A stretch of DNA of 64,000 nucleotides, from positions 2,790,001 through 2,854,000 of the forward strand of contig JAPFBE010000032.1 in the NCBI GenBank assembly GCA_034336665.1. The letters run 5' to 3'. The position numbers were made by a program, and so were the translations under genes. This DNA comes from Luscinia megarhynchos (taxonomy: Eukaryota; Chordata; Aves; Passeriformes; Turdidae). Below, in pieces: positions 1 through 64,000 of this stretch (position 1 is the first letter of the stretch; every line of letters begins with the position of its first letter). Under the pieces are notes generated by a model. That model was not told the DNA's origin and made no database searches. It worked only from the letters and a program-made list of their open reading frames with translations.

Positions 1-74
1 GTGGGGGGAAGAAGTGTCCCTAGCTGTCCGTCACAACCCGACATCTTCCGCTCGCAAATCCCTAACTCCCCACA
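1..74 (-). repeat. 3' LTR of ERV a, partial
   Basis: Bases 1-74 repeat bases 3444-3517 almost exactly and end in the same TGTGGGGAG start (read on the minus strand). The rest of the LTR lies beyond the left edge of the window. Confidence 0.9.
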
Positions 75-92
75 TCTCCCCCCTCCCTCATG
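75..92 (-). promoter_or_regulatory. Polypurine tract of ERV a
   Basis: On the minus strand a run of G and A (GAGGGAGGGGGGAGA) abuts the TG start of the 3' LTR. This is the expected plus-strand DNA primer site of a retrovirus. Confidence 0.85.
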
Positions 93-194
93 ATTAGTAA
101 AAATCATACAAAGTTATAAAATTTAGACGTTATTAAATTTCATGGGTTAGTAAGGTTAGTATAAAATCGTGAGTGTGTTAGTAGCAGGCATGCC

Positions 195-1212
195 TTAAAG
201 TAATTGTCGGCGTTCGACGAGCATAATGTTGACTGTTTCTAGGCGCTTCTTAACGAATTGCACTAGTTTGTTAAATATGCAAGGCCCGAAGATTAGTGTT
301 AGTAAGAGTATAGTGACTGGGCCTATTAGGGTAGAGATTAGGGTGGTGAGCCATGGGGAACGGTTGAACCATGATTCGAACCAGCCCTGTTGAGCTTCCC
401 TGTCCATTTTTCTCAGGTTTAGTCGGTCTCTCAGTTCGGCCATGGAGTCTCTGACGACTCCGGTGTGGTCCGCATAAAAACAGCACACAGGCCTCCTTGC
501 TGCATGAACAGAAGGTCCAGTCCTCGCCTGTTTTGGAGGACGACCTCTGAGAGTGAGGAAAGGGATTTCTCTAGGGACGAAATGGATTTCTCGATTCTTT
601 GCAAGTCCTCGTCGACAGTCATCTGCAGTTGAGCCAGTCCTTGGTGTCGGGTTGCGAGGGCTGAGACGCCTGTGGCAGCGCCAGTAGCTCCTAAACCGAG
701 GAGCATTGCGATGGTGATGCCCGTTACCACTTCTCGCTTGTGGAGCCGGTCAGGTTCCTCGAGCATCTGGTACACTTCTTCTTCCTGGCGATACAGAACT
801 CTGGGGACAATGAGAACTTGAACACAAAAGTCGGTAGAGTGGTTGAATTTGTTAAGGAGTACACATGGGCTTACCCCTGACTGTTGACAGACCCACATTC
901 CCGATGCAGCAGGGATTACCCACTGGAACTTCCCCCCTTTAAGTTTGACAAATTCCCGGCAGACGTTGCCCATCTGCTTTGCCAAGGTTGCATTGCCGAA
1001 GCATTTGCCCTGACCCGCGGACCTGGCTTAGGGTAATGCCTCTCCGGGGGTGTCCCATCTGCATTGGCGTGGACTGTCTGACTTTGAAAAGATGAATGGG
1101 AGACCGATAGCAACCCCTTCATAAAAGGGGGCTGTGCATCATAGCACAACCAGCATGATTCTGTGAGGTTCGGGTTGGATTGGTTTAATGATAGAAAGGT
1201 GGCATTCAACAT
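195..1212 (-). pseudogene. ERV a env remnant, gamma-type
   Basis: Read from 1212 leftward. The first frame holds a surface-subunit segment with the CWLC motif (ESCWLCYDA) near 1140. A second frame (985-431) holds the end of SU, a basic cleavage-like site (HKRE), a glycine/alanine-rich fusion peptide, a heptad-repeat region and the [11 protein letters not shown] segment. A third frame (488-195) resumes at CCFYADH and holds the membrane anchor and tail. The CX6CC motif is collapsed by a deletion and frame change near 480-490. The env N-terminus is missing, lost together with pol. Membrane-fusion glycoprotein family; clearly inactive. Confidence 0.85.
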
Positions 1213-1249
1213 GTTTAGGAATGGGTTGTAGAGGGTTGGTCTGGCTAGG

Positions 1250-3113
1250 AGATCGACTGGGGGCAGTTTACTGCTACGTGGCCTGCCTGGGTCGCGACTT
1301 GAAGCATGCCATCACACTGGTTATTGCAGTGCGAACCGCTGCCTGGATGGGAGCAAGGTGCTCCTCCTTTACAACGTGCCTGATCATGGTTGCGACATTG
1401 GACCCAGGTGGCAGCGATCTTAAAATGTCCTTGGTGGTTGAATTGCATTGCTGCCTCAGGCAGTCGGCTACTACAGGGCCTTTCGCCTCTGAAGGTAATG
1501 AAGAGGAATCTACTGCTGCTTGGAGCCGGTCCACAAACTGAGTGAAGCTCTCACTCTCACTTTGCTTTATGGTGGACCAAGGCGACTGTTTAGCTAGTAC
1601 CTTAGAAACAGTACGGATGGCTTCTCTGGCAGCACGGGTTGTTGTCATGACCTCATGGGCCCGCAGACCCTCTGCCTGTGCTTGTGGGGTGATCATAGTT
1701 GGGTCTCTGCCCGTTAGCCTCTGTAAGCTGGAGCCGTGCAGTGGATGGTTTTCCCCCGTTACCAGGGCTAGCTGCTTTGCACAGTTATCCTCCCATTCTT
1801 GCTTAAAAACGATCATCCCTGCCCCATCAAAGATTAGCCTGCAAGTCTGTTTGATATCAAAGGGAAGCATATCGTCACCTCCAAAAACGCTATCCACAAG
1901 TGTGGAAACCATGGCAGAATTAATTCCCTTATCTGCAACCGCTTTTACGATAGCCTGTACGTCTTTCTCGGATTTACCGGCGAGTAGGTTCGTTGGTTCC
2001 CGTCTCGCCCCCCCAACCCGGACCGGGGGAACACGAAAGCGGCCGGGCGGATGGTTTCCCACTCCGCTGCAGATGCTATTTTTAATTTTTCTCCAGTCCG
2101 TGAGTGGAGTGCGGTCTTTCCTTGGCTCTCTTAACCCACGCCGGAGGGTTGCGCGGCTAGCGGTTCTGTAAGCCGCGGCACCCTTTTGTTAAATTCCCAG
2201 TCGGTGTCCGATTCGGCGTCCGACCATTTCTCCGACCAGCCATCCGAAGCTGGAGTCAGAGTCACAGCCGGAAGTCGACTGACTGGACGCTTCCGGGCTG
2301 CCGAGCCTTTTCTCGGGCTCCGCCTCGCCTCCGCCCCTCTCCTCCCGGGGGCCGGGCCGTTCTCCCCGCGCCTCTCCCCCCCGCCTCCCTGCTGGGGGGA
2401 GGTTCTTGCCTTATACGGATCTGCTTTAAAATGAGCTCTCTGGTTGGTCTGACGCCCGCCCGGGGGCCGCCTCCGCCTCCCTGCTCAGCTCGCTCTTACA
2501 GCCTATTCAGCGAGCCTTCTGCGGCCCCCTCCCCCGAGCTCTTGTTCCAATCCTGACCACGCGGTTCGGGCGCCATGTTCAAATGCATATGGAGGGGGTT
2601 TCGCTCTCCTCACGCTTGTATTTCTGATATTATAGCAGCGTTCGCGCCTCTCTGCTAGCCCCTGCCACAATGCCCGCGTTGCTCTCCCTCCTCCGGCTTT
2701 CTGGTGAGTCCCGGCCCACGGGCTGCGGGGTGGATCCAAGGTCCCAGCGTCCGCGTGGCTGCCCCGACTCGAACCCATCTACGGTTTGCGTACGCCCCGA
2801 TTCCCAGCTGCGGCGTGGCTAATAAACAAGTCCAGCGGCCCTCCAAGTCTCCTGTTCTTGCCGGGCAGTTTGCAGAGCCCGGATAACCTTCCCCCATGCC
2901 TTAGTGCCTTCCCAGAGCCGGACGACATGGTGTCCTCAGCCAGGGCGTTCGTGCATTTACCCCATATCTCCCGGATGGAGAATATCTACCGGGCTCTCTA
3001 TAGCCCCGATCTTTATAAGTCTCGGCACTGTGCAGAGAGAAATCATTAAGTTTACAATTTAAACCCCACTGCGCTGCGTGGATTTCACTCACGACCTTAG
3101 CAATGGCCTCCAT
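1250..3113 (-). pseudogene. ERV a gag remnant
   Basis: A start codon at 3113 opens a matrix-like reading (MEAIAKVVSEIH) after the primer site. The frame breaks repeatedly through a GC- and proline-rich stretch (about 2280-2900). An open capsid part runs 2062-1274 and contains a major-homology-region-like segment (FTQFVDRLQAAV) followed by RSLPPGSNVATMI. The nucleocapsid end is broken: zinc-knuckle pieces (GHVAVNC, 1270-1250) lie in another frame. Capsid resembles alpha/beta retroviruses. It joins env sequence at about 1250. Confidence 0.8.
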
Positions 3114-3211
3114 GGTCCACGCTGGTCCGGGGACGTCTCCCCGCCACACAAGTCCAGCTGTGTGGCCGGCCGGTCGTCCAGGCGATCCCCGAATTCGAGG
3201 CGGTTTCGCGT

Positions 3212-3229
3212 TTCCGGGTTTCGGCACCA
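3212..3229 (-). promoter_or_regulatory. Primer binding site, tRNA-Phe type
   Basis: The minus strand reads TGGTGCCGAAACCCGGAA, matching the 3' end of tRNA-Phe at 17 of 18 positions by my comparison. It lies 2 bases inside the 5' LTR end. Confidence 0.8.
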
Positions 3230-3231
3230 CT

Positions 3232-3517
3232 TGTTAGCGTTGGCGACCTGGTTCCAGCCGGCACGGCGGCTCTAACCCAGAGCCACTCGGTCCATGTGCT
3301 CCATATACCAATATGGCAGATAGCAAATGGCGTTTATTGAGGGGTCACAGGGGTTTTTATGGTGGGCTATCTCTATGTCATTTCCCTTAGCTCATGTCCG
3401 GCCGGGTGTGGCCAGGTACAGAGCCGGGATCTGACCACAGGGGGTGGGGGGAAGAAGTGTCCCTAGCTGTCCGTCACAACCCGACATCTTCCGCTCGCAA
3501 ATCCCTAACTCCCCACA
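3232..3517 (-). repeat. 5' LTR of ERV a
   Basis: 286 bases beginning TGTGGGGAG and ending AACA on the minus strand. It contains a minus-strand AATAAA near 3332-3337 and an A/T box near 3355-3363. Bases 3444-3517 are repeated at the left window edge. Confidence 0.85.
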
Positions 3518-4181
3518 CAGGTCAGAAAAGAAAGGCCAAGGAGAGTGCACTCCCCAGATAAACGAGAAAGGAGAACTGGTAACAACAGATATGGAGAAGG
3601 CTGAGGTATCAACGAGTTTTTTGCCTCAGCAGTCAGGTTCCCCATGTCTCTCAAGTCCCTGAACCTCTAAGTGAGAGTTGGGGGAGGGAAATCCCTCCCC
3701 TGTAAGCAAAGAGCAGATTCAAGACCATTTGATGAAGCTGAATAGCCACAAGTCTATGGGGCCTGATGAGATGCATCCCAAGGTCCTGAGGGAGCTGCCC
3801 GATGTTGTTGCCAAGCCACTCTCCATCATATTTGAAAAGTCATGATGGTCAGGCAAAGTCCCCAGTGACTGGGAAAAGGGAAACATTCCTCCTATTTTTA
3901 AAAAGGGGGGAAGGAAGACCCAGGGAACTACAGACCAGTGATTCTCACCTCTGTGCCTTGGAAGATCATGGAGCAGACCTTCATGGAAGCAATGTTAAGG
4001 TACATGCAAGACAAAGAGGTGGTCTGAGACAGCCAGCACAGCTTCACTAAAGGCAGATCTTGCCTGACCAGTCAGGTGGCCTTCTATGATGGAGTGACTG
4101 CAATAGTTGACAAGGGAAGACTGACCAGTGTCATCTACCTAGAGTTCTCTAAGGCTTTCAATATGGTCCCACACAACATCC

Positions 4182-4547
4182 TTGTCTCAAAATTGGAGAG
4201 ATGGGTTTGATGTATGGACTCTTCAGTGGATAAAGAATTGGCTGGATGGATACAGCCAGAGAGATGTAGTCAATGTCTCTATGTCTGGGTGGAGGCCGAT
4301 GATGAGTGATGTCACTCAGGGCTCTGTCTTGGGACCAGTGCTCTTTAATATCTTTATCAATGACATAGACAGTGGTATCAAGTGCAACCTCAGCAAGTTT
4401 GTAGATGACACCAAGCTGAGCAGTGCAGCTGACACAACAGAAGGGAGGGATGCCAGCCATAGGGACCTGGACAAGCTTGAGAATTGGGCCCATGAGAATC
4501 TCATGAGGTTTAACAAGTCCAAGTGCAAGGTGCTGCACATGGGTTGA
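4182..4547 (+). pseudogene. CR1 reverse transcriptase fragment
   Basis: Longest open piece of the CR1 ORF2 relic, 121 codons. Visible motifs are the [13 protein letters not shown] palm segment and the catalytic FVDDTKL (F/YADD-type box), then [20 protein letters not shown]. This is target-primed reverse transcriptase of a non-LTR retrotransposon, not retroviral RT. It is truncated and out of frame with the sequence before and after it. Confidence 0.85.
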
Positions 4548-4713
4548 GACATCCCAGACATAAGTACAGAGTGAAAGAACTCATTGAGAACAGCCCTGTG
4601 GAGAAGGACTCAGGGGTTCCAGTTGATGAAAAGCTGGACATGAGCCAACAGTGTGCACTTGCAGCTCAGAAGGCCAACCTCACCCTGGGCTGTATCAAAA
4701 GAGGTGTGGCCAG

Positions 4714-5117
4714 TGTGGTAATTGAAGCGACTGAAATAGGAGACATAAACCTGAGACCCCGGGAAACCAGGCACTGCAAAGATGCTAATTAGCTCATTCC
4801 AAAGTAAATATTATTCCTAGCCCTGATTGTCTGTTGGTCTGAGACCTTTCCCATAAAATGTCAAGCCCTTCGGGATTGGACCTTTGCCCTAAGGTATTCC
4901 CTATGTATTGTGAACTCGATCCCTTTCCTCCCGTCGTTGGTCACTGCCTGTCCTTGGAATAACATCACTTTTGGATACTATTTTTATGACCACGTTAATT
5001 AAAGGATATCTCTGGCATACCATCGTACCTGTCCTGTTATTATTATTATAGCCACACTATTACCCGGTTAAACCAGTAAGGTTGTCGCCAGGGGAGAACC
5101 ACCTGGAATGTGACACA
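4714..5117 (+). repeat. 5' LTR of ERV b
   Basis: 404 bases from TGTGGTAATTG to GTGACACA, followed directly by the primer site. It matches the split 3' copy. An internal ATTAAAGGAT segment near 5000 may be the polyadenylation signal. Confidence 0.88.
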
Positions 5118-5137
5118 TGGTGCCCTGGAACAGGGAT
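5118..5137 (+). promoter_or_regulatory. Primer binding site, Lys-like
   Basis: TGGTGCCCTGGAACAGGGAT directly follows the LTR. It resembles the tRNA-Lys(3) primer site with an extra base and one change. The assignment is tentative. Confidence 0.6.
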
Positions 5138-6187
5138 TTCTCATATTGAAGAGAACCCTGTGGGGTTTTTCAGTTGAGCTGGGTGATAGCAAACTGAAAT
5201 AGGAACCCTCTGCTGTAGAGTTGTGGATTCAGTTGTCACGCCTGACTCATCGATCTACCTTCGGAATACAGCCAGTAATCTCGGAACCCCTGCAGGAAAA
5301 GCAGGTGAGCAGAGGGAAGAAGAAAGACCTCATCACCCCTCCCCTAAGCCAGGTGGGTTCTCCTGCCCAATACTGCACTTTTTCTGGGTTCAAGATGGGA
5401 CAAAGACTTTCCACCTTAGAACGAGACATATATGGATGATATAAAAAACTTATAGCAGACCATGGGAAAGAGATGAAAAAATGGGAGCTGAAAATCCTAT
5501 TGAATTGGGTATTGCGAAATTTCCCGTCAGCTGCTGTTGTAGCCCCAGGCAGCACCACATCATGGGACCTCTCTAGACCTGGCTCGGACTGTGATATATT
5601 TTCATCGGGTTTTTGGGAATCTGTCAGGGTGAAGCTTTATGATCTATCCACCAAGAGGGACCCCGTGGCTCCCCACCTTCTGCCTGCTCACCGCGTGGTC
5701 CTAGAGATCCTGAAAGTTGAAGAAAGACGGCACCGATCACAGCCTTACACCAGCCCGTCTGAGAAATCTGCAACCGCTATTTCTCCACCAAGCTCTATCT
5801 CCTCCCTGCCTAGGTCTGCTTCTAATCCCCTTATCCCTAGGGAAGGAAGGGAGGGGGGTGGGGGAACACGCCAGCAAACCCCATCTCCTATGCAGGAATC
5901 TGGCCCCGTTGCTTCTTCTGTCCTGGCGCATTCCCCACCTTCTAGCCCCTCAGACAGCCCTAGAGTGAGGCATGACGTAGAGAATGCCACCATGCGCAAA
6001 GGATGCCCCAGTGGTTACTTTGCCACTTCGTGCCTCATTCAACCTTCAACGGCAGTACAGGATGGCACTAGCCACGTTATCTTGAACCCCTGGACCCCTT
6101 CCCTCTCCCTCCCCGACTCCTCCTCCCCCCTTCCCCAAGCACCTCTAATCACCAACTCTCCTCCTTCCTATTCACTTGCTAACGAGG

Positions 6188-6915
6188 TGTCTTGTGTTGC
6201 AATACAGGATGTGGCCAGAAATGTGTATTTTATCACCATCTGTTGAAGCCGGGTGGGGCAGTAACCCTTATCTCCATGGCACTATTGTCTGCTAATGGGC
6301 CATCTTTAAGACTAGGTGGGGCAATCATCTTTATCTTTTCCACAACCCATCTTCCCTCCAGGAAGATATCATGTGCTGCTGAACCATTAAGTCCCACTGT
6401 ATGACTGATAAAATTACATCATCCCATTGGGAGATGCTCCAGCCAGGGGGAGGAGCCAAGCCTTTTCTACTTAGATAAAACACCTGAGATTTTGGACAGC
6501 AAGATACCTTCTTTCCACTGGATTACAGAGGAGAAGCCGGACCTTTCTACATCATCCCTGGACCTTCAGAGGAAAACTGCAGTCTTCTACAGGACCACTG
6601 CTTCAACTGAACCACATCTGTCACTGCAGGAGGACTGTAGCCACCATTTAATGGGACTGCTACCACCCCCCTGACTGACGATGTGTCAGGTTGTATTCTG
6701 ACTCTGTCAATGTTTTGGGATTGTTCTTTGTAATACTGTATTTCTATTTTAATTTTCCTAGTAAAGCACTGTTATTCCTAATTCCCATATCTTTGTCTGA
6801 GAGCCCCCTAAATTCAAAATTATAATAATAATTTGGAGGGAAGGGGTTTGCATTCTCCATTTCGAAGAGAAGCTTCTGCCTTTATTGGCAGACACCTGTC
6901 CTTCAAACTAGGACA
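6188..6915 (+). mobile_element. Solo LTR in gag of ERV b
   Basis: 728 bases beginning TGTCTTGTG and ending TAGGACA, flanked by a perfect 5-bp duplication cgagg (6183-6187 and 6916-6920). Removing it joins the gag linker coding on each side. Strand assigned from the AGTAAA box near 6760 and the terminal layout, so orientation is less certain than the boundaries. Confidence 0.88.
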
Positions 6916-7141
6916 CGAGGCTACTTCTGCCTCCAAGCCAAGACCAGAAAAAACGGTTTTATTGCCTCAGATTTCATCACCTCCGTTCCAGGGGGCGGGC
7001 ACCGTGGGGTTTGTTACCCCCCCCATTCCTCTTGCTGGGGCGTGGAGTGTGGGGCTCGCTCCGCCTCTGCCCGGCGCTGCCATGCCCTCTGCTCCTGCCC
7101 GGCCCGCCCCTTCAGCACTGCCCTCGAGTGCTCCCGTTCCT

Positions 7142-7514
7142 TGTGGACACTGCTGAAGGCTCGTGGGGAACCTAATCTGTTTTTTTCCCAGGTTGTTGAG
7201 TTTTCTCAGCTCCAGCCTGGATCTTTCCAAGGCTGGGAATCTTTCACAGAGACAAAACAAGGAAAGGTAGAAAGAAAACACAGATAGACACCTGGTGTTG
7301 ACCACCAAGTTATGTGAGTGTCTCGTGATATTTTGCAGAGAGCATGTTTTCAAAGAGATGTTGCCTTCTTTGACCGATGAGTCTTTTCTACTTTGTTTTT
7401 TGCGATCTCCCTTATATATATGCCATGGCGTTTCAATAAATTGCTCCTTCTTGCTGCTTGGAAGCGGAGTTGTGTTGCTGTATTCTTTTGCCGCTTCCTA
7501 GCCTCACAGCGACA
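7142..7514 (+). mobile_element. Second solo LTR in gag of ERV b
   Basis: 373 bases from TGTGGACACTG to CAGCGACA with a perfect 6-bp duplication gttcct (7136-7141 and 7515-7520). A TATATATA box lies near 7411 and AATAAA at 7435-7440, both on the plus strand. It is unrelated to the solo LTR at 6188. Confidence 0.9.
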
Positions 7515-8517
7515 GTTCCTCCCACTGGGGCGTGGAGCATTCGGCCCACTTCCGCCCCTGCTTCAGCATCGATCGCCGCTCCTGCCCTTCCCCTGAGTGC
7601 CCCACTCCCCCCGTTCAGGGTGGGCACGGTGGAGCCCGCACCGCCCCCGCGCCAGCCCCGATCCCATGCCACTGCTGGCACTGGCCCTACACCGGCTCCT
7701 TGGGGGGTGGCCGCAGGCACGCAGGACCTTTTACCGACTCCTACTACGGTAGCAACATTCCGTAAATCCAGCAAATACCTAGTCTTTTTTTCTTCTCCCT
7801 CTTCCTCCAAAGAGGATTTAAGCCTTTCAGGTTGCAACAATTCCACCAACCCGTGGGAAAATATCCAGGCTGGGGCGGTAAAGGAAGGGGACTGGGAAAT
7901 TGCTTCTAAAATCACGGCTTTCCCAGTGAGATATGGGGCGGGGGGGAGACGGCTCTTTTTGGGAACCCCTTTCATACAGAGAGGTAAAGGAACTATGAAA
8001 AGCTGCTAAGGATTACAGAAGAGGTTCTCCTTTCTTTAAAAATCTGATGAGGGCTACATTTACAGCTCATATCCAACCTGATGACTAGGCTGCTAACCTC
8101 CCCAGGCCAGTGCTTGATATTAAAAATGCCGCTAGGAAAACACTGATCCAAGTACCTGATGGGAACACACATGCAGGGGAAATGTATTCAGGGAAAACTG
8201 TTTCTCCAGAAAGATACAGGAAGGGAGAAACTGATTTCAAAGAAAAAACCCTAGCCTATCAAAAGGGAATGAAAGTGTGTAATGCTATAAAAATTTTTGG
8301 AGGGATTTATTTTGATTGGCAATCAAATGGAAGCTAAAATTATTGCATATGTGTTAACCCTCTGTAATCTGAAACACATAGCATCTGTGCTGCTGTCCTC
8401 AACTGGGTTCACCCCGAGGAAAGGAGGGTGGAAAGAACTGTTAATATCAAAACCTCGAGCTGAGAAAAGAATACCCAGCCAGACAACCAGGCTAGTAACA
8501 CACCTACACAGAATTTT

Positions 8518-8870
8518 GTGGAGATGAAACAGGGGACCAGTGAACAATGCATGAAATCCAACCTAATTACTGAGATTGTAAGCCGTTACCAGCCTCAAAT
8601 TGCTTGCACACTGGAACTCAATAACAAAAAGGTTATTCTGTTAGGAATTATTGATACAGGTGCAGATGTAACAGTCATGTCAGAATCCAAGTGGCCTGCC
8701 AAATAGACTCTTGAACCTGCTACAAGGAACAACTTCAGCCTGTAAAGCACACAGTTCATTAACTCTTGGGACCTCAAAACCATATTGCTAACACCAGACC
8801 CTTGGTGGTAAAAGCCCCCATAATCTTGTGGGGAAGAGACATTGTGTCCCAGTGGCCAACACAACTAAAG
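8518..8870 (+). pseudogene. ERV b protease remnant
   Basis: The frame contains the retroviral aspartic protease core LGIIDTGADVTVMS at about 8640-8680, then a stop at 8704-8706. The end of the domain (LWGRDIVSQW) is readable near 8829 in another frame, so the flap region is frameshifted. The enzyme would cleave Gag and Pol. Reverse transcriptase, RNase H and most of integrase, which should follow, are absent. Confidence 0.8.
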
Positions 8871-9009
8871 ACAAGTTTTTAATTGAGCCATTGAACAACG
8901 AGACATTCTTGACTTTAAAACCCTATAAATCCATATGGAAAGGGCCACTGCTGCAGCTATTCAAACAGCCAGCTTCACCATCACCAAGAAGATACTCCAT
9001 CAAATACAG

Positions 9010-9750
9010 AGACTGTTATGATTTGTTTTGTTATTAGAGTTTTTCTATGTTTATATGTCCTTTTAATTTGGTTAATTGATTTTGTTATGTTGCAGGCATC
9101 ATCAAGAAAGCTGAAAATTTATTTCTAAAGAAAATTATTAATGATCTACTTTATTCTTTGTTTAAAATTCTAATTTTTATGTGTTTGCCAGGATTCCTAG
9201 CACAAAGTTATACACAAGCTGGCACCCTTTTGACGCAAAGAATATTGTAAAAATTGTAAGATTTGTAGCACTGCTTACCATCAAAGAACTCCATATGGTG
9301 CACATATCATGTGAATTGTTTATTCACATAATGAAGCAACAATCTTATAGAATGTTAGTTTAATTGGTATTGTCATGCCAGTCAAGTTATTTAGTTTATG
9401 TAGCTTTTTCTTTTCATTCTCAATTAAGGTTGTAAATTCACCTAGTCTTCATCTTACTCTTTATTCTACATGTCTTTCTCAAATGTAATTCTATTTTAGT
9501 TATTATCTACTAACTTTTACTAATCTTTTAATACTCAACTTTGCTTTCAAAAAATCTTTAAAGCTATCATGTGTACTAACCAAAAGATTAGTCCAGTTCA
9601 CACAGTTCCTGAGATTTCCCTGCCCACAACACTTGCATCTACTGCTCCTGCCTATCTTTCAACACCTACTAACAAAAAAAAAGGGGGAATAGGGACCCTA
9701 CCCATAGTAAAAAAGGCCATATATGTATTTTAATTTTTAAAATAACTCAT
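9010..9750 (+). other. A/T-rich unexplained stretch within ERV b
   Basis: About 740 bases between protease and integrase remnants where pol is expected. I see no reverse transcriptase motif. It holds a short leader-like reading (FMCLPGFLAQSYTQAG, near 9178) and a purine run AAAAAAAAAGGGGGAATAGGG near 9668-9688 that looks like a polypurine tract. It could be a deletion scar, decayed pol or a fragment of another element. Confidence 0.4.
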
Positions 9751-9752
9751 TT

Positions 9753-10010
9753 ATGGTGTCTAACCCCTCAATCATCAGACATTTTTCTAACACTACACAA
9801 GCACAGATAAAAGAGAGACCACCTGTTCTAATCAAAGATCTAGAATCCAACCAAATTCTAAGGCCTTTCCCACTAATTACCTGGAGAAGAGGATATGCTT
9901 GTGTCTCTACAGATAAAGGACCTCGCTGGGTTCCAGCAAAAAAATTTAAAATTTTATCTACAGATTTTACAGGAACACCAAGACGCTCCACAAGAAGAAC
10001 CCCAAAATGA
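9753..10010 (+). pseudogene. ERV b integrase C-terminal fragment
   Basis: An 85-codon open piece with the integrase C-terminal segment TWRRGYACVSTDKGPRWVPAKK. The same motif, WGRGYACVSTPSGPRWIP, occurs in provirus C, which supports common beta-like ancestry. The catalytic core is missing. Confidence 0.8.
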
Positions 10011-10099
10011 ATCTGAAGAAAGAACATCCTGAGAACAACTACCTACCTGCTGCAAAACTCTGTTACACTTCCCTAATTTTCTTAGCTTTCCCACAGATT

Positions 10100-11330
10100 G
10101 TTCTGTCAAATATGATTTCAAAGTGACTCCTGCTCACTGCTACCATCCTGATCAGCTCCATGCTCCTCATAAAGACCTGGATTGTCCTGCAGCCAAAACA
10201 AAATGTATGGGTAACTCTGGCAAAAGCCATAAAACAAGACACTCTGTGCTTGTCTGTTGCTAGCCCTGATGACCCCTTTTCCACCTGCCTGGTAGGGCAG
10301 CCTGCAGATGTATGGCCAATACCCAATAATTCTACCCGTATGAAAGATAACAATCCTAATGGCATATGGAAACAACACTCTACATGCCTGGGATCACTGG
10401 ACCCAGAAATTCCCACATGCATCACTAGAACCGTAGGAGCTAGAAATTCTTGGCTCTGTGAAAATGGATTTTTGCATAAGGTTTTTTTATAAATTAAAAT
10501 CGGAAATGATTGAAAGACCCACAATCATAAAAGAAAGAAAAAATATTAGGAAAGATGTTTCCCCATACCATCCAGCTTACAAAAATCAGAGCCAATGGTG
10601 CAATTATACCTTGCTCATCACTTCTTGGTCGAGTAATTACCCACTCCAGCTACCGCAGGGTGTGTTTCTTATTTGTGGGGACAGAGCATGGCCTGGCATA
10701 CCATCACAAATTAAGGGTGGGCCTTGTAGCTTGGGGAGGCTTACTTTGCTGGCACCCAACATAAAAATAATCCATAGCAAAGAGAACAGACCAAAAAGAT
10801 CTCCACACTACTTTGAATCTGATTGCAATGATGATGTCACATATTGGAGTAAAGGCAAAAGAATAGCTGCCTCCCTTTTACTGCCCTGGATGGCTGCAGC
10901 AAAAGCTTTAGGTCCATTAGACCATCTCAGGTGCCTCCTAGGTAAATAAACCAATGCAACCGCCCTTGCATAAAGTGGTTTGCTCTCAGATGTAGATGCT
11001 ATCAGGCACACCACCTTGAAAAACAGGGCAGCAATAGACTTTCTACTCTTAGCACATGGGCATGGCTGTGAGGACTTCGAGGGCATGTGTTGCATGAATC
11101 TTTCTGATCATAGCGAGTCCATTCATCACAGCATTCAAATTCTCAAGGAAGGATTCAAGAAGTTACAAAAGGAAGATGACTAGTTCAACGGACTATTCAA
11201 AAATTGGAACTTATCTAGTTGGGCTCTATCTTTAGTCAAAACAGGTTTACTGATTTTTGTAGTTATTGTGTTTATGTCGTTACCCTGTTTGTTAAATTGT
11301 ATGTTAAAGATTTTTCATAATTTTTTACCA
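10100..11330 (+). pseudogene. ERV b env, alpha-type TM, frameshifted
   Basis: Surface-subunit pieces (PKQNVWVTLAKA at about 10190; ICGDRAWPGIPSQI near 10670; YWSKGKRIAASLLLPWMAAAKALG near 10840) are spread over several frames. The TM part (about 10980-11183) carries [18 protein letters not shown] followed by a CX6CC motif (CEDFEGMCC). A hydrophobic anchor follows near 11235-11310. The same arrangement occurs in provirus C env. It combines an alpharetrovirus-like env with beta-like gag/pol parts. Stops and frameshifts make it non-functional. Confidence 0.8.
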
Positions 11331-11345
11331 AAAGTCTTTGAAATC

Positions 11346-11362
11346 AAGAAAAAAGGAGCAGA
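11346..11362 (+). promoter_or_regulatory. Polypurine tract of ERV b
   Basis: AAGAAAAAAGGAGCAGA lies directly before the TG of the 3' LTR. Confidence 0.75.
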
Positions 11363-11394
11363 TGTGGTAATTGAAGCAACTGAAATAGGAGACT

Positions 11395-12000
11395 GTACTG
11401 GGTTAGTGTTATGACTACTCCTCTCCCTGCCCCCCCCTCTCTGCCTGCACGGAGCTGCCTGCCGCCCTGGCCGTTCCTCCCCCGCCCCGGCGGGCCCCCG
11501 GCTGCTGGGCTGCTGCTGGCCTGCTGCTTTTGCTGCTGCTGCTGGCCTGCTGCTGCTGCTTTTGCTGCTGCTTTTGCCGCTTTTGCCGCCGCTTCTTCCC
11601 CTAGCTTTTGCCCCAGCTTCTCCCTCTTTCTCTCTCCCTTCTTCCCCTCATCCCGAAGATCTGCACCGGCTCTGGACGGAGGGATCTGAACATCAGAGAC
11701 TGCCTCTGGAAGCCTGCCAAAGAAGCTTTGCACCCTTCCCAGCAGGGACTGACCGAGCTCGTCCATCCTCACTCACCTTGGTGAAAACGTTTTGTGTCAT
11801 CTGGGGATTGTTCTTTCCTGGTGCTGGGAAGTGTTTTTTCTGTGTGTTTGTTAAAATAAACAAGTTTTTCCCAATTTTTTCCCTCGGAGGAAGTTCTTCC
11901 CATACCCGGTAGTGGGAGGGGGAAGGAGTTCTGGGGGTTTATTTTCCTAGGGGGACTCCTTTGGGAGATATCTCCCATAAATTTGTCCAAAACCAGGACA
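11395..12000 (+). repeat. 5' LTR of ERV-L d
   Basis: 606 bases, TGTACTGGG to CCAGGACA. It contains a run of TGC-type trinucleotide repeats (about 11505-11595), a pyrimidine-rich block, and AATAAA within TTAAAATAAACAAG near 11850-11870. The 3' copy is at 17399-18021. Confidence 0.93.
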
Positions 12001-12005
12001 AATCT

Positions 12006-12027
12006 TGGCGCCCAAAGTTAGGGGCAC
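12006..12027 (+). promoter_or_regulatory. Primer binding site, tRNA-Lys type
   Basis: TGGCGCCCAAAGTTAGGGGC lies five bases after the LTR. It resembles the tRNA-Lys(1,2) site with small differences. Confidence 0.75.
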
Positions 12028-12082
12028 GAGGAAGTGGAAAAAACTTTATTACCTTGTAACTGTGTATTGGTATAGATTTATA

Positions 12083-12757
12083 ATGTTTTTTGGGATGGAA
12101 GCTGGTATGTGGTTTTGGATACTAGGGTTTTTTGAGGTTTTAATACCTCTCTGGTCTCTGGGGTTATTTTCCTATCCGGAAATAGCTCCAGTACTGTCCC
12201 TTATTTGTAGTTTTTATACTAGAGGGATAATGACCAAAATATTTATCGGACTGGGCTTGGTTGCGATGGCTTGTAAGAGGTTTATAAAGATGCTGGAATC
12301 GGTTCCAGGGATATCTTCTGGATCCTGGTTATGGATATGCACTCAGTTTGTTAGAGGAGAAGAGGGGGAGGAAGCTTTTCAGCCTTTGCTTTCCTTTGTC
12401 TCCTTTGAATTTTTTACAACTTTATTAGAAAATGTGCAGGTTTCCCTGAATACTAAAGAGATTATCTTTCTGATGTTTAATTTAGTAAGTTTTTTATACA
12501 CTGTTTACAGTTTATATAAAATGAGAGCTGAGATTTCTAGAGGGGCTGGTGTAACTCCTGATTTAAGAGCAAAGCAAAATGTGAAGAGTCCTGAATGGTG
12601 TGAGAAATGGCAGGACCTGGGCCAAATGTTAAAGGAATTTTCTGATCCTATAGTTTGGGACTTTCCACAGGAGAAAATTCAAAACCCAGCTGAGGTGGTA
12701 AAATATTTGAAAGAGAAGTGCCATGATAACCCTAAGGAAAAAAGATCACTGCAGTGA
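12083..12757 (+). CDS. ERV-L d gag N-terminal part with membrane segments
   Basis: The open frame extends back through the primer site, but the first ATG is at 12083. The product is about 225 residues with long hydrophobic stretches: near residues 7-30 (WFWILGFFEVLIPLWSLGLF), 38-70, and about 135-155 (IIFLMFNLVSFLYTVYSLY), then a hydrophilic tail. A multi-spanning membrane region at the Gag N-terminus is unusual. The frame ends at a TGA at 12755. A frame change in the A-run near 12738-12743 probably separates it from the next segment, because the related element F reads through this join in one frame apart from stops. Function unknown. Confidence 0.6.
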   Translation: MFFGMEAGMWFWILGFFEVLIPLWSLGLFSYPEIAPVLSLICSFYTRGIMTKIFIGLGLVAMACKRFIKMLESVPGISSGSWLWICTQFVRGEEGEEAFQPLLSFVSFEFFTTLLENVQVSLNTKEIIFLMFNLVSFLYTVYSLYKMRAEISRGAGVTPDLRAKQNVKSPEWCEKWQDLGQMLKEFSDPIVWDFPQEKIQNPAEVVKYLKEKCHDNPKEKRSLQ

Positions 12758-13443
12758 GCTGGGCCCTGGCGTATGCTTATCATAGCCTGTTAGATAGTGT
12801 AGGACCACAGACAGCAGACAGGGAACACGGAGATAGATTAGTTACCACCCCAGTGACTCAGGATGTAGTAAACACTCCAGACTTGAGGACAGGGGCGAAA
12901 TTAGATAATAAGCTCCAACCAATGGCCGTGGCTACTAGCACCAGAAGTGGAAAGTGCACAAAGAAGACCGATCGGCCTGTGGATGATGATAATGAAGATG
13001 CAGGAGAAGGACCCTCAACGCCTCCTGATATAAAATCAAGAGTAAAAACAACTAGTGTGAGATCAGAGACTAATAATGAGTCCCTTTCCCTAAAGGATCT
13101 CCGTGGTCTGAGGAAGGATTATACGAGACAACCCAATGAGTCCATAATTAGTTGGCTAGTCCGGCTTTGGGATGCGGCAGGCGAGGCTACCATCCTGGAT
13201 GGCACTGAAGCGAGACACCTGGGATCCCTGTCACACGATCCTGTCATTGATCAGGGAATGATGAGGGAGGCTAACCCTCAAAGCCTCTGGGCACAGGTTT
13301 TAGACAGTGTGGCACAAAGATATCTGTGTGCCGATGACCCTATATATGCAACAAACCCGATGGAAAACCATGGAGCAAGGGATCCAACGACTAAGGGAAA
13401 TGGCAGTGGCGGGGATAATTTTTTCGTAGGATATAACAACTAG
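12754..13443 (+). CDS. ERV-L d gag middle part, capsid-like
   Basis: Open frame continuing gag after the frame change. An acidic, serine/threonine-rich linker (about 12800-13070) is followed by a helical capsid-like region (LSLKDLRGLRKDYTRQ, IISWLVRLWDAAGEAT, EARHLGSLS). The same landmarks are readable in element F. It ends at a stop at 13441, and gag continues in another frame at 13472, so there is a second frameshift around 13410-13440. The listed first codon is not an ATG; translation would come from upstream. Confidence 0.7.
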   Translation: MSWALAYAYHSLLDSVGPQTADREHGDRLVTTPVTQDVVNTPDLRTGAKLDNKLQPMAVATSTRSGKCTKKTDRPVDDDNEDAGEGPSTPPDIKSRVKTTSVRSETNNESLSLKDLRGLRKDYTRQPNESIISWLVRLWDAAGEATILDGTEARHLGSLSHDPVIDQGMMREANPQSLWAQVLDSVAQRYLCADDPIYATNPMENHGARDPTTKGNGSGGDNFFVGYNN

Positions 13444-13471
13444 GAATCCGGACCTGGTCCCATGCACACCG

Positions 13472-14053
13472 GTGATGTGGAGAAAACTTGTGCGACTCGG
13501 GCCATCTGAATACGCCTCTGCCTTAGCAATAATGAAGCGAGAAGAGGTACATGAGATAGTTCTTGATATGGCTAAGAATCTTCGAGCCTATGCGGATGCT
13601 GTGCATGGCCCAACACAAGCCAGAATCACAGCCGTGGAAACACGCTTGCAGAACTTAGAGGACAAGATAAAGGAAAATCATAAGAGGTTCAGGGAGGAGA
13701 TTAAGGAGGACCTCCTCCAAATTTCAGCAGTGCAAATTAGACATCCTGGTATCCAATGCAGACATTTCCCCGATGGGGAGAGGAGGTATACTCCTCGAGC
13801 CGAGTTGTGGCTTTTCTTGCAGGATTCTGGAGAGAACATGAGGAGATGGGATGGGAAGCCTACGGCTGCTCTGGCACAACGGGTGCGTGATCTGAAGGAA
13901 GGCAAGATTAAAAGAGGAAGTTCCGCCAAAAGGAGATCTGCTCCAGTTTCCCGTAGTCAAAATGCCAAACATGATAATGATAATGACATGTCTGACCCTC
14001 TTGAGGGAACTTCTAAGACCTATGCCCCGGAAAAGAAGAATAATCAGGCTTAG
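13472..14053 (+). CDS. ERV-L d gag C-terminal part
   Basis: 193-codon open piece: the end of a helical domain (LVRLGPSEYASALAIMKREEV), a coiled-coil-like segment (ARITAVETRLQNLEDKIKEN), then a basic tail (SAKRRSAPVSRSQNAK). I see no CCHC zinc knuckle, so nucleic-acid binding, if any, would rest on the basic tail. The stop at 14051 overlaps the start of the pol frame. Confidence 0.65.
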   Translation: MMWRKLVRLGPSEYASALAIMKREEVHEIVLDMAKNLRAYADAVHGPTQARITAVETRLQNLEDKIKENHKRFREEIKEDLLQISAVQIRHPGIQCRHFPDGERRYTPRAELWLFLQDSGENMRRWDGKPTAALAQRVRDLKEGKIKRGSSAKRRSAPVSRSQNAKHDNDNDMSDPLEGTSKTYAPEKKNNQA

Positions 14054-14092
14054 AGGGGCCCTGCCTATAGCCAGGGTGAGGCGAGGGAGAAC

Positions 14093-16283
14093 CATGTTTT
14101 TTTGGACCGTGTGGATTCGGTGGCCTGGCACTTCGAAACCACGGAAGTATAAAGCTTTAGTGGATACAGAAGCACAGTGTACGATAATTCCATCAAGATA
14201 TGTGGGGGAAGAATCCGTTTCTATTGCTGGTGTGGCAGGTGGATTGCAAGACTTTACCATAGTGGAAGCTGAAGTGAGTTTAACTGGAAAGGAGTGGAAG
14301 AAACATCTTATTGTGACTGGCCCAGAGGCCCCATGTATTTTGGGAATAGATTACCTCCGAAGTGGGTATTTTAAGGACCCAAAAGGTCTTAAGTGGGCAT
14401 TTGGAATAGCTGCTGTGATGTCAGAGCACATTCGGCAACTGAATACCTTGCCTGGACTATCTGAAAATCCAATTACTGTAAAACTTCTGAAAGGGGAAGA
14501 GCAAAGGGTACCAATTGCCACTTCAGTAGTACATCGCGGGCAATATAGGACAACTCGAGATGCTGTGATCCCCATCCATAAGATGATCCGGGAGCTAGAG
14601 AGCCAAGGGGTGGTCAGCAAAACCCACTCACCCTTCAACAGCCCCATCTGGCCTGTGCGTAAATCTGATGGAGAATGGAGGCTGACTGTGGACTACCGCG
14701 CATTGAATGAAGTCACCCCACCGCTGAGCGCTGCCGTGCCGGACATGCTGGAACTCCAGTACGAGCTAGAGTCCAAGGCAGCAAGGTGGTATGCCACCAT
14801 TGACATTGCCAATGCGTTTTTCTCCATTCCTTTGGCTGCAGAGTGCAGGCCTCAGTTTGCTTTCACCTGGAGGGGCGTGCAGTACACCTGGAACCGACTG
14901 CCCCAGGGGTGGAAACACAGTCCCACCATCTGCCATGGGCTGATCCAGGCTGCACTGGAAAAGGGTGAGGCTCCAGAACATTTGCAGTACATCGATGACA
15001 TCATTGTGTGGGGAAATACAGCAGCAGAAGTGTTTGAGAAAGGAGAGGAAATTATCCAAATCCTCCTGGAAGCCGGTTTTGCCATTAAGAAGAGTAAAGT
15101 TAAGGGACCTGCTCGTGAGATCCAGTTCCTAGGAGTGAAGTGGCAAGATGGAAGACGTCAGATTCCCACTGATGTTATTAACAAAATCACAGCTATGTCT
15201 CCACCCACTAACAAGAAAGAAACACAAGCTTTCTTGGGTGCTATAGGCTCTTGGAGAATGCACATCCCCGAGTACAGTCAGATTGTGAGCCCTCTTTACC
15301 AGGTCACTCGGAAGAAGAATGATTTCCATTGGGGCCCCGAACAACAGCAAGCCTTCGCCCAGATTAAACAAGAAATCGCCCATGCAGTAGCTCTTGGCCC
15401 AGTTAGGACAGGGCCAAATGTGAAGAATGTGCTCTACTCTGCATCTGGGAACCACGGTTTGTTTTGGAGTCTGTGGCAGAAGGTGCCTGGTGAGACTCGA
15501 GGCCGACCCCTGGGATTTTGGAGCAGAAGTTGCAGAGGATCGGAAGGCAACTATACCCCAACAGAGAAGGAAATCTTGGCTGCCTATGAGGGAGTCCAAG
15601 CCGCTTCAGAGGTGATTGGTACAGAAGCACAACTCCTCTTGGCACCCCGACTGCCAGTGCTGGGGTGGATATTCAGCAAAAAGGTTCCCTCCACCCACCA
15701 TGCCATCAGTGCCACATGGAGCAAGTGGATTGCCCTCATCACTCAGCGCTCCCGGATTGGAAAACTCAATCGCCCCAGGATTTTAGAAATAATTACAAAC
15801 TGGCCAAAAGGTGAAAGATTCAGTGTCACGGATGAGGAAGAAGAACCAGTGACCCGGGCTGAAGAAGCTCCACTGTACAACCAGCTACCGGCAGAGGAAG
15901 CACGTTACGCTCTATTCACCGACGGTTCTTGTCGCATCGTAGGGATGAACCGGAGGTGGAAAGCAGCTGTATGGAGCCCCACACGATGGGTCGCAGAGGC
16001 CACTGAAGGAGAGGGCGGATCAAGTCAGCTTGCTGAACTTAAAGCTACTGAACTGGCCCTAGACGTTGCAGAAAGAGAGAAATGGCCGAAACTCTATGTG
16101 TACACTGATTCCTGGATGGTGGCCAATGCTCTGTGGGGATGGTTGAAGAAATGGAAAGAGGCGAACTGGCAGCGCAGAGGAAAACCAATTTGGGCTGCTG
16201 AAGAATGGAAAAACATCGCTATTCGGTTAGAGAAACTACCTGTGAAAGTTCGCCATGTAGACGCCCATGTCCCCCAGAAGTAG
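14093..16283 (+). pseudogene. ERV-L d protease, RT and RNase H
   Basis: One long open frame. The protease motif reads LVDTEAQCTIIP (14160-14190), with Glu where the catalytic DTG/DTA triad normally has Gly. RT follows with the LTVDYRALNEVT and LPQGWKHSP boxes and a YIDD catalytic box at 14988-14999. RNase H has FTDGSC (about 15915), an Glu in AELKATELA, YTDSW near 16103 and HVDAH near 16254. It ends at a TAG at 16281; integrase continues in the next frame, so a frameshift separates them. RT and RNase H look intact; the protease change predicts failure to process Gag-Pol. Confidence 0.88.
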
Positions 16284-17235
16284 AGCAAATGAAGAGCAGC
16301 AAAACAATCAGCAGGTAGATCAGGCTGCAAAGATAGGGGTGTCTAAGATAGATCTTGACTGGGAGCACAAGGGAGAGTTGTTCCTAGCACGATGGGCCCA
16401 TGATGCCTCAGGCCACCAGGATAGAGATGCCACCTATAAGTGGGCACGAGACCAAGGGGTGGATCTTACCATGGACAGCATAACACAAGTTTTTCATGAC
16501 TGTGACACCTGCGCTGCCATCAAGCAGGCCAAGCGAGTGAAGCCCCTCTGGTATGGTGGACGTTGGTCCAAGTACAAGTACAGGGAGGCTTGGCAGATTC
16601 ATTACATCACACTGCCTCAGACTCGCCAGGGTAAACGTTATGTGCTGACCATGGCGGAAGCCACCACCGGCTGGTTGGCGGCCTACCCTGTGTCCCATGC
16701 TACTGCCCGCAACACCATCTTGGGCCTGGAAAAGCAGATCCTTTGGAGGCATGGTACCCCTGAGAGGATTGAGTCAGACAATGGGACTCATTTTAAGAAT
16801 AACCTTGTCAACACCTGGGCTAGGGAACATGGTATTGAGTGGGTGTACCACATCCCTTACCATGCACCAGCTGCAGGTAAAGTGGAGAGGTACAATGGAT
16901 TGTTGAAAACCACCTTGAAAGTATTGGGTGGGAGATCTTTTTAAAACTGGGAACAACATCTAGCAAAGGCTACTTGGTTAGTTAACACCAGAGGTTCCAT
17001 CAACCGAGCAGGTCCTGCCCAGTCTGACTTCCTTAATATAGTGGATGGAGATAAAGTCCCAGTGGCCCAAGTTAAAGGTTTGTTAGGAAAGGCAGTATGG
17101 GTTAATCCTGCCTCGAGTACAGGCAAACCCATTCGTGGGATTGTCTTTGCTCAAGGACCAGGATGTACGTGGTGGGTAATGCAGAAAGATGGAACAACAC
17201 GATGTGTACCTCAGGGAGATCTGATTGTGGGGTGA
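16267..17235 (+). pseudogene. ERV-L d integrase, catalytic Asp lost
   Basis: Zinc-binding part with H..H (WAHDASGH) and C..C (CDTC) near 16390-16515. The core reads WQIHYITL: codon CAT at 16600-16602 sits where the first catalytic Asp belongs. The second Asp (SDNGTHF, 16777) and the Glu (KVERYNG, about 16884) are present. A TAA at 16942-16944 stops the frame. The C-terminal part continues unbroken to 17235 (KPIRGIVFAQGPGCTWWV). Both the Asp change and the stop predict an inactive enzyme. Confidence 0.85.
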
Positions 17236-17382
17236 GAGAGAAGGAATAAAGTAAGTGTTGAAGGCCTGAGTAAGTAAAATGAGAGGAAACGTGTAAGTGT
17301 TGAAGGTCTGAGCAAGTAGATGAAAGCTTTTACATTGTATAGTGGTGTATATATCCCAATCGTGTGTCAATGTTCACGATGT

Positions 17383-17398
17383 GGGATAAGGGGTGGAA
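17383..17398 (+). promoter_or_regulatory. Polypurine tract of ERV-L d
   Basis: GGGATAAGGGGTGGAA immediately before the TG of the 3' LTR. Confidence 0.75.
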
Positions 17399-18021
17399 TG
17401 TCCTGGGTTAGTGTTATGACTACTCCTCTCCCTGCCCCCCCCTCTCTGCCTGCACGGAGCTGCCTGCCGCCCTGGCCGTTCCTCCCCCGCCCCGGCGGGC
17501 CCCCGGCTGCTGGGCTGCTGCTGGCCTGCTGCTTTTGCTGCTGCTGCTGGCCTGCTGCTGCTGCTTTTGCTGCTGCTTTTGCCGCTTTTGCCGCCGCTTC
17601 TTCCCCTAGCTTTTGCCCCAGCTTCTCCTGCCCCCAGCTGCTCCCTCTTTCTCTCTCCCTTCTTCCCCTCATCCCGAAGATCTGCACCGGCTCCGGACGG
17701 AGGGATCTGAACATCAGAGACTGCCTCTGGAAGCCTGCCAAAGAAGCTTTGCACCCTTCCCAGCAGGGACTGACCGAGCTCGTCCATCCTCACTCACCTT
17801 GGTGAAAATGTTTTGTGTCATCTGGGGATTGTTCTTTCCTGGTGCTGGGAAGTGTTTTTTCTGTGTGTTTGTTAAAATAAACAAGTTTTTCCCAATTTTT
17901 TCCCTCGGAGGAAGTTCTTCCCGAACCCGGTAGTGGGAGGGGGAAGGAGTTCTGGGGGTTTATTTTCCTAGGGGGACTCCTTTGGGAGATATCTCCCATA
18001 AATTTGTCCAAAACCAGGACA
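17399..18021 (+). repeat. 3' LTR of ERV-L d
   Basis: 623 bases, TGTCCTGGG to CCAGGACA. It equals the 5' LTR except for five substitutions and a 17-bp insertion near 17628-17645 that partly duplicates the local CAGCT-CTCC sequence. Confidence 0.93.
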
Positions 18022-19650
18022 GAGACATAAACCTGAGACCCTGGGAAACCAGGCACTGCAAAGATGCTAATTAGCTCATTCCAAAGTAAATCTTATTCCT
18101 AGCCCTGATTGTCAGTTGGACTGAGACCTTTCCCATAAAATGTCAAGCCCTTCGGGATTGGACCTTTGCCCTCAGTTATTCCCTATGTATTGTGGACTTG
18201 ATCCCTTTCCCCCAGTCTTTGGTCACTGCCTGTCCTTGGAACAACATTGCATTTGGATGCTGCTTCTCTGATACCCTGAATTAAAGGATATCTCTGGCAT
18301 ACCATCATACTTGTCCTGTTATTATTAATATTTATAGACATGCTATTACCCTGTTAAGTCAGTAAGGTTGTCGCCAGAGGAAGCCCCCCAGAACACAACA
18401 GGCCAGCAGGTTCAGGGAGGTGATTTTCCCACTCTACTCTGCCCTTGTGAGACCCCATCTGGAGTACTGCATCCAGCTCTGGGGTTCTCAGAACACAAGA
18501 AACATATTCCTGTTAGAGCAGGTCCATAGGAGGGCCTGGAAGATGATAGAAAGGCTGGAACACCTCTCCTACAAAAACATGCTGGGACCTGAGGCACTTC
18601 AGCCTGGAGAAGAGAAGACTCCATGAAGATCTAATTATGGCCTTCCAGTATATGAGGGGAGCCTACAAGAGGGCTGGAGAGGGACTTTTTACACAGGCAG
18701 ATAGTGATAGGACAAGGGGGGATGGTGTTAAAATAAAAGAGGAGAGATTTAGATTAGATGTTAGGAAGAAGCTCTTTACATTGAAGGTAGTGAGGCTTTG
18801 GAACAGGTTGCTCAGAGTTGTGGATGCCCCATCCCTGGAGCTGTTCAAAGCCAGGTTGAATCAGGGCCTGAGCAACCTGATCTAGTGGGTGGCATTGTTG
18901 TCTATGGGGAGGCCATCAGAACTAGATGATCTTTAAGGTCCCTTCCAACACAAGTTATTCTATGATTCTATACCAACTTTGTCTCCACCAGCTAACAAGA
19001 ATTAAATACAGGCTTTCCTAGGGGTTCCAGAGAATGCATATTTCAGGTTATAGTCAGCTTGCGAGCTAGAAGAAGAAGCATTTTGAGGGAGTTCTTGAGC
19101 AATAACAGGTCTTTGAGAAGATCACACCGGAAATAGATCAAGCGGTAGCTCTTGGGCCTGTCCAGACAGAACCAGACATGCAAAATACACCCTACACTGC
19201 AGCTGGAGAGCAGGGTCTTACCTGAAGCCTCTGGCAGAAAACATCAGGAGAAAATGGAGGTTTATCTCAAGGGTTTTGGATCTGGGGTTATTGAGGATCA
19301 GAAAGCCACTACACTCCAACTGGAAGAGGGATACTATTAGCATATGAGGGGCTTCAAATCACTTCAGAAGTTCTTGGTACAAACGCATATCTGCTCTTGG
19401 CACCACATTTGCCCATGCTACACTGGATGTTCAAAGGAAACATCCTTTCTATGCATCATGCAATTGATGCCACATGGACTAAGTGGGTAGTGTTGATGGT
19501 GCAATGAGCTCAAATGGGGAATCCCAACCACCCAGAAATGCTGAAAGAGCTGAAGACTGACCAGAAGGCAGTGATTTTGGAGCATTGCCTGAAGAGGTGA
19601 TACATGCCCAAGAGGCAGGTAAGGGTCGATGCAGAGTTTCCCAGATCTGC

Positions 19651-20210
19651 CTCACAACCATCCAAGATCAGAGACTGAGATGAAGGGACCCCACTGCTTT
19701 CTCTGGACAGGAGTCCTGGCCTGGCCGAGGTGGATGCTTGCCAAGGGACTGTTCTGCAGGTGTGGTTACTGCTTGCCATGGTACACTGCTCTCGAGCAGG
19801 GTACTGGCCATAGCATCCTGTTCCTGCACCTGTTTCTTGGAGCAACAGGCCTCCACACACAATAGTCCATAAATCTCCCCACCTCTTGGCCAAAGGCCAC
19901 TCGCTTTGGAAAAAGACTATAAAAAGATTACATTTTGAAGAAGACCTTTGAGATCTCCCTACGGACGGAAGACACGTCTATTGGCTGAAGACCATGAGTA
20001 CGTCGTCCCATCTGTTGGTAGCTATTCCCCACTCCCCTCTTTCTCTCTCTCTCTCTTTACTTTTTTCCTTTATATCTGTCCCCTCTATCACAAAACTCAG
20101 TTGTTGGCACTCAATAAAGTGCATTGCTGTTTGCTATTGAATAAAACTTTAGCCCCTGGTTGTTTGTCTTTTGCACCCTAAGGTCAAACAAACCATCATG
20201 ACTCCTGCTT
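19651..20210 (+). repeat. LTR-like insertion in the ERV-L relic
   Basis: Sequence that interrupts the RNase H region and looks like an LTR: a TATAAAAAG box near 19917, a CT-rich run near 20041-20058, and two AATAAA signals (20112-20117, 20140-20145). Boundaries are uncertain; a 4-bp gatc on both sides is only a weak candidate duplication. Confidence 0.5.
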
Positions 20211-20732
20211 GTGTTGAGCAGATCATGACAAGGCACAAGTCATATAAAAAGTTTTCAGAAGATGAAAACCATTATGCTCCATTTACTGATGAATCCTCTC
20301 ATATTGTAGGCAGCCATCAGAAGTAGAAAGTTACTGCGTGGAGTCCCACACCAGAAGTTGGAGTATGCAAGTTTGAAGAAATAAAAACCATCCACATGTC
20401 TAGAGAACGCTGAATGAGAAAAGTGGACATTACTCTGTTTCTATACTGACTCATGGATGGTGGCAAATGCAATGGAAGCAGGTCAACTGGCAGTGCAGAA
20501 GCAAATCCATTTGGGATCCTGCATTGTAGGAAGTTATCACTTCCCGGGTAGAAAGCATTGCTTTAAAGTTATGTCATGTAGATGCTCACATGCACAAGAG
20601 CTGTGACACTGAAGAACATCAAAACAATGAAGAGGTAGAGATAACTCTCAAAATTGAAGTAGCTCAAATGAACTTAGACTGGGAGAATAAGGGGGAGTTA
20701 TTTGTAGCTCAATGGGCCCACAAAACATCAGG

Positions 20733-21220
20733 ACATGTAGAGAACGTGGCAAGAAACACAGTGAGGTGATGGAGTATGTCCAAAGAAGGGCAATGAAGCT
20801 GATGAACGGTCTAGAAAACAAGTCCTATGAGGAGCAGCTGAGGGAACTAGGGTTGCTTAGTCTGGAGAAAAGGGGGATCAGGGAAGACTTTATTGCTCTC
20901 TACAGCTGTCTAAAAGAAGGATGTAGCCAGGTGGGCATCAGTCTCTTTTCCCAGGTAACAATTGACAATAGGAAATGGCCACAAGTTGCACCAGGGGAGG
21001 TTTAGTTGATATATTAGGGAAAATTTCTTGACAGGAAGGGTTGTCAAGCATTGGAACAGGCTGCCCAGGGAAGTGGTTGAGTAAGCATCCCTGGAGGTAT
21101 TTAAAAGATGTGTAGGTGTGGCACTTGGGGACATGGTTTAGTGAATTTGTCAGTGTTATATTAATGGTTGAACTCAATGATCTTAAAGGTCTTTTCCAGT
21201 CTAAATGATTCTGATTTCTA
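20733..21220 (+). mobile_element. CR1 3' fragment in the ERV-L relic
   Basis: 5'-truncated CR1: the ORF2 end (VQRRAMKLMNGLENKSYEEQLRELG, given in part) and a CR1-type 3' end (AATGATCTTAAAGGTCTTTTCCAG). It splits the ERV-L integrase zinc domain. Confidence 0.85.
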
Positions 21221-21361
21221 TATCCAGATCACAAATGGTCCAGCTTAAAATGCAACATACAGATGGACTCGTGATCAAGTGATGGACCTGACCATGGAGG
21301 TCATGATGCAGGTCACCCATGAATGTAAAATGCCACAAGCAAGCCACACAAGTAAGTCAGA

Positions 21362-21420
21362 GATCACAGAATATTCTGACTTGAAAGGGACCCACAAGGA
21401 TCATCAACTCTAACTCGTAA
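21362..21420 (-). mobile_element. Short CR1 3'-end fragment
   Basis: ATCACAGAATATTCTGACTT and the following GGGACCCACAAGGATCATC read on the minus strand as the typical CR1 3' terminus. It is a severely 5'-truncated copy. Confidence 0.7.
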
Positions 21421-21499
21421 GTGAATGGCACATCTGGGAGTTGAAGTTGTTGCCAGAATGATTTTTGCTTTCATATATTCTTTATATTACTAAAGGTTC

Positions 21500-22300
21500 C
21501 TTTTAATACCAATGATTTGGAAATTTGGAAAAGGAATGTAAAGAATTATAGAAAGGACCCTAGAAGTATAGCTGGACACTTTCAGTTAATAGTGAAACAA
21601 CATAACCTGGATTGGAATCATATACAGTTACTGTTACATGCAATGACAGAAACAGAGAAAAAGCTGATTCTAAAGGTAGCTGGGAATTTGGCCAAGGAGC
21701 ACTGTAAAACACAGGGGGAGGATGTAAAATAATTCTTTCCCCTCCAAGATCCAAAGTGGGATGTGAATAGAATGGCAGAAAGACAGAAGTTACAAGAATA
21801 TCAGGAGTGGATTGCAAAGGGAATAGAGAAAGTGATCCCCAAATCTATTAACTGGTCAGCTTTGTATGCTATTTAACAAAGTCCCTTTGAGTCTCTGAGT
21901 TCTTAGGCTGAGAGACACAAGGCGTAGTAGCACACCTCTGGATCCAGAATCAGACATTGGAATACAGCAGTTAGTGTCATTTTTAGGTCAGTCCACCAGT
22001 GATATAAGACTTAAACTTCAGAAATTAGGACCCACTGAAGGAAGAAACTTAGAAATATTATTGGATGAAGCCTGGAGAGTGTTTAGCAATTGAGAAGAAG
22101 GGAATAAGGGGAAACAAGGAAGGGTGATTGCAGTAGTTAAAAAGGAAGACAAAAATTTTAAAAAGGGGCTTCCCCTTCCATGCCTGGGAAGAAACCAATG
22201 TGTTATTTGTAAACAATTAGGCCACTGAAAAAATGAATGCCCAGAATGCTGGGGGAAGGGAAACAAAAGGGCACAGCTGATGGCAAATGTAAATTGAGAC
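21500..22300 (+). pseudogene. ERV i gag remnant
   Basis: A capsid C-terminal-like reading (NDLEIWKRNVKNYRKDP, WNHIQLLLHAMTETEKK, 21511-21732) is followed by more broken capsid. A CCHC knuckle (CVICKQLGH then NECPEC) sits near 22200-22250 with a stop inside it. This resembles gammaretroviral Gag. Confidence 0.7.
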
Positions 22301-22345
22301 TGACAGGAAACAGGAGAGTCTTCCCTAGCTGATCCCCTGGTAATA

Positions 22346-23831
22346 ATGAAGCTAGGGGAAGGAAAAAATCAAAAGCAAATAAAATTTCTAATTGATACAG
22401 GGGCAACATATTTGGTTTTAAACACAGCTTTAACTCAGGTGGGAGAAGATTATATTATGGTTAAGAGAGCCACTGTCCAAGCTGAAAAGGCTTATTTTTG
22501 TGGACCACTAAAATATAAATTGGGAAAGCTAGTAGACTTGCATAAATTCTTATACATGCATAATTCACCACATGCACTCTTTGGAAGGGATTTGCTTGAA
22601 CAACTGAATGCAACAATCAGATTTGAAAAAGGGGAGATTTCTCTGGAGGTGGATACTCAACAATATATTCAAATAATGAGTTTACTTTTAGTTGATGTTC
22701 CCATAGAAGGAAAAATGGGTGAAGATATCATCGACCAGGTGTGCCCTGGCATGTGGGTCACTGAGAAGCCAGGAAGAGCTATGAATGCATCATCAGTGGA
22801 GGTAAAGCTTAAAGAGGGACAACGACTGGTAAGGATAAAACAATATCCCTTAAAAAGAGAGGATAGGGAGGGAATCCAGCCAGTGCTAAAAAATTCTTGC
22901 AATGGAGTCTTTTAAGGGAATGTGACTCTGATTTCAACACTCCCATATTACCAGTTCGTAAACCTGATGGAATGTATAGAGCAGTCCAGGAAGAATAGTA
23001 GAGGATTTATAGCCTGTAGTAGCAAATCCATATACTTTGTTAACAGCATTGACGCCAGAGCTAACCTGGTTTACCGTTTTAGATTTGAAGGATGCTTTCT
23101 TTTGCCTCCCTCTCCATGAAGCCAGCCAAAATATATTTGCCTTTGAATGGGAACATCCTAAAAGTAGACGAAGGACCCAGCTCACTTGGACTGTGCTATC
23201 TCGAGGATTTAAGAATACTGCCACCATATTTGGCAACCAACTTGCCAAGGTTTTCGAGTCTTGGGAAACCCTACCTGGGAAGGGGAGACTGCTATAATAT
23301 GTAGATGACATCCTGATTGCCACTGAGACAGAAGAATCTTGCATGGATTGGACGGCAAGTCTTAAACTTTTTGGGGCTCCAAGGGTACCGTCTAAGAAAA
23401 CCCAGGTAATGCAGCAGGAAGTCACTCACTTGGGGTATGAAATTAGTGTGGGGCAAAGAATTCTGGGGCAAGCCCGAAAGGAGGCTATATGCCAAACACC
23501 AAAGCCACAGACTGTAAAAGAACTCAGAACTTTTCTCGGAATGACCGGGTGGTGTCGCCTTTGGATCTATAAATATGGGCTGCTTCTTAAACCTCTGTAT
23601 GCACTAATCAACTCTGAACAGAAGCATCTGCAGTGGGACAAACAAGCCACATGGGCCTTTGAACAATTGAAAAAGGCTCTGATGTCAGCTCCAGCTCTGG
23701 GACTCCCTTTCTTTTTGTTTTCTCATGAGAAACAGGGAATTGCCCTGGGAATATTGGCACAAGATTTAGGTTCATATCACAGAGCAGTCACCTACATCTC
23801 CAAGCAATTGAATGTGACCACAAAAGGATAG
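22346..23831 (+). pseudogene. ERV i protease and reverse transcriptase
   Basis: Protease core FLIDTGATYLVL (about 22385) is open to 22915 and runs into the RT N-terminus (EKPGRAMN, RIKQYPLKREDREGI). RT then continues in other frames: FTVLDLKDAFFCLPL (about 23070), LSRGFKNTATIFGNQL, a TAA at 23295-23297 directly before the YVDD box (23298-23309), and the thumb/connection to 23831. Gamma-type RT, inactivated by stops and frameshifts. Confidence 0.85.
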
Positions 23832-23836
23832 CCAGG

Positions 23837-24773
23837 GTGCCTGCGTGCAGTAGCAGCAGAAGTGCTAAACATCCAGGAAGCACGAAAATTCACCTTGGGA
23901 CAGAGAATTACTATGTTGGTGGCCCATACAGTGTCTGCAGTATTAGAAGTGAAGGGCGGGCACTGGCTTTCTCCACAGAGGTTCCTGAAATACCAATCCA
24001 CAATGGTGGAACAGGATGATGTGGAGATTGTGGTCACTAACATTGTCAATCCAGCTTCTTTCCTCAGTGGAAACACAGGGAAACCAGTACACCATGACTG
24101 CTTGGAAACCATTGAAGCAACATACTCAGCACACCTGGATTTGAAGGATGCTCTTATGGAAGATGCAGAGGACTGGTTCACGGACAGAAGCAGCTATGTC
24201 CTGAATGGCAAAAGGCATGCAGAATATGCCATCACCACCAGCCATGATGTAATAGAGTCAGAACCATTGCCTGTGAATACCTCTGCACAAAAGGTGAAAA
24301 TAATCACCTTGACCTGAGCCTTGGAATTGGCCCAATGTAAGAATGCGAACATATACACGGATTCAAAGTATGCTTTTGGAGTTGTGCATGCTCATGGAGC
24401 AATCTGGGAGGAAAGAGGGCTATTAAACTCTCAAGGGAAAAACATTAAAAATGCAGAAGAAATTCTGAAATTGCTGGAGGCAGTACAGCTCACAAAGAAA
24501 ATAGCAATCATGCATATCAGAGCACATCAAAAGGCAAACTCGAAATTAGGAAAAGGAAATGAGCTGGCAGACAGAGAGGCAAAAGAAGCAGCAAAAAGAG
24601 AGGTAAAAGTGGAAGGAGTTCTAATTCCAGATGGGAAAATCTTCCTTGAGGGTAAGCCAAATTATGACAAAGACGATGTGAAGCTAATTACAGATTTGGA
24701 TGGGACATACAGTAAAGAGGGGTGGGCCTATACTCCAGAAGGAAGGGTAATCATACCTAGCCATCTAATATAG
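23837..24773 (+). pseudogene. ERV i connection and RNase H
   Basis: RNase H landmarks are WFTDRSSYV (24175), ALELAQ after a TGA at 24316-24318, YTDSKYAFG near 24355, and GNELADREAKEAA near 24558. All four acidic positions are recognisable. The domain is broken by the single stop. Confidence 0.8.
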
Positions 24774-24779
24774 TCTGTA

Positions 24780-26078
24780 ATAAGGAAGGAGCATAGGAAA
24801 AGGCATTGGGGAGCAGACACCCTGTATGAACACTTAAATCAGAACATTATGGCTAGAAATTTATACACTACGGTGAAGCAGGTAACTCGACTCTGCCTCC
24901 AGACTAATCCTAAAAATACTTCAAAGCCAGAAATGTGTCAAATTGGGAAGAGGAATGTACATGGCCAATTATGGCAAATAGACTTCACAGAACTCCCAAG
25001 AAAAGGGGGGTTTCGTTATTTACTGGTATTAACCAGTACCTTTTCAGGATGGCCTGAGGCTTTCCCTACTAGAACTGCTAAGGCCCGAGAAGTGGTCAAG
25101 GTATTAGTTAAAGAGATAATGCCATGATTTGGGGTTCCAGCTGCCAGTTCTTCAGATAGAGGGCCTCATTTTATTGCAGAGGTGGTACAGCAGGTTAGTA
25201 GTACTTTGGTGTTGTATCGCATTGTTATACACTGTTATTGTTTTATATTGCACTGAGAAAGTGGCTTGTACTGTATCCCCCCGGAGTTTTCGGAAGTTGG
25301 TTCATCCCTCCCTTAGCCCCTCCCTGCTGGCCAACCCCATTGGCTGCAACTCGGTTTCCCCCTCCCCTCACCCTAGGTTTGAAATTCCCCGCCATCCCTT
25401 TGTTCGCTCTCTCTGTCCTTGGACATGCTTCAGGAATGAAGTGCTGGACGTTTTCCTGGGACTGAGAACCTCTTTTTGGGTTTTTACCTTTGTCCATGAG
25501 GATTTTCTTTTCATCTCTGGTCCGGAGCTAGCCAAGGCACCGGAGAAAGGAAAGGGTACAACCTCACTTTGGGTATAGATTGGCAATTACATACCCCATA
25601 TCATCCCCAGTCAAGTGGATAAGTGGAGAAGATGAACAATTTAATCAAACAGCAAATTGTGAAATTAGGACAGGACGCCAATCTGCCTTGGCCTCAATCC
25701 CTTTGTTTAGCCCTTTTATGCATACAAACTAGACCAAGGGCAAAGGAAAAACTGAGTCCTTTTGAGATCCTGTATGGGCAACCTTATGCAATACAGAAGG
25801 GAACATCAGTACAAGTATGGGAAGAAACTACAACAGAATACATGGTCGCCCTGAGGAAGCAACTCAGTAATATCAGGAAACATGTATTAGGAAGCCGGTG
25901 TAGGGGACTGGATGGGCCAGTACATAATGTGCAACCTGGAGATTATGTATATGTAAAATCTAGTGCAGAAAAGACTTTGGAACCACAGTGGGAAGGACCA
26001 TACCAGGTACTCCCCACCTCCTTCACTGTCATCAAGATCAGAGAGCAAGCGGCATGGACACATCACACTAGGATTTAG
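24780..26078 (+). pseudogene. ERV i integrase, split by a solo LTR
   Basis: HHCC region near 24800-24960, then the core WQIDFTELP (about 24975), SDRGPHFIAEVVQQ near 25150, the solo LTR at 25210-25566, and resumption at LGIDWQLHTPYHPQSSG with a TAA at 25619-25621, followed by EKMNNLIKQQ and a C-terminal domain (VQPGDYVYVKS, WEGPYQVL) to 26078. The three catalytic acidic residues D, D and E are still encoded. Confidence 0.83.
25210..25566 (+). mobile_element. Solo LTR in ERV i integrase
   Basis: 357 bases, TGTTGTATCG to TACAACCTCA, with a perfect 6-bp duplication ctttgg (25204-25209 and 25567-25572). Removing it restores the coding phase of the surrounding integrase relic. A CCAAT-like box is near 25336. 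No clear AATAAA, so orientation rests on weak cues. Confidence 0.88.
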
Positions 26079-26128
26079 AAGGCTTCACAGTCACCATGGA
26101 GAATTAAGCAGGTGCAACCTGGAAAGCT

Positions 26129-28320
26129 GTGGCTCTCACAATCATAGTTATGGCCATGGTTACAACAGACATCAGTGCAAGAACTTCTATATACAATGTG
26201 ACTGGCATTTATATTTGTCAGGGAAAAGCTTGTGACTTTAACTCTTGTAGGTCTCTCTGGCAGGTGCTAAAAGTCACAAATGCAACTATCTGGACAAGGA
26301 GAGATGTCTGGGGATGCAAATTTGCATTTGTTCAGGAGAGATTCCATCAGGGACCTATAAAACCCATTTGAATTGGTACTGAATGTTGTGGCACATGCTT
26401 AACTAACTGTTCTGAATTCAGGCTTAAAATAGAGGGATGTGAAACCAAGGCTTTTAGAATTGATTACAATATATCTCAAGTTTGTGTTAACCCTCAGAAT
26501 GATAAGAGTAGGGCAACCTTACCAACACAGACACTAAAAATTCAGACCACACCTCAAACCACACTTCTTCAGATCCCAAAAGAAACAATTCAACCCTTAA
26601 TCACCAAGATTGGGCCTTATGCTATTAAAAAGACAGGGATCCAAAGGCTATTGCTCAATCCAGAGAGGTCCCTAAAGCGAGTAGAGATGGCAATGCAGGT
26701 GTGTTGGTTTCACGTGCTGGGGAGAAAGGGTGGATTCGCCTCAGGGACAGCTCCAGGAGGCTGGGGAGTGGGAGGGACTCTCTCGTCTCTGGGAGCTTCC
26801 CCTGTGAGCCGCTGGTACCAATCAGAGAGCTGATTTGGTGATGGACAGCTCGGGAAACCAATGAAAAGATATTTCGCTTTCACAAATCACAGTGGATCAA
26901 GTTAACTGCTCTGTCTTTCGGTTTCCGGCTGCCAGGGGGTGAGGTGGCCTCTGGCCAGGGCACTGACCATGGCCCGGCTTCGAGCTCAGCGGGGGGAGCC
27001 CAGCCTGGCACGGCCCGGCAGCATGGTCCCAGCCCCCCGGCCCCCCCTGACTGCATGGGTCCGGGCGGCCCCGGCCCGGGCCTGGTGGCCCCTGGCATCG
27101 GCTGCATGGCCCCGGCACCGGCTGCATGGCTCTGGCACCGGCTCCACATGGCCCCGGCACTGGCCGGCTCGGCTTGACTCGCCTCTCCACGTGGCAGAAA
27201 AGGCCTCCAGCTGCCCATGTGGTTTGCTTCACGATCTGGATACAATTTTAACTTCTTAATGCCTGGATAAGATTCTTGATCTCCTGAGCTCCCCTGAATG
27301 AGAAGAAATGAAGCATGGAGACTACAGAGGTCAGCGGAATGAAGATAAAGTTCCTGGTGGGAAGAGATTGAAAAGATGCAACTGATAAGTAGCTGAAAAC
27401 CTTTTTTGTGGGCTAAGGGGATTGTGACTACACTAAAATTCCTTTAAACTGTGAAATATACTTGGGGAAGTTTGGATGCTTGTGTAGAAGACTTTTTGCC
27501 TCGGGGAAATGAAGCTCTCTCTGTTCTGGGACAGGAATATGAACAGAGACATTTGATAGAGAAGGAGATGAAGAGAATTTTGTTTTTCAGCAGCCTGCCT
27601 TTAAAAGTGGTTCCCCAAGTGTGTAACATAACCCATAGCACAGCTCTGGAAGGACTGTGAAAAAGTGAGAGGAGAGTCACAATCTGCAGTATTTTCATGG
27701 GTGGATGTAGATTGTGAAAGTGAAGACACCCCCTAAGCCATAACTAAAAAAGGAACTTTTCTCTCAAGTGAACTGAAATGATTATTTGGATGGATAACTG
27801 ACTGAAGTGTTCTCTGTATGTTGTTGGTAAGAAATGTGGAATGAAGGGAGAGGGAACAATCTAGGAATCTTATTCTGAAATTTTTTTTGTGTTATTAATA
27901 AATTTCTTCTTGTACCTTTTTAAGTTTTGAGCCTGCCTTGTCTCTATTCCTAAATCCTATCTCTAAAAGAAATTAAATATACTAAAATTGGCAAAACTCA
28001 AGTCACACCGTGACAGCAGGCAAATGCCTCTGTCATTCGACCAGAATGTGCTCCATTCCTTAAGACTTCTTTTATGGAATGGACCACTTGGTTGCAGGAG
28101 TGTGCACCATATACACTCAAATGAAAAAGAGACCTTACAGGAATATTTGGAACAGGATTAGGGGTCTTAAACACAGTGGACTCAGAGGTTTTAATAAACA
28201 AATTGTCTGCAGCTCGTAATGACATAGTTGAATTAAAGCGACCTTTACAATCATCGTTTCCCTCCCACTGCCATGCTTCTCCCTACCTTTGCTACCCAAA
28301 CACCGCTCTGTATTCCCAAA
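26129..28320 (+). pseudogene. ERV i env remnant, split by an LTR
   Basis: A surface-like piece (26129-26690) has several cysteines and NVT/NAT sequons. After the LTR, TM starts near 28120 with a basic KRDLTG then GIFGTGLGVLNTVDSEVL, a fusion-peptide-like segment, and a heptad region (INKLSAARNDIVELK). Stops interrupt every frame. I see no CX6CC because the sequence decays after 28260. Confidence 0.7.
26700..28015 (+). mobile_element. 1.3-kb solo LTR in ERV i env
   Basis: 1316 bases, TGTGTTGGTTTCACG to CACCGTGACA, with a perfect 5-bp duplication gcagg (26695-26699 and 28016-28020). The 5' third is GC-rich (26930-27180). AATAAATTTC near 27898 is the polyadenylation signal. A second copy lies inverted at 63187-64000. 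Confidence 0.9.
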
Positions 28321-28700
28321 ATTCCTTTGTAATACAAAGGGGGGGATGATTTGGAGGGAGGGGGAGGAAAAAAAGAAAAATTTCTCAAAGTAACAATTTT
28401 TGGTTTTTTCTTCAAAATTAATTTGTATTTAGAGTTCCAACAGGTACAGCACTTCCAGTTTGCTGACAGCACCAAAGTGCCACTTCACGCTGAAAAATTC
28501 CTGCCTCAGTTTCCTGACAAGCCACGCTGACAAAACTTCGCGTTTCTTCCTACCAGTTCCAAGATGCTTCAAAAATTCCTTTTTACACTAAGGACTCAAA
28601 AAAAAAATAGCTTGCATTTTAAAAAATTGTTTTATTTTGTGCTTTTACTTACCTCAACCATTTTATTTTAATATTCTTAAAAAAGCCTTCTTAATTAGTA
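28321..28700 (+). other. Decayed ERV i tail, no gene seen
   Basis: Env-distal sequence between the TM remnant and the purine tract. A/T-rich, no open frame of note. Confidence 0.5.
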
Positions 28701-28714
28701 AAGAAAAGGGGAAT
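28697..28714 (+). promoter_or_regulatory. Polypurine tract of ERV i
   Basis: AGTAAAGAAAAGGGGAAT directly precedes the TGTGAAGATCC start of the 3' LTR. Confidence 0.75.
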
Positions 28715-29040
28715 TGTGAAGATCCAAAAATAAGTTTTCCCAGCTAAGAATTGTAACCCCTGTTCTCTTCCCTAAGCCCTCTCACTGTCTGTTAACCCTT
28801 AGGTCACTCCCACCCTAATTCCCTGTTGGTCTTTTACTCTAGCCCACCCCTGTGTAATTTAGTAATTGGTCCCTGGGGCTTTCCCCGCCCTGCTTATCCC
28901 ATGTACTTTAGCCTGGACCCTCGGAGCTCCGGGGCCTTTGTTCCCTGAAACCCAAACCATGCGTGGCTGAAATAAACATCTTAAAACCCTGCAAAGGCCT
29001 TCCTGCTCTTTCACCCCCAAGCAACATCCTAAAAGCAACA
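28715..29040 (+). repeat. 3' LTR of ERV i
   Basis: About 326 bases, TGTGAAGATCC to a CAACA end (29025 or 29040). It contains AATAAA in GAAATAAACATC near 28968-28975. The only LTR found for this element. Confidence 0.75.
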
Positions 29041-31041
29041 TATACTTATATTCGGACTACTGTTTTTTATACTACAGGGGGTTTACTTGGTTTGTTTGAT
29101 GGTAGTACACATTTTCAGTTATGGATAATTTGAGAAATACTGTTTATGGTTAGATTTATTTTTGGTTTGCTATTTACTTATAGGTGGCATTTTTGCCCTG
29201 ATGACTTGAAGCATCATGGGCTTATTAAGTTAGGAATAACTTTTTTTGTGTGTGTTGTTAATTTAAGTTTATTTTTGGCACTTTTATTTGTGTAGTTTGA
29301 TTTACTTGTTTGTTGTTTTGGTGTTTTTTATTAGTTTTACTTTTGGGGACATGGGCATTTACATGACGGACTTTTATAGGTAGCTTTTTTTGAGTGGTAA
29401 TGTTTTTTTATTATTAGTAGTTCAGATTGGGGTTTTTATGTTGCTAGTTAGCTTTTTTTACATTCTTAGTCAATTTTACAGATCATTGATTACTATTTAT
29501 GATTTGGTGTAAAGGTAGACTTTTCGTTACTTTTGTTAGTAATGTTTAGGGTTAGATGAACAGCTTTGAGTTTAGTAAGTTGACTTGATTTACTTTTTTT
29601 TTAGTAGTTTGCGTAACTTGTTGTGTGAGGTTTTATACAGTTGCTTTTTACTTTTGGGTTATTTTTATAATGTGACAGGAGTTATTACTAAAAAGTGTGT
29701 AGTGTGTTTTATTTGTTGGTAGTTCGTTATATGGTGGGGTTTTTTTAGCACGTTACATGTTTTGGGTTTTTTTTTTAGTGAGATTAAAGTTTTTACTCTT
29801 GGGCTAATTTGTAATTATTTTTAAAACTTCAGGGCAATTTAATTTTTTAATATGGGAGTGTTGTGTGATGAGGGGAATTTATTTGCTTTATGTGGCGTTG
29901 GTGGCATGGTGGCTAGAGGGAACTTTTACTTTGAACATTTATTTTAGCACTGGTATCCAGGGTGCCAAGACGAGTTGTGGTTTTATGCTAATTATTTTTG
30001 AAGCAGCTTGAACTTTTTTATAGGTAGCTAAATTTTTTTTTTTGTGGGAGTGTAGTTGGTTTTGGATTTTTTTAATTTTGACTTTAAAATTTTAATGGCT
30101 GACTTTGAGTTTTATTAGGCACTTTTTGCTAAAGGCTTTAGGACAGACTATGGCTTTTGGCGGTAGAGTAGAGCATATTTTTTACATTTGGTTTTGTTTG
30201 GATTGGATTAAGGGCTACTGTATGAGTGATTTCTCGTTTGATTTGGGTGAAGGCTTGTTGTTGTTTAGGGTTCTAGTGGAAATCGGCTTTTTTGCAGGTG
30301 ACCAGGTAAAGAGGGCTTACAATTTGGCTGTATTCAGGAATGTGTGTTTTTTAAAAACTTCTGGCACTTAAGAAAGTTTGTGGGGATTTTTTGTTGGTTG
30401 GTGAAGACATTGCGGTTATTTTATTGATGACTTTAGTGGGAATTTGACACTGTTCGTTTTGTTACTTTACTTTTAGGAACTGGATTTTTTGGGCATGTTT
30501 TTTGACTTTGCTTTTTTGATGGCAAAACTAGTTTTTAGGAGAATTTGGATGATTTTTTTTCTTTTTTTAAATACTTTTGCTGATGTGTTTTCTTACACAA
30601 TTATATTATTGATGTACTGTAAATGTTTTGGAGTTTTACTTTTTTTAGTGCAGCTTGGATTAGTTTATGGCAGATGGTGGGGCTGTGTTTTTATTTCTGA
30701 GGCAGTTGGTTCTAGGTGTACTGCACACTTTTTTAGGTGAAAGCAAACTGTGGCTTGTACTTTGCTGCCAGAGGAATGTAGAAAAATATATTTGTAATGT
30801 TAATGGTGGTGTACTACTTTGTTGCTTTGGACTTTAGTTCATACTGGAGTTCTAGCATGTTTGTCACGGCAGCGCTTAGCGGTGGAGTTATTTTATTTAA
30901 GGCACAATAGCTTACAGTTAATCTTTATTTTTTATCAGACTTGTGCACAGGCCAGATGGGGCTGTTGGTGAGTGGGTTTTACTGACTACATCTTGGTTTT
31001 CTAGTTCACAGATTTATTTTTTTTTATTATTTTTTTTTGGT
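29041..31041 (-). mobile_element. Hypermutated ERV-L pol segment, minus strand
   Basis: About 2 kb aligning by eye with the reverse complement of ERV-L d pol, from the integrase zinc domain (29180-29290 with d 16320-16440) to the RT N-terminus (30940-31010 with d 14580-14680). The plus strand is very poor in C but not G: 3 C and 11 G in 29281-29340, 4 C and 17 G in 29701-29760. In a 120-base hand alignment with d 15301-15420, 19 of 30 C read T, against 4 of 32 G reading A. On the coding strand this is G-to-A. Both flanks have normal composition. No open coding frame survives. Confidence 0.85.
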
Positions 31042-31604
31042 AGATGTAGATTGAGTTTTGGATGGATACCTGGCTGTAAACTGCCAAGCCTTTGGTTAAC
31101 AAAGGGCACAAAAATTGATGGGCCCAGCCAGGTGAATGGACGCTGAGAGACACAGCAGGAGCTGGGAACTGCCAACCTTTTGCATAAGAAAGGGCATGAA
31201 AAATGGTGGTACCAGTGAGGTGGATGGACACTAAGACACAGCAGGGGCAGAAGACTCAGGAGGAAGAGCAAGACTTGTGTGTGATTAGACTGTAAGGATA
31301 TAAAAGCCAGAGGTTTCTTTGTTGGGAGTCCCTCCTTGGAGGCACCAGCTCGGGCTGTTTCTGTGTTACTGCACTGTGAAAATATGGCTTTATGGAACAC
31401 GATATCTGAGGCTCTGCTCTGGGAAACTTGGGGTTGAACCAATAAGGAAACCTGGTCTGACTGTGTGTGAGTGGGATGTGGAGGGAGCCACACTCACTGG
31501 AGCCACACACTTGTGAAGGGGTTCCAGTCCCAGCAGTTAAAATCTCTGGCACTGGGAGTGTGACTGCCAGTGAATTGCTTGAATGGTCAGACTGGGAAGT
31601 TTGC
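31042..31604 (+). repeat. LTR-like sequence with an 85-bp tandem pair
   Basis: Unclassified repeat with a TATAAAAG box near 31296. Two similar units of about 85 bases (about 31078-31162 and 31163-31250) share AACTGCCAA, AAAGGGCA, GAATGGAC/GGATGGAC and ACACAGCAGG. I cannot fix its ends or a target duplication. Confidence 0.5.
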
Positions 31605-31851
31605 TTAATATAGTCTGAATCTATCTTCTTTTAGTCTAAACCCATTACCCCTTGTCCTCTTGCAACTAGGCCTACTAAAAATTCTGTCCCCACCTTTCTT
31701 ATAAGCCCTCTTTAAGTAATAAAAAACTGCAATCTTGTCTCCCTGACACCTTCTCTTCTCCAGGCTGAACAACCCCAACTCTCTTAGCTTGTCTTTCTAG
31801 GAGAGGTGTTCAACCCTCTGATGATTTGTGTGGCCCTCCTCTGAACCCACT

Positions 31852-32530
31852 TGTGTCCCACTCCTATATGGAAGGGAATACCCAAGATCTGTAGATACCT
31901 GCGGTCAAAAAAGACCAGCAAAAGCCAAAAGGCTCCCAAAAAAAAGGTCACAAAGTTTTATTACCAAACAGCAGACATGGCATGGAAAGTGGTGTATGTT
32001 TTGCCCCTATCTTATAATAATAATAAAAGAAAAAAAGGAAGAGAGAGAAAGAGAGAGCATATGGGAGAGGAAAGAAAGTCACCAGTCCTGGGTCCAGCAT
32101 CGATCCAGCCAAAAGGGTGTCCAGGGACTTGGGAGCATCACCCAGGCTTTGTGGGGGTTCCTTTTTTTAGGTAAGTTTTTCCTGCCCTTGGATTAGGTTT
32201 CTCGTTCTTTGTATAAATGAGTTAGCATGTGCAGGCCTTTCTTCTGGGTCTTTCGGGATATGGGTCAAGGAGCTTCGAGGGACTTTTGATGGTGTCAATC
32301 CCCCTCTATTGGTCTTGCCCGCTCCTTGACCCCATTTCTGCTCTTCTGCTGTCCTTTATGTTGTGCGGTGACCATGGACCACTGCAGGAAAATTGACTCT
32401 AGAAAGATGCTACCCTACCTTTGAACAAACCTCCTTTCCAGGCACATCCTATTCTAACTTGCTGGCTTGAATGTCTATTGGTGTTTGAGGCATAGCAATA
32501 TATTAACTCCATACTGCCTGGACCACTACA
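31852..32530 (-). mobile_element. Solo LTR in CR1, minus strand
   Basis: Interrupts CR1 between CTCTGAACCCAC and CTGCTCTAACAGG. Ends are TG and CA (TGTGTCCCACTCC to CCACTACA on the plus strand). A minus-strand AATAAAAC lies near 31952-31960. No clean target duplication found, so the ends may be a few bases off. It includes an A/G-rich run near 32020-32070. Confidence 0.65.
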
Positions 32531-32602
32531 CTGCTCTAACAGGTCAACATCTTTCTTGTGTTGATTACTCCATACCTGGACACAGTGCTCCAGGTGGGGT
32601 CT

Positions 32603-32924
32603 TGTAACCACACTTGTTACTTCATGTTGCTTGTGGCCACCGAGTGGTGAGGGAGGGGCTGGAGACAAACACAGCACACTCTTCAGCTTGTTCAAGGACA
32701 ACAGTGTCGGTTTATTCATGTAGGCTATATTTATAGGAGGTTCAAAATTCACATGCCTGGCCATCATTGGTCGAGGTCTCGGTGCTGCCCAGATCCTTTG
32801 ACCAGTCATATGTCTGCAACCTAGGTGGATCCTGATTGGATGAATATCCACTCAGGGGCCAGCCTATGGAACCAAGCCTGGTTTCCAAGGCAACCACAGC
32901 ACAAGCCAATCTTGCACTGCGACA
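32603..32924 (-). repeat. 3' LTR of ERV E
   Basis: 322 bases, TGTCGCAGTGCAAG to GGTTACA on the minus strand. It has a minus-strand TATAAATA (near 32728-32738) and GAATAAACC near 32709-32716. A purine tract AAAAAGGGCAGT (32925-32936, minus) precedes it. Confidence 0.87.
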
Positions 32925-33649
32925 ACTGCCCTTTTTATTATTAAAATTGTAAAAATGCTCTCTGTCACCTATCTGCAAGGGCCCATTGCAAACAGGGTGG
33001 CAGAAGACAGCATAGGTTTAATTAGAGGTGAGGTTTCTCACTAGAGCTACAGCATTCATGTCTGAGGAGCTGTTAGGCAAGAACTCTTAATCACAGGCTC
33101 AAAGTTTAGACGTTGCAACAACTTCAAAAACAATAAACAATTTAACTCAAAACCGTTTGTGCACCTTGAACGAAATTAGTAAGGTAAACTTATGCTTTAC
33201 CATCTCCCAGGATCTGCCAAGAATTTTGGTTTTCCTTTGGAATTTGGGATACTTCTTCAGGACGAGGCGTCTCTGTTTATCTCAAAGGAAAAGGTTTTGG
33301 TTTTGTGAAGCCAAATTAACTGGTCAAAACGACCTACTGTTATTTTTTTAATAGTAATGCCTGGGGTTTATGGTATATCTCCTTTATCAGTCATGCTCTT
33401 GGCTTGATCAGGGCCAAGAACTTGGCTGAGAAAGGTTTTCCCTCCTTAAACTAAATCTACGAAGAAGAGAACATTCAACCTTTTAAAGTGAGAATATAAC
33501 TTAACTCTATAAATAGAAACAGTTTGTAAATAGAATAACAATTTGTAAACAAATCAAGTCCTTATATGAACTTTCACTTCAGGAGTCCAAGATTTCCATG
33601 AGGTAGGTAAACAGGTTGTTTCAATCATTGTTCCACACTTGGCTCCACC

Positions 33650-34060
33650 ACGTCCATTAAGGAGCTATCAGGGGAATGCTGTCTGTGGTTCCGGGCAGGA
33701 CGTAGGGCAGGACGGACACATCTGGCAGGTATCCAATGCGTACCTGTGTCTGTGGAAACAACACGCATGTCCCTATCCCCAGGTAATGCGATTCAACGGA
33801 CCTCCCCACCTATTGGTGATAAGGTCTCAAACCATTACCTTGGGTTTGGGCGACTGATCATCGCCGGATGATTGCAGTAATAGAAAATGGTTTATAATGA
33901 CTGGGTTCTGGGACTTTTCTAATACTCTCAAATGATTCAGTGTATAGATAGCTTTAGCTACCCAGCTCTGTGGGGTCTCCTCACCCATTCCTCTTTTCTG
34001 TTTTTCTAATTTACATTTTAAAGTGTTATGTGCTCTTTCTACTATAAAGAAGTTATAATC
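33650..34060 (-). pseudogene. ERV E integrase end
   Basis: The minus-strand frame carries IVERAHNTLKCKLEKQKRG with the integrase catalytic Glu, then TPQSWVAKAIYTLNHL. A further broken piece (DLITNRWGGPLNRITWG) lies toward 33800. Alpha/beta-type integrase. The D,D part upstream is absent. Confidence 0.75.
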
Positions 34061-35903
34061 AAATATAATTATATATATATATATATATGTAACTCTTTTG
34101 ATAATACCATTTATCATTTTGTTACAACTAAACAATTCAAAACTATTAAAGGAAACCTCTATTTCTTAGGTTTCACAAGTTACATCCTGGTGTATAATTA
34201 GAAATTTTACGTTTGTGTTAGCATTACATAACAGCGATAACAAAAGTGAATCATTTTGATATCTAAGGACACTATCAAGTTATTTCCTGAGGTTGGAAGG
34301 AATTTATCCTTATATAGTTATTGTACTATCATTTGTATATTTAATAAAATCACTAATGGTTGCAGTGTAAATTAACAAACCTTTTCCTTTTGTTAAGAGT
34401 TTTGAAACTGACAAAAATTTTAATTGTTTTAAACGTGTTTTGGGATGATAATGCATCTTTAAACAATATGTTTTCTTCAGGAAAGGTATAGGGATATGAC
34501 CTCAAAGCTGTAAGGCAAACTATTTTGTTAAATATGAAGTTTCTGTTATTACTCTTATGTATAGTTTCACTCCTTGGTGATTTCAAATTATCTCGACCTT
34601 AGTTCTGTGAATATTGCATCTGCATATTTTGTTGCAAAAATCTAATATTTTAAAGCTATGTTTATATTTTGGTTCAGAATAAGAAAACATGCAAATTAGT
34701 ATTTCAGTGACAACGGTGATAAGCTTGTTATTCTTAGAAACTTGCTATTAATTTTAACAGCAGTTAGCATTAATGTTTTAGCTATATAGAAAATGAAAGG
34801 TAGCTGTTAAACAAAAGTGATGAGGTGTTTAGAAAACTTTGCAACTGAAATTTGTTAAGGAAATACCTTTTTACTAAACTAACCCTTATACATTTGCTTT
34901 GCTGAACCTATAATATTAGAATGAGCAAGATCTTTGAATTTTTCAGGATGGATGAGTATGATGCTAGCAAAGTGCATATGATTAAAGTTAATAAACATTC
35001 TACCATAAATCTTAGTACATATCCAACAAGCCGTAGTCCATATTTGCAACATTGGTGTAATACCTCCTCAGTACCTGCAAAAGAACTGGTTACCAAAGAA
35101 GCATTATATGAAGTAATTTTGGTTTTAGCACATGTAAACAACAGAAGCAAACATTGCACTACAAATTCTAGGACATATTTAACAAACTGCAATCCATTTT
35201 TATAATATTGGCATATCTCCACTGCAACTGCAAAACACTGGTTAGAAAGATAATATTAGCTTAGTAAAGTCTGCAAAATATGAAAGCTTTAGCAAAGTTA
35301 AAGTAGAGGTAGATGAAGCAGCTGTTGGGCTCTGCTGGAGGTGAACGCTACTGTCTGCTTTGCCTCAGCTGGTGCTGCTAAATTCTTTAGTTTGCATATT
35401 CACTGTCCTCAGACGGGAGGCTGCCAACATCTCGCTGTATTTGCTGAAAAGATGGCTTGCTCTTGACTGCTGTATTCTAGCTTTTCTATGTGCATGGTGA
35501 TATCACTTTAGATTGGCTTGTTTATTATTGTCTTTACGGAGGCACGTTTTTGCAATCCTTTCTCCGCCACTCTTTGCTCGGTGGGCACCTCACAGGGGTT
35601 TTTCTCATGCTCCGAATCTCAGTCCCAGTGTGAGTATAGGTGTTTGGAGTGTCCTGGAATCACACAGCAGCTCCGCTGTCACCCCTGGGATTTTCCAGCA
35701 AGTTCCGCTGTCCGCAGCAAATTCCGCTGCTTTTCTGCCATCTCACTGGCTGATTCTCAGCTAGTCCTGCTGACTGCAACAAAAACTGTCGCTTTCCGCC
35801 ATCCCACTGGCTTTGTTTCAGCAGATTCCACTGCTCCTCTGTCTTTCCGCAAATCCACGGTGTTTAAAGTGACTGAGTCCGTATCTCACGTGGGGGCACG
35901 ACT
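34061..35903 (-). other. ERV E interior, mostly unassigned
   Basis: A/T-rich sequence with a (TA)n run at about 34070-34088 and a duplicated block at about 34935-35260. From 35300 to 35880 it is C-rich leader or gag-start-like sequence with TTCCGCTG-type short repeats. I recognise no domain. The base pairs next to the 5' LTR (35884-35901, minus: TCGTGCCCCCACGTGAGA) look like a decayed Lys-type primer site. Confidence 0.5.
34935..35260. repeat. Tandem duplication of about 155 bp
   Basis: Two adjacent units share landmarks in order: TAAACATTCTACCATAAAT / CAAACATTGCACTACAAAT, ACATATCCAACAAGCCGTAGTCCATAT / ACATATTTAACAAACTGCAATCCAT, and GTACCTGCAAAAGAACTGGTTA / GCAACTGCAAAACACTGGTTA. The copies are well diverged. 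Confidence 0.7.
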
Positions 35904-36203
35904 TGCAACCGCACTCGTTATTCATGGTGCTTATGGTTGCCACATGGTCGGGGAAAGGCTGGAGACAGGTACAGCACACTCCTCAGCTCGTCCAAGGACA
36001 ACAGTGTCGGTTTATTCATGGAGGTTCTCTTTTATAGGGGGTTCATTGGTCGAGGTCTCTGTGCCACCCAGCTCCTTTGACCAGTCATATGTCTGCAGCC
36101 TACATGGATCCTGATTGGATGAATATCCACTCAGAGACCAGCCCATGGAACCAAGCCGAGTTTCCAAGGCAATCACAGCACAAGTGAATCTTGCATTGCA
36201 ACA
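35904..36203 (-). repeat. 5' LTR of ERV E
   Basis: 300 bases, TGTTGCAATGCAAG to GGTTGCA on the minus strand. Contains GAATAAACC (minus) near 36010-36018 and a TATAAAAG box near 36032-36040. The partner copy is at 32603-32924. Confidence 0.88.
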
Positions 36204-36604
36204 GGGTCTCACAAGAGTGGAGTGGAGTAGCAGAATTACCTCTGTCAACCTACTGGGCACACTTCTTTGTATCAAACACACAATATGGTTGGCCTTTTGC
36301 ACTGTGCGTGAATATTGCCAGTTCATATCAGTTTTCATCCACCAGTACCCTCAAGTCCTTCTCTGCAGGGCTGCTCTCGATCCTTTCATCCCCCCAGCCT
36401 GTACTGATACCAAGGGTTTCCCCAACGCAGGAGCAGGACCTTGCACTTGGCCTTGTTGTACCTCATAACCTTCGCATCGGCCCACTTCTCAATCTTCTCC
36501 AGGTCCCTGAATGCATCATATCCCTCAAACATGTCAACCACACCACTCAGCTTGGTGCCATCTGCAAATTTGCTAAGGGTGCACTTGATCCCACTGTCTG
36601 TGTC

Positions 36605-36984
36605 TGCTAAAATGATGCTTTGTCTTTTTCCTACTTACTTAAGACAATGTATCTTATAGCATGGATGGAAAAGGATTACAAAAGAGACTCTTCCTTTTCT
36701 CAGCTTTATTCTATGGTGATGGCATGGCCCGATGGAGGAAAGAGGCAGAGATCTCTCCTGGGACCTCCGTCTTCAGGAGAGGGAATGGGGAGTGGCTTTG
36801 GCTAGCAGCCAATGGGATAAGGATACAGGGGGATAGGGTCAGAATACAGGAACTCCGGTGGGGGCTACAAGGTCACAGGGAAAGGTCACAGGACAGGAAG
36901 GATGACATGAACCGGGAACTAGCCGGAAGGAGATGGCCAGGTTTGCTGATTCATTCCTTATACCTCATTTATCGAATTACAACA
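36605..36984 (-). repeat. 3' LTR of ERV C
   Basis: 380 bases, TGTTGTAATTCG to CATTTTAGCA on the minus strand. GAATAAAGC (minus) near 36703-36712 is the polyadenylation signal. Confidence 0.9.
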
Positions 36985-37001
36985 TCTCCCCGTTTTTGTT
37001 T
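36985..37001 (-). promoter_or_regulatory. Polypurine tract of ERV C
   Basis: The minus strand reads CAAAAACGGGGAGA directly before the TGTTGTAA start of the 3' LTR. Confidence 0.75.
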
Positions 37002-37045
37002 TTTATGGTAGGGGGTGATATTAAACTAATTCTAGTCCGAATTTA

Positions 37046-37717
37046 TTATTTTGCCCACCATTTGTGATAAGCGGGAGAGTCAGATTGTTTTATATTTGTC
37101 ATCTCTATATGATTGTTCCCTGAGGTAGAAGGAATGATGCCATTAATGGCCTTAAATATTAAATGATGTATGATTCCAAATGCCATTGCTACAAGGAAAA
37201 GAATAACAACGAACAACATAATGGTTTTGACTATGGAAGTCCACCACCCAGAAAATCCCCAGCCCTTAAACAGTTCATTAAACCAGTCTTCTGATTCTTG
37301 TTTCACTTGTCCAATTAGGTGTTTCATATCTCGCAGAGCAGCGTGGACATTAGGAGCTTTTGAAGTCAGGTTCATGCAGCAAAGTCCTTCAAACTCCTGG
37401 CACTCATGTCCATGTAGTAATAGGAGGAAATCTATTGCAGCACGATTTTGGAGTGTTGCCTGCCTGGTTACTTCTTCATCTTCTAGGAGGGAGCTGATGG
37501 CAGTTGAAGTTAAATTTGCCTGTTTAACCACCCAACATTCCAGGTGACCTAATTCACCCAGAGCTTTAGCTGCTGCAACCCATGGAAGAAATACAGACAC
37601 AGCAATTCTTTTTGATTTAGCCCAATGGAAAATTTCTGCATCACAATTTGGGTCCAGATTATCAGCACTTCTCTTTTGTATTTTATTACCTGATTTGCTT
37701 TTTGTGTGTCCAATCAC
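37046..37717 (-). pseudogene. ERV C env transmembrane part
   Basis: 223-codon open frame. It has a weak basic site (NKIQKRS), a hydrophobic segment (IAVSVFLPWVAAAKALG), [16 protein letters not shown], a CX6CC motif (CQEFEGLCC), a heptad region, a membrane anchor (TIMLFVVILFLVAMAFGII) and a cytoplasmic tail. The frame is open but differs from that of SU, so env is split by a frameshift around 37686-37717. This TM is alpharetrovirus-like and matches that of ERV b. Confidence 0.85.
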
Positions 37718-38408
37718 TAATTAAGGTTTTGTTGGGTGCTAACAAGGACAACCGCCCTATAGTACATGGTCCCCCCAGAAGATTAGAAGGAATCCCAGCC
37801 CACGCCCGGTCCCCACAAATTAAAAACAATCCCTTTGGTAGAATTTTGGGACTTGAATGAACTGGATCTTTAGCTGGAATATGGCTTAAGCTAGTACACC
37901 ACTTGGTGGCCACAAATTCCTTACGAAATTGACGGATGAGATGAAAACCTTTAGTGTCAGTGAGTGTTGGATAATCTTTAAAATGGATGCAGTATGTTGC
38001 TGGGTAGGAACCAAGCAATTCTAACTCTTGGGGTTCCTGGTCAGCTTTGGGCAATTTTGGCAGCAGATCCTTTAAAGGATTACCTGTGACCTGTGCTGAA
38101 TGCTTAGGTGATATAGTGAATGGTTCAGGTGTTTTATTAGGCATGTGTATGTCAAAGCTGCCTAAATACTCACTAACTTTAAGTGGGACTCCTACCAGGC
38201 AGGTGGACATAGGGTCTGTTGCTGCTGCAGTGGACAGGCATATGTTTTCCTGTTTGAGTGTCTGTGCCAGGGTTACCCAGATGTTTTGACGTGGCTGAGG
38301 GACGATCCACGCAGCTGCGAAACTGTTGAAGGCTAACAAGAAGACAACTTGGATGGGGTTCCACACAGGGTTAACTGGAGGGTAGCTTTTTTCTAAAAGG
38401 AAAAACAA
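37686..38408 (-). pseudogene. ERV C env surface part
   Basis: 240-codon open frame with a hydrophobic leader ([18 protein letters not shown]), [20 protein letters not shown], and [22 protein letters not shown] near the end. It stops at 37686, shortly before the cleavage region, and overlaps the TM frame by about 30 bases. A small frame change is the likely cause. Sequence landmarks match ERV b env at 10190 and 10670. Confidence 0.83.
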
Positions 38409-38423
38409 ACATTTTAAAACATG

Positions 38424-38825
38424 TTATAAGTCTCTGTCTGCTTGAGGGTATTCCTGTATGAAGTTTTTGTTTCCTTTTCCTTTGTGGTATCTTCTTTTTG
38501 AAGCAATGGTTACTTGCTTCTCATCTTCTGCTGTAGCTGGAGTTTTAGGGAGAAAAGGTTTTACCCACTTTTGGGGAATCCATCGAGGTCCTGAGGGAGT
38601 TGATACACATGCATAACCTCTTCCCCAGGTTACTAGCTCATAGGGACCTTTGGTTTCCCATGTTTCTGGGTCCCTAATCGAAACTGGTGGATGCTGAGAT
38701 AATTTAAACTGTTTACTGCTGTTAAAATGACGAACCACTGGAGGAGTCGTATTTTCAAATGAACAATTTAAGAAATTGATTGTAAACAAAGCTTTACAGA
38801 GCTTTTGTTGGGGAGACATCCACAC
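38424..38825 (-). pseudogene. ERV C integrase C-terminal part
   Basis: Carries TWGRGYACVSTPSGPRWIPQKW, close to the ERV b segment at 9753-10010, then a basic tail. It is out of frame with the catalytic core because of a frameshift after the MIERAQ segment. Confidence 0.82.
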
Positions 38826-38845
38826 AGTTGAACTGCTTTGTCTAG

Positions 38846-39835
38846 CTAGAACTTGTTTGAGTGTCTGGTTTGTGCGCGCTCAATCATAGCTTGGCCTGTA
38901 GGGGAGTGTGAGGTGCCTGTCTTATGATTCACTCCCCACTGCTGGATGAATTCCAGGAACTCCTTGGATGTGTATGCCGGGCCATTGTCTGTTTTTATTT
39001 CTTTAGGGATCCCTAAAACTGAGAAGGCTTGTACTAGGTGTTGTTTTGCATGTACAGCCTTTTCCCCTGCATGAGCGGAGGCATAAACTGCACCTGAATA
39101 TGTGTCTATACTCACATGAACATATTTGAAGCGACCAAAACTAGGAATGTGTGTGATATCTGTTTGCCACACCTCACAGCTGCCAAGGCCCCGGGGGTTA
39201 ACCCCAGTACCCAGCGATGGTATAGCCTGGCGCTGGCAGTTGGGACAGGTGGCCACAATGACCTTGGCTTGACTCCGTGTTAGCTGGAATTGACGGACCA
39301 AACCTGGTACATTCTGGTGGTATTGCTGGTGGCTCAGCTTTGCCTGTTGGAAGATGTCAGGAAGGCATGCCTTTTCTGCTGGAGCTGCAAGGGTGTCTGC
39401 CATACGGTTCCCTTCTGTGATCTCACCTGGCAAATCCGTGTGTGACCTTACATGCATCACATAGAAGGGATGTTCTCTGTGCGAAACCAAAAAAATTAGT
39501 TTTGACAGCAGCCTAAAGAGCTGCTCATTATCAATGTCTTTGAGCACTGCCTGCTCCGCTCTGGATACTACCCCAGCAACATAAGCCGAATCTGTTACCA
39601 GGTTAAGAGGCTCTGAGAACTTTTCGAAGGCTCTCACAACTGCAGCCAGTTCTGCAATCTGGGGTGACCCGTCCACAAACTCAACATCAGCTTCCCAATG
39701 CTGAGTCTGGGGATTTCTCCAAGTCATCACCGACTTATGGGAGGCCCCCGATGCATCTGTGAACACTGTGAGTGCCTCGAGCGGTCTCCTGCTCCTCTTT
39801 TCACGAGGTATGAGGTGAAATTCCTCATTGAACAA
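38846..39835 (-). pseudogene. ERV C RNase H and integrase core
   Basis: RNase H acidic residues in FTDAS, IAELAAV, LVTDSAY and GNRMADTLA. Integrase zinc region with H..H (LSHQQYHQN) and C..C (CPNCQ), then catalytic WQTDITHIP, KTDNGPAY and AMIERAQ, so all three acidic residues are present. The frame ends soon after the Glu. The upstream join with RT (39836-40142) is also out of frame. Confidence 0.87.
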
Positions 39836-40142
39836 CTTATGAGCTGGGCTGTGAACAGATATCTGTCCACTGTAGCTGTCCAGAGATATCTGGAGGCTGG
39901 CATTGCTCTATAGCAAATACTCAAACATCTCTTTTGTTAACCTTTCAGGAGAATTCTTTCCCTCCCCAGAAAGTTTAATTGGCAGGTGTATGCATGTGAA
40001 ATCAGATCCAGACAGCTCACGCAGCCTCATCCTTGCTTTTTGAATCAGCTGAGCCATCAGCTCCTGTGGTTGTGTAATAGTTTTGGATCTTTGGTGGGAG
40101 AGGAAGACCCATTCTATGATTAAGAGTGAGTCTCTCTGCCCC

Positions 40143-41159
40143 TCAATCCACTGGAAATATTAAACCATGTAAGTGTGGCAGTTTCCCCAAAACAATGAAT
40201 TTGAAAGGCAGTTCAGGTTGATAGCGGTGAGCCTGCCTTTCAGACAGAGCTTTCTGTACCTTTTCAATTGCAGCTTTTGCCTCAGGTGTCAGTTCCCTAG
40301 GAGAAACCAGCTCTCTCTCCCCTTTCAATAAATTGAAAAGGGGTTCTAAGTCTTCATTAGTGAGGCCTAACCAAGGTCTTACCCAATTCAGAGATCCACA
40401 CAGGGAGTGAAGATCTGCTAGAGTTTTAGGATTACAATTAATTTCTAATTTCTGTGGAACAATGGTCCTGGCAGTGATCTCTAGGCCCAGATACTTCCAA
40501 GGTGGCATCCTTTGAACCTTGTCATCCTGTAATTGAAATCCAGCAGAGGTTAAAACTTTAACTACTAGGTCAAGCGTGTCCTGGAGGATGGAGTTATCAG
40601 GAGCACACACCAGCACATCATCCATGTAATGCAAAATTATTGCTTCCTTTCTCTGTGCCCGCACCGGAGACAACAATGAAGCTACATACCACTGGCAGAT
40701 AGCAGGACTACACTTCATGCCCTGTGGAAGCACTTTCCAGTGGTATCTCTTCATTGGAGCCTCTCTGTTCAATGATGGTACTGAGAATGCAAACCTGGGA
40801 GCATCTTCAGGGTGTAATGGGATATGGAAAAAACAATCTTTGATATCTATAACTGCCAATTGCCAATCTCTAGGTAACATAGTTGGAGAAGGCATCCCAG
40901 GTTGAGGAGATCCCATGTCTTGAATTACTTTATTTATTCCCTTAAGATCATGTAATAATCTCCATTTGTCTGTTTTTGGTTTTTTTATTACAAAAATTGG
41001 AGAATTCCAGGGGCTTGTTGTTTCTACTATATGACCTCTCGCCAATTGTTCATCTACAAGTTTTTGAAGTGCCTGTAACTTTTCCTTTCTTAACGGCCAC
41101 TGTGTTGTCCAGATAGGTGTGTCACTTAGCCATGTTAGCTTCTGGACCCGGCACTCCAT
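40143..41159 (-). pseudogene. ERV C reverse transcriptase
   Basis: 338-codon open frame: WNSPIFVIKKPKTDKWRLLHDL, VIDIKDCFFHIPL, VLPQGMKCSPAICQ and the catalytic YMDD box (HYMDDVLVC, near 40615-40630), then thumb and connection. It looks enzymatically complete, but the frame stops at 40143 before RNase H and the upstream join to protease is broken. Confidence 0.88.
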
Positions 41160-41300
41160 GGTGGCCGCTTCTAAAAATCCTGAGGAGTTTTTGGAATTAT
41201 CATTTTAACTCCCCATTGTGACATGGAATCCCTCCCCCACAAGGGACACTTGTAATCTATTACAAACGGACGAACACTGGCCAATTTGCCGTCCGGTCCC

Positions 41301-42027
41301 TCAATTTGTACAATGCGTTTTGATATTTTGTGCGAATTTAACTCCTCCTATACCCTGAATTTGCCCTGCAACAGGTTGCAATTCCCAGTGTGAAGGCCAC
41401 ATCTTTTCAGGTATTATGGTTACATCAGAACCTGTATCCAAAACACCCTTCACATGTAGATGGTCTGATCCATGTGTCATGTTGCATGCTAGAGAAGGCT
41501 TTTCCTCCTTCACTGTCTCTGCCCAGTAAACCTCTGGTGACTTATTATCTGCTGTGATATTTGCTGGAATAGGAAAAGCTTGGGCCAGTACTTGCCCCTC
41601 ACCCAAATAGAATGGTGCTTGTGGACAACGAGCTAATATGATAACACCAGATATTTTCCCCTTAATGATCATAGGAGCTATTTCAATTTCTGAAGGTGTG
41701 TGTGCTGTGTCTCCCACAACAAAATACTCACTCTCCATGTGGTAAACCGTCATATCAATTAAAGGCCTCGAGATGTCCACTGTAATGATGGTCCACTCAG
41801 CAGATCTGAAATGAAAACCTTTGGTAGTTTGTAGCCTAATACGGCCACAGAACTGCCTTTGTTAAGATAACATTTAACATTAACATTATCTGTTATATCC
41901 ACATTGTCCATCCCATCTTCCCCCTTTGCTTTTAAGAGAGAGGCTTTTGCTACAGTATAGCCTGCAGAATTTATATCCTGGCGCTCTATGGTGTTTATGG
42001 CAGGCCCGTGCCTCAGTTCTAGTTTTT
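41301..42027 (-). pseudogene. ERV C dUTPase-like and protease region
   Basis: From the frameshift site the pro frame reads through a segment with INTIERQDINSAGYTV, changes frame near 41790, then continues (41780-41301) with GVIILARC and EGQVLAQAFPIP, which I read as a dUTPase-like domain, and then the protease core VLDTGSDVTIIP near 41430. A dUTPase before protease is a betaretroviral trait. The dUTPase assignment is less certain than the protease. Confidence 0.72.
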
Positions 42028-42028
42028 T
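42019..42028 (-). promoter_or_regulatory. Gag-pro frameshift heptamer of ERV C
   Basis: On the minus strand A AAA AAC lies in the gag reading phase, followed directly by TAG, the classic -1 slip site. The codon holding the first A is TAA, so gag ends there, one codon before slippage could occur. Confidence 0.75.
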
Positions 42029-43674
42029 TATTTGCTGATTTTGTTCTGTTTCCTGCTCTGAGGACAGTCCCTAGCAAAATGTCCTTGCTGCTGGCACTGG
42101 AAACAGGTGTTCTTCTTCAGCTGGTGCGATGATAACTGCGGCTTCTTCATCTGTGGTGGATCAGGTGCTGGAGGCTCAGGAGGTGCTGGACTTGGGGTCC
42201 TCTCAGGAGCACTGAATAATTCTGCTTTCCGGGTGCAGGCTTCAATCATCTGTGCTAGGGTTGGTTCTGGGTACAGGGGCAGGCTTAGAATAACTCTGCG
42301 ACAGCTTTCATTGGCGTTTTTCTCTGCTAATTCCTTAATCAGTTCTGCCTGCATGGCTGGATTCTGTACCTGGCGTTCCACCTGTGTCTTCAAACGGTCT
42401 ATAAAGCTCAAAAAATTCTCAGAAGGATATTGTTTAATATTAACATAACTAGTAGTTACTTCAACAGTTGGCAAGTTGATAAAGGCCTGTTCAGCTACCT
42501 CACAAACTTTATCCAAAATAAATTTAGACAATAACCGAGTTTGTTTTTCTGGGCAATGTATTTCCCCCTCCTCACATAAATGATCTAATGTAATTTCATT
42601 ATCCTCAGAATCTTTGGAATGTTCCGGGTTTTTGTGAAGCTCTGTTAAAAGACTGCTTAAAGAACGCTTCCAAATATTAAACCATAATTCATATTCAGCT
42701 GGGATTAGCAAACACCTGAAAAGGTCTTTTAAATCATGTGGAACTAGCTCATTTGATGTAAAAGTTGCTCTCATCATTCCCTGAAATATTGCACTTTGCC
42801 TCCCAAACTTCCTTTGTACCTTGCAAATTTCTTTTTTATCTTTGTATGGTAACGGTTGGTAGCTTCTTTTACCATTCTTTTTACCTAAATAAACAACTGG
42901 TGGTGCTTCAAAAACCTGATGAGATTCAGGGTTAATCAGTGAGTTAGGGGTTAATTGTTTCTGTGGCTCTGCGGACGGTGTCTGTGTACCTGAGACACGT
43001 GCTTCCCCTCCCCCTCCTTCTGCCGCTGCGCTCCCGGAGCTCCCATTGTTCTGTGTCCCGGTGTTAGAAAAAGCATTAGAAAGAGGTATAGCTTGGAAAA
43101 ATGGGTTAAAACAGGCAGAAAGATATTGAGCAGAAATGGGAGGTGGATGCAGGAACAGATTATTGGAAGAAAAAGGCATAGTATTAGAATTTACTACAGG
43201 TTTTTCCCCTTGCACTAATGGAGGGCGATTTTCTAAACTAGGTTGCTGAGACGGCAATAGCGACAGAGGAAGGTACAATGGTAAGTTTGTAGCAAATTGT
43301 TCAGGAGATTCGAATTCTGTGCATTTTGGTGGATTTTTTGTATTAGCAATTTCTGGAGGTATTTCTGATTTCTCTTTTAATTCAGGGACAGGAGGTTCCG
43401 AATTAGGTAAAGAGGGTTGTAAAGAATTTTCCTGTGGTTGATTTTTGTTCTCTAATTGTGATAATTGTTTGTGAATATTTAAAAATATAGGCAAAAATAA
43501 AGCAACAGTGGTATCGCCTTTCTGTATTTTAGAAGTTAATAAATTTCCGACACTGTCCCAAAATAAAATAGATTTGATATTTTGTTTTTCAAATTCCATA
43601 ACTTCTCGAGACAACCAGCTAACAAACTTTCCAATCTGTTTCTTAGAAATTGCAACATCCTGTGCATCTAACAT
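42028..43674 (-). pseudogene. ERV C gag, nearly intact
   Basis: 548 codons from ATG at 43674. Matrix-like helical start (MLDAQDVAISKKQIGKFVSWL), no N-terminal glycine. A long proline-rich linker, capsid with the segment ENFLSFIDRLKTQVERQ (major homology region type), then a single CCHC zinc knuckle (CFQCQQQGHFARDC) near the end. It is open throughout but stops at the TAA in the frameshift heptamer, three codons early. Structural polyprotein of the assembling particle. Confidence 0.85.
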
Positions 43675-44327
43675 TTATTTAAGCTGAGAAATAATACTCT
43701 TTTGTTGTGCTGAAACATTCCCCCTCATTTCGATGTTATAAAAATGAAATGCACGATTCCCTGTCTTTCACAGAAAAGTTACACAATAGCAGTTCGTTTG
43801 CAAAACCCAGGTGGGGGTGCTGGGCTTTATTACTACACGTGGTTACCCGTAATGGCCACACAGGACGGTCCGGGGGAATCCCACTTCAGGGAAAGCTCCG
43901 GCGCCTGTGCGTACGCCAATACCGCAACACACGCCAGGCAGAGCTGGCTGAGCACGTGTACTGCCAGGCAGGATTGTGCAACACCGCCCCACGTGCTGCC
44001 CGCTCCACGCTGGAACTGCCGCTGCTGCCACCCGTGGGGTACCAACCTCCCCCCATGAGTCTGAGCTAATCCGTCCAAAAACGCCCCTCCCCTGTCTTTC
44101 AGGGCTAACGTGGGGTTACCTTTCTCAGACGGAGCGCAGTCTCGCCAGTAACTCTGCAAAAGTTCCGATCCAGAGACGGCTCCTCCGAGTCCGCAAAGAA
44201 GTTGCCCGTCTCACCCTCCCGCGTTCGGGGCTGGTAAACAGCTCCAATCACGGAGGTAGTCGATCAACCTAACCGGCCTTTAAAGTCCTAAAACTGGGAC
44301 TCCAGGCAAAATGGGGTCCAAAATCAA
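43675..44327 (-). other. ERV C leader
   Basis: About 650 bases between the primer site and the gag start. GC-rich, no convincing gene. A packaging signal would be expected here but cannot be recognised by eye. Confidence 0.6.
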
Positions 44328-44346
44328 GCCCCACAGTCAGGCGCCA
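44328..44346 (-). promoter_or_regulatory. Primer binding site, tRNA-Lys type
   Basis: The minus strand reads TGGCGCCTGACTGTGGGGC, two bases inside the LTR. It resembles the tRNA-Lys(1,2) site. Confidence 0.75.
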
Positions 44347-44348
44347 AC

Positions 44349-44738
44349 TGCTAAAATGATGCTTTGTCGTTTTCCTAATTACTTAAGATAAGACAATGTA
44401 TCTTATAGCATGGATGGAAAAGGATTACAAAAGAGACTCTTCCTTTTCTCAGCTTTATTCTATGGTGATGGCATGGCCCGATGGAGGAAAGAGGAAAAGG
44501 GAGAGATCCTTCCTGGGACCTCCGTCTTCAGGAGAGGGAATGGGGAGTGGCTTTGGCTAGCAGCCAATGGGATAAGGATACAGGGGGATAGGGTCAGAAT
44601 ACAGGAACTCCCGGTAGGGTACAAGGTCACAGGGAAAGGTCACAGGACAGGAAGGGGGACATGAACCGGGAACTAGCCGGAAGGAGATGGCCAGGTTTGC
44701 TGATTCATTCCTTATACCTCATTTATCGAATTACAATA
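44349..44738 (-). repeat. 5' LTR of ERV C
   Basis: 390 bases, TATTGTAATTCG (first TG decayed to TA) to CATTTTAGCA on the minus strand. Partner of 36605-36984. Confidence 0.9.
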
Positions 44739-44925
44739 TATGTCAGTGATGAAGGTATTAAAAAGTACTTATTTGTATATGGACCCCTGAGGGGCACCAA
44801 TTGTCACTGATATCTATCCAGACATTGAGCTGTTTACCACTGCTCTCTGAATGAGACCATCCAACTAATTCCTTATCGATTGAGCAGTCAATTAATCTTT
44901 CTTCAATTTAGAGAAAAGGATATTT

Positions 44926-45774
44926 TGGTATGGCAACAGCTGATGGGGGTTCTTTCTGACCCCCAGGAGCTCTACAGGCACCAAACTCCGGAGCTCTATA
45001 AGGCTCCTGCTCTGAGCTTTTAGGCTTTTACTTGTTGGGTAATTCTCTAAATAAGCAATGCAACTAATAGTTAAAAAGGCTATTTATTACAAAGCACATT
45101 TTATTACAAAGCACATCAGTCTCAACAGGCAATAGCAAAAGCAATGGCAAGCGGTGGCAAAAGCAGCAACAATAAGCAAATGGCTATAAGCCAGAATGGT
45201 TAAAGCAAGTGGCTAGAAGCTGAATAGCTAAAAGCAACAGCTCTCTGGATACATACTGTTATATAGCATTTTTCCAACAAGCTAAGATGCAAACTCAGAC
45301 CACTACTCTTTAACCTATTAGAATTCTAGTTTCTTAGCTCACCAGGTTACGTGCAACACTACGCATAGATTCTATCTTGCTCTATCTAAGAAATGTAAGC
45401 AATATTCTTACTATAACTCTATTATGTCTAAGTCCTGTCTACAACTACAGGCCTTGAGCCTCTACTCAACATATCAATGTGTTTACAACCTTCACTAGAA
45501 CACTTTCTGCTACTGTGGTATCTGAGGCTTTTTACTTACTAAAAACATTTCTGCTCCTACTAAACCTTACTGACTTACTTCTACTTAATGTGAAAATGGC
45601 TTAATATATTTTAATCCATCCAAAGGCTTTAACTCAATCTCTGCACCTTGAATTCTCTCTGAAGAATTCAGAGAGACCCTAACTCACTGACTCCAACATT
45701 CTGGGGAACCATGCCAAAGACCCTACAGAAGTAACCTTCCCCTTTAAGGCTGGGACAGTGCACAATACCACACA
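44926..45774 (-). mobile_element. Probable solo LTR, minus strand
   Basis: Follows the CR1 RT remnant. It begins with TGGTATGGCAAC and ends with ATACCACACA, a partial inverted terminal match. GTAATAAATAGCC on the minus strand (45078-45092) is a polyadenylation signal, and AGCAAAAGC/AGCAATGGC-type short repeats lie at 45120-45240. No target duplication found. Confidence 0.55.
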
Positions 45775-46568
45775 TTAAACTCCTGGACACATTCCTAGAT
45801 ACTATGCTGTCTGTTGAGCTCCTCGTGTTACATAGCTACTTGTCTGAAGAGTTCTTTTAACTGGGCACAGTTCTGTAGCTACGACATCAACCACTGCCTT
45901 CAGCAGCTAGAGGGACAAGGGGGATTTCCAGATACTGGAGTTCCATGCAGCCTGAGATCTGGACAGCTATAATCGATCCTTTAGAATTCTGGGAATTCTA
46001 TTTCAGTGGAGATGTCAGCATAGATAGTCTGTAGTGCTTCTGTTTGGGTGACTGCCTCGTAGTTGCAACAGATGGACACCATTTTCTATCAGATCACTGT
46101 GACATCTTAGGACAGAACAGAAAGGGATAGCAGGTACTAGCAAGAAGGGAAGAAAGAAAAGGGACCCAACTTCAGCCAACAGAATTTTTTACAGCACAAT
46201 CTGAAATTTTTAGGTCCTTTAGTTATAACTAGCAATTATTTTCTTGACACGTGCCTATAAATGTAACGTATGGGAAGAATAGCAACTACTATGGTAAGTA
46301 AACCTGCTCCCCCTTGGGAGTCTATGCCTGATAATGCAAAACAAACCCCCCCAACTCCTATTGACTTATTCTGAAATAAAAGGCCCTTTGCTCCTTGCAA
46401 GTGTAGCTGGTAGCATTATATTTTTAGACCCTGTTCTGTACTAGAATAACTGTTCATTGAGTTTCTGAATTATTGTGTGGGTTGTGTTTGCAAGCTAAGG
46501 ATAAGTGGACTGATTTCTTTTAATAATTTCCTTTCACCATAGATGTAAAAATGTTCTTTTTCTTTCAG
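45775..46568 (+). other. Intron-like sequence before the first RNF38 exon
   Basis: No ORF or clear repeat. Ends in a pyrimidine-rich tract and CAG acceptor (TTCTTTTTCTTTCAG) at 46568. Confidence 0.6.
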
Positions 46569-46739
46569 ATGCTTCAGGCATGTTCAGTCCAACATCTACC
46601 GATACCATATGCAGTGTTCCCACCTCCGATTTCTAATGACCCATTTCTTTTGCATCCTCCTCACCTTTCTCCACATCACCCATCTCACCTGCCACCTCCA
46701 GGGCAATTTGTTCCCTTCTAAGCACAGCAGCCACGTTCA
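46569..46739 (+). pseudogene. RNF38: RNF38 exon A with nonsense codon
   Basis: Reads MLQACSVQHLPIPYAVFPPP, then HPPHLSPSHPSHLPPPGQFV and PF, then TAA at 46719-46721, then AQQPRS. Acceptor ...TTTCAG, donor GTAAGT at 46740. Length 171 bases, phase 0. Confidence 0.85.
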
Positions 46740-47345
46740 GTAAGTAATGCTTATTATTCCCTCTTCTAAAATATTTGGGTGTTGATCAGCAAATAATACT
46801 CTTGTCTTTCTAATAACATTCTGGTCCAGAGAATAGATGGATCTTATTTAGAGTAAGTAAAAGGGTTTTGTAGTAGTGCTACCTGAGCAAGATTTAGTCT
46901 GAAGAAAAAAAATATTGTTTTGAAATTAATTTTTGATTCTTTTAAAATTTCCTCAGCTGTTGCCCACTCTATTTTCATGGAGACCTGTACTCCTGTCAGT
47001 CTGACAGAAGTTTGCTTAATGTATTGCTTCTGCAGATGATGTTCTTCCAGAAAGTAAAAGAGAATATAGACCTAATCATAGTGCAGCAGTGGTCTCAGAG
47101 AAAAAAAAACATTGTAGAGTGTTGGGAAAGATGAAACAGAGAAATCTTGCAAATATGAATGCCCAGATTCTGAAACCATAAGCGAGATTGAAATGAAAGA
47201 CACTTTTGAGATGCCAAGTCTTAGTTACTGAATTACCATGAAAAAATAGGATGGCCCCTGAAGGTAATCCCCTCTTGATAAGAACAATGTCCTCTGCCAG
47301 AGAGCAACTCCAAAGGTCACAGAAAGACTTGCCAGGGTCCAAAGA

Positions 47346-47712
47346 TTAGTTCTTAGAGTTTAAAATGTAACACACTATGCTAATAAAAGGATTACTGTAG
47401 GCTGCATATAAATGCTATATAATTTGTATTTTGTATTAGATTGGTTAGTGGAAATTAGAATATTCATCATGGAAGAAGATTTATTGTATTGCAAACAGGA
47501 AATCGCTCTCTTTTTTTCTTCTCTCTTCTCCCTCCTCTCTTCTTGCTCTCTTCTCCCTCTCTTTCTCTCTCTCTCCCCCCTTTTATCTCTTCTTGTCCTG
47601 CTCTGGGGCTGTGCCGGGCAGCCCCTAGCAGGATCTTTTATAATAAACTGCAACTGTAACATTTAGTTTATACAGAGCGCTTGAGTTTTGTCCCCGACCG
47701 TCTATCCCGACA
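47346..47712 (+). mobile_element. Probable solo LTR in the first intron
   Basis: Ends in TATCCCGACA. Contains a CT-rich run (47507-47582) and AATAAACTGC near 47642. The 6-mer caaaga on both sides (47340-47345, 47713-47718) may be the target duplication, although the 5' end then lacks TG. Start uncertain. Confidence 0.5.
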
Positions 47713-48884
47713 CAAAGACTCCCGCAGAGTCCCACAGTAGAGAGACCAGAAAGCACAAAGCATTATTTCTATTGCATGCTTCCACCACATTAATTCACAG
47801 TTTATTTAAAGTGAGTATCCCCCCCGAACACTAGTGTGAAAAGTATTACTTAAACCTTCGACAGCCTACTGGAATCTCTTTTCTCCCTGCTTTTGGAAAT
47901 TATTGACTCTTTTCACTTAAACGAACTTGTGTGAAAAGTTAATGCCTTCATAAGAGGGCTTATGCAAATATGAGGGAAGATGTTATTTTAAACACAAAAG
48001 AAAAAATTAGATTTTGCAATTTCTACTTATTAATCTTCTGCCAGAGGTTAATAGTATCGACTGGCTAATCTTCTTCCAGGCACATATTTTTCTTTGGAGT
48101 TCTACCAATATTTCATTAATTCAGAAATACATCATTTCAGCATTACTGACAAATACTGCTCAGACTGTTTTGAGTAGTAACGACTACTGCTTTGTTATAT
48201 ATCAGGTGTTAGTACTACTGTAATAATTTCATTTTAGTCATGGGGGAACAGTTCCACATTGTTTTCTCTGATAATAAAGATGTTTTCCCTCAGAAAATGT
48301 TGGAGCTTCTTTCTTAACGTAGATTGCTAATTTAGCTTCAGGGATAGGCTCCCTTGTTAACTTTTAGCTCTGCTTGATAGCTTGTTTTTTGCTGTCAAGT
48401 CTTACTAGAAGAATTATTTCCTTAAATATGCTGTTTATTTAAAGTTTATTCAGAGGAATGGGTGAACAATTTTCTTTTTCCTTTGCTTCCACAAGACGAC
48501 TAGCATATCTGACTGTTTTGAAGAATATGGAATTCAGTACAGGGAAAAGAAGGGTGATTTAGTTAAATAATAAAGGTTTTCCTGAAAAATGAGACCAATA
48601 TGAGCTGAGATTTGAATTGATCTTTCCTAATAACATTAATATAGCTTCAAGATAATCTGTTTAGCCTAAATAGTGCAATAGATTTTTTATAAGAATAAAT
48701 AGTTTTGTTTATAAAGATTGTTTTTTGCCTCACAGTTCTTCTTGTGAGAAACTTTATTTTTCATATATCAGTGTACCTTCAATAATTTCTTATGGTGCTG
48801 AAGTAGAACTATTTTCCTCACTTTGAGAACATGCCTCTATTAAGGAAGTCAGTTGCTGTCTTGTATACAATCTGATGAAAAGGA
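47713..48884 (+). other. Intron, nothing recognised
   Basis: A/T-rich sequence with no coding or repeat signature I can name. Confidence 0.5.
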
Positions 48885-51800
48885 TCATAAGATCACAGGA
48901 TAATTCAGATGTGAAGACACCTCAGGAGGTCTCTAGTTCAATTTTCTGTTTAAAATAGGACCAGCTATGAGGTCAGGTGAGAGTGCTCAGGACTTTTTCC
49001 AGTTGGGCCTTGAAAACCTCCAAAGATGGACACAGCACAAATTATCTAGGCTCCTGTTCCAGTGCTTGACTCTTCTCATGGTGAAAAAGCTTCTATTTGT
49101 ATTTAGCTGAAACCTCTTTTGCCCATTGTCTCTTGTCCTTCTACCATGCATCACTGTAAAGAGCCTGGGTCCATCTTATGGATCAAATCTCTGCAGGTAT
49201 TGGAAGGCCACTGCTATATTTCTTTCTCTGCTCCTCCAAGCCTTTTCTTCTCCTGGCAGAAAAAGCTCAGTTCCCTCAAGATCTTCTAATAAGACAAATG
49301 CTCCAGTCCTCTGACCATCTTAGTGGCCCTCCTTTGAGCTTGCTTTACTTTAACAATCTCTTTTTTGAGTGCCAAAACCAGATATAGTATTCAATATGAG
49401 GTCTAACAAGTGTTGATTAGAAGGTGGAAAATCACTGCTCAATCTACTAGCTGTGCTACTGTTTGCTAATACAACCTAAGATACTGCTAGCCTTTTGTGC
49501 TGCCAGGGCACACTGTTGTATTCTGTTCAGCCTGCTGTCTACCAAGGGCCCCAGGGCCTTTTGAGCAGAGCAGCTTCACAGCCAGTCATTCCCCAGCCTG
49601 GATTGTTGCCAGGGGTTCTTCTTTCTCAGGTGCAGGACCTGGTATGTGTCCTTGTTGAATATCGTTAGGTTCCTATTGGCCCATTTCTCCAGTCTGTTCA
49701 CATCCTGATGTATGGCTGCTTTACCTTCCAGTGTATGAACTGTTCCCTGCAATTTGAGACCAGCTGAAGACTTCATGAGCAAGTATTCTGTCTCTTCCAG
49801 GTGATTGATAATGTTGAAGAGGATGGGTCCCTGTGGTATACCACTTATAACCAGCATCTTGGTAGAGGTATAACCCATTAACCACCATGATCTAAAAGCC
49901 TGATCATCCAAACATTTTTTATCCATCTAGTTGTCCACCCATTCCAGACTGTAACATACTAATTTGGTATGCTGGCTTTGCATTAAATTGATTATGGTGA
50001 GGAGAAAAAAAGTCAGCCACAGAAGGGATTTTTTTCTGTGAGGAGCACTAACAACTTCCTCCGTGCCTGGCAACACCAATAGCTGGCTAGCTCTGAAGAT
50101 GGGCACACTGCTAAGACAATTAGAAATGCTGGACATGGCTATATGAATCATATTTAGGAACAAAGAATACCCGCGGAAAATTCTTCTTACTTCCTGCTCT
50201 CTACAAGAGAGAGGAGGGCCAGCTGGCCCCCCCCCCTCCCAGCAGGGCTGGGCTGGGCCCTGCCCCAGAATGGCTGCCAGGCGGAGGGGAGCCACTGGGC
50301 CCCGGGAGTGGCCCCCAAGATCCTGCTACTGATAAAGCCATCCCGGTGCCTAGAGCAACTATGCAGCTGAGATCAGTGCCAGGAGCAGCCCCCACAGCCA
50401 GTGCCTGGCAGGGATCATGTGACCAATAGCGAGATGCAATTCCCCAATGCAAAGCCCAGATGAAATTAACCTTTTCAGTGCTGCAGAACTCTATAAAATC
50501 TTTTCAATTAATAGAGCTTGAGAAGAGATGACCCTACAGGTACCAATTCTCTCTCGAATCAGAGAAAAAGAGAAAAGTGAAGACATGTGAGGAAAACAAC
50601 ATGGCGACACCAAGGTCGGTGGAGAAGGAGGAGGAAGAGAATGTGCGCCGGGCCTTGGAGCTGAGATTCTTCTGCAAACTGTGATGAGGACTATAATACA
50701 ACCGTTTCCCTGTAATTCATAAAACGTATGGGGGATGTAGCATTCACCTGCAGCCCGTGAGTACTGGTGAATGTAGATGTTGAAAAGCTGTGATCTGACT
50801 TGAATAGAGAGACAGAGAACTTTTGCTTTCAGAGATAGAAGACGACTCTCTGCTTTTCTATTAGAGCAGCTCATCATTAAAAACTTTATGGTATAAGCTG
50901 AAATGGCCCACAAAAGCAGTTGTGGGAAGACTGCAAAGCATGGGAGGGACTTCAAGATTGCAGGTTCTGGGCGGACTGCTATTTGTGAAAATTAAACCTA
51001 CCATGAAAAGTTCACAGAGACTCCTCTCCCTAAGTGAACTGAAGAAAGATTATTTTTAGAAGTGATAAACTGACTGGAAAAATCCCAGGTTTTGTCTCTT
51101 TACGTTGTCAGTGGGAACGAAAGAGGGACTGGGGGGAGGAGTGGTGTTCTAAGGGTTTATTTTGGTTCTTATAATTCTTCTTTTACTTCTTTTAATAAAG
51201 TTTCCTTTATACCTTTTAAAGTTTTGAGCCTGTCTTGCCCTTAAAGTATTTTCTCCTAATTCTGATCTCAACCTCATGAGCTTTATTTTAACTGATTTTT
51301 TTCTCCTCTGCTCAATTATAGCAGAGGAAAATGAGTAGATGGTTTTTGTGAGTGCACTGGCATTTGGCCAGCGGTCAGCCTGCTACACTTGGTGACAAGA
51401 ATATTGTGAGAGATAGTATCAAAAGCCTTGCTAAATTTGAGGTGAATGACATCCACTGCTCTCCCCTTATCCATAAATCCAGTCATCTTATCATACTAGA
51501 AAATCTGGTTAATTTTCCCTCAGTATAGCCATGCTGACTGTTCCCTCTTCCATATACCCAGAAATATGTTCCAGGAGGACTTACTCCATGATTTTCCAAG
51601 GGACTGAAGTAAGGTTGACTGGTTCGTAGTTTCCCAGATTTCTCCTTTTTTTGATGATGAATGCAATTTTTGCTTTTCTCCAGTTGTCACAGATCTCCCC
51701 CTATCTTCACGATCTTTTAAGGATTATAGCAACCTGGCAAGGATATCAGCCAGTTCTTTCAGCACTCTTGGATATAGCCCATATAGTCCCACGGACTTGT

Positions 51801-51960
51801 ATGGATCAAGTTGTCTCAAGTAATTAATCTCTGACCTGATCCTCATCCACTCATAGTGGTTCTTTTCTAGATTCCTTTCTCTGCTCTAGTGGCAAAAGAG
51901 GGAGATGTGGGGGGTTATGGTCACTGTCTAGCAGTCATTCTCTGCTGCACCTTTCTTTTC
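48885..51960 (-). mobile_element. CR1 LINE, minus strand, split by an LTR
   Basis: The CR1 pieces are 48885-49967 and 51388-51960. Starting at the CR1 3' end (ATCACAGGATAATTCAGATG region), the minus strand runs back through the ORF2 end and RT (ILFNIINHL, RLEKWANRNLTIFNKDTYQVLHL, 49830-49620) into more upstream RT/linker after the inserted LTR. Degenerate. Confidence 0.82.
49968..51387 (+). mobile_element. 1.4-kb solo LTR in the intronic CR1
   Basis: Starts TATGCTGGCTTTG (TG decayed to TA) and ends CTGCTACA. Flanks tttgg (49963-49967) and cttgg (51388-51392) are a 5-bp duplication with one change. AATAAA at 51194-51199. Tail AAGTTTTGAGCCTG resembles the other 1.3-kb-type LTR at 26700. Confidence 0.72.
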
Positions 51961-52470
51961 ACACTTTTTCTCTGCTCTGGCATGAGTTTTTCATGGGCCG
52001 CAATCTGTCAAAAAAATTTGCTCTAGTGTGGGTTCTTCCATGGACTGCAGTCCTATCAGGAAAATCTGCTTTGGCATGAGTTCTCAATAGGCCACCGTTT
52101 CTTTTGGGAATATCAATCTGTTCCAGAGTGGGTCCTCCATGGGCTGCAGGGAATATCTGCTCTGGTACCATGGAATACCTCATCATTCTCCTTCCCTGAC
52201 CTCGGTATTCCCTCTGCTGTTTCTCACACTTTTTTTCTTTCCTCCTATTAACCATCCAGCTTTTTTTTCCCCCTTTCTTAAATAGTTTTTCACAGAGACA
52301 CTATCAGCACTGCTGATTGGCTCAGATTTGACCTGTGTTGGGTGGGTCCATTGCTGAGCCAACTGGAACCAGTTGTCTGGCACAAGGGAGCCCTTACCTC
52401 TTCCCACAGAGGCTACTCCTGCAGCCCCCTGCCTCTGCTAGCAAAGCCTTTGTAACAAATAACAGCTCCA
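51955..52470 (+). repeat. ERV/LTR-derived repeat with degenerate tandem units
   Basis: About four units of 45-50 bases (51966-52160) share CTGCTCTGGCATGAG / TGCTCTAGTGTGGG and CATGGGCCGCA / CATGGACTGCA. A segment follows (CACTGCTGATTGGCTCAG ... CAGAGGCTACTCCTGCAG) of a kind common in avian LTR repeats. Ends not resolved. Confidence 0.5.
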
Positions 52471-52585
52471 TAAAATTTTCACAACTCCTCAAAATATATA
52501 ATTGGAGTTGTGGCTTTTTTGGTATTAAAAAATAAATATTAAAACTGGTTTTCTATGAATACAGCAAACTCTCTGTTTCTTTTAG

Positions 52586-52747
52586 CCACTTCAAAGGATA
52601 GACAATGAAGTAGAACTGCTTGGAGAACATCTTCCTATAGGAAGCTTTACCTATCCTCCATCACATCATCCACAAACATTGACTTCCTCAGCTTCTATCC
52701 AGTTCTTAATCCATGATCCTTTACACCAAGAGGTTTCATTTGGAGTA
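52586..52747 (+). pseudogene. RNF38: RNF38 exon B, intact
   Basis: 162 bases, open: PLQRIDNEVELLGEHLPIGS then FTYPPS..., IQFLIHDPLHQEVSFGV. Acceptor TTTCTTTTAG, donor GTAAGT. In phase with exon A and exon C. Confidence 0.87.
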
Positions 52748-53150
52748 GTAAGTACTGGTTTTGTGCTACATCCTCATGCATGGTCAGTTCAACATCTTGA
52801 TCTTTGCTCTAAGTTATAACCATTTTATTAAAAATGGCATTTTTGCAATTTAATTTCATCAGTGGTTGCAGCTGTGGAAAGTCAGGGTGGTTGGATTTTA
52901 GGGTTCGACTTACTTCATAGATTCTGAGGGCTCAAACCTGGAAGAATGAAAACATGGCTTATACCAGGGGAAGAACTCCTGTATATATGTTGTTTAAAAT
53001 TCTCATTCCTATCCAACCAACTACACAAGCTAGCGCATTGCACCAAGTTGAAAGCCCTTGGCTTTTTGTTTGCAGCATGTTCACCAATTCAAGTCCTGCC
53101 TGTCCAAAACAGCTGATATACAAAGCCTTACAAAATGCTTATTAGCTAGT

Positions 53151-53597
53151 TGTCCTGGTTCCGTCGAGGACAGAGTTAATTTTTGCAGTAGCCATGAGCA
53201 GCCAGAACCTGAAGCTGTGTGAGGATGGCTAGGAAGCTATTCTGTACCCCCTCACATCAATTGCCAGGGGACTCTCTGGCTTCTGAGAAGAATGGTGTGG
53301 CTTTCTAGTGGAACAAAGCATGGCAGGGTAGGGAACCCATCTGCCATTGTTCACTGTCACCCAGGGTCCTCAGTGAGCATTTTTGCATGCGAATCACCTT
53401 CTTTTTTGTATAATTTTGTTTTGAATATTGTTGCTGTTAGTGTTCATTTTCTGATTCCATTGCTGTTTCCAGTAAATTGTTCTTCTCTCAATCTGTGATC
53501 TCTGCCATTTGTGCCTCCCATTCGGGGGGAGGGGAGCAGTTCATGATCTCTTTAGTGGGAGTGCTAAATTGGGGAATACAATTCCTAAACCCCAACA
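53151..53597 (+). mobile_element. Solo LTR, same family as element F LTRs
   Basis: 447 bases, TGTCCTGGTTCC to CCCCAACA, flanked by ctagt (53146-53150) and ctagc (53598-53602). Shares TTGTTGCTGTTAGTGTTCATT, GCTGTTTCCAGTAAATTGTT and GGGGGAGGGGAGCA with the LTRs at 60441 and 62525. Confidence 0.82.
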
Positions 53598-53838
53598 CTA
53601 GCTTGCAAGGGTTTCTGGTTAGCATTGTTACTTTTTATTTCCTTCAGGATCGTATAATTGTTTATTACTGATGAGATTTGTTGGTCAAAAAAATTAATTT
53701 TGAAAAGGCTGGTACTTTTTTGGCTTGGACAAGGCTGGCTTCTTTTGGATTATGCCTTATTTAAAATGTATTTCAGCACTCACTTTTCATTTAATTTCAT
53801 TATTAATTAAGACAAGAATTTCTTCTTCCTTTTTACAG

Positions 53839-53945
53839 CCTTACCCACCTTTTATTCCTCGAAGACTCACAGGGCACAGTAGATACCTATCACAGCAATC
53901 AATACCACCACACTCGTACCATCCCAGCCTATTACCATATGTGTT
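53839..53945 (+). pseudogene. RNF38: RNF38 exon C, intact
   Basis: 107 bases, open: PYPPFIPRRLTGHSRYLSQQ, SIPPHSYHPSLLPYV, ending TT of a split Leu codon. Acceptor TTTTTACAG, donor GTAAGT. Confidence 0.87.
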
Positions 53946-55109
53946 GTAAGTCCAAAGTAGATTGTACTCATAGACTATTAAATAACTCTGCAAGCTAGTT
54001 GATCCCTTCAATTTTTTTTTTTTATGTTTGGGCTCTATCACAGGTTATAGACCGTTCAAACAATCCCAAGGAATAAGAAAGCTTGTGGCTATTTTTAATG
54101 TTTCCAGTCTATTTAATCAAGTGAGCAGTTTGATGGCAATGTAGTTTGGGGATCTTCTATGCCTCTTTTTCTGTTGAAATCTCCTTAAAGATATTCAGTG
54201 TAGAATGACTACATTTTGTTCTTGGAGAACAGTTGAGTTATACCCATGGTTACATCTTAAAATCTACTTATGTAGTATAAAGATCTAACATTCCTTAAAA
54301 AACAAGAACAAAAGCAAAAACAAAACAAAAAAAAAACCCCAGATAAATAAATTTACTCTTAATTACTGAAATATAATGAGGGGAACCTTCCTGGGTATGT
54401 GTGTGTTTTGGGTTATTTGTTCGAGGGGGTTTCTTCCAATAATCTGTTACAGCTTTTGAACTTCTGCACCTGATTAACCATTTCTGAAAGAGAAGGAAGG
54501 GTAGAAGTATCATTAAGGGATTATCAGTAACCTTTTAAAGTAGATCCAATCTGCTGTAGATTAGATGTGTGACATGGAATTTATTGTTTGTATGTTCTGT
54601 TTCGGAAATTAATAAAAATGTTTGGAAAATTAAGATTTTTTTTAAAGGTGTCATTGATGGAGATAATCCAACTTTGTAATTTGTTGTTTTGCCATAACAT
54701 CTATAATTTCTGACTCTGCTATTTGACTTGCATCAAAATATCACCAGGATATATGACTCATTGAAGTTTCTAAATTTTGCATTGTGCATTTTGACAAAGT
54801 CTGTTCTGATGTTATAGTTGCTTGTCTGTTTACTCAGGCAAGATTGCTTGTGTGTCACAATCATTCCTGATTAATTTATAGTTCTGATGATTTTTTATTT
54901 CTATGGTTGTGCATTAAACTTTGACACATATTATTATCCTGGGATGGCAATACTTTTTTAACTAAAGAAAAAACAGTAAAATCACATGCTCTTCCCTTTA
55001 TATCTGCAGAGATTTTTCTCTGGCTGAATCCATGTTATATGGGAGTGCATAGTTTGGTCTGCTGTCAGTGTGGAAGTTGGCCCAGTACTCTGTTGTAATT
55101 ATCTTTGTT
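53946..55109 (+). other. Intron, nothing recognised
   Basis: Contains poly-A-rich (54296-54340) sequence but no gene or named repeat. Confidence 0.5.
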
Positions 55110-55515
55110 ATGTGCATTATTGAAAAGGAGACTGAGAGGCAACCTCTTCAACTTCCTGAGTAGGGGAAGGGGGGAGGGAAGTGTTGATCACTTCTCCCTG
55201 GTATCCAGTGACAGGATGCATAGGAACAGTTCAAAGCTGTGTCAGGGGATGTTCAGACTTGACATTGGCAAGCATTTCTTTACTGATAAGGAGGTCAAAC
55301 ACTGAAAAAGGCTTCCCAGAGAGGTGATTGATGTCCCAAGTCTGTCCATGTTTTGGACACGATATTTGGACAATGCCCTTAATAAGATGCTTTAACTTTA
55401 GGTCAGCCCTGGAGTGGTCAGGCAGTTGGACTAAATGATCTCTGTGGGTCACTTCCAACTGAAATACTCTATCATATCCTATCCTATCTTATCCTATCCT
55501 ATCCTATCCTATTCT
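55110..55515 (+). mobile_element. CR1 3' fragment with ATCCT repeat tail
   Basis: ORF2-end reading (GQHFS/RQLFNFLS then RLDIGKHFFTDKEVKH) and the CR1 3' end CTAAATGATCTCTGTGGGTC, ended by about eight copies of TATCC (55470-55512). Confidence 0.82.
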
Positions 55516-55919
55516 GAGTTCTTGAACACGTTTGTATTGGAGAACTAAATGAATTTGGGTTATTAATCTTCATTGATATATAAGTCAAAATTAAATCTGG
55601 AAACTGTTCAATATTAATATTAACTATGTGATGCAAGCTATCAAGAGATTAATTTCTGTAATAACACTGAACTTTACTGTAAGTATGAGGTTTCATAGTA
55701 ATAGACATGCAATTTAAAAATGCAATACAGCAAGTACCAAGAAGTGATGCAATTTAAGTCTTAATTATTTTAATTCTCAATTTCAAATTTAATCTTTTAC
55801 TGATTCTTAGAATTTCTTGATTTAAGAAAGATCAATAACGTAACTCTACCTCTGACATATGTTTGCAGGATTTCCTTCAGGAAGATTTTGAGTTTTACTG
55901 TTGTTTTTTCTTCTGGCAG
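55516..55919 (+). other. Intron, nothing recognised
   Basis: A/T-rich. Ends with a pyrimidine-rich acceptor TTTTTTCTTCTGGCAG. Confidence 0.5.
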
Positions 55920-56004
55920 ATCATTGCTTTCAGTGCCACCTGCGGTTGGACCAGCTTTCATTTTTCAGTTGAATGTGGAAGATGGAGAGGTAGAAAACTA
56001 TGAG
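55920..56004 (+). pseudogene. RNF38: RNF38 exon D, weak donor
   Basis: 85 bases, open: SLLSVPPAVGPAFIFQLNVE then DGEVENYE. The donor reads GTTGAT, with no consensus beyond the GT. If unspliced the frame stops four codons later (VDV then TGA at 56014). Confidence 0.8.
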
Positions 56005-57340
56005 GTTGATGTGTGAAGTACAAATTCGTGAGGAGCACATGTTAATACATGAACTTAAATGGTTTTTGCTTTTCAAAGACAAAAATCGGAATAAATAAAT
56101 ATAATGTTTATGAAGACAGGATGCTGAAACATTATTTTTCCATACTAGTTTCTAACACTGGATGTTAGAAACACCCTTATTTTGTATCTATTCCCTTTCC
56201 TCAAATCTGTCCTTTTAGATTAGCAATGCTTAAATTATTCATCTTTTCATTCTAGATGTGACTCTTTGGCAATTTTTCTTGTTTTTAAAATATTGATCAT
56301 AAGCATCCTAATCTTTTGAATATGCTATAACTTAGTGCTTTTTATGTGCCTTGCTATCTTTACAGATTAGTATTAACATTGTAGAATCAGTTTGGGTAAA
56401 CATGCTGTTGGCAAGAAGCTCTTAATATATATTTTCTCTTAACAATAAGGACAGCACAGCAAATCACATATTTTGAAATAAAATGTCAGTCTGAGATAAC
56501 TGAGGGCTGATCCCAGCTCTTGTCCTTGTTGCTTCTCAGGCTGTTGGATTCCCATCAGATTCTGTTGATCAGCCCTCAGCTACTGCCTACCCCTCCTCAT
56601 GTATCTATTTTGCCTTGATTCTGCTCAGACATATTAATACTTTTGCATAGCATTTGCAGTGTAAGGAAAGGCTCTCCTATAATGCTTATTGTGCTAATTA
56701 AAAGAAGCATCATATTGTAGCTGGCATTTTGGGCTTTTGGTTTTGGGCTATTTGAGAATCACTATTCTTTGCATCTTTCATCAAATCTCTTAACTTCTGT
56801 GCTTCAGTTCTCTATCAAGTTTATATTGATGCTTTTCTGGAGCCCCTCATGTGGGAGCAGAAATTATTTACATGAGGATCACTTAGGTACAGTGTTCTAC
56901 CTGTATGAGTAAAAAATTTCATCAGAAAGTGTCTCTACTCAGTTTGATGTAAAGCCTTTTTTACCAAAGGCTCAGCATAAAATCTCCATGTCTCACTTCA
57001 GTTAGCCCAAGAAGTGGAATGTGAGTAAAAAGTTGTCCTTTTAAACTCTTGGACACATAGAGTTAGGCTCATTGCATCCTCCTTGAAAGCAAGTTTGTCA
57101 ACATTTTCTTCTGGTTACTCGCACAACTGTGTGGGGGATGGGGAAAAGGGAATTAACATCCAAAGTAAAACATGTATCAAGCTGTGAATACAGTTACAGA
57201 AGTGATTAAGTTAGGTCATGGATATTTGGAAATCCCGAAGACACTCTTATTCAGTTCAGAACGATTCATCAATTATCAAATTTTGCAAGACGTCTTTCCA
57301 TAGTGCTTGCAGTTGTAGAGAGAGAAGCAAGTCTAAATAT
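56005..57340 (+). other. Intron, nothing recognised
   Basis: Unique-looking A/T-rich sequence without ORFs of note. Confidence 0.5.
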
Positions 57341-57463
57341 GCCTTGATTAGCTCAGTTGGTTTGAGCATGGTGCTAATAATTCCAAGGTCATGTGTTCAA
57401 TCCCCATATGGGCCATTCACTTGATTCTTGAGGGTCCCTTCTGACTCAGAAGATTCTGTGATT
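57341..57463 (+). mobile_element. tRNA-Ile-derived SINE with CR1-like tail (TguSINE1-like)
   Basis: GATTAGCTCAGTTGGTTTGA (A box) then GTGCTAATAATTCCAAGGTC and GTGTTCAATCCCCAT (B box), ending GGCCA: a clear tRNA-Ile body with changes. It is followed by CTTGAGGGTCCCTTCTGACT and GATTCTGTGATT, a CR1-type 3' tail. This is the known design of the songbird SINE TguSINE1, moved by CR1 machinery. Not a functional tRNA gene. Confidence 0.85.
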
Positions 57464-57570
57464 AGGTGGGTTTTGCCTTCTATGATGTGTGGCAGAAGAA
57501 ATCACTTCTGGTAGAGCTGGAGCTTTTTGGGGCAATGAATATTAAAAAGTCCAAATTCCTTGTTGCATAG

Positions 57571-57692
57571 GCACTGTTGAATTTGGAAGAACGTCTAGGA
57601 GAAGCCAAATCTTGAGGACTGGCAACAACAGACATTGAACAGCTTCCATCTTACAGGTTCAATCCAAGCAATCATCAATCAGAGCAGACATT
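57571..57692 (+). pseudogene. RNF38: RNF38 exon E with nonsense codon
   Basis: ALLNLEERLGEAKS, then TGA at 57613-57615, then GLATTDIEQLPSYRFNPSNH and QSEQTL (split codon). Acceptor GCATAG, donor GTAAGT. Confidence 0.87.
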
Positions 57693-59294
<1,602 letters not shown>

Positions 59295-59299
59295 AAGAC

Positions 59300-59987
59300 T
59301 GTCTTGGTTTAGGGCATAATTCAGGAGGAGACCGCCGAATGGTGTCCCTCTAGAAAGCAGATTCAAGTGGCACCTCCCCCAACTGGTTTGGGAAAAGATT
59401 TCCTTGAAGAAAAGTGGATAAATATTTATTCCACAAGCAAAACACTCACAAGCACAAAAAATGAATACTATTAAACAATAAAACCTCTCACTGTTCTGAA
59501 GAGATGGCCAATTTCGAAAGTCCTTTTCGTGAGATATAAGTTGGTTCACTCTATCTCTTATCAGTCCCTCTAGCGCTGGAATGCAGCACCTCAGGCCCTG
59601 GTGGGTCACAGGCATGAGCTCCCCATGTTCTTCTGGGATTTTAGTCCAGAGCAGGTTTGAACAGTTCCAAGAAAAAGAAAAACCACAGTCCGGAGAACTT
59701 CTCTGCTTCAGTTAGCTTAAAAAAAAAACAACAAACCTAACCAAAAGCAAAGGAGAGCTCTCTCCCACTGTCTGTCCATGCTTCAGAAAATGCTGTCTGT
59801 CCATGCTTCAGACAACACTGTCTGGGTGAAGGATGCAGGGGAGCAAGTGCAGTTTCTGTTTATAAACTGTGCACTTCTTCTTCCCCCCTTTGCTCTCTGA
59901 ACCAGTCTTAAAGGTTCAGAACTTAATATCCAGCATAAACAGAACAGACAATTGTGGATATAAGCATCACAAAGTCACCCCAGGACA
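59300..59987 (-). mobile_element. Solo LTR, minus strand
   Basis: 688 bases, TGTCTTGGTTTA to CCAGGACA, with a perfect 5-bp duplication aagac (59295-59299, 59988-59992). GGAATAAATATT on the minus strand (59427-59438) is the polyadenylation signal. A 27-base direct repeat (CTGTCTGTCCATGCTTCAGA) lies at 59768-59820. Confidence 0.87.
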
Positions 59988-59992
59988 AAGAC

Positions 59993-60435
59993 CTAGAAGC
60001 AGGACAGTACAATAAGTTTCTCGTATTTTTAAACAATTCTATTCAGATTTACTTTAATGTATTGATAGTCTCTGTTCCAGTATCAAATATTTCAAAGTCC
60101 TATGTGAAGAAGCATGTCAAATATTTCCTAGAGAATTATAGATGCAATCTTATGTTACATCATTTAAAGTTGTATTTTAAAAAAACCATTCTCATTCTTT
60201 GCTGACAAATGTATTTCTATAAAGAATACACATTTTTTTACTTTATTCAAGTCCTATAATTTCTAGGCTTTATAAAGTGAAGGAAATTGCAGCTTCTTGC
60301 ATATAGTAGAATACCTGTGCTTAAAGTGAAGTATTGGATTTGATATTGGCAGTAGTCTTTTGGGTAATGGAGGATCATGAATAATGACAGGATTAAAAAA
60401 AAAAGTAATCTTAAAACAACTTTGGTTTAGCATAA
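59993..60435 (+). other. Nothing recognised
   Basis: A/T-rich intron-like or intergenic sequence. No RNF38 final exon seen. Confidence 0.5.
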
Positions 60436-60440
60436 CCAAT

Positions 60441-60824
60441 TGTCCTCGTTTTGGCTCAGATCAATGGGAGGGACAGAGGTAAAGACCCTAATGTTATCTG
60501 ATGCCACTCTGTGTCATTGGCTGGGACAGGGAAAGGGACTCTCTCTTGCCATGGATGCTCCTTCAGGTGGGAGAAAGCATGGTGGTTGGAAGAGTCTGGT
60601 ATTTTTTTATGTGCAAATTGTTTCAGTATATTATACCTTTTGTTATTAATATTGTTGCTGTTGCTGTTCATTTTTTAATCTCATTGCTGTTTCCAGTAAA
60701 TTGTTCTTATCGCAACCTATGATCTTTGCTTTTTGTACTTTCAGTTGGGGGGGAGGGGAAGCAAGCAGAGGTGTGGTTTTAGCGAGACTACTAAATTGGA
60801 GAACACCAGTCCTAAACCGTGACA
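60441..60824 (+). repeat. 5' LTR of element F
   Basis: 384 bases, TGTCCTCGTTTTGG to ACCGTGACA. Same family as the solo LTR at 53151-53597. Confidence 0.85.
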
Positions 60825-60832
60825 GGCACAAT

Positions 60833-60851
60833 TGGCACCCAATGTGTAGCA
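60833..60851 (+). promoter_or_regulatory. Decayed primer binding site, Lys type
   Basis: TTGGCACCCAATGTGTAGC, resembling the tRNA-Lys(1,2) site with CG to CA/TG changes. Confidence 0.6.
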
Positions 60852-60899
60852 CAAAGGGTTGAGATAACAACAGATCTGACCAGAGTGGGTTGGAAAGAA

Positions 60900-62500
60900 A
60901 ATTTTATCTAAGCATATGCTGTACTGGGTACAGAACCACTGGTCACAATGTTGCTTGGACTGCTCATATGGACGCGGCACCTAACCTTGTGTGTATTTCT
61001 GTATGTGTTCCTACTGATGCTCTTCTTCAGAGCAAGAAGAGGGATCAGGATTGCTTTGTTGCTGTACTGTGGGGTATCAGCTTATCACATGATGACATCA
61101 AGGGCAATGAGAGTCATTTGGGATGTGTAATCAGTGTTGCTCTCCTACCCTTACCTTGGATGCTAACTCAGGGAATTCATTACTAATCATACCCAGCCTG
61201 TGGAGGGAACATGGGAGAATAATTTTCCTGTCTTTCACCCCCTTTTCCTTCTTTAGGCCTGTTAAAACAGTTTTTGAGAACTTTTAATTCCCTTCGGATG
61301 TTAAGGAAAGCATGTTCTTGTTGCTAGGTCTCCTCAGTGTGGTCCATATCATGTTTAGAATTACAAAAGAGATTTCTAGAAAGGTCATGCTGAGATCTGC
61401 CCCTAGGGTGGATAGTCATGAGTGGCATGGAATGTAGGAGGACATGGATCAGGTTTTGAAGGACTATTCTGCTCCAGTGGTTTGGAAGTTTATCCCGAGC
61501 AACTACAGGACCCTGATAAAGTGAAGGAATATTTGTAATAAAAATGCTGTGGCAGTTCCATAGAGGTGCAAAACTATGCAACTTGCTGGGCCCTGGCTAC
61601 TATTTATCGCATACTGCTCATAACTAGACAGCATCCTCAGAGAGAGGAGGAGGAAAGCAGATCAACAAGCACTGATGCCACTCAAAGTGCAGCTGAACCA
61701 GAGGAACAACCCATGCCAGTATCAGTCATCCCTATAGAGAAGAAGAAATCCAATATCAAATCAGTTCACTTAGTGAGGGATGAAGAGGAGGCAGGGCTCA
61801 AAGAACAGGAGGAAGAGGCAGGGCCAGATATCATCACCTGATCCCTATTCCCAGATGAACTGCAAGATGTGTGAAAAGATTTCAGCCGCTAGTTGCATGA
61901 GCCCCTCGTGACCTGTCTGCTCTGATGCTGGAATATTGTGGCCCATTATATGAAACTAGATGGTAGTGAAGCCAAGCAACTGGGATCCCTGTCCTGGGAT
62001 GTGGGCATTAAGAAGTGGATTGATAAGAGGACAGAAACTCTCAGCCTCTGGAGGTGACTCCTATCAAGCGTGAGATAAAGGTATCTTTTCAAGGATGATC
62101 TTTTAGTGCACTGAGACAAGTGGAACATCATGGAGCAAGGTATGCAGTACTCAAGAATATTAGGTGTGTGCTGGAGGTAGTCTATAAGGATTGAAATAAC
62201 AAGCAATCCCCTATAAATTCAGATGAGGTCCAGTGTACACAAACCATGTGACGGAAGTTCCTATGGCACATGCCATTAGCATATGCCAACTCATTGGCAC
62301 TGATGTCATGGAAAGAAAGAGAACAAAGAGTAGATAATTTGGTTACCAAGCTCCAGCTATATGAAGAAAGTATCTTTCTCCCTGTATGGGCCTGTGTCTC
62401 ATCTGTGTAAAGATTGTCCAAGGACCCCCAGCAATTTAAAGAGGACTTCCAGGAATTTAAAGAAGTGTCCTATGACCCTGCAGTACAGACCAGAGCCCCT
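60900..62500 (+). pseudogene. Element F gag remnant
   Basis: A hydrophobic N-terminal reading (60948-61130, LIWTRHLTLCVFLYVFLLML) matches the position of the membrane-rich Gag start in ERV-L d. Then CWALATIYRILLITRQ near 61585, an acidic linker (61620-61841), MKLDGSEAKQLGSLSWDVG near 61950 and a coiled-coil-like KDPQQFKEDFQEFKEVS near 62420 follow in the same order as in d. Several stops. No pol. Confidence 0.72.
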
Positions 62501-62524
62501 GCTATTGCAAAAAAGCGCTCCCCT

Positions 62525-62837
62525 ACCTGGCAGGGGAAAAGGACTCTTTCCCTTGCTTCCAGGAAGAAGGACATTCCTTTCAGTGAGAGAAAGGAATGGT
62601 CCAGTATTGGTTTATTTTACATGTAAATCATTTCCTTGTCTTATACCTTTTTGTATTAATATCATCACAGGTACTGTTTATTTTCTTATCTCATTGCTGT
62701 TTCCAGTAAGTTGTTCTTCTCTCAACCTGTGATCTTTGCCTTTTATACTACCCATTGGAGGAAGGGAGGGGGAGCGAGCAGCAGTGTGGTTTTAGCAGGA
62801 GTATTAAATTGGAGAATACCATTCCTAAACCATACCA
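62525..62837 (+). repeat. 3' LTR of element F, 5'-truncated
   Basis: Matches the 5' LTR from about GGGGAAAAGGACTCTT onward and ends CCATACCA (last CA context decayed). The upstream part is deleted. Confidence 0.78.
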
Positions 62838-62842
62838 CCAAT

Positions 62843-63186
62843 ATATTCTAAAGGTAATATTAAATTCTAGGACTGGCGTTAATCTTTCCACAACACTGCT
62901 TTGTCTTTTCTTGATAGCTTATTTGAATGAAATATGTGCTTGGGTTCAGAATTCGGTATGCAAACATGTCTGAGAATCAACTAGATGACTAATGTGTCAT
63001 TCGAGCTTGAAATATTTTTTAAAGCATGTTAACATTCATAGATATGTATTTAGACTTATATAGAGTGATTGTCAACTAGCTCAAATTAACATATATGCAA
63101 GGGCCAGTACAGAATATTTTTCAGTCCCCTGCTATTAATGTGTATGATCTGGGGCAATGCTGAAGAATTTTTCCACACTGGATGTA
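62843..63186 (+). other. Nothing recognised
   Basis: Short A/T-rich spacer between element F and the next LTR. Confidence 0.5.
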
Positions 63187-64000
63187 TGTCACAGTGTGAC
63201 TTGGGTTTGGCCAATTTTAATATATTTAATTTTCTTTTAGAGATAGGATTTAGGAATAGAGACAAGGCAGGCTCAAAACCTAAAAAGATACAAGAAGAAA
63301 TTTATTAATAACACAAAAAAAAACCATTCAGAATAAGATTCCTAGATTGTTCCCTCTCCCTTCATTCCATATTTCTTACCAACAACATACAGAGAACACT
63401 TCAGTCAGTTATCCATCCAAATAATCACTTCAGTTCACATAAGAGAGAAAAGTTCCTTTTTTAGTTATGGCTTAGGGGGTGTCTTCACTTTCACAATCTA
63501 CATCCACCCATGAAAATACTGCAGATTATGACTCTCCTCTCACTTTTTCACAGTCCTTCCAGAGCTGTGCTATGGGTTATGTTACACACTTGGGGAACCA
63601 CTTTTAAAGGCAGGCTGCTGAAAAACAAAATTCTCTTCATCTCCTTCTCTATCAAATGTCTCTGTTCATATTCCAGTCCCAGAAGTGAGAGAGCTCCATT
63701 TCCCGAGGCAAAAAGTCTTCTACTTAAGCATCCAAACTTCCCCAAGTATATTTCACAGTTTAAAGGAATTTTAGTGTAGTCACAATCCCCTTAGCCCACA
63801 AAAAAGGTTTTCAGCTACTTATCAGTTGCATCTTTTCAATCTCTTCCCACCAGGAACTTTATCTTCATTCCACTGACCTCTGTAGTCTCCATGCTTCATT
63901 TCTTCTTATTCACGGAAGCTCAGGAGATCGAGAATCTTATCCAGGCATTAAGAAGTTAAAATTGCATCCAGCTCGTGAAGCAAAATACATGGGGAGCTGG
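63187..64000 (-). mobile_element. 1.3-kb-type LTR, minus strand, cut by window end
   Basis: Reverse-complement copy of the 3' two thirds of the LTR at 26700-28015: starts TGTCACAGTGTGACTTGGGT, includes AATAAATTTC (minus) near 63298-63308 and the GGAAGTTTGGATGCTT segment near 63725. The rest lies beyond 64000. Confidence 0.88.

Follow-up and report, generated by a model that had tools for sequence, protein, structure and literature searches.

A pol fragment of an endogenous retrovirus in Luscinia megarhynchos with one-strand G-to-A hypermutation, probably of the APOBEC type

The window analysed here, which is the whole 64,000-nucleotide stretch of contig JAPFBE010000032.1 from Luscinia megarhynchos, contains about 2 kb of a retroviral pol gene in which C has been replaced by T on one strand only. 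This fragment very probably descends from a retroviral DNA copy that was edited by an APOBEC-type cytidine deaminase on its single-stranded minus-strand cDNA, the rest of the copy having been lost later. The C-to-T changes affect one strand, lie mainly on the branch of the fragment, follow a YC context, turn tryptophan codons into stops, end sharply at both edges, and are graded in density along the fragment. We infer that the editing took place in cDNA in one round, and that loss of the remaining provirus came afterwards. A first-pass annotation of the same DNA had proposed editing of this kind, and the strand bias, the context, the stops, and the spared flanks all speak in its favour. As a possible course of events, an APOBEC-type deaminase would have attacked the minus-strand cDNA while it was single-stranded during reverse transcription, and the uracils would have been copied as A into the viral plus (coding) strand. 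The edited DNA would then have been fixed in the germ line, and a later deletion or rearrangement would have left the surviving part of pol beside the LTR of a gammaretrovirus. The features concerned are listed in Table 1.

Table 1. Features of the window, with positions counted from its first letter.
Feature	Position	Strand	Basis or remark
Reference provirus d	11391..18021	+	LTRs 11391-12000 and 17396-18021, 96.5% identical
pol pieces of provirus d	13896-16280 and 16261-16941 (with Pfam matches); 16945-17232 (without)	+	Pfam
Older broken relative of d; outgroup and unedited control	18974..20800 (pieces 18974-19600 and 20226-20800)	+	Alignment to d
3' LTR of ERV i, a gammaretrovirus-like element, preceded by a purine tract; unedited left neighbour	28715..29040	+	Ends by eye
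Hypermutated retroviral pol fragment (RT, RNase H, part ahead of the integrase core)	29043..31020	- (coding strand)	BLAST homology to d 14580-16580
T-rich, C-free stretch (0 C, 11 G) that continues the composition of the fragment and aligns poorly to d	31021..31066		Composition
Unedited right neighbour	31067..31366		Composition normal from 31067

Provirus d, the reference for the counts, has a pol with matches to RVT_1, RNase_H, and rve. Two of its ORFs in the gag position are without a Pfam match, and about 160 bp separate the last pol ORF from the 3' LTR. The pol ORF is 795 aa long and free of stops. The first-pass annotation had called the family ERV-L, a name that refers to a primer binding site for tRNA-Leu. 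By eye, the stretch TTGGCGCCCAAAG a short way downstream of the 5' LTR of d looks like a Lys-type site, which does not agree with the L of the name; ERV-L is not proved as a name for this provirus. A scan of IMG/VR gave no relative.

The domains of the fragment were assigned by position in provirus d. Since pol of d reads on the plus strand and the fragment aligns antisense to it, the coding strand of the fragment is the minus strand, and a C-to-T change on the plus strand is therefore a G-to-A change on the coding strand. The fragment is 87.4% identical to d when C and T are merged and 69.4% identical when four letters are used on the same alignment. No LTR or gag belonging to the edited copy was recognised.

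With d as reference, C-to-T changes outnumber T-to-C changes by 369 to 22 over 1,970 aligned pairs (binomial p 2e-82); on the other strand, the same pairs hold 63 G-to-A and 49 A-to-G changes (p 0.22). Among the 550 C of d, 369 read T in the fragment, 155 were kept, and 26 read A or G, and C-to-T accounts for 61% of all mismatches (369/603). These main counts are from the alignment with C and T merged. A looser alignment reaches 31097 (2,041 pairs, many gaps), and its poorly alignable tail was left out of the counts. Six settings were compared: the alphabet was left at four letters, reduced by merging C with T, or reduced by merging G with A, and two mismatch penalties were applied in each case. 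Overall they gave 322-369 C-to-T, 11-22 T-to-C, 58-71 G-to-A, and 48-53 A-to-G changes, with 322-352 C-to-T and 11-17 T-to-C when the alignment was four-letter or G/A-merged. An alignment artefact is rejected, since the asymmetry was kept by all three kinds of alignment at both penalties. The one-way G-to-A change of the coding strand, claimed at first pass from short samples, therefore holds for the whole fragment, and counting per strand against both d and the older copy in the window gave a one-sided excess on a single strand only. The samples themselves were exact: 3 C and 11 G at 29281-29340, 4 C and 17 G at 29701-29760, and, against d 15301-15420, 19 of 30 C reading T and 4 of 32 G reading A.

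The density of C-to-T changes is 187 per kb over 2 kb, measured against d, which is not the parent of the fragment. Since differences other than C/T exchanges amount to 6-13% of sites per 500 bp, some of the 369 changes are ordinary drift. The drift-corrected density is roughly 150-176 per kb, when either the 13.5% seen for G-to-A (63/468 G) or the 22 T-to-C changes are subtracted, d again standing in for the true parent.

Base composition sets the fragment apart from the DNA on either side. C/(C+T) is 0.17 inside it, 0.54 at 28716-29041, and 0.48 at 31067-31366, so that the neighbours are of normal base use, as had been noted at first pass, and C loss continuing into the flanks was not found. 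The left value was measured over 28716-29041 for the ERV i LTR, the right end of which could also be near 29026. Two 2-kb subwindows inside the fragment give values of -1.50 and -1.59 for the log ratio log2[(C/(C+T))/(G/(G+A))], which outside has a mean of -0.05, an sd of 0.14, and a minimum of -0.43 (581 overlapping 2-kb subwindows); at this scale the fragment is about 10 sd off the mean of the outside. The best composition segment is 29061-31067, and the C/T-merged BLAST homology to d is 29043-31020. The 46-base tract at 31021-31066 was probably once in the edited molecule and rearranged later. A 13-bp tandem repeat at 31014-31038 overlaps this tract, and an 88-bp tandem repeat with two copies (31079-31245) is found near the right edge of the fragment. 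At the other side, where the ERV i LTR meets the fragment (29019-29041), the 9-bp sequence AAGCAACAT is present as a direct repeat at 29019 and again at 29033. The left edge may be due to a later insertion of ERV i, in which case it is no test of editing, and the right edge is the better test.

Other pieces of the edited provirus were sought within the window. A strict C/T-merged self-search (E up to 1e-30), restricted to matches with a clear C-to-T excess, matched the fragment only with d and with the old copy. A lenient C/T-merged search with the two ends of d gave, among the matches listed, many of low complexity at 64-86%.

The direction of change can be read from the older copy, the two pieces of which are 67% and 69% identical to d. 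At 1,064 three-way sites, the fragment branch shows C-to-T in 140 of 189 cases and T-to-C in 10 of 234, together with G-to-A in 14 of 144 and A-to-G in 16 of 157. The outgroup and the fragment both read T where d reads C at 46 three-way sites, which reflects either parallel change or a gain in d. A direct comparison of the fragment with the old copy, without d, gave 100 C-to-T, 18 T-to-C, 25 G-to-A, and 36 A-to-G changes in 599 pairs.

Protein homologues gave a second view of direction. Fragment and d differ at 227 amino acids, stops counted; 130 of these differences follow from coding G-to-A alone, 41 are without G-to-A, and 56 are mixed. The majority residue, defined as that shared by half or more of the homologues covering a position, is carried by d in 120 and by the fragment in 6 of the 130 G-to-A-only changes, although the homologues are the listed 120 of 1,087 hits retrieved with d as query, a choice that favours d as majority. 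The corresponding numbers are 27 for d and 9 for the fragment among the 41 changes without G-to-A, and 43 and 3 among the 56 mixed changes. Taken with the outgroup, these 120 sequences show that the changes belong mainly to the fragment rather than to d. Those of the 120 listed (out of 1,087) that carry a name are birds; passerines are the closest (Oenanthe 92%, Hirundo and Corvus 90%), and others, such as Grus, Patagioenas, and Amazona, are near 80%. The best of these 120 shares 11 of the 41 changes without G-to-A, so that no closer relative of the fragment was singled out among them.

The context of editing was determined for the 524 of 550 C that read C or T in the fragment (the 26 reading A or G were dropped), with the neighbouring bases taken from d and not from the lost parent. 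The edited fraction is 149/162 for TC, 128/147 for CC, 63/124 for GC, and 29/91 for AC, and this order was unchanged across all six alignment settings. In a logistic fit the -1 base outweighs every other term by a wide margin, and no +1 base has a clear effect. If editing is treated as a rate process, the relative rates from -ln(1 - edited fraction) are about 6.6 for TC, 5.3 for CC, 1.8 for GC, and 1 for AC. The dinucleotide check proposed at first pass thus shows a strong dependence on the preceding base, with YC far above RC and an excess at CpG absent. An APOBEC with a YC preference fits this context.

One-strand C-to-T change can also arise when chromosomal DNA is deaminated after insertion, for instance by an AID-like enzyme acting where transcription or an R-loop exposes one strand, and the context alone is compatible with a non-AID enzyme working on chromosomal DNA. 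AID, as characterised in PMC5391955, favours WRC and spares SYC. In the fragment, WRC is the colder class, with 59 of 113 sites edited versus 310 of 411 in other contexts, and the SYC cold spot is heavily edited (120/138); AID-like targeting is therefore judged unlikely. The sharp edges on both sides also argue against deamination in the chromosome, with the reservation that the left neighbour may be a later arrival. Overall, it is very unlikely that the changes were made in chromosomal DNA, and editing of the minus-strand cDNA is preferred.

The effect on tryptophan codons bears on another alternative. Of the 28 such codons in d, 26 are now stops, one is still Trp, and one reads Gln, and all 26 stops among the 548 comparable codons fall at Trp codons of d. 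The fragment could in principle have inherited an A-rich composition from its retroviral lineage, as in lentiviruses, and living retroviruses with A-rich coding strands do exist (PMC3511177). A load of 26 stops at 28 Trp codons would hardly be tolerated in a replicating lineage, and the fragment is otherwise near d (12.6% difference with C and T merged, gaps included), so that inherited composition is highly improbable.

The older copy also serves as an unedited control. Over 1,080 sites in a four-letter comparison with d, it shows ratios of 67:35 and 60:30 on the two strands, and its changes are without an excess at TC or CC (TC 14/79, CC 21/75, GC 20/66, AC 12/37). With C and T merged, its first piece gives 49:36 for C/T and 41:22 for G/A against d; its second piece gives 55 C-to-T and 27 T-to-C with 30 G-to-A and 12 A-to-G, both ratios being about 2. 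These control counts indicate that merging C and T somewhat inflates the C/T pairs of a divergent copy, but to nowhere near 369:22. Ordinary decay of methylated CpG with age, through which C and G have both been depleted in the control as compared with d, has a practically negligible chance of explaining the fragment, since in the control it is about equal on both strands, unlike in the fragment, and since CpG was edited in 34 of 51 cases versus 335 of 473 for other C (p 0.52).

The editing is graded along the fragment. Starting at the integrase side and ending at the RT side, successive 500-bp segments have 106/138, 100/128, 87/125, and 76/133 sites edited, that is, from 77-78% down to 57%. 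The position effect has z = -4.2 once context is fitted, and none of 5,000 context-stratified permutations (0/5,000) was equally steep. In the general model, the part of the minus strand that corresponds to the 3' end of pol is synthesised early and stays uncovered longest, and a rise there fits this model. Differences other than C/T are likewise fewer in the final 500 bp (0.063 versus 0.11-0.13; position correlation p 0.015), and part of the gradient may therefore be local closeness to d. The gradient runs in the direction expected of minus-strand cDNA editing but, with the background falling too and only 2 kb surviving, it is suggestive. Editing gradients in HIV-1 peak 5' to the two polypurine tracts (PMC12548423).

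The first-pass annotation had referred to reports of strong APOBEC-type editing of ERVs in songbirds. This stands for the zebra finch, but in the medium ground finch the effect is much more limited, according to PMC6523648. The zebra finch elements TguERVl1_I-int and TguLTRK1_1 have 71.5 and 57.2 changes per kb over 5,486 and 6,173 bp (Knisbacher and Levanon 2016, as given in Table 3 of PMC12548423). The fragment resembles these ultra-edited ERVs in its songbird host, in being from an ERV internal region, and in its clustered coding-strand G-to-A changes attributed to APOBEC. It differs in its higher density, which was measured over 2 kb with a more distant reference, and in the coding-strand G-to-A share of its mismatches, 61% as opposed to 80-83% in the zebra finch ERVs. 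Table 3 of PMC12548423 has ten rows, comprising highly edited ERVs and one HIV-1, with a maximum of 120.8 per kb for mouse Mtv21; other rows include HIV-1 VAU with 72.8 and a zebra finch ERVL with 71.5. The 187 per kb of the fragment exceeds all ten rows, over 2 kb only and with a reference that is more distant and not its true parent.

Mtv21 is like the fragment in that its coding strand is depleted of G and its flanks are without the pattern, and each of the 36 unique stops counted across 12 full-length Mtvs replaces a Trp codon, as stated in PMC12548423. In contrast, Mtv21 is a full 7.9-kb provirus whose editing its authors assign to mouse Apobec3, and the fragment is a partial copy in a bird. 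Editing of L1 in lizards is similar in that there, too, retroelements of a non-mammal underwent G-to-A change, for which A1 was put forward as the enzyme; unlike the fragment, it concerns LINE elements, and lizard LTR elements are described as not edited in PMC3880073, where a term search of the text found no cytosine context motif. For ERV editing in birds, the matches listed in the literature search contained the zebra finch and medium ground finch work and a mention in PMC6497032, and none beyond these. Since damage of this kind has been described before in a songbird, the fragment is an extreme example of it, not a new phenomenon.

The preference for both TC and CC resembles the TYC preference with which mouse APOBEC3 is listed in PMC5391955. 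APOBEC3 is described as specific to eutherian mammals in PMC5399452. Lizard A1 is a DNA mutator and the zebra finch carries an A1 homologue (PMC3880073), so that APOBEC1 is the natural candidate, although in the lizard it was L1 and not LTR elements that were edited. Given editing on minus-strand cDNA, the editor was probably, though with considerable room for doubt, bird APOBEC1. A further-reaching proposal, possible but rather doubtful, is that in a bird lineage without APOBEC3 a deaminase with a joint TC and CC preference edited about 90% of YC sites in one pass; this would then be the densest case of ERV hypermutation on record, also when measured against the true parent. The fragment preserves the attack of a deaminase on a bird ERV cleanly and close to saturation. 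From it the cytosine context preferred by the enzyme can be read, in animals that are taken to lack APOBEC3, and this profile could be matched to that of a purified bird enzyme.

A second LTR of ERV i, the left neighbour of the fragment, was not found within the window. The element has a match to MLVIN_C (the MLV-type integrase end) within 25623-26075. A pair of inverted repeats of about 810 bases, 95.8% identical, lies at 27207-28015 and 63187-64000; within ERV i, one arm is flanked by the integrase end on one side and the 3' LTR on the other, and the second arm reaches the last base of the window.
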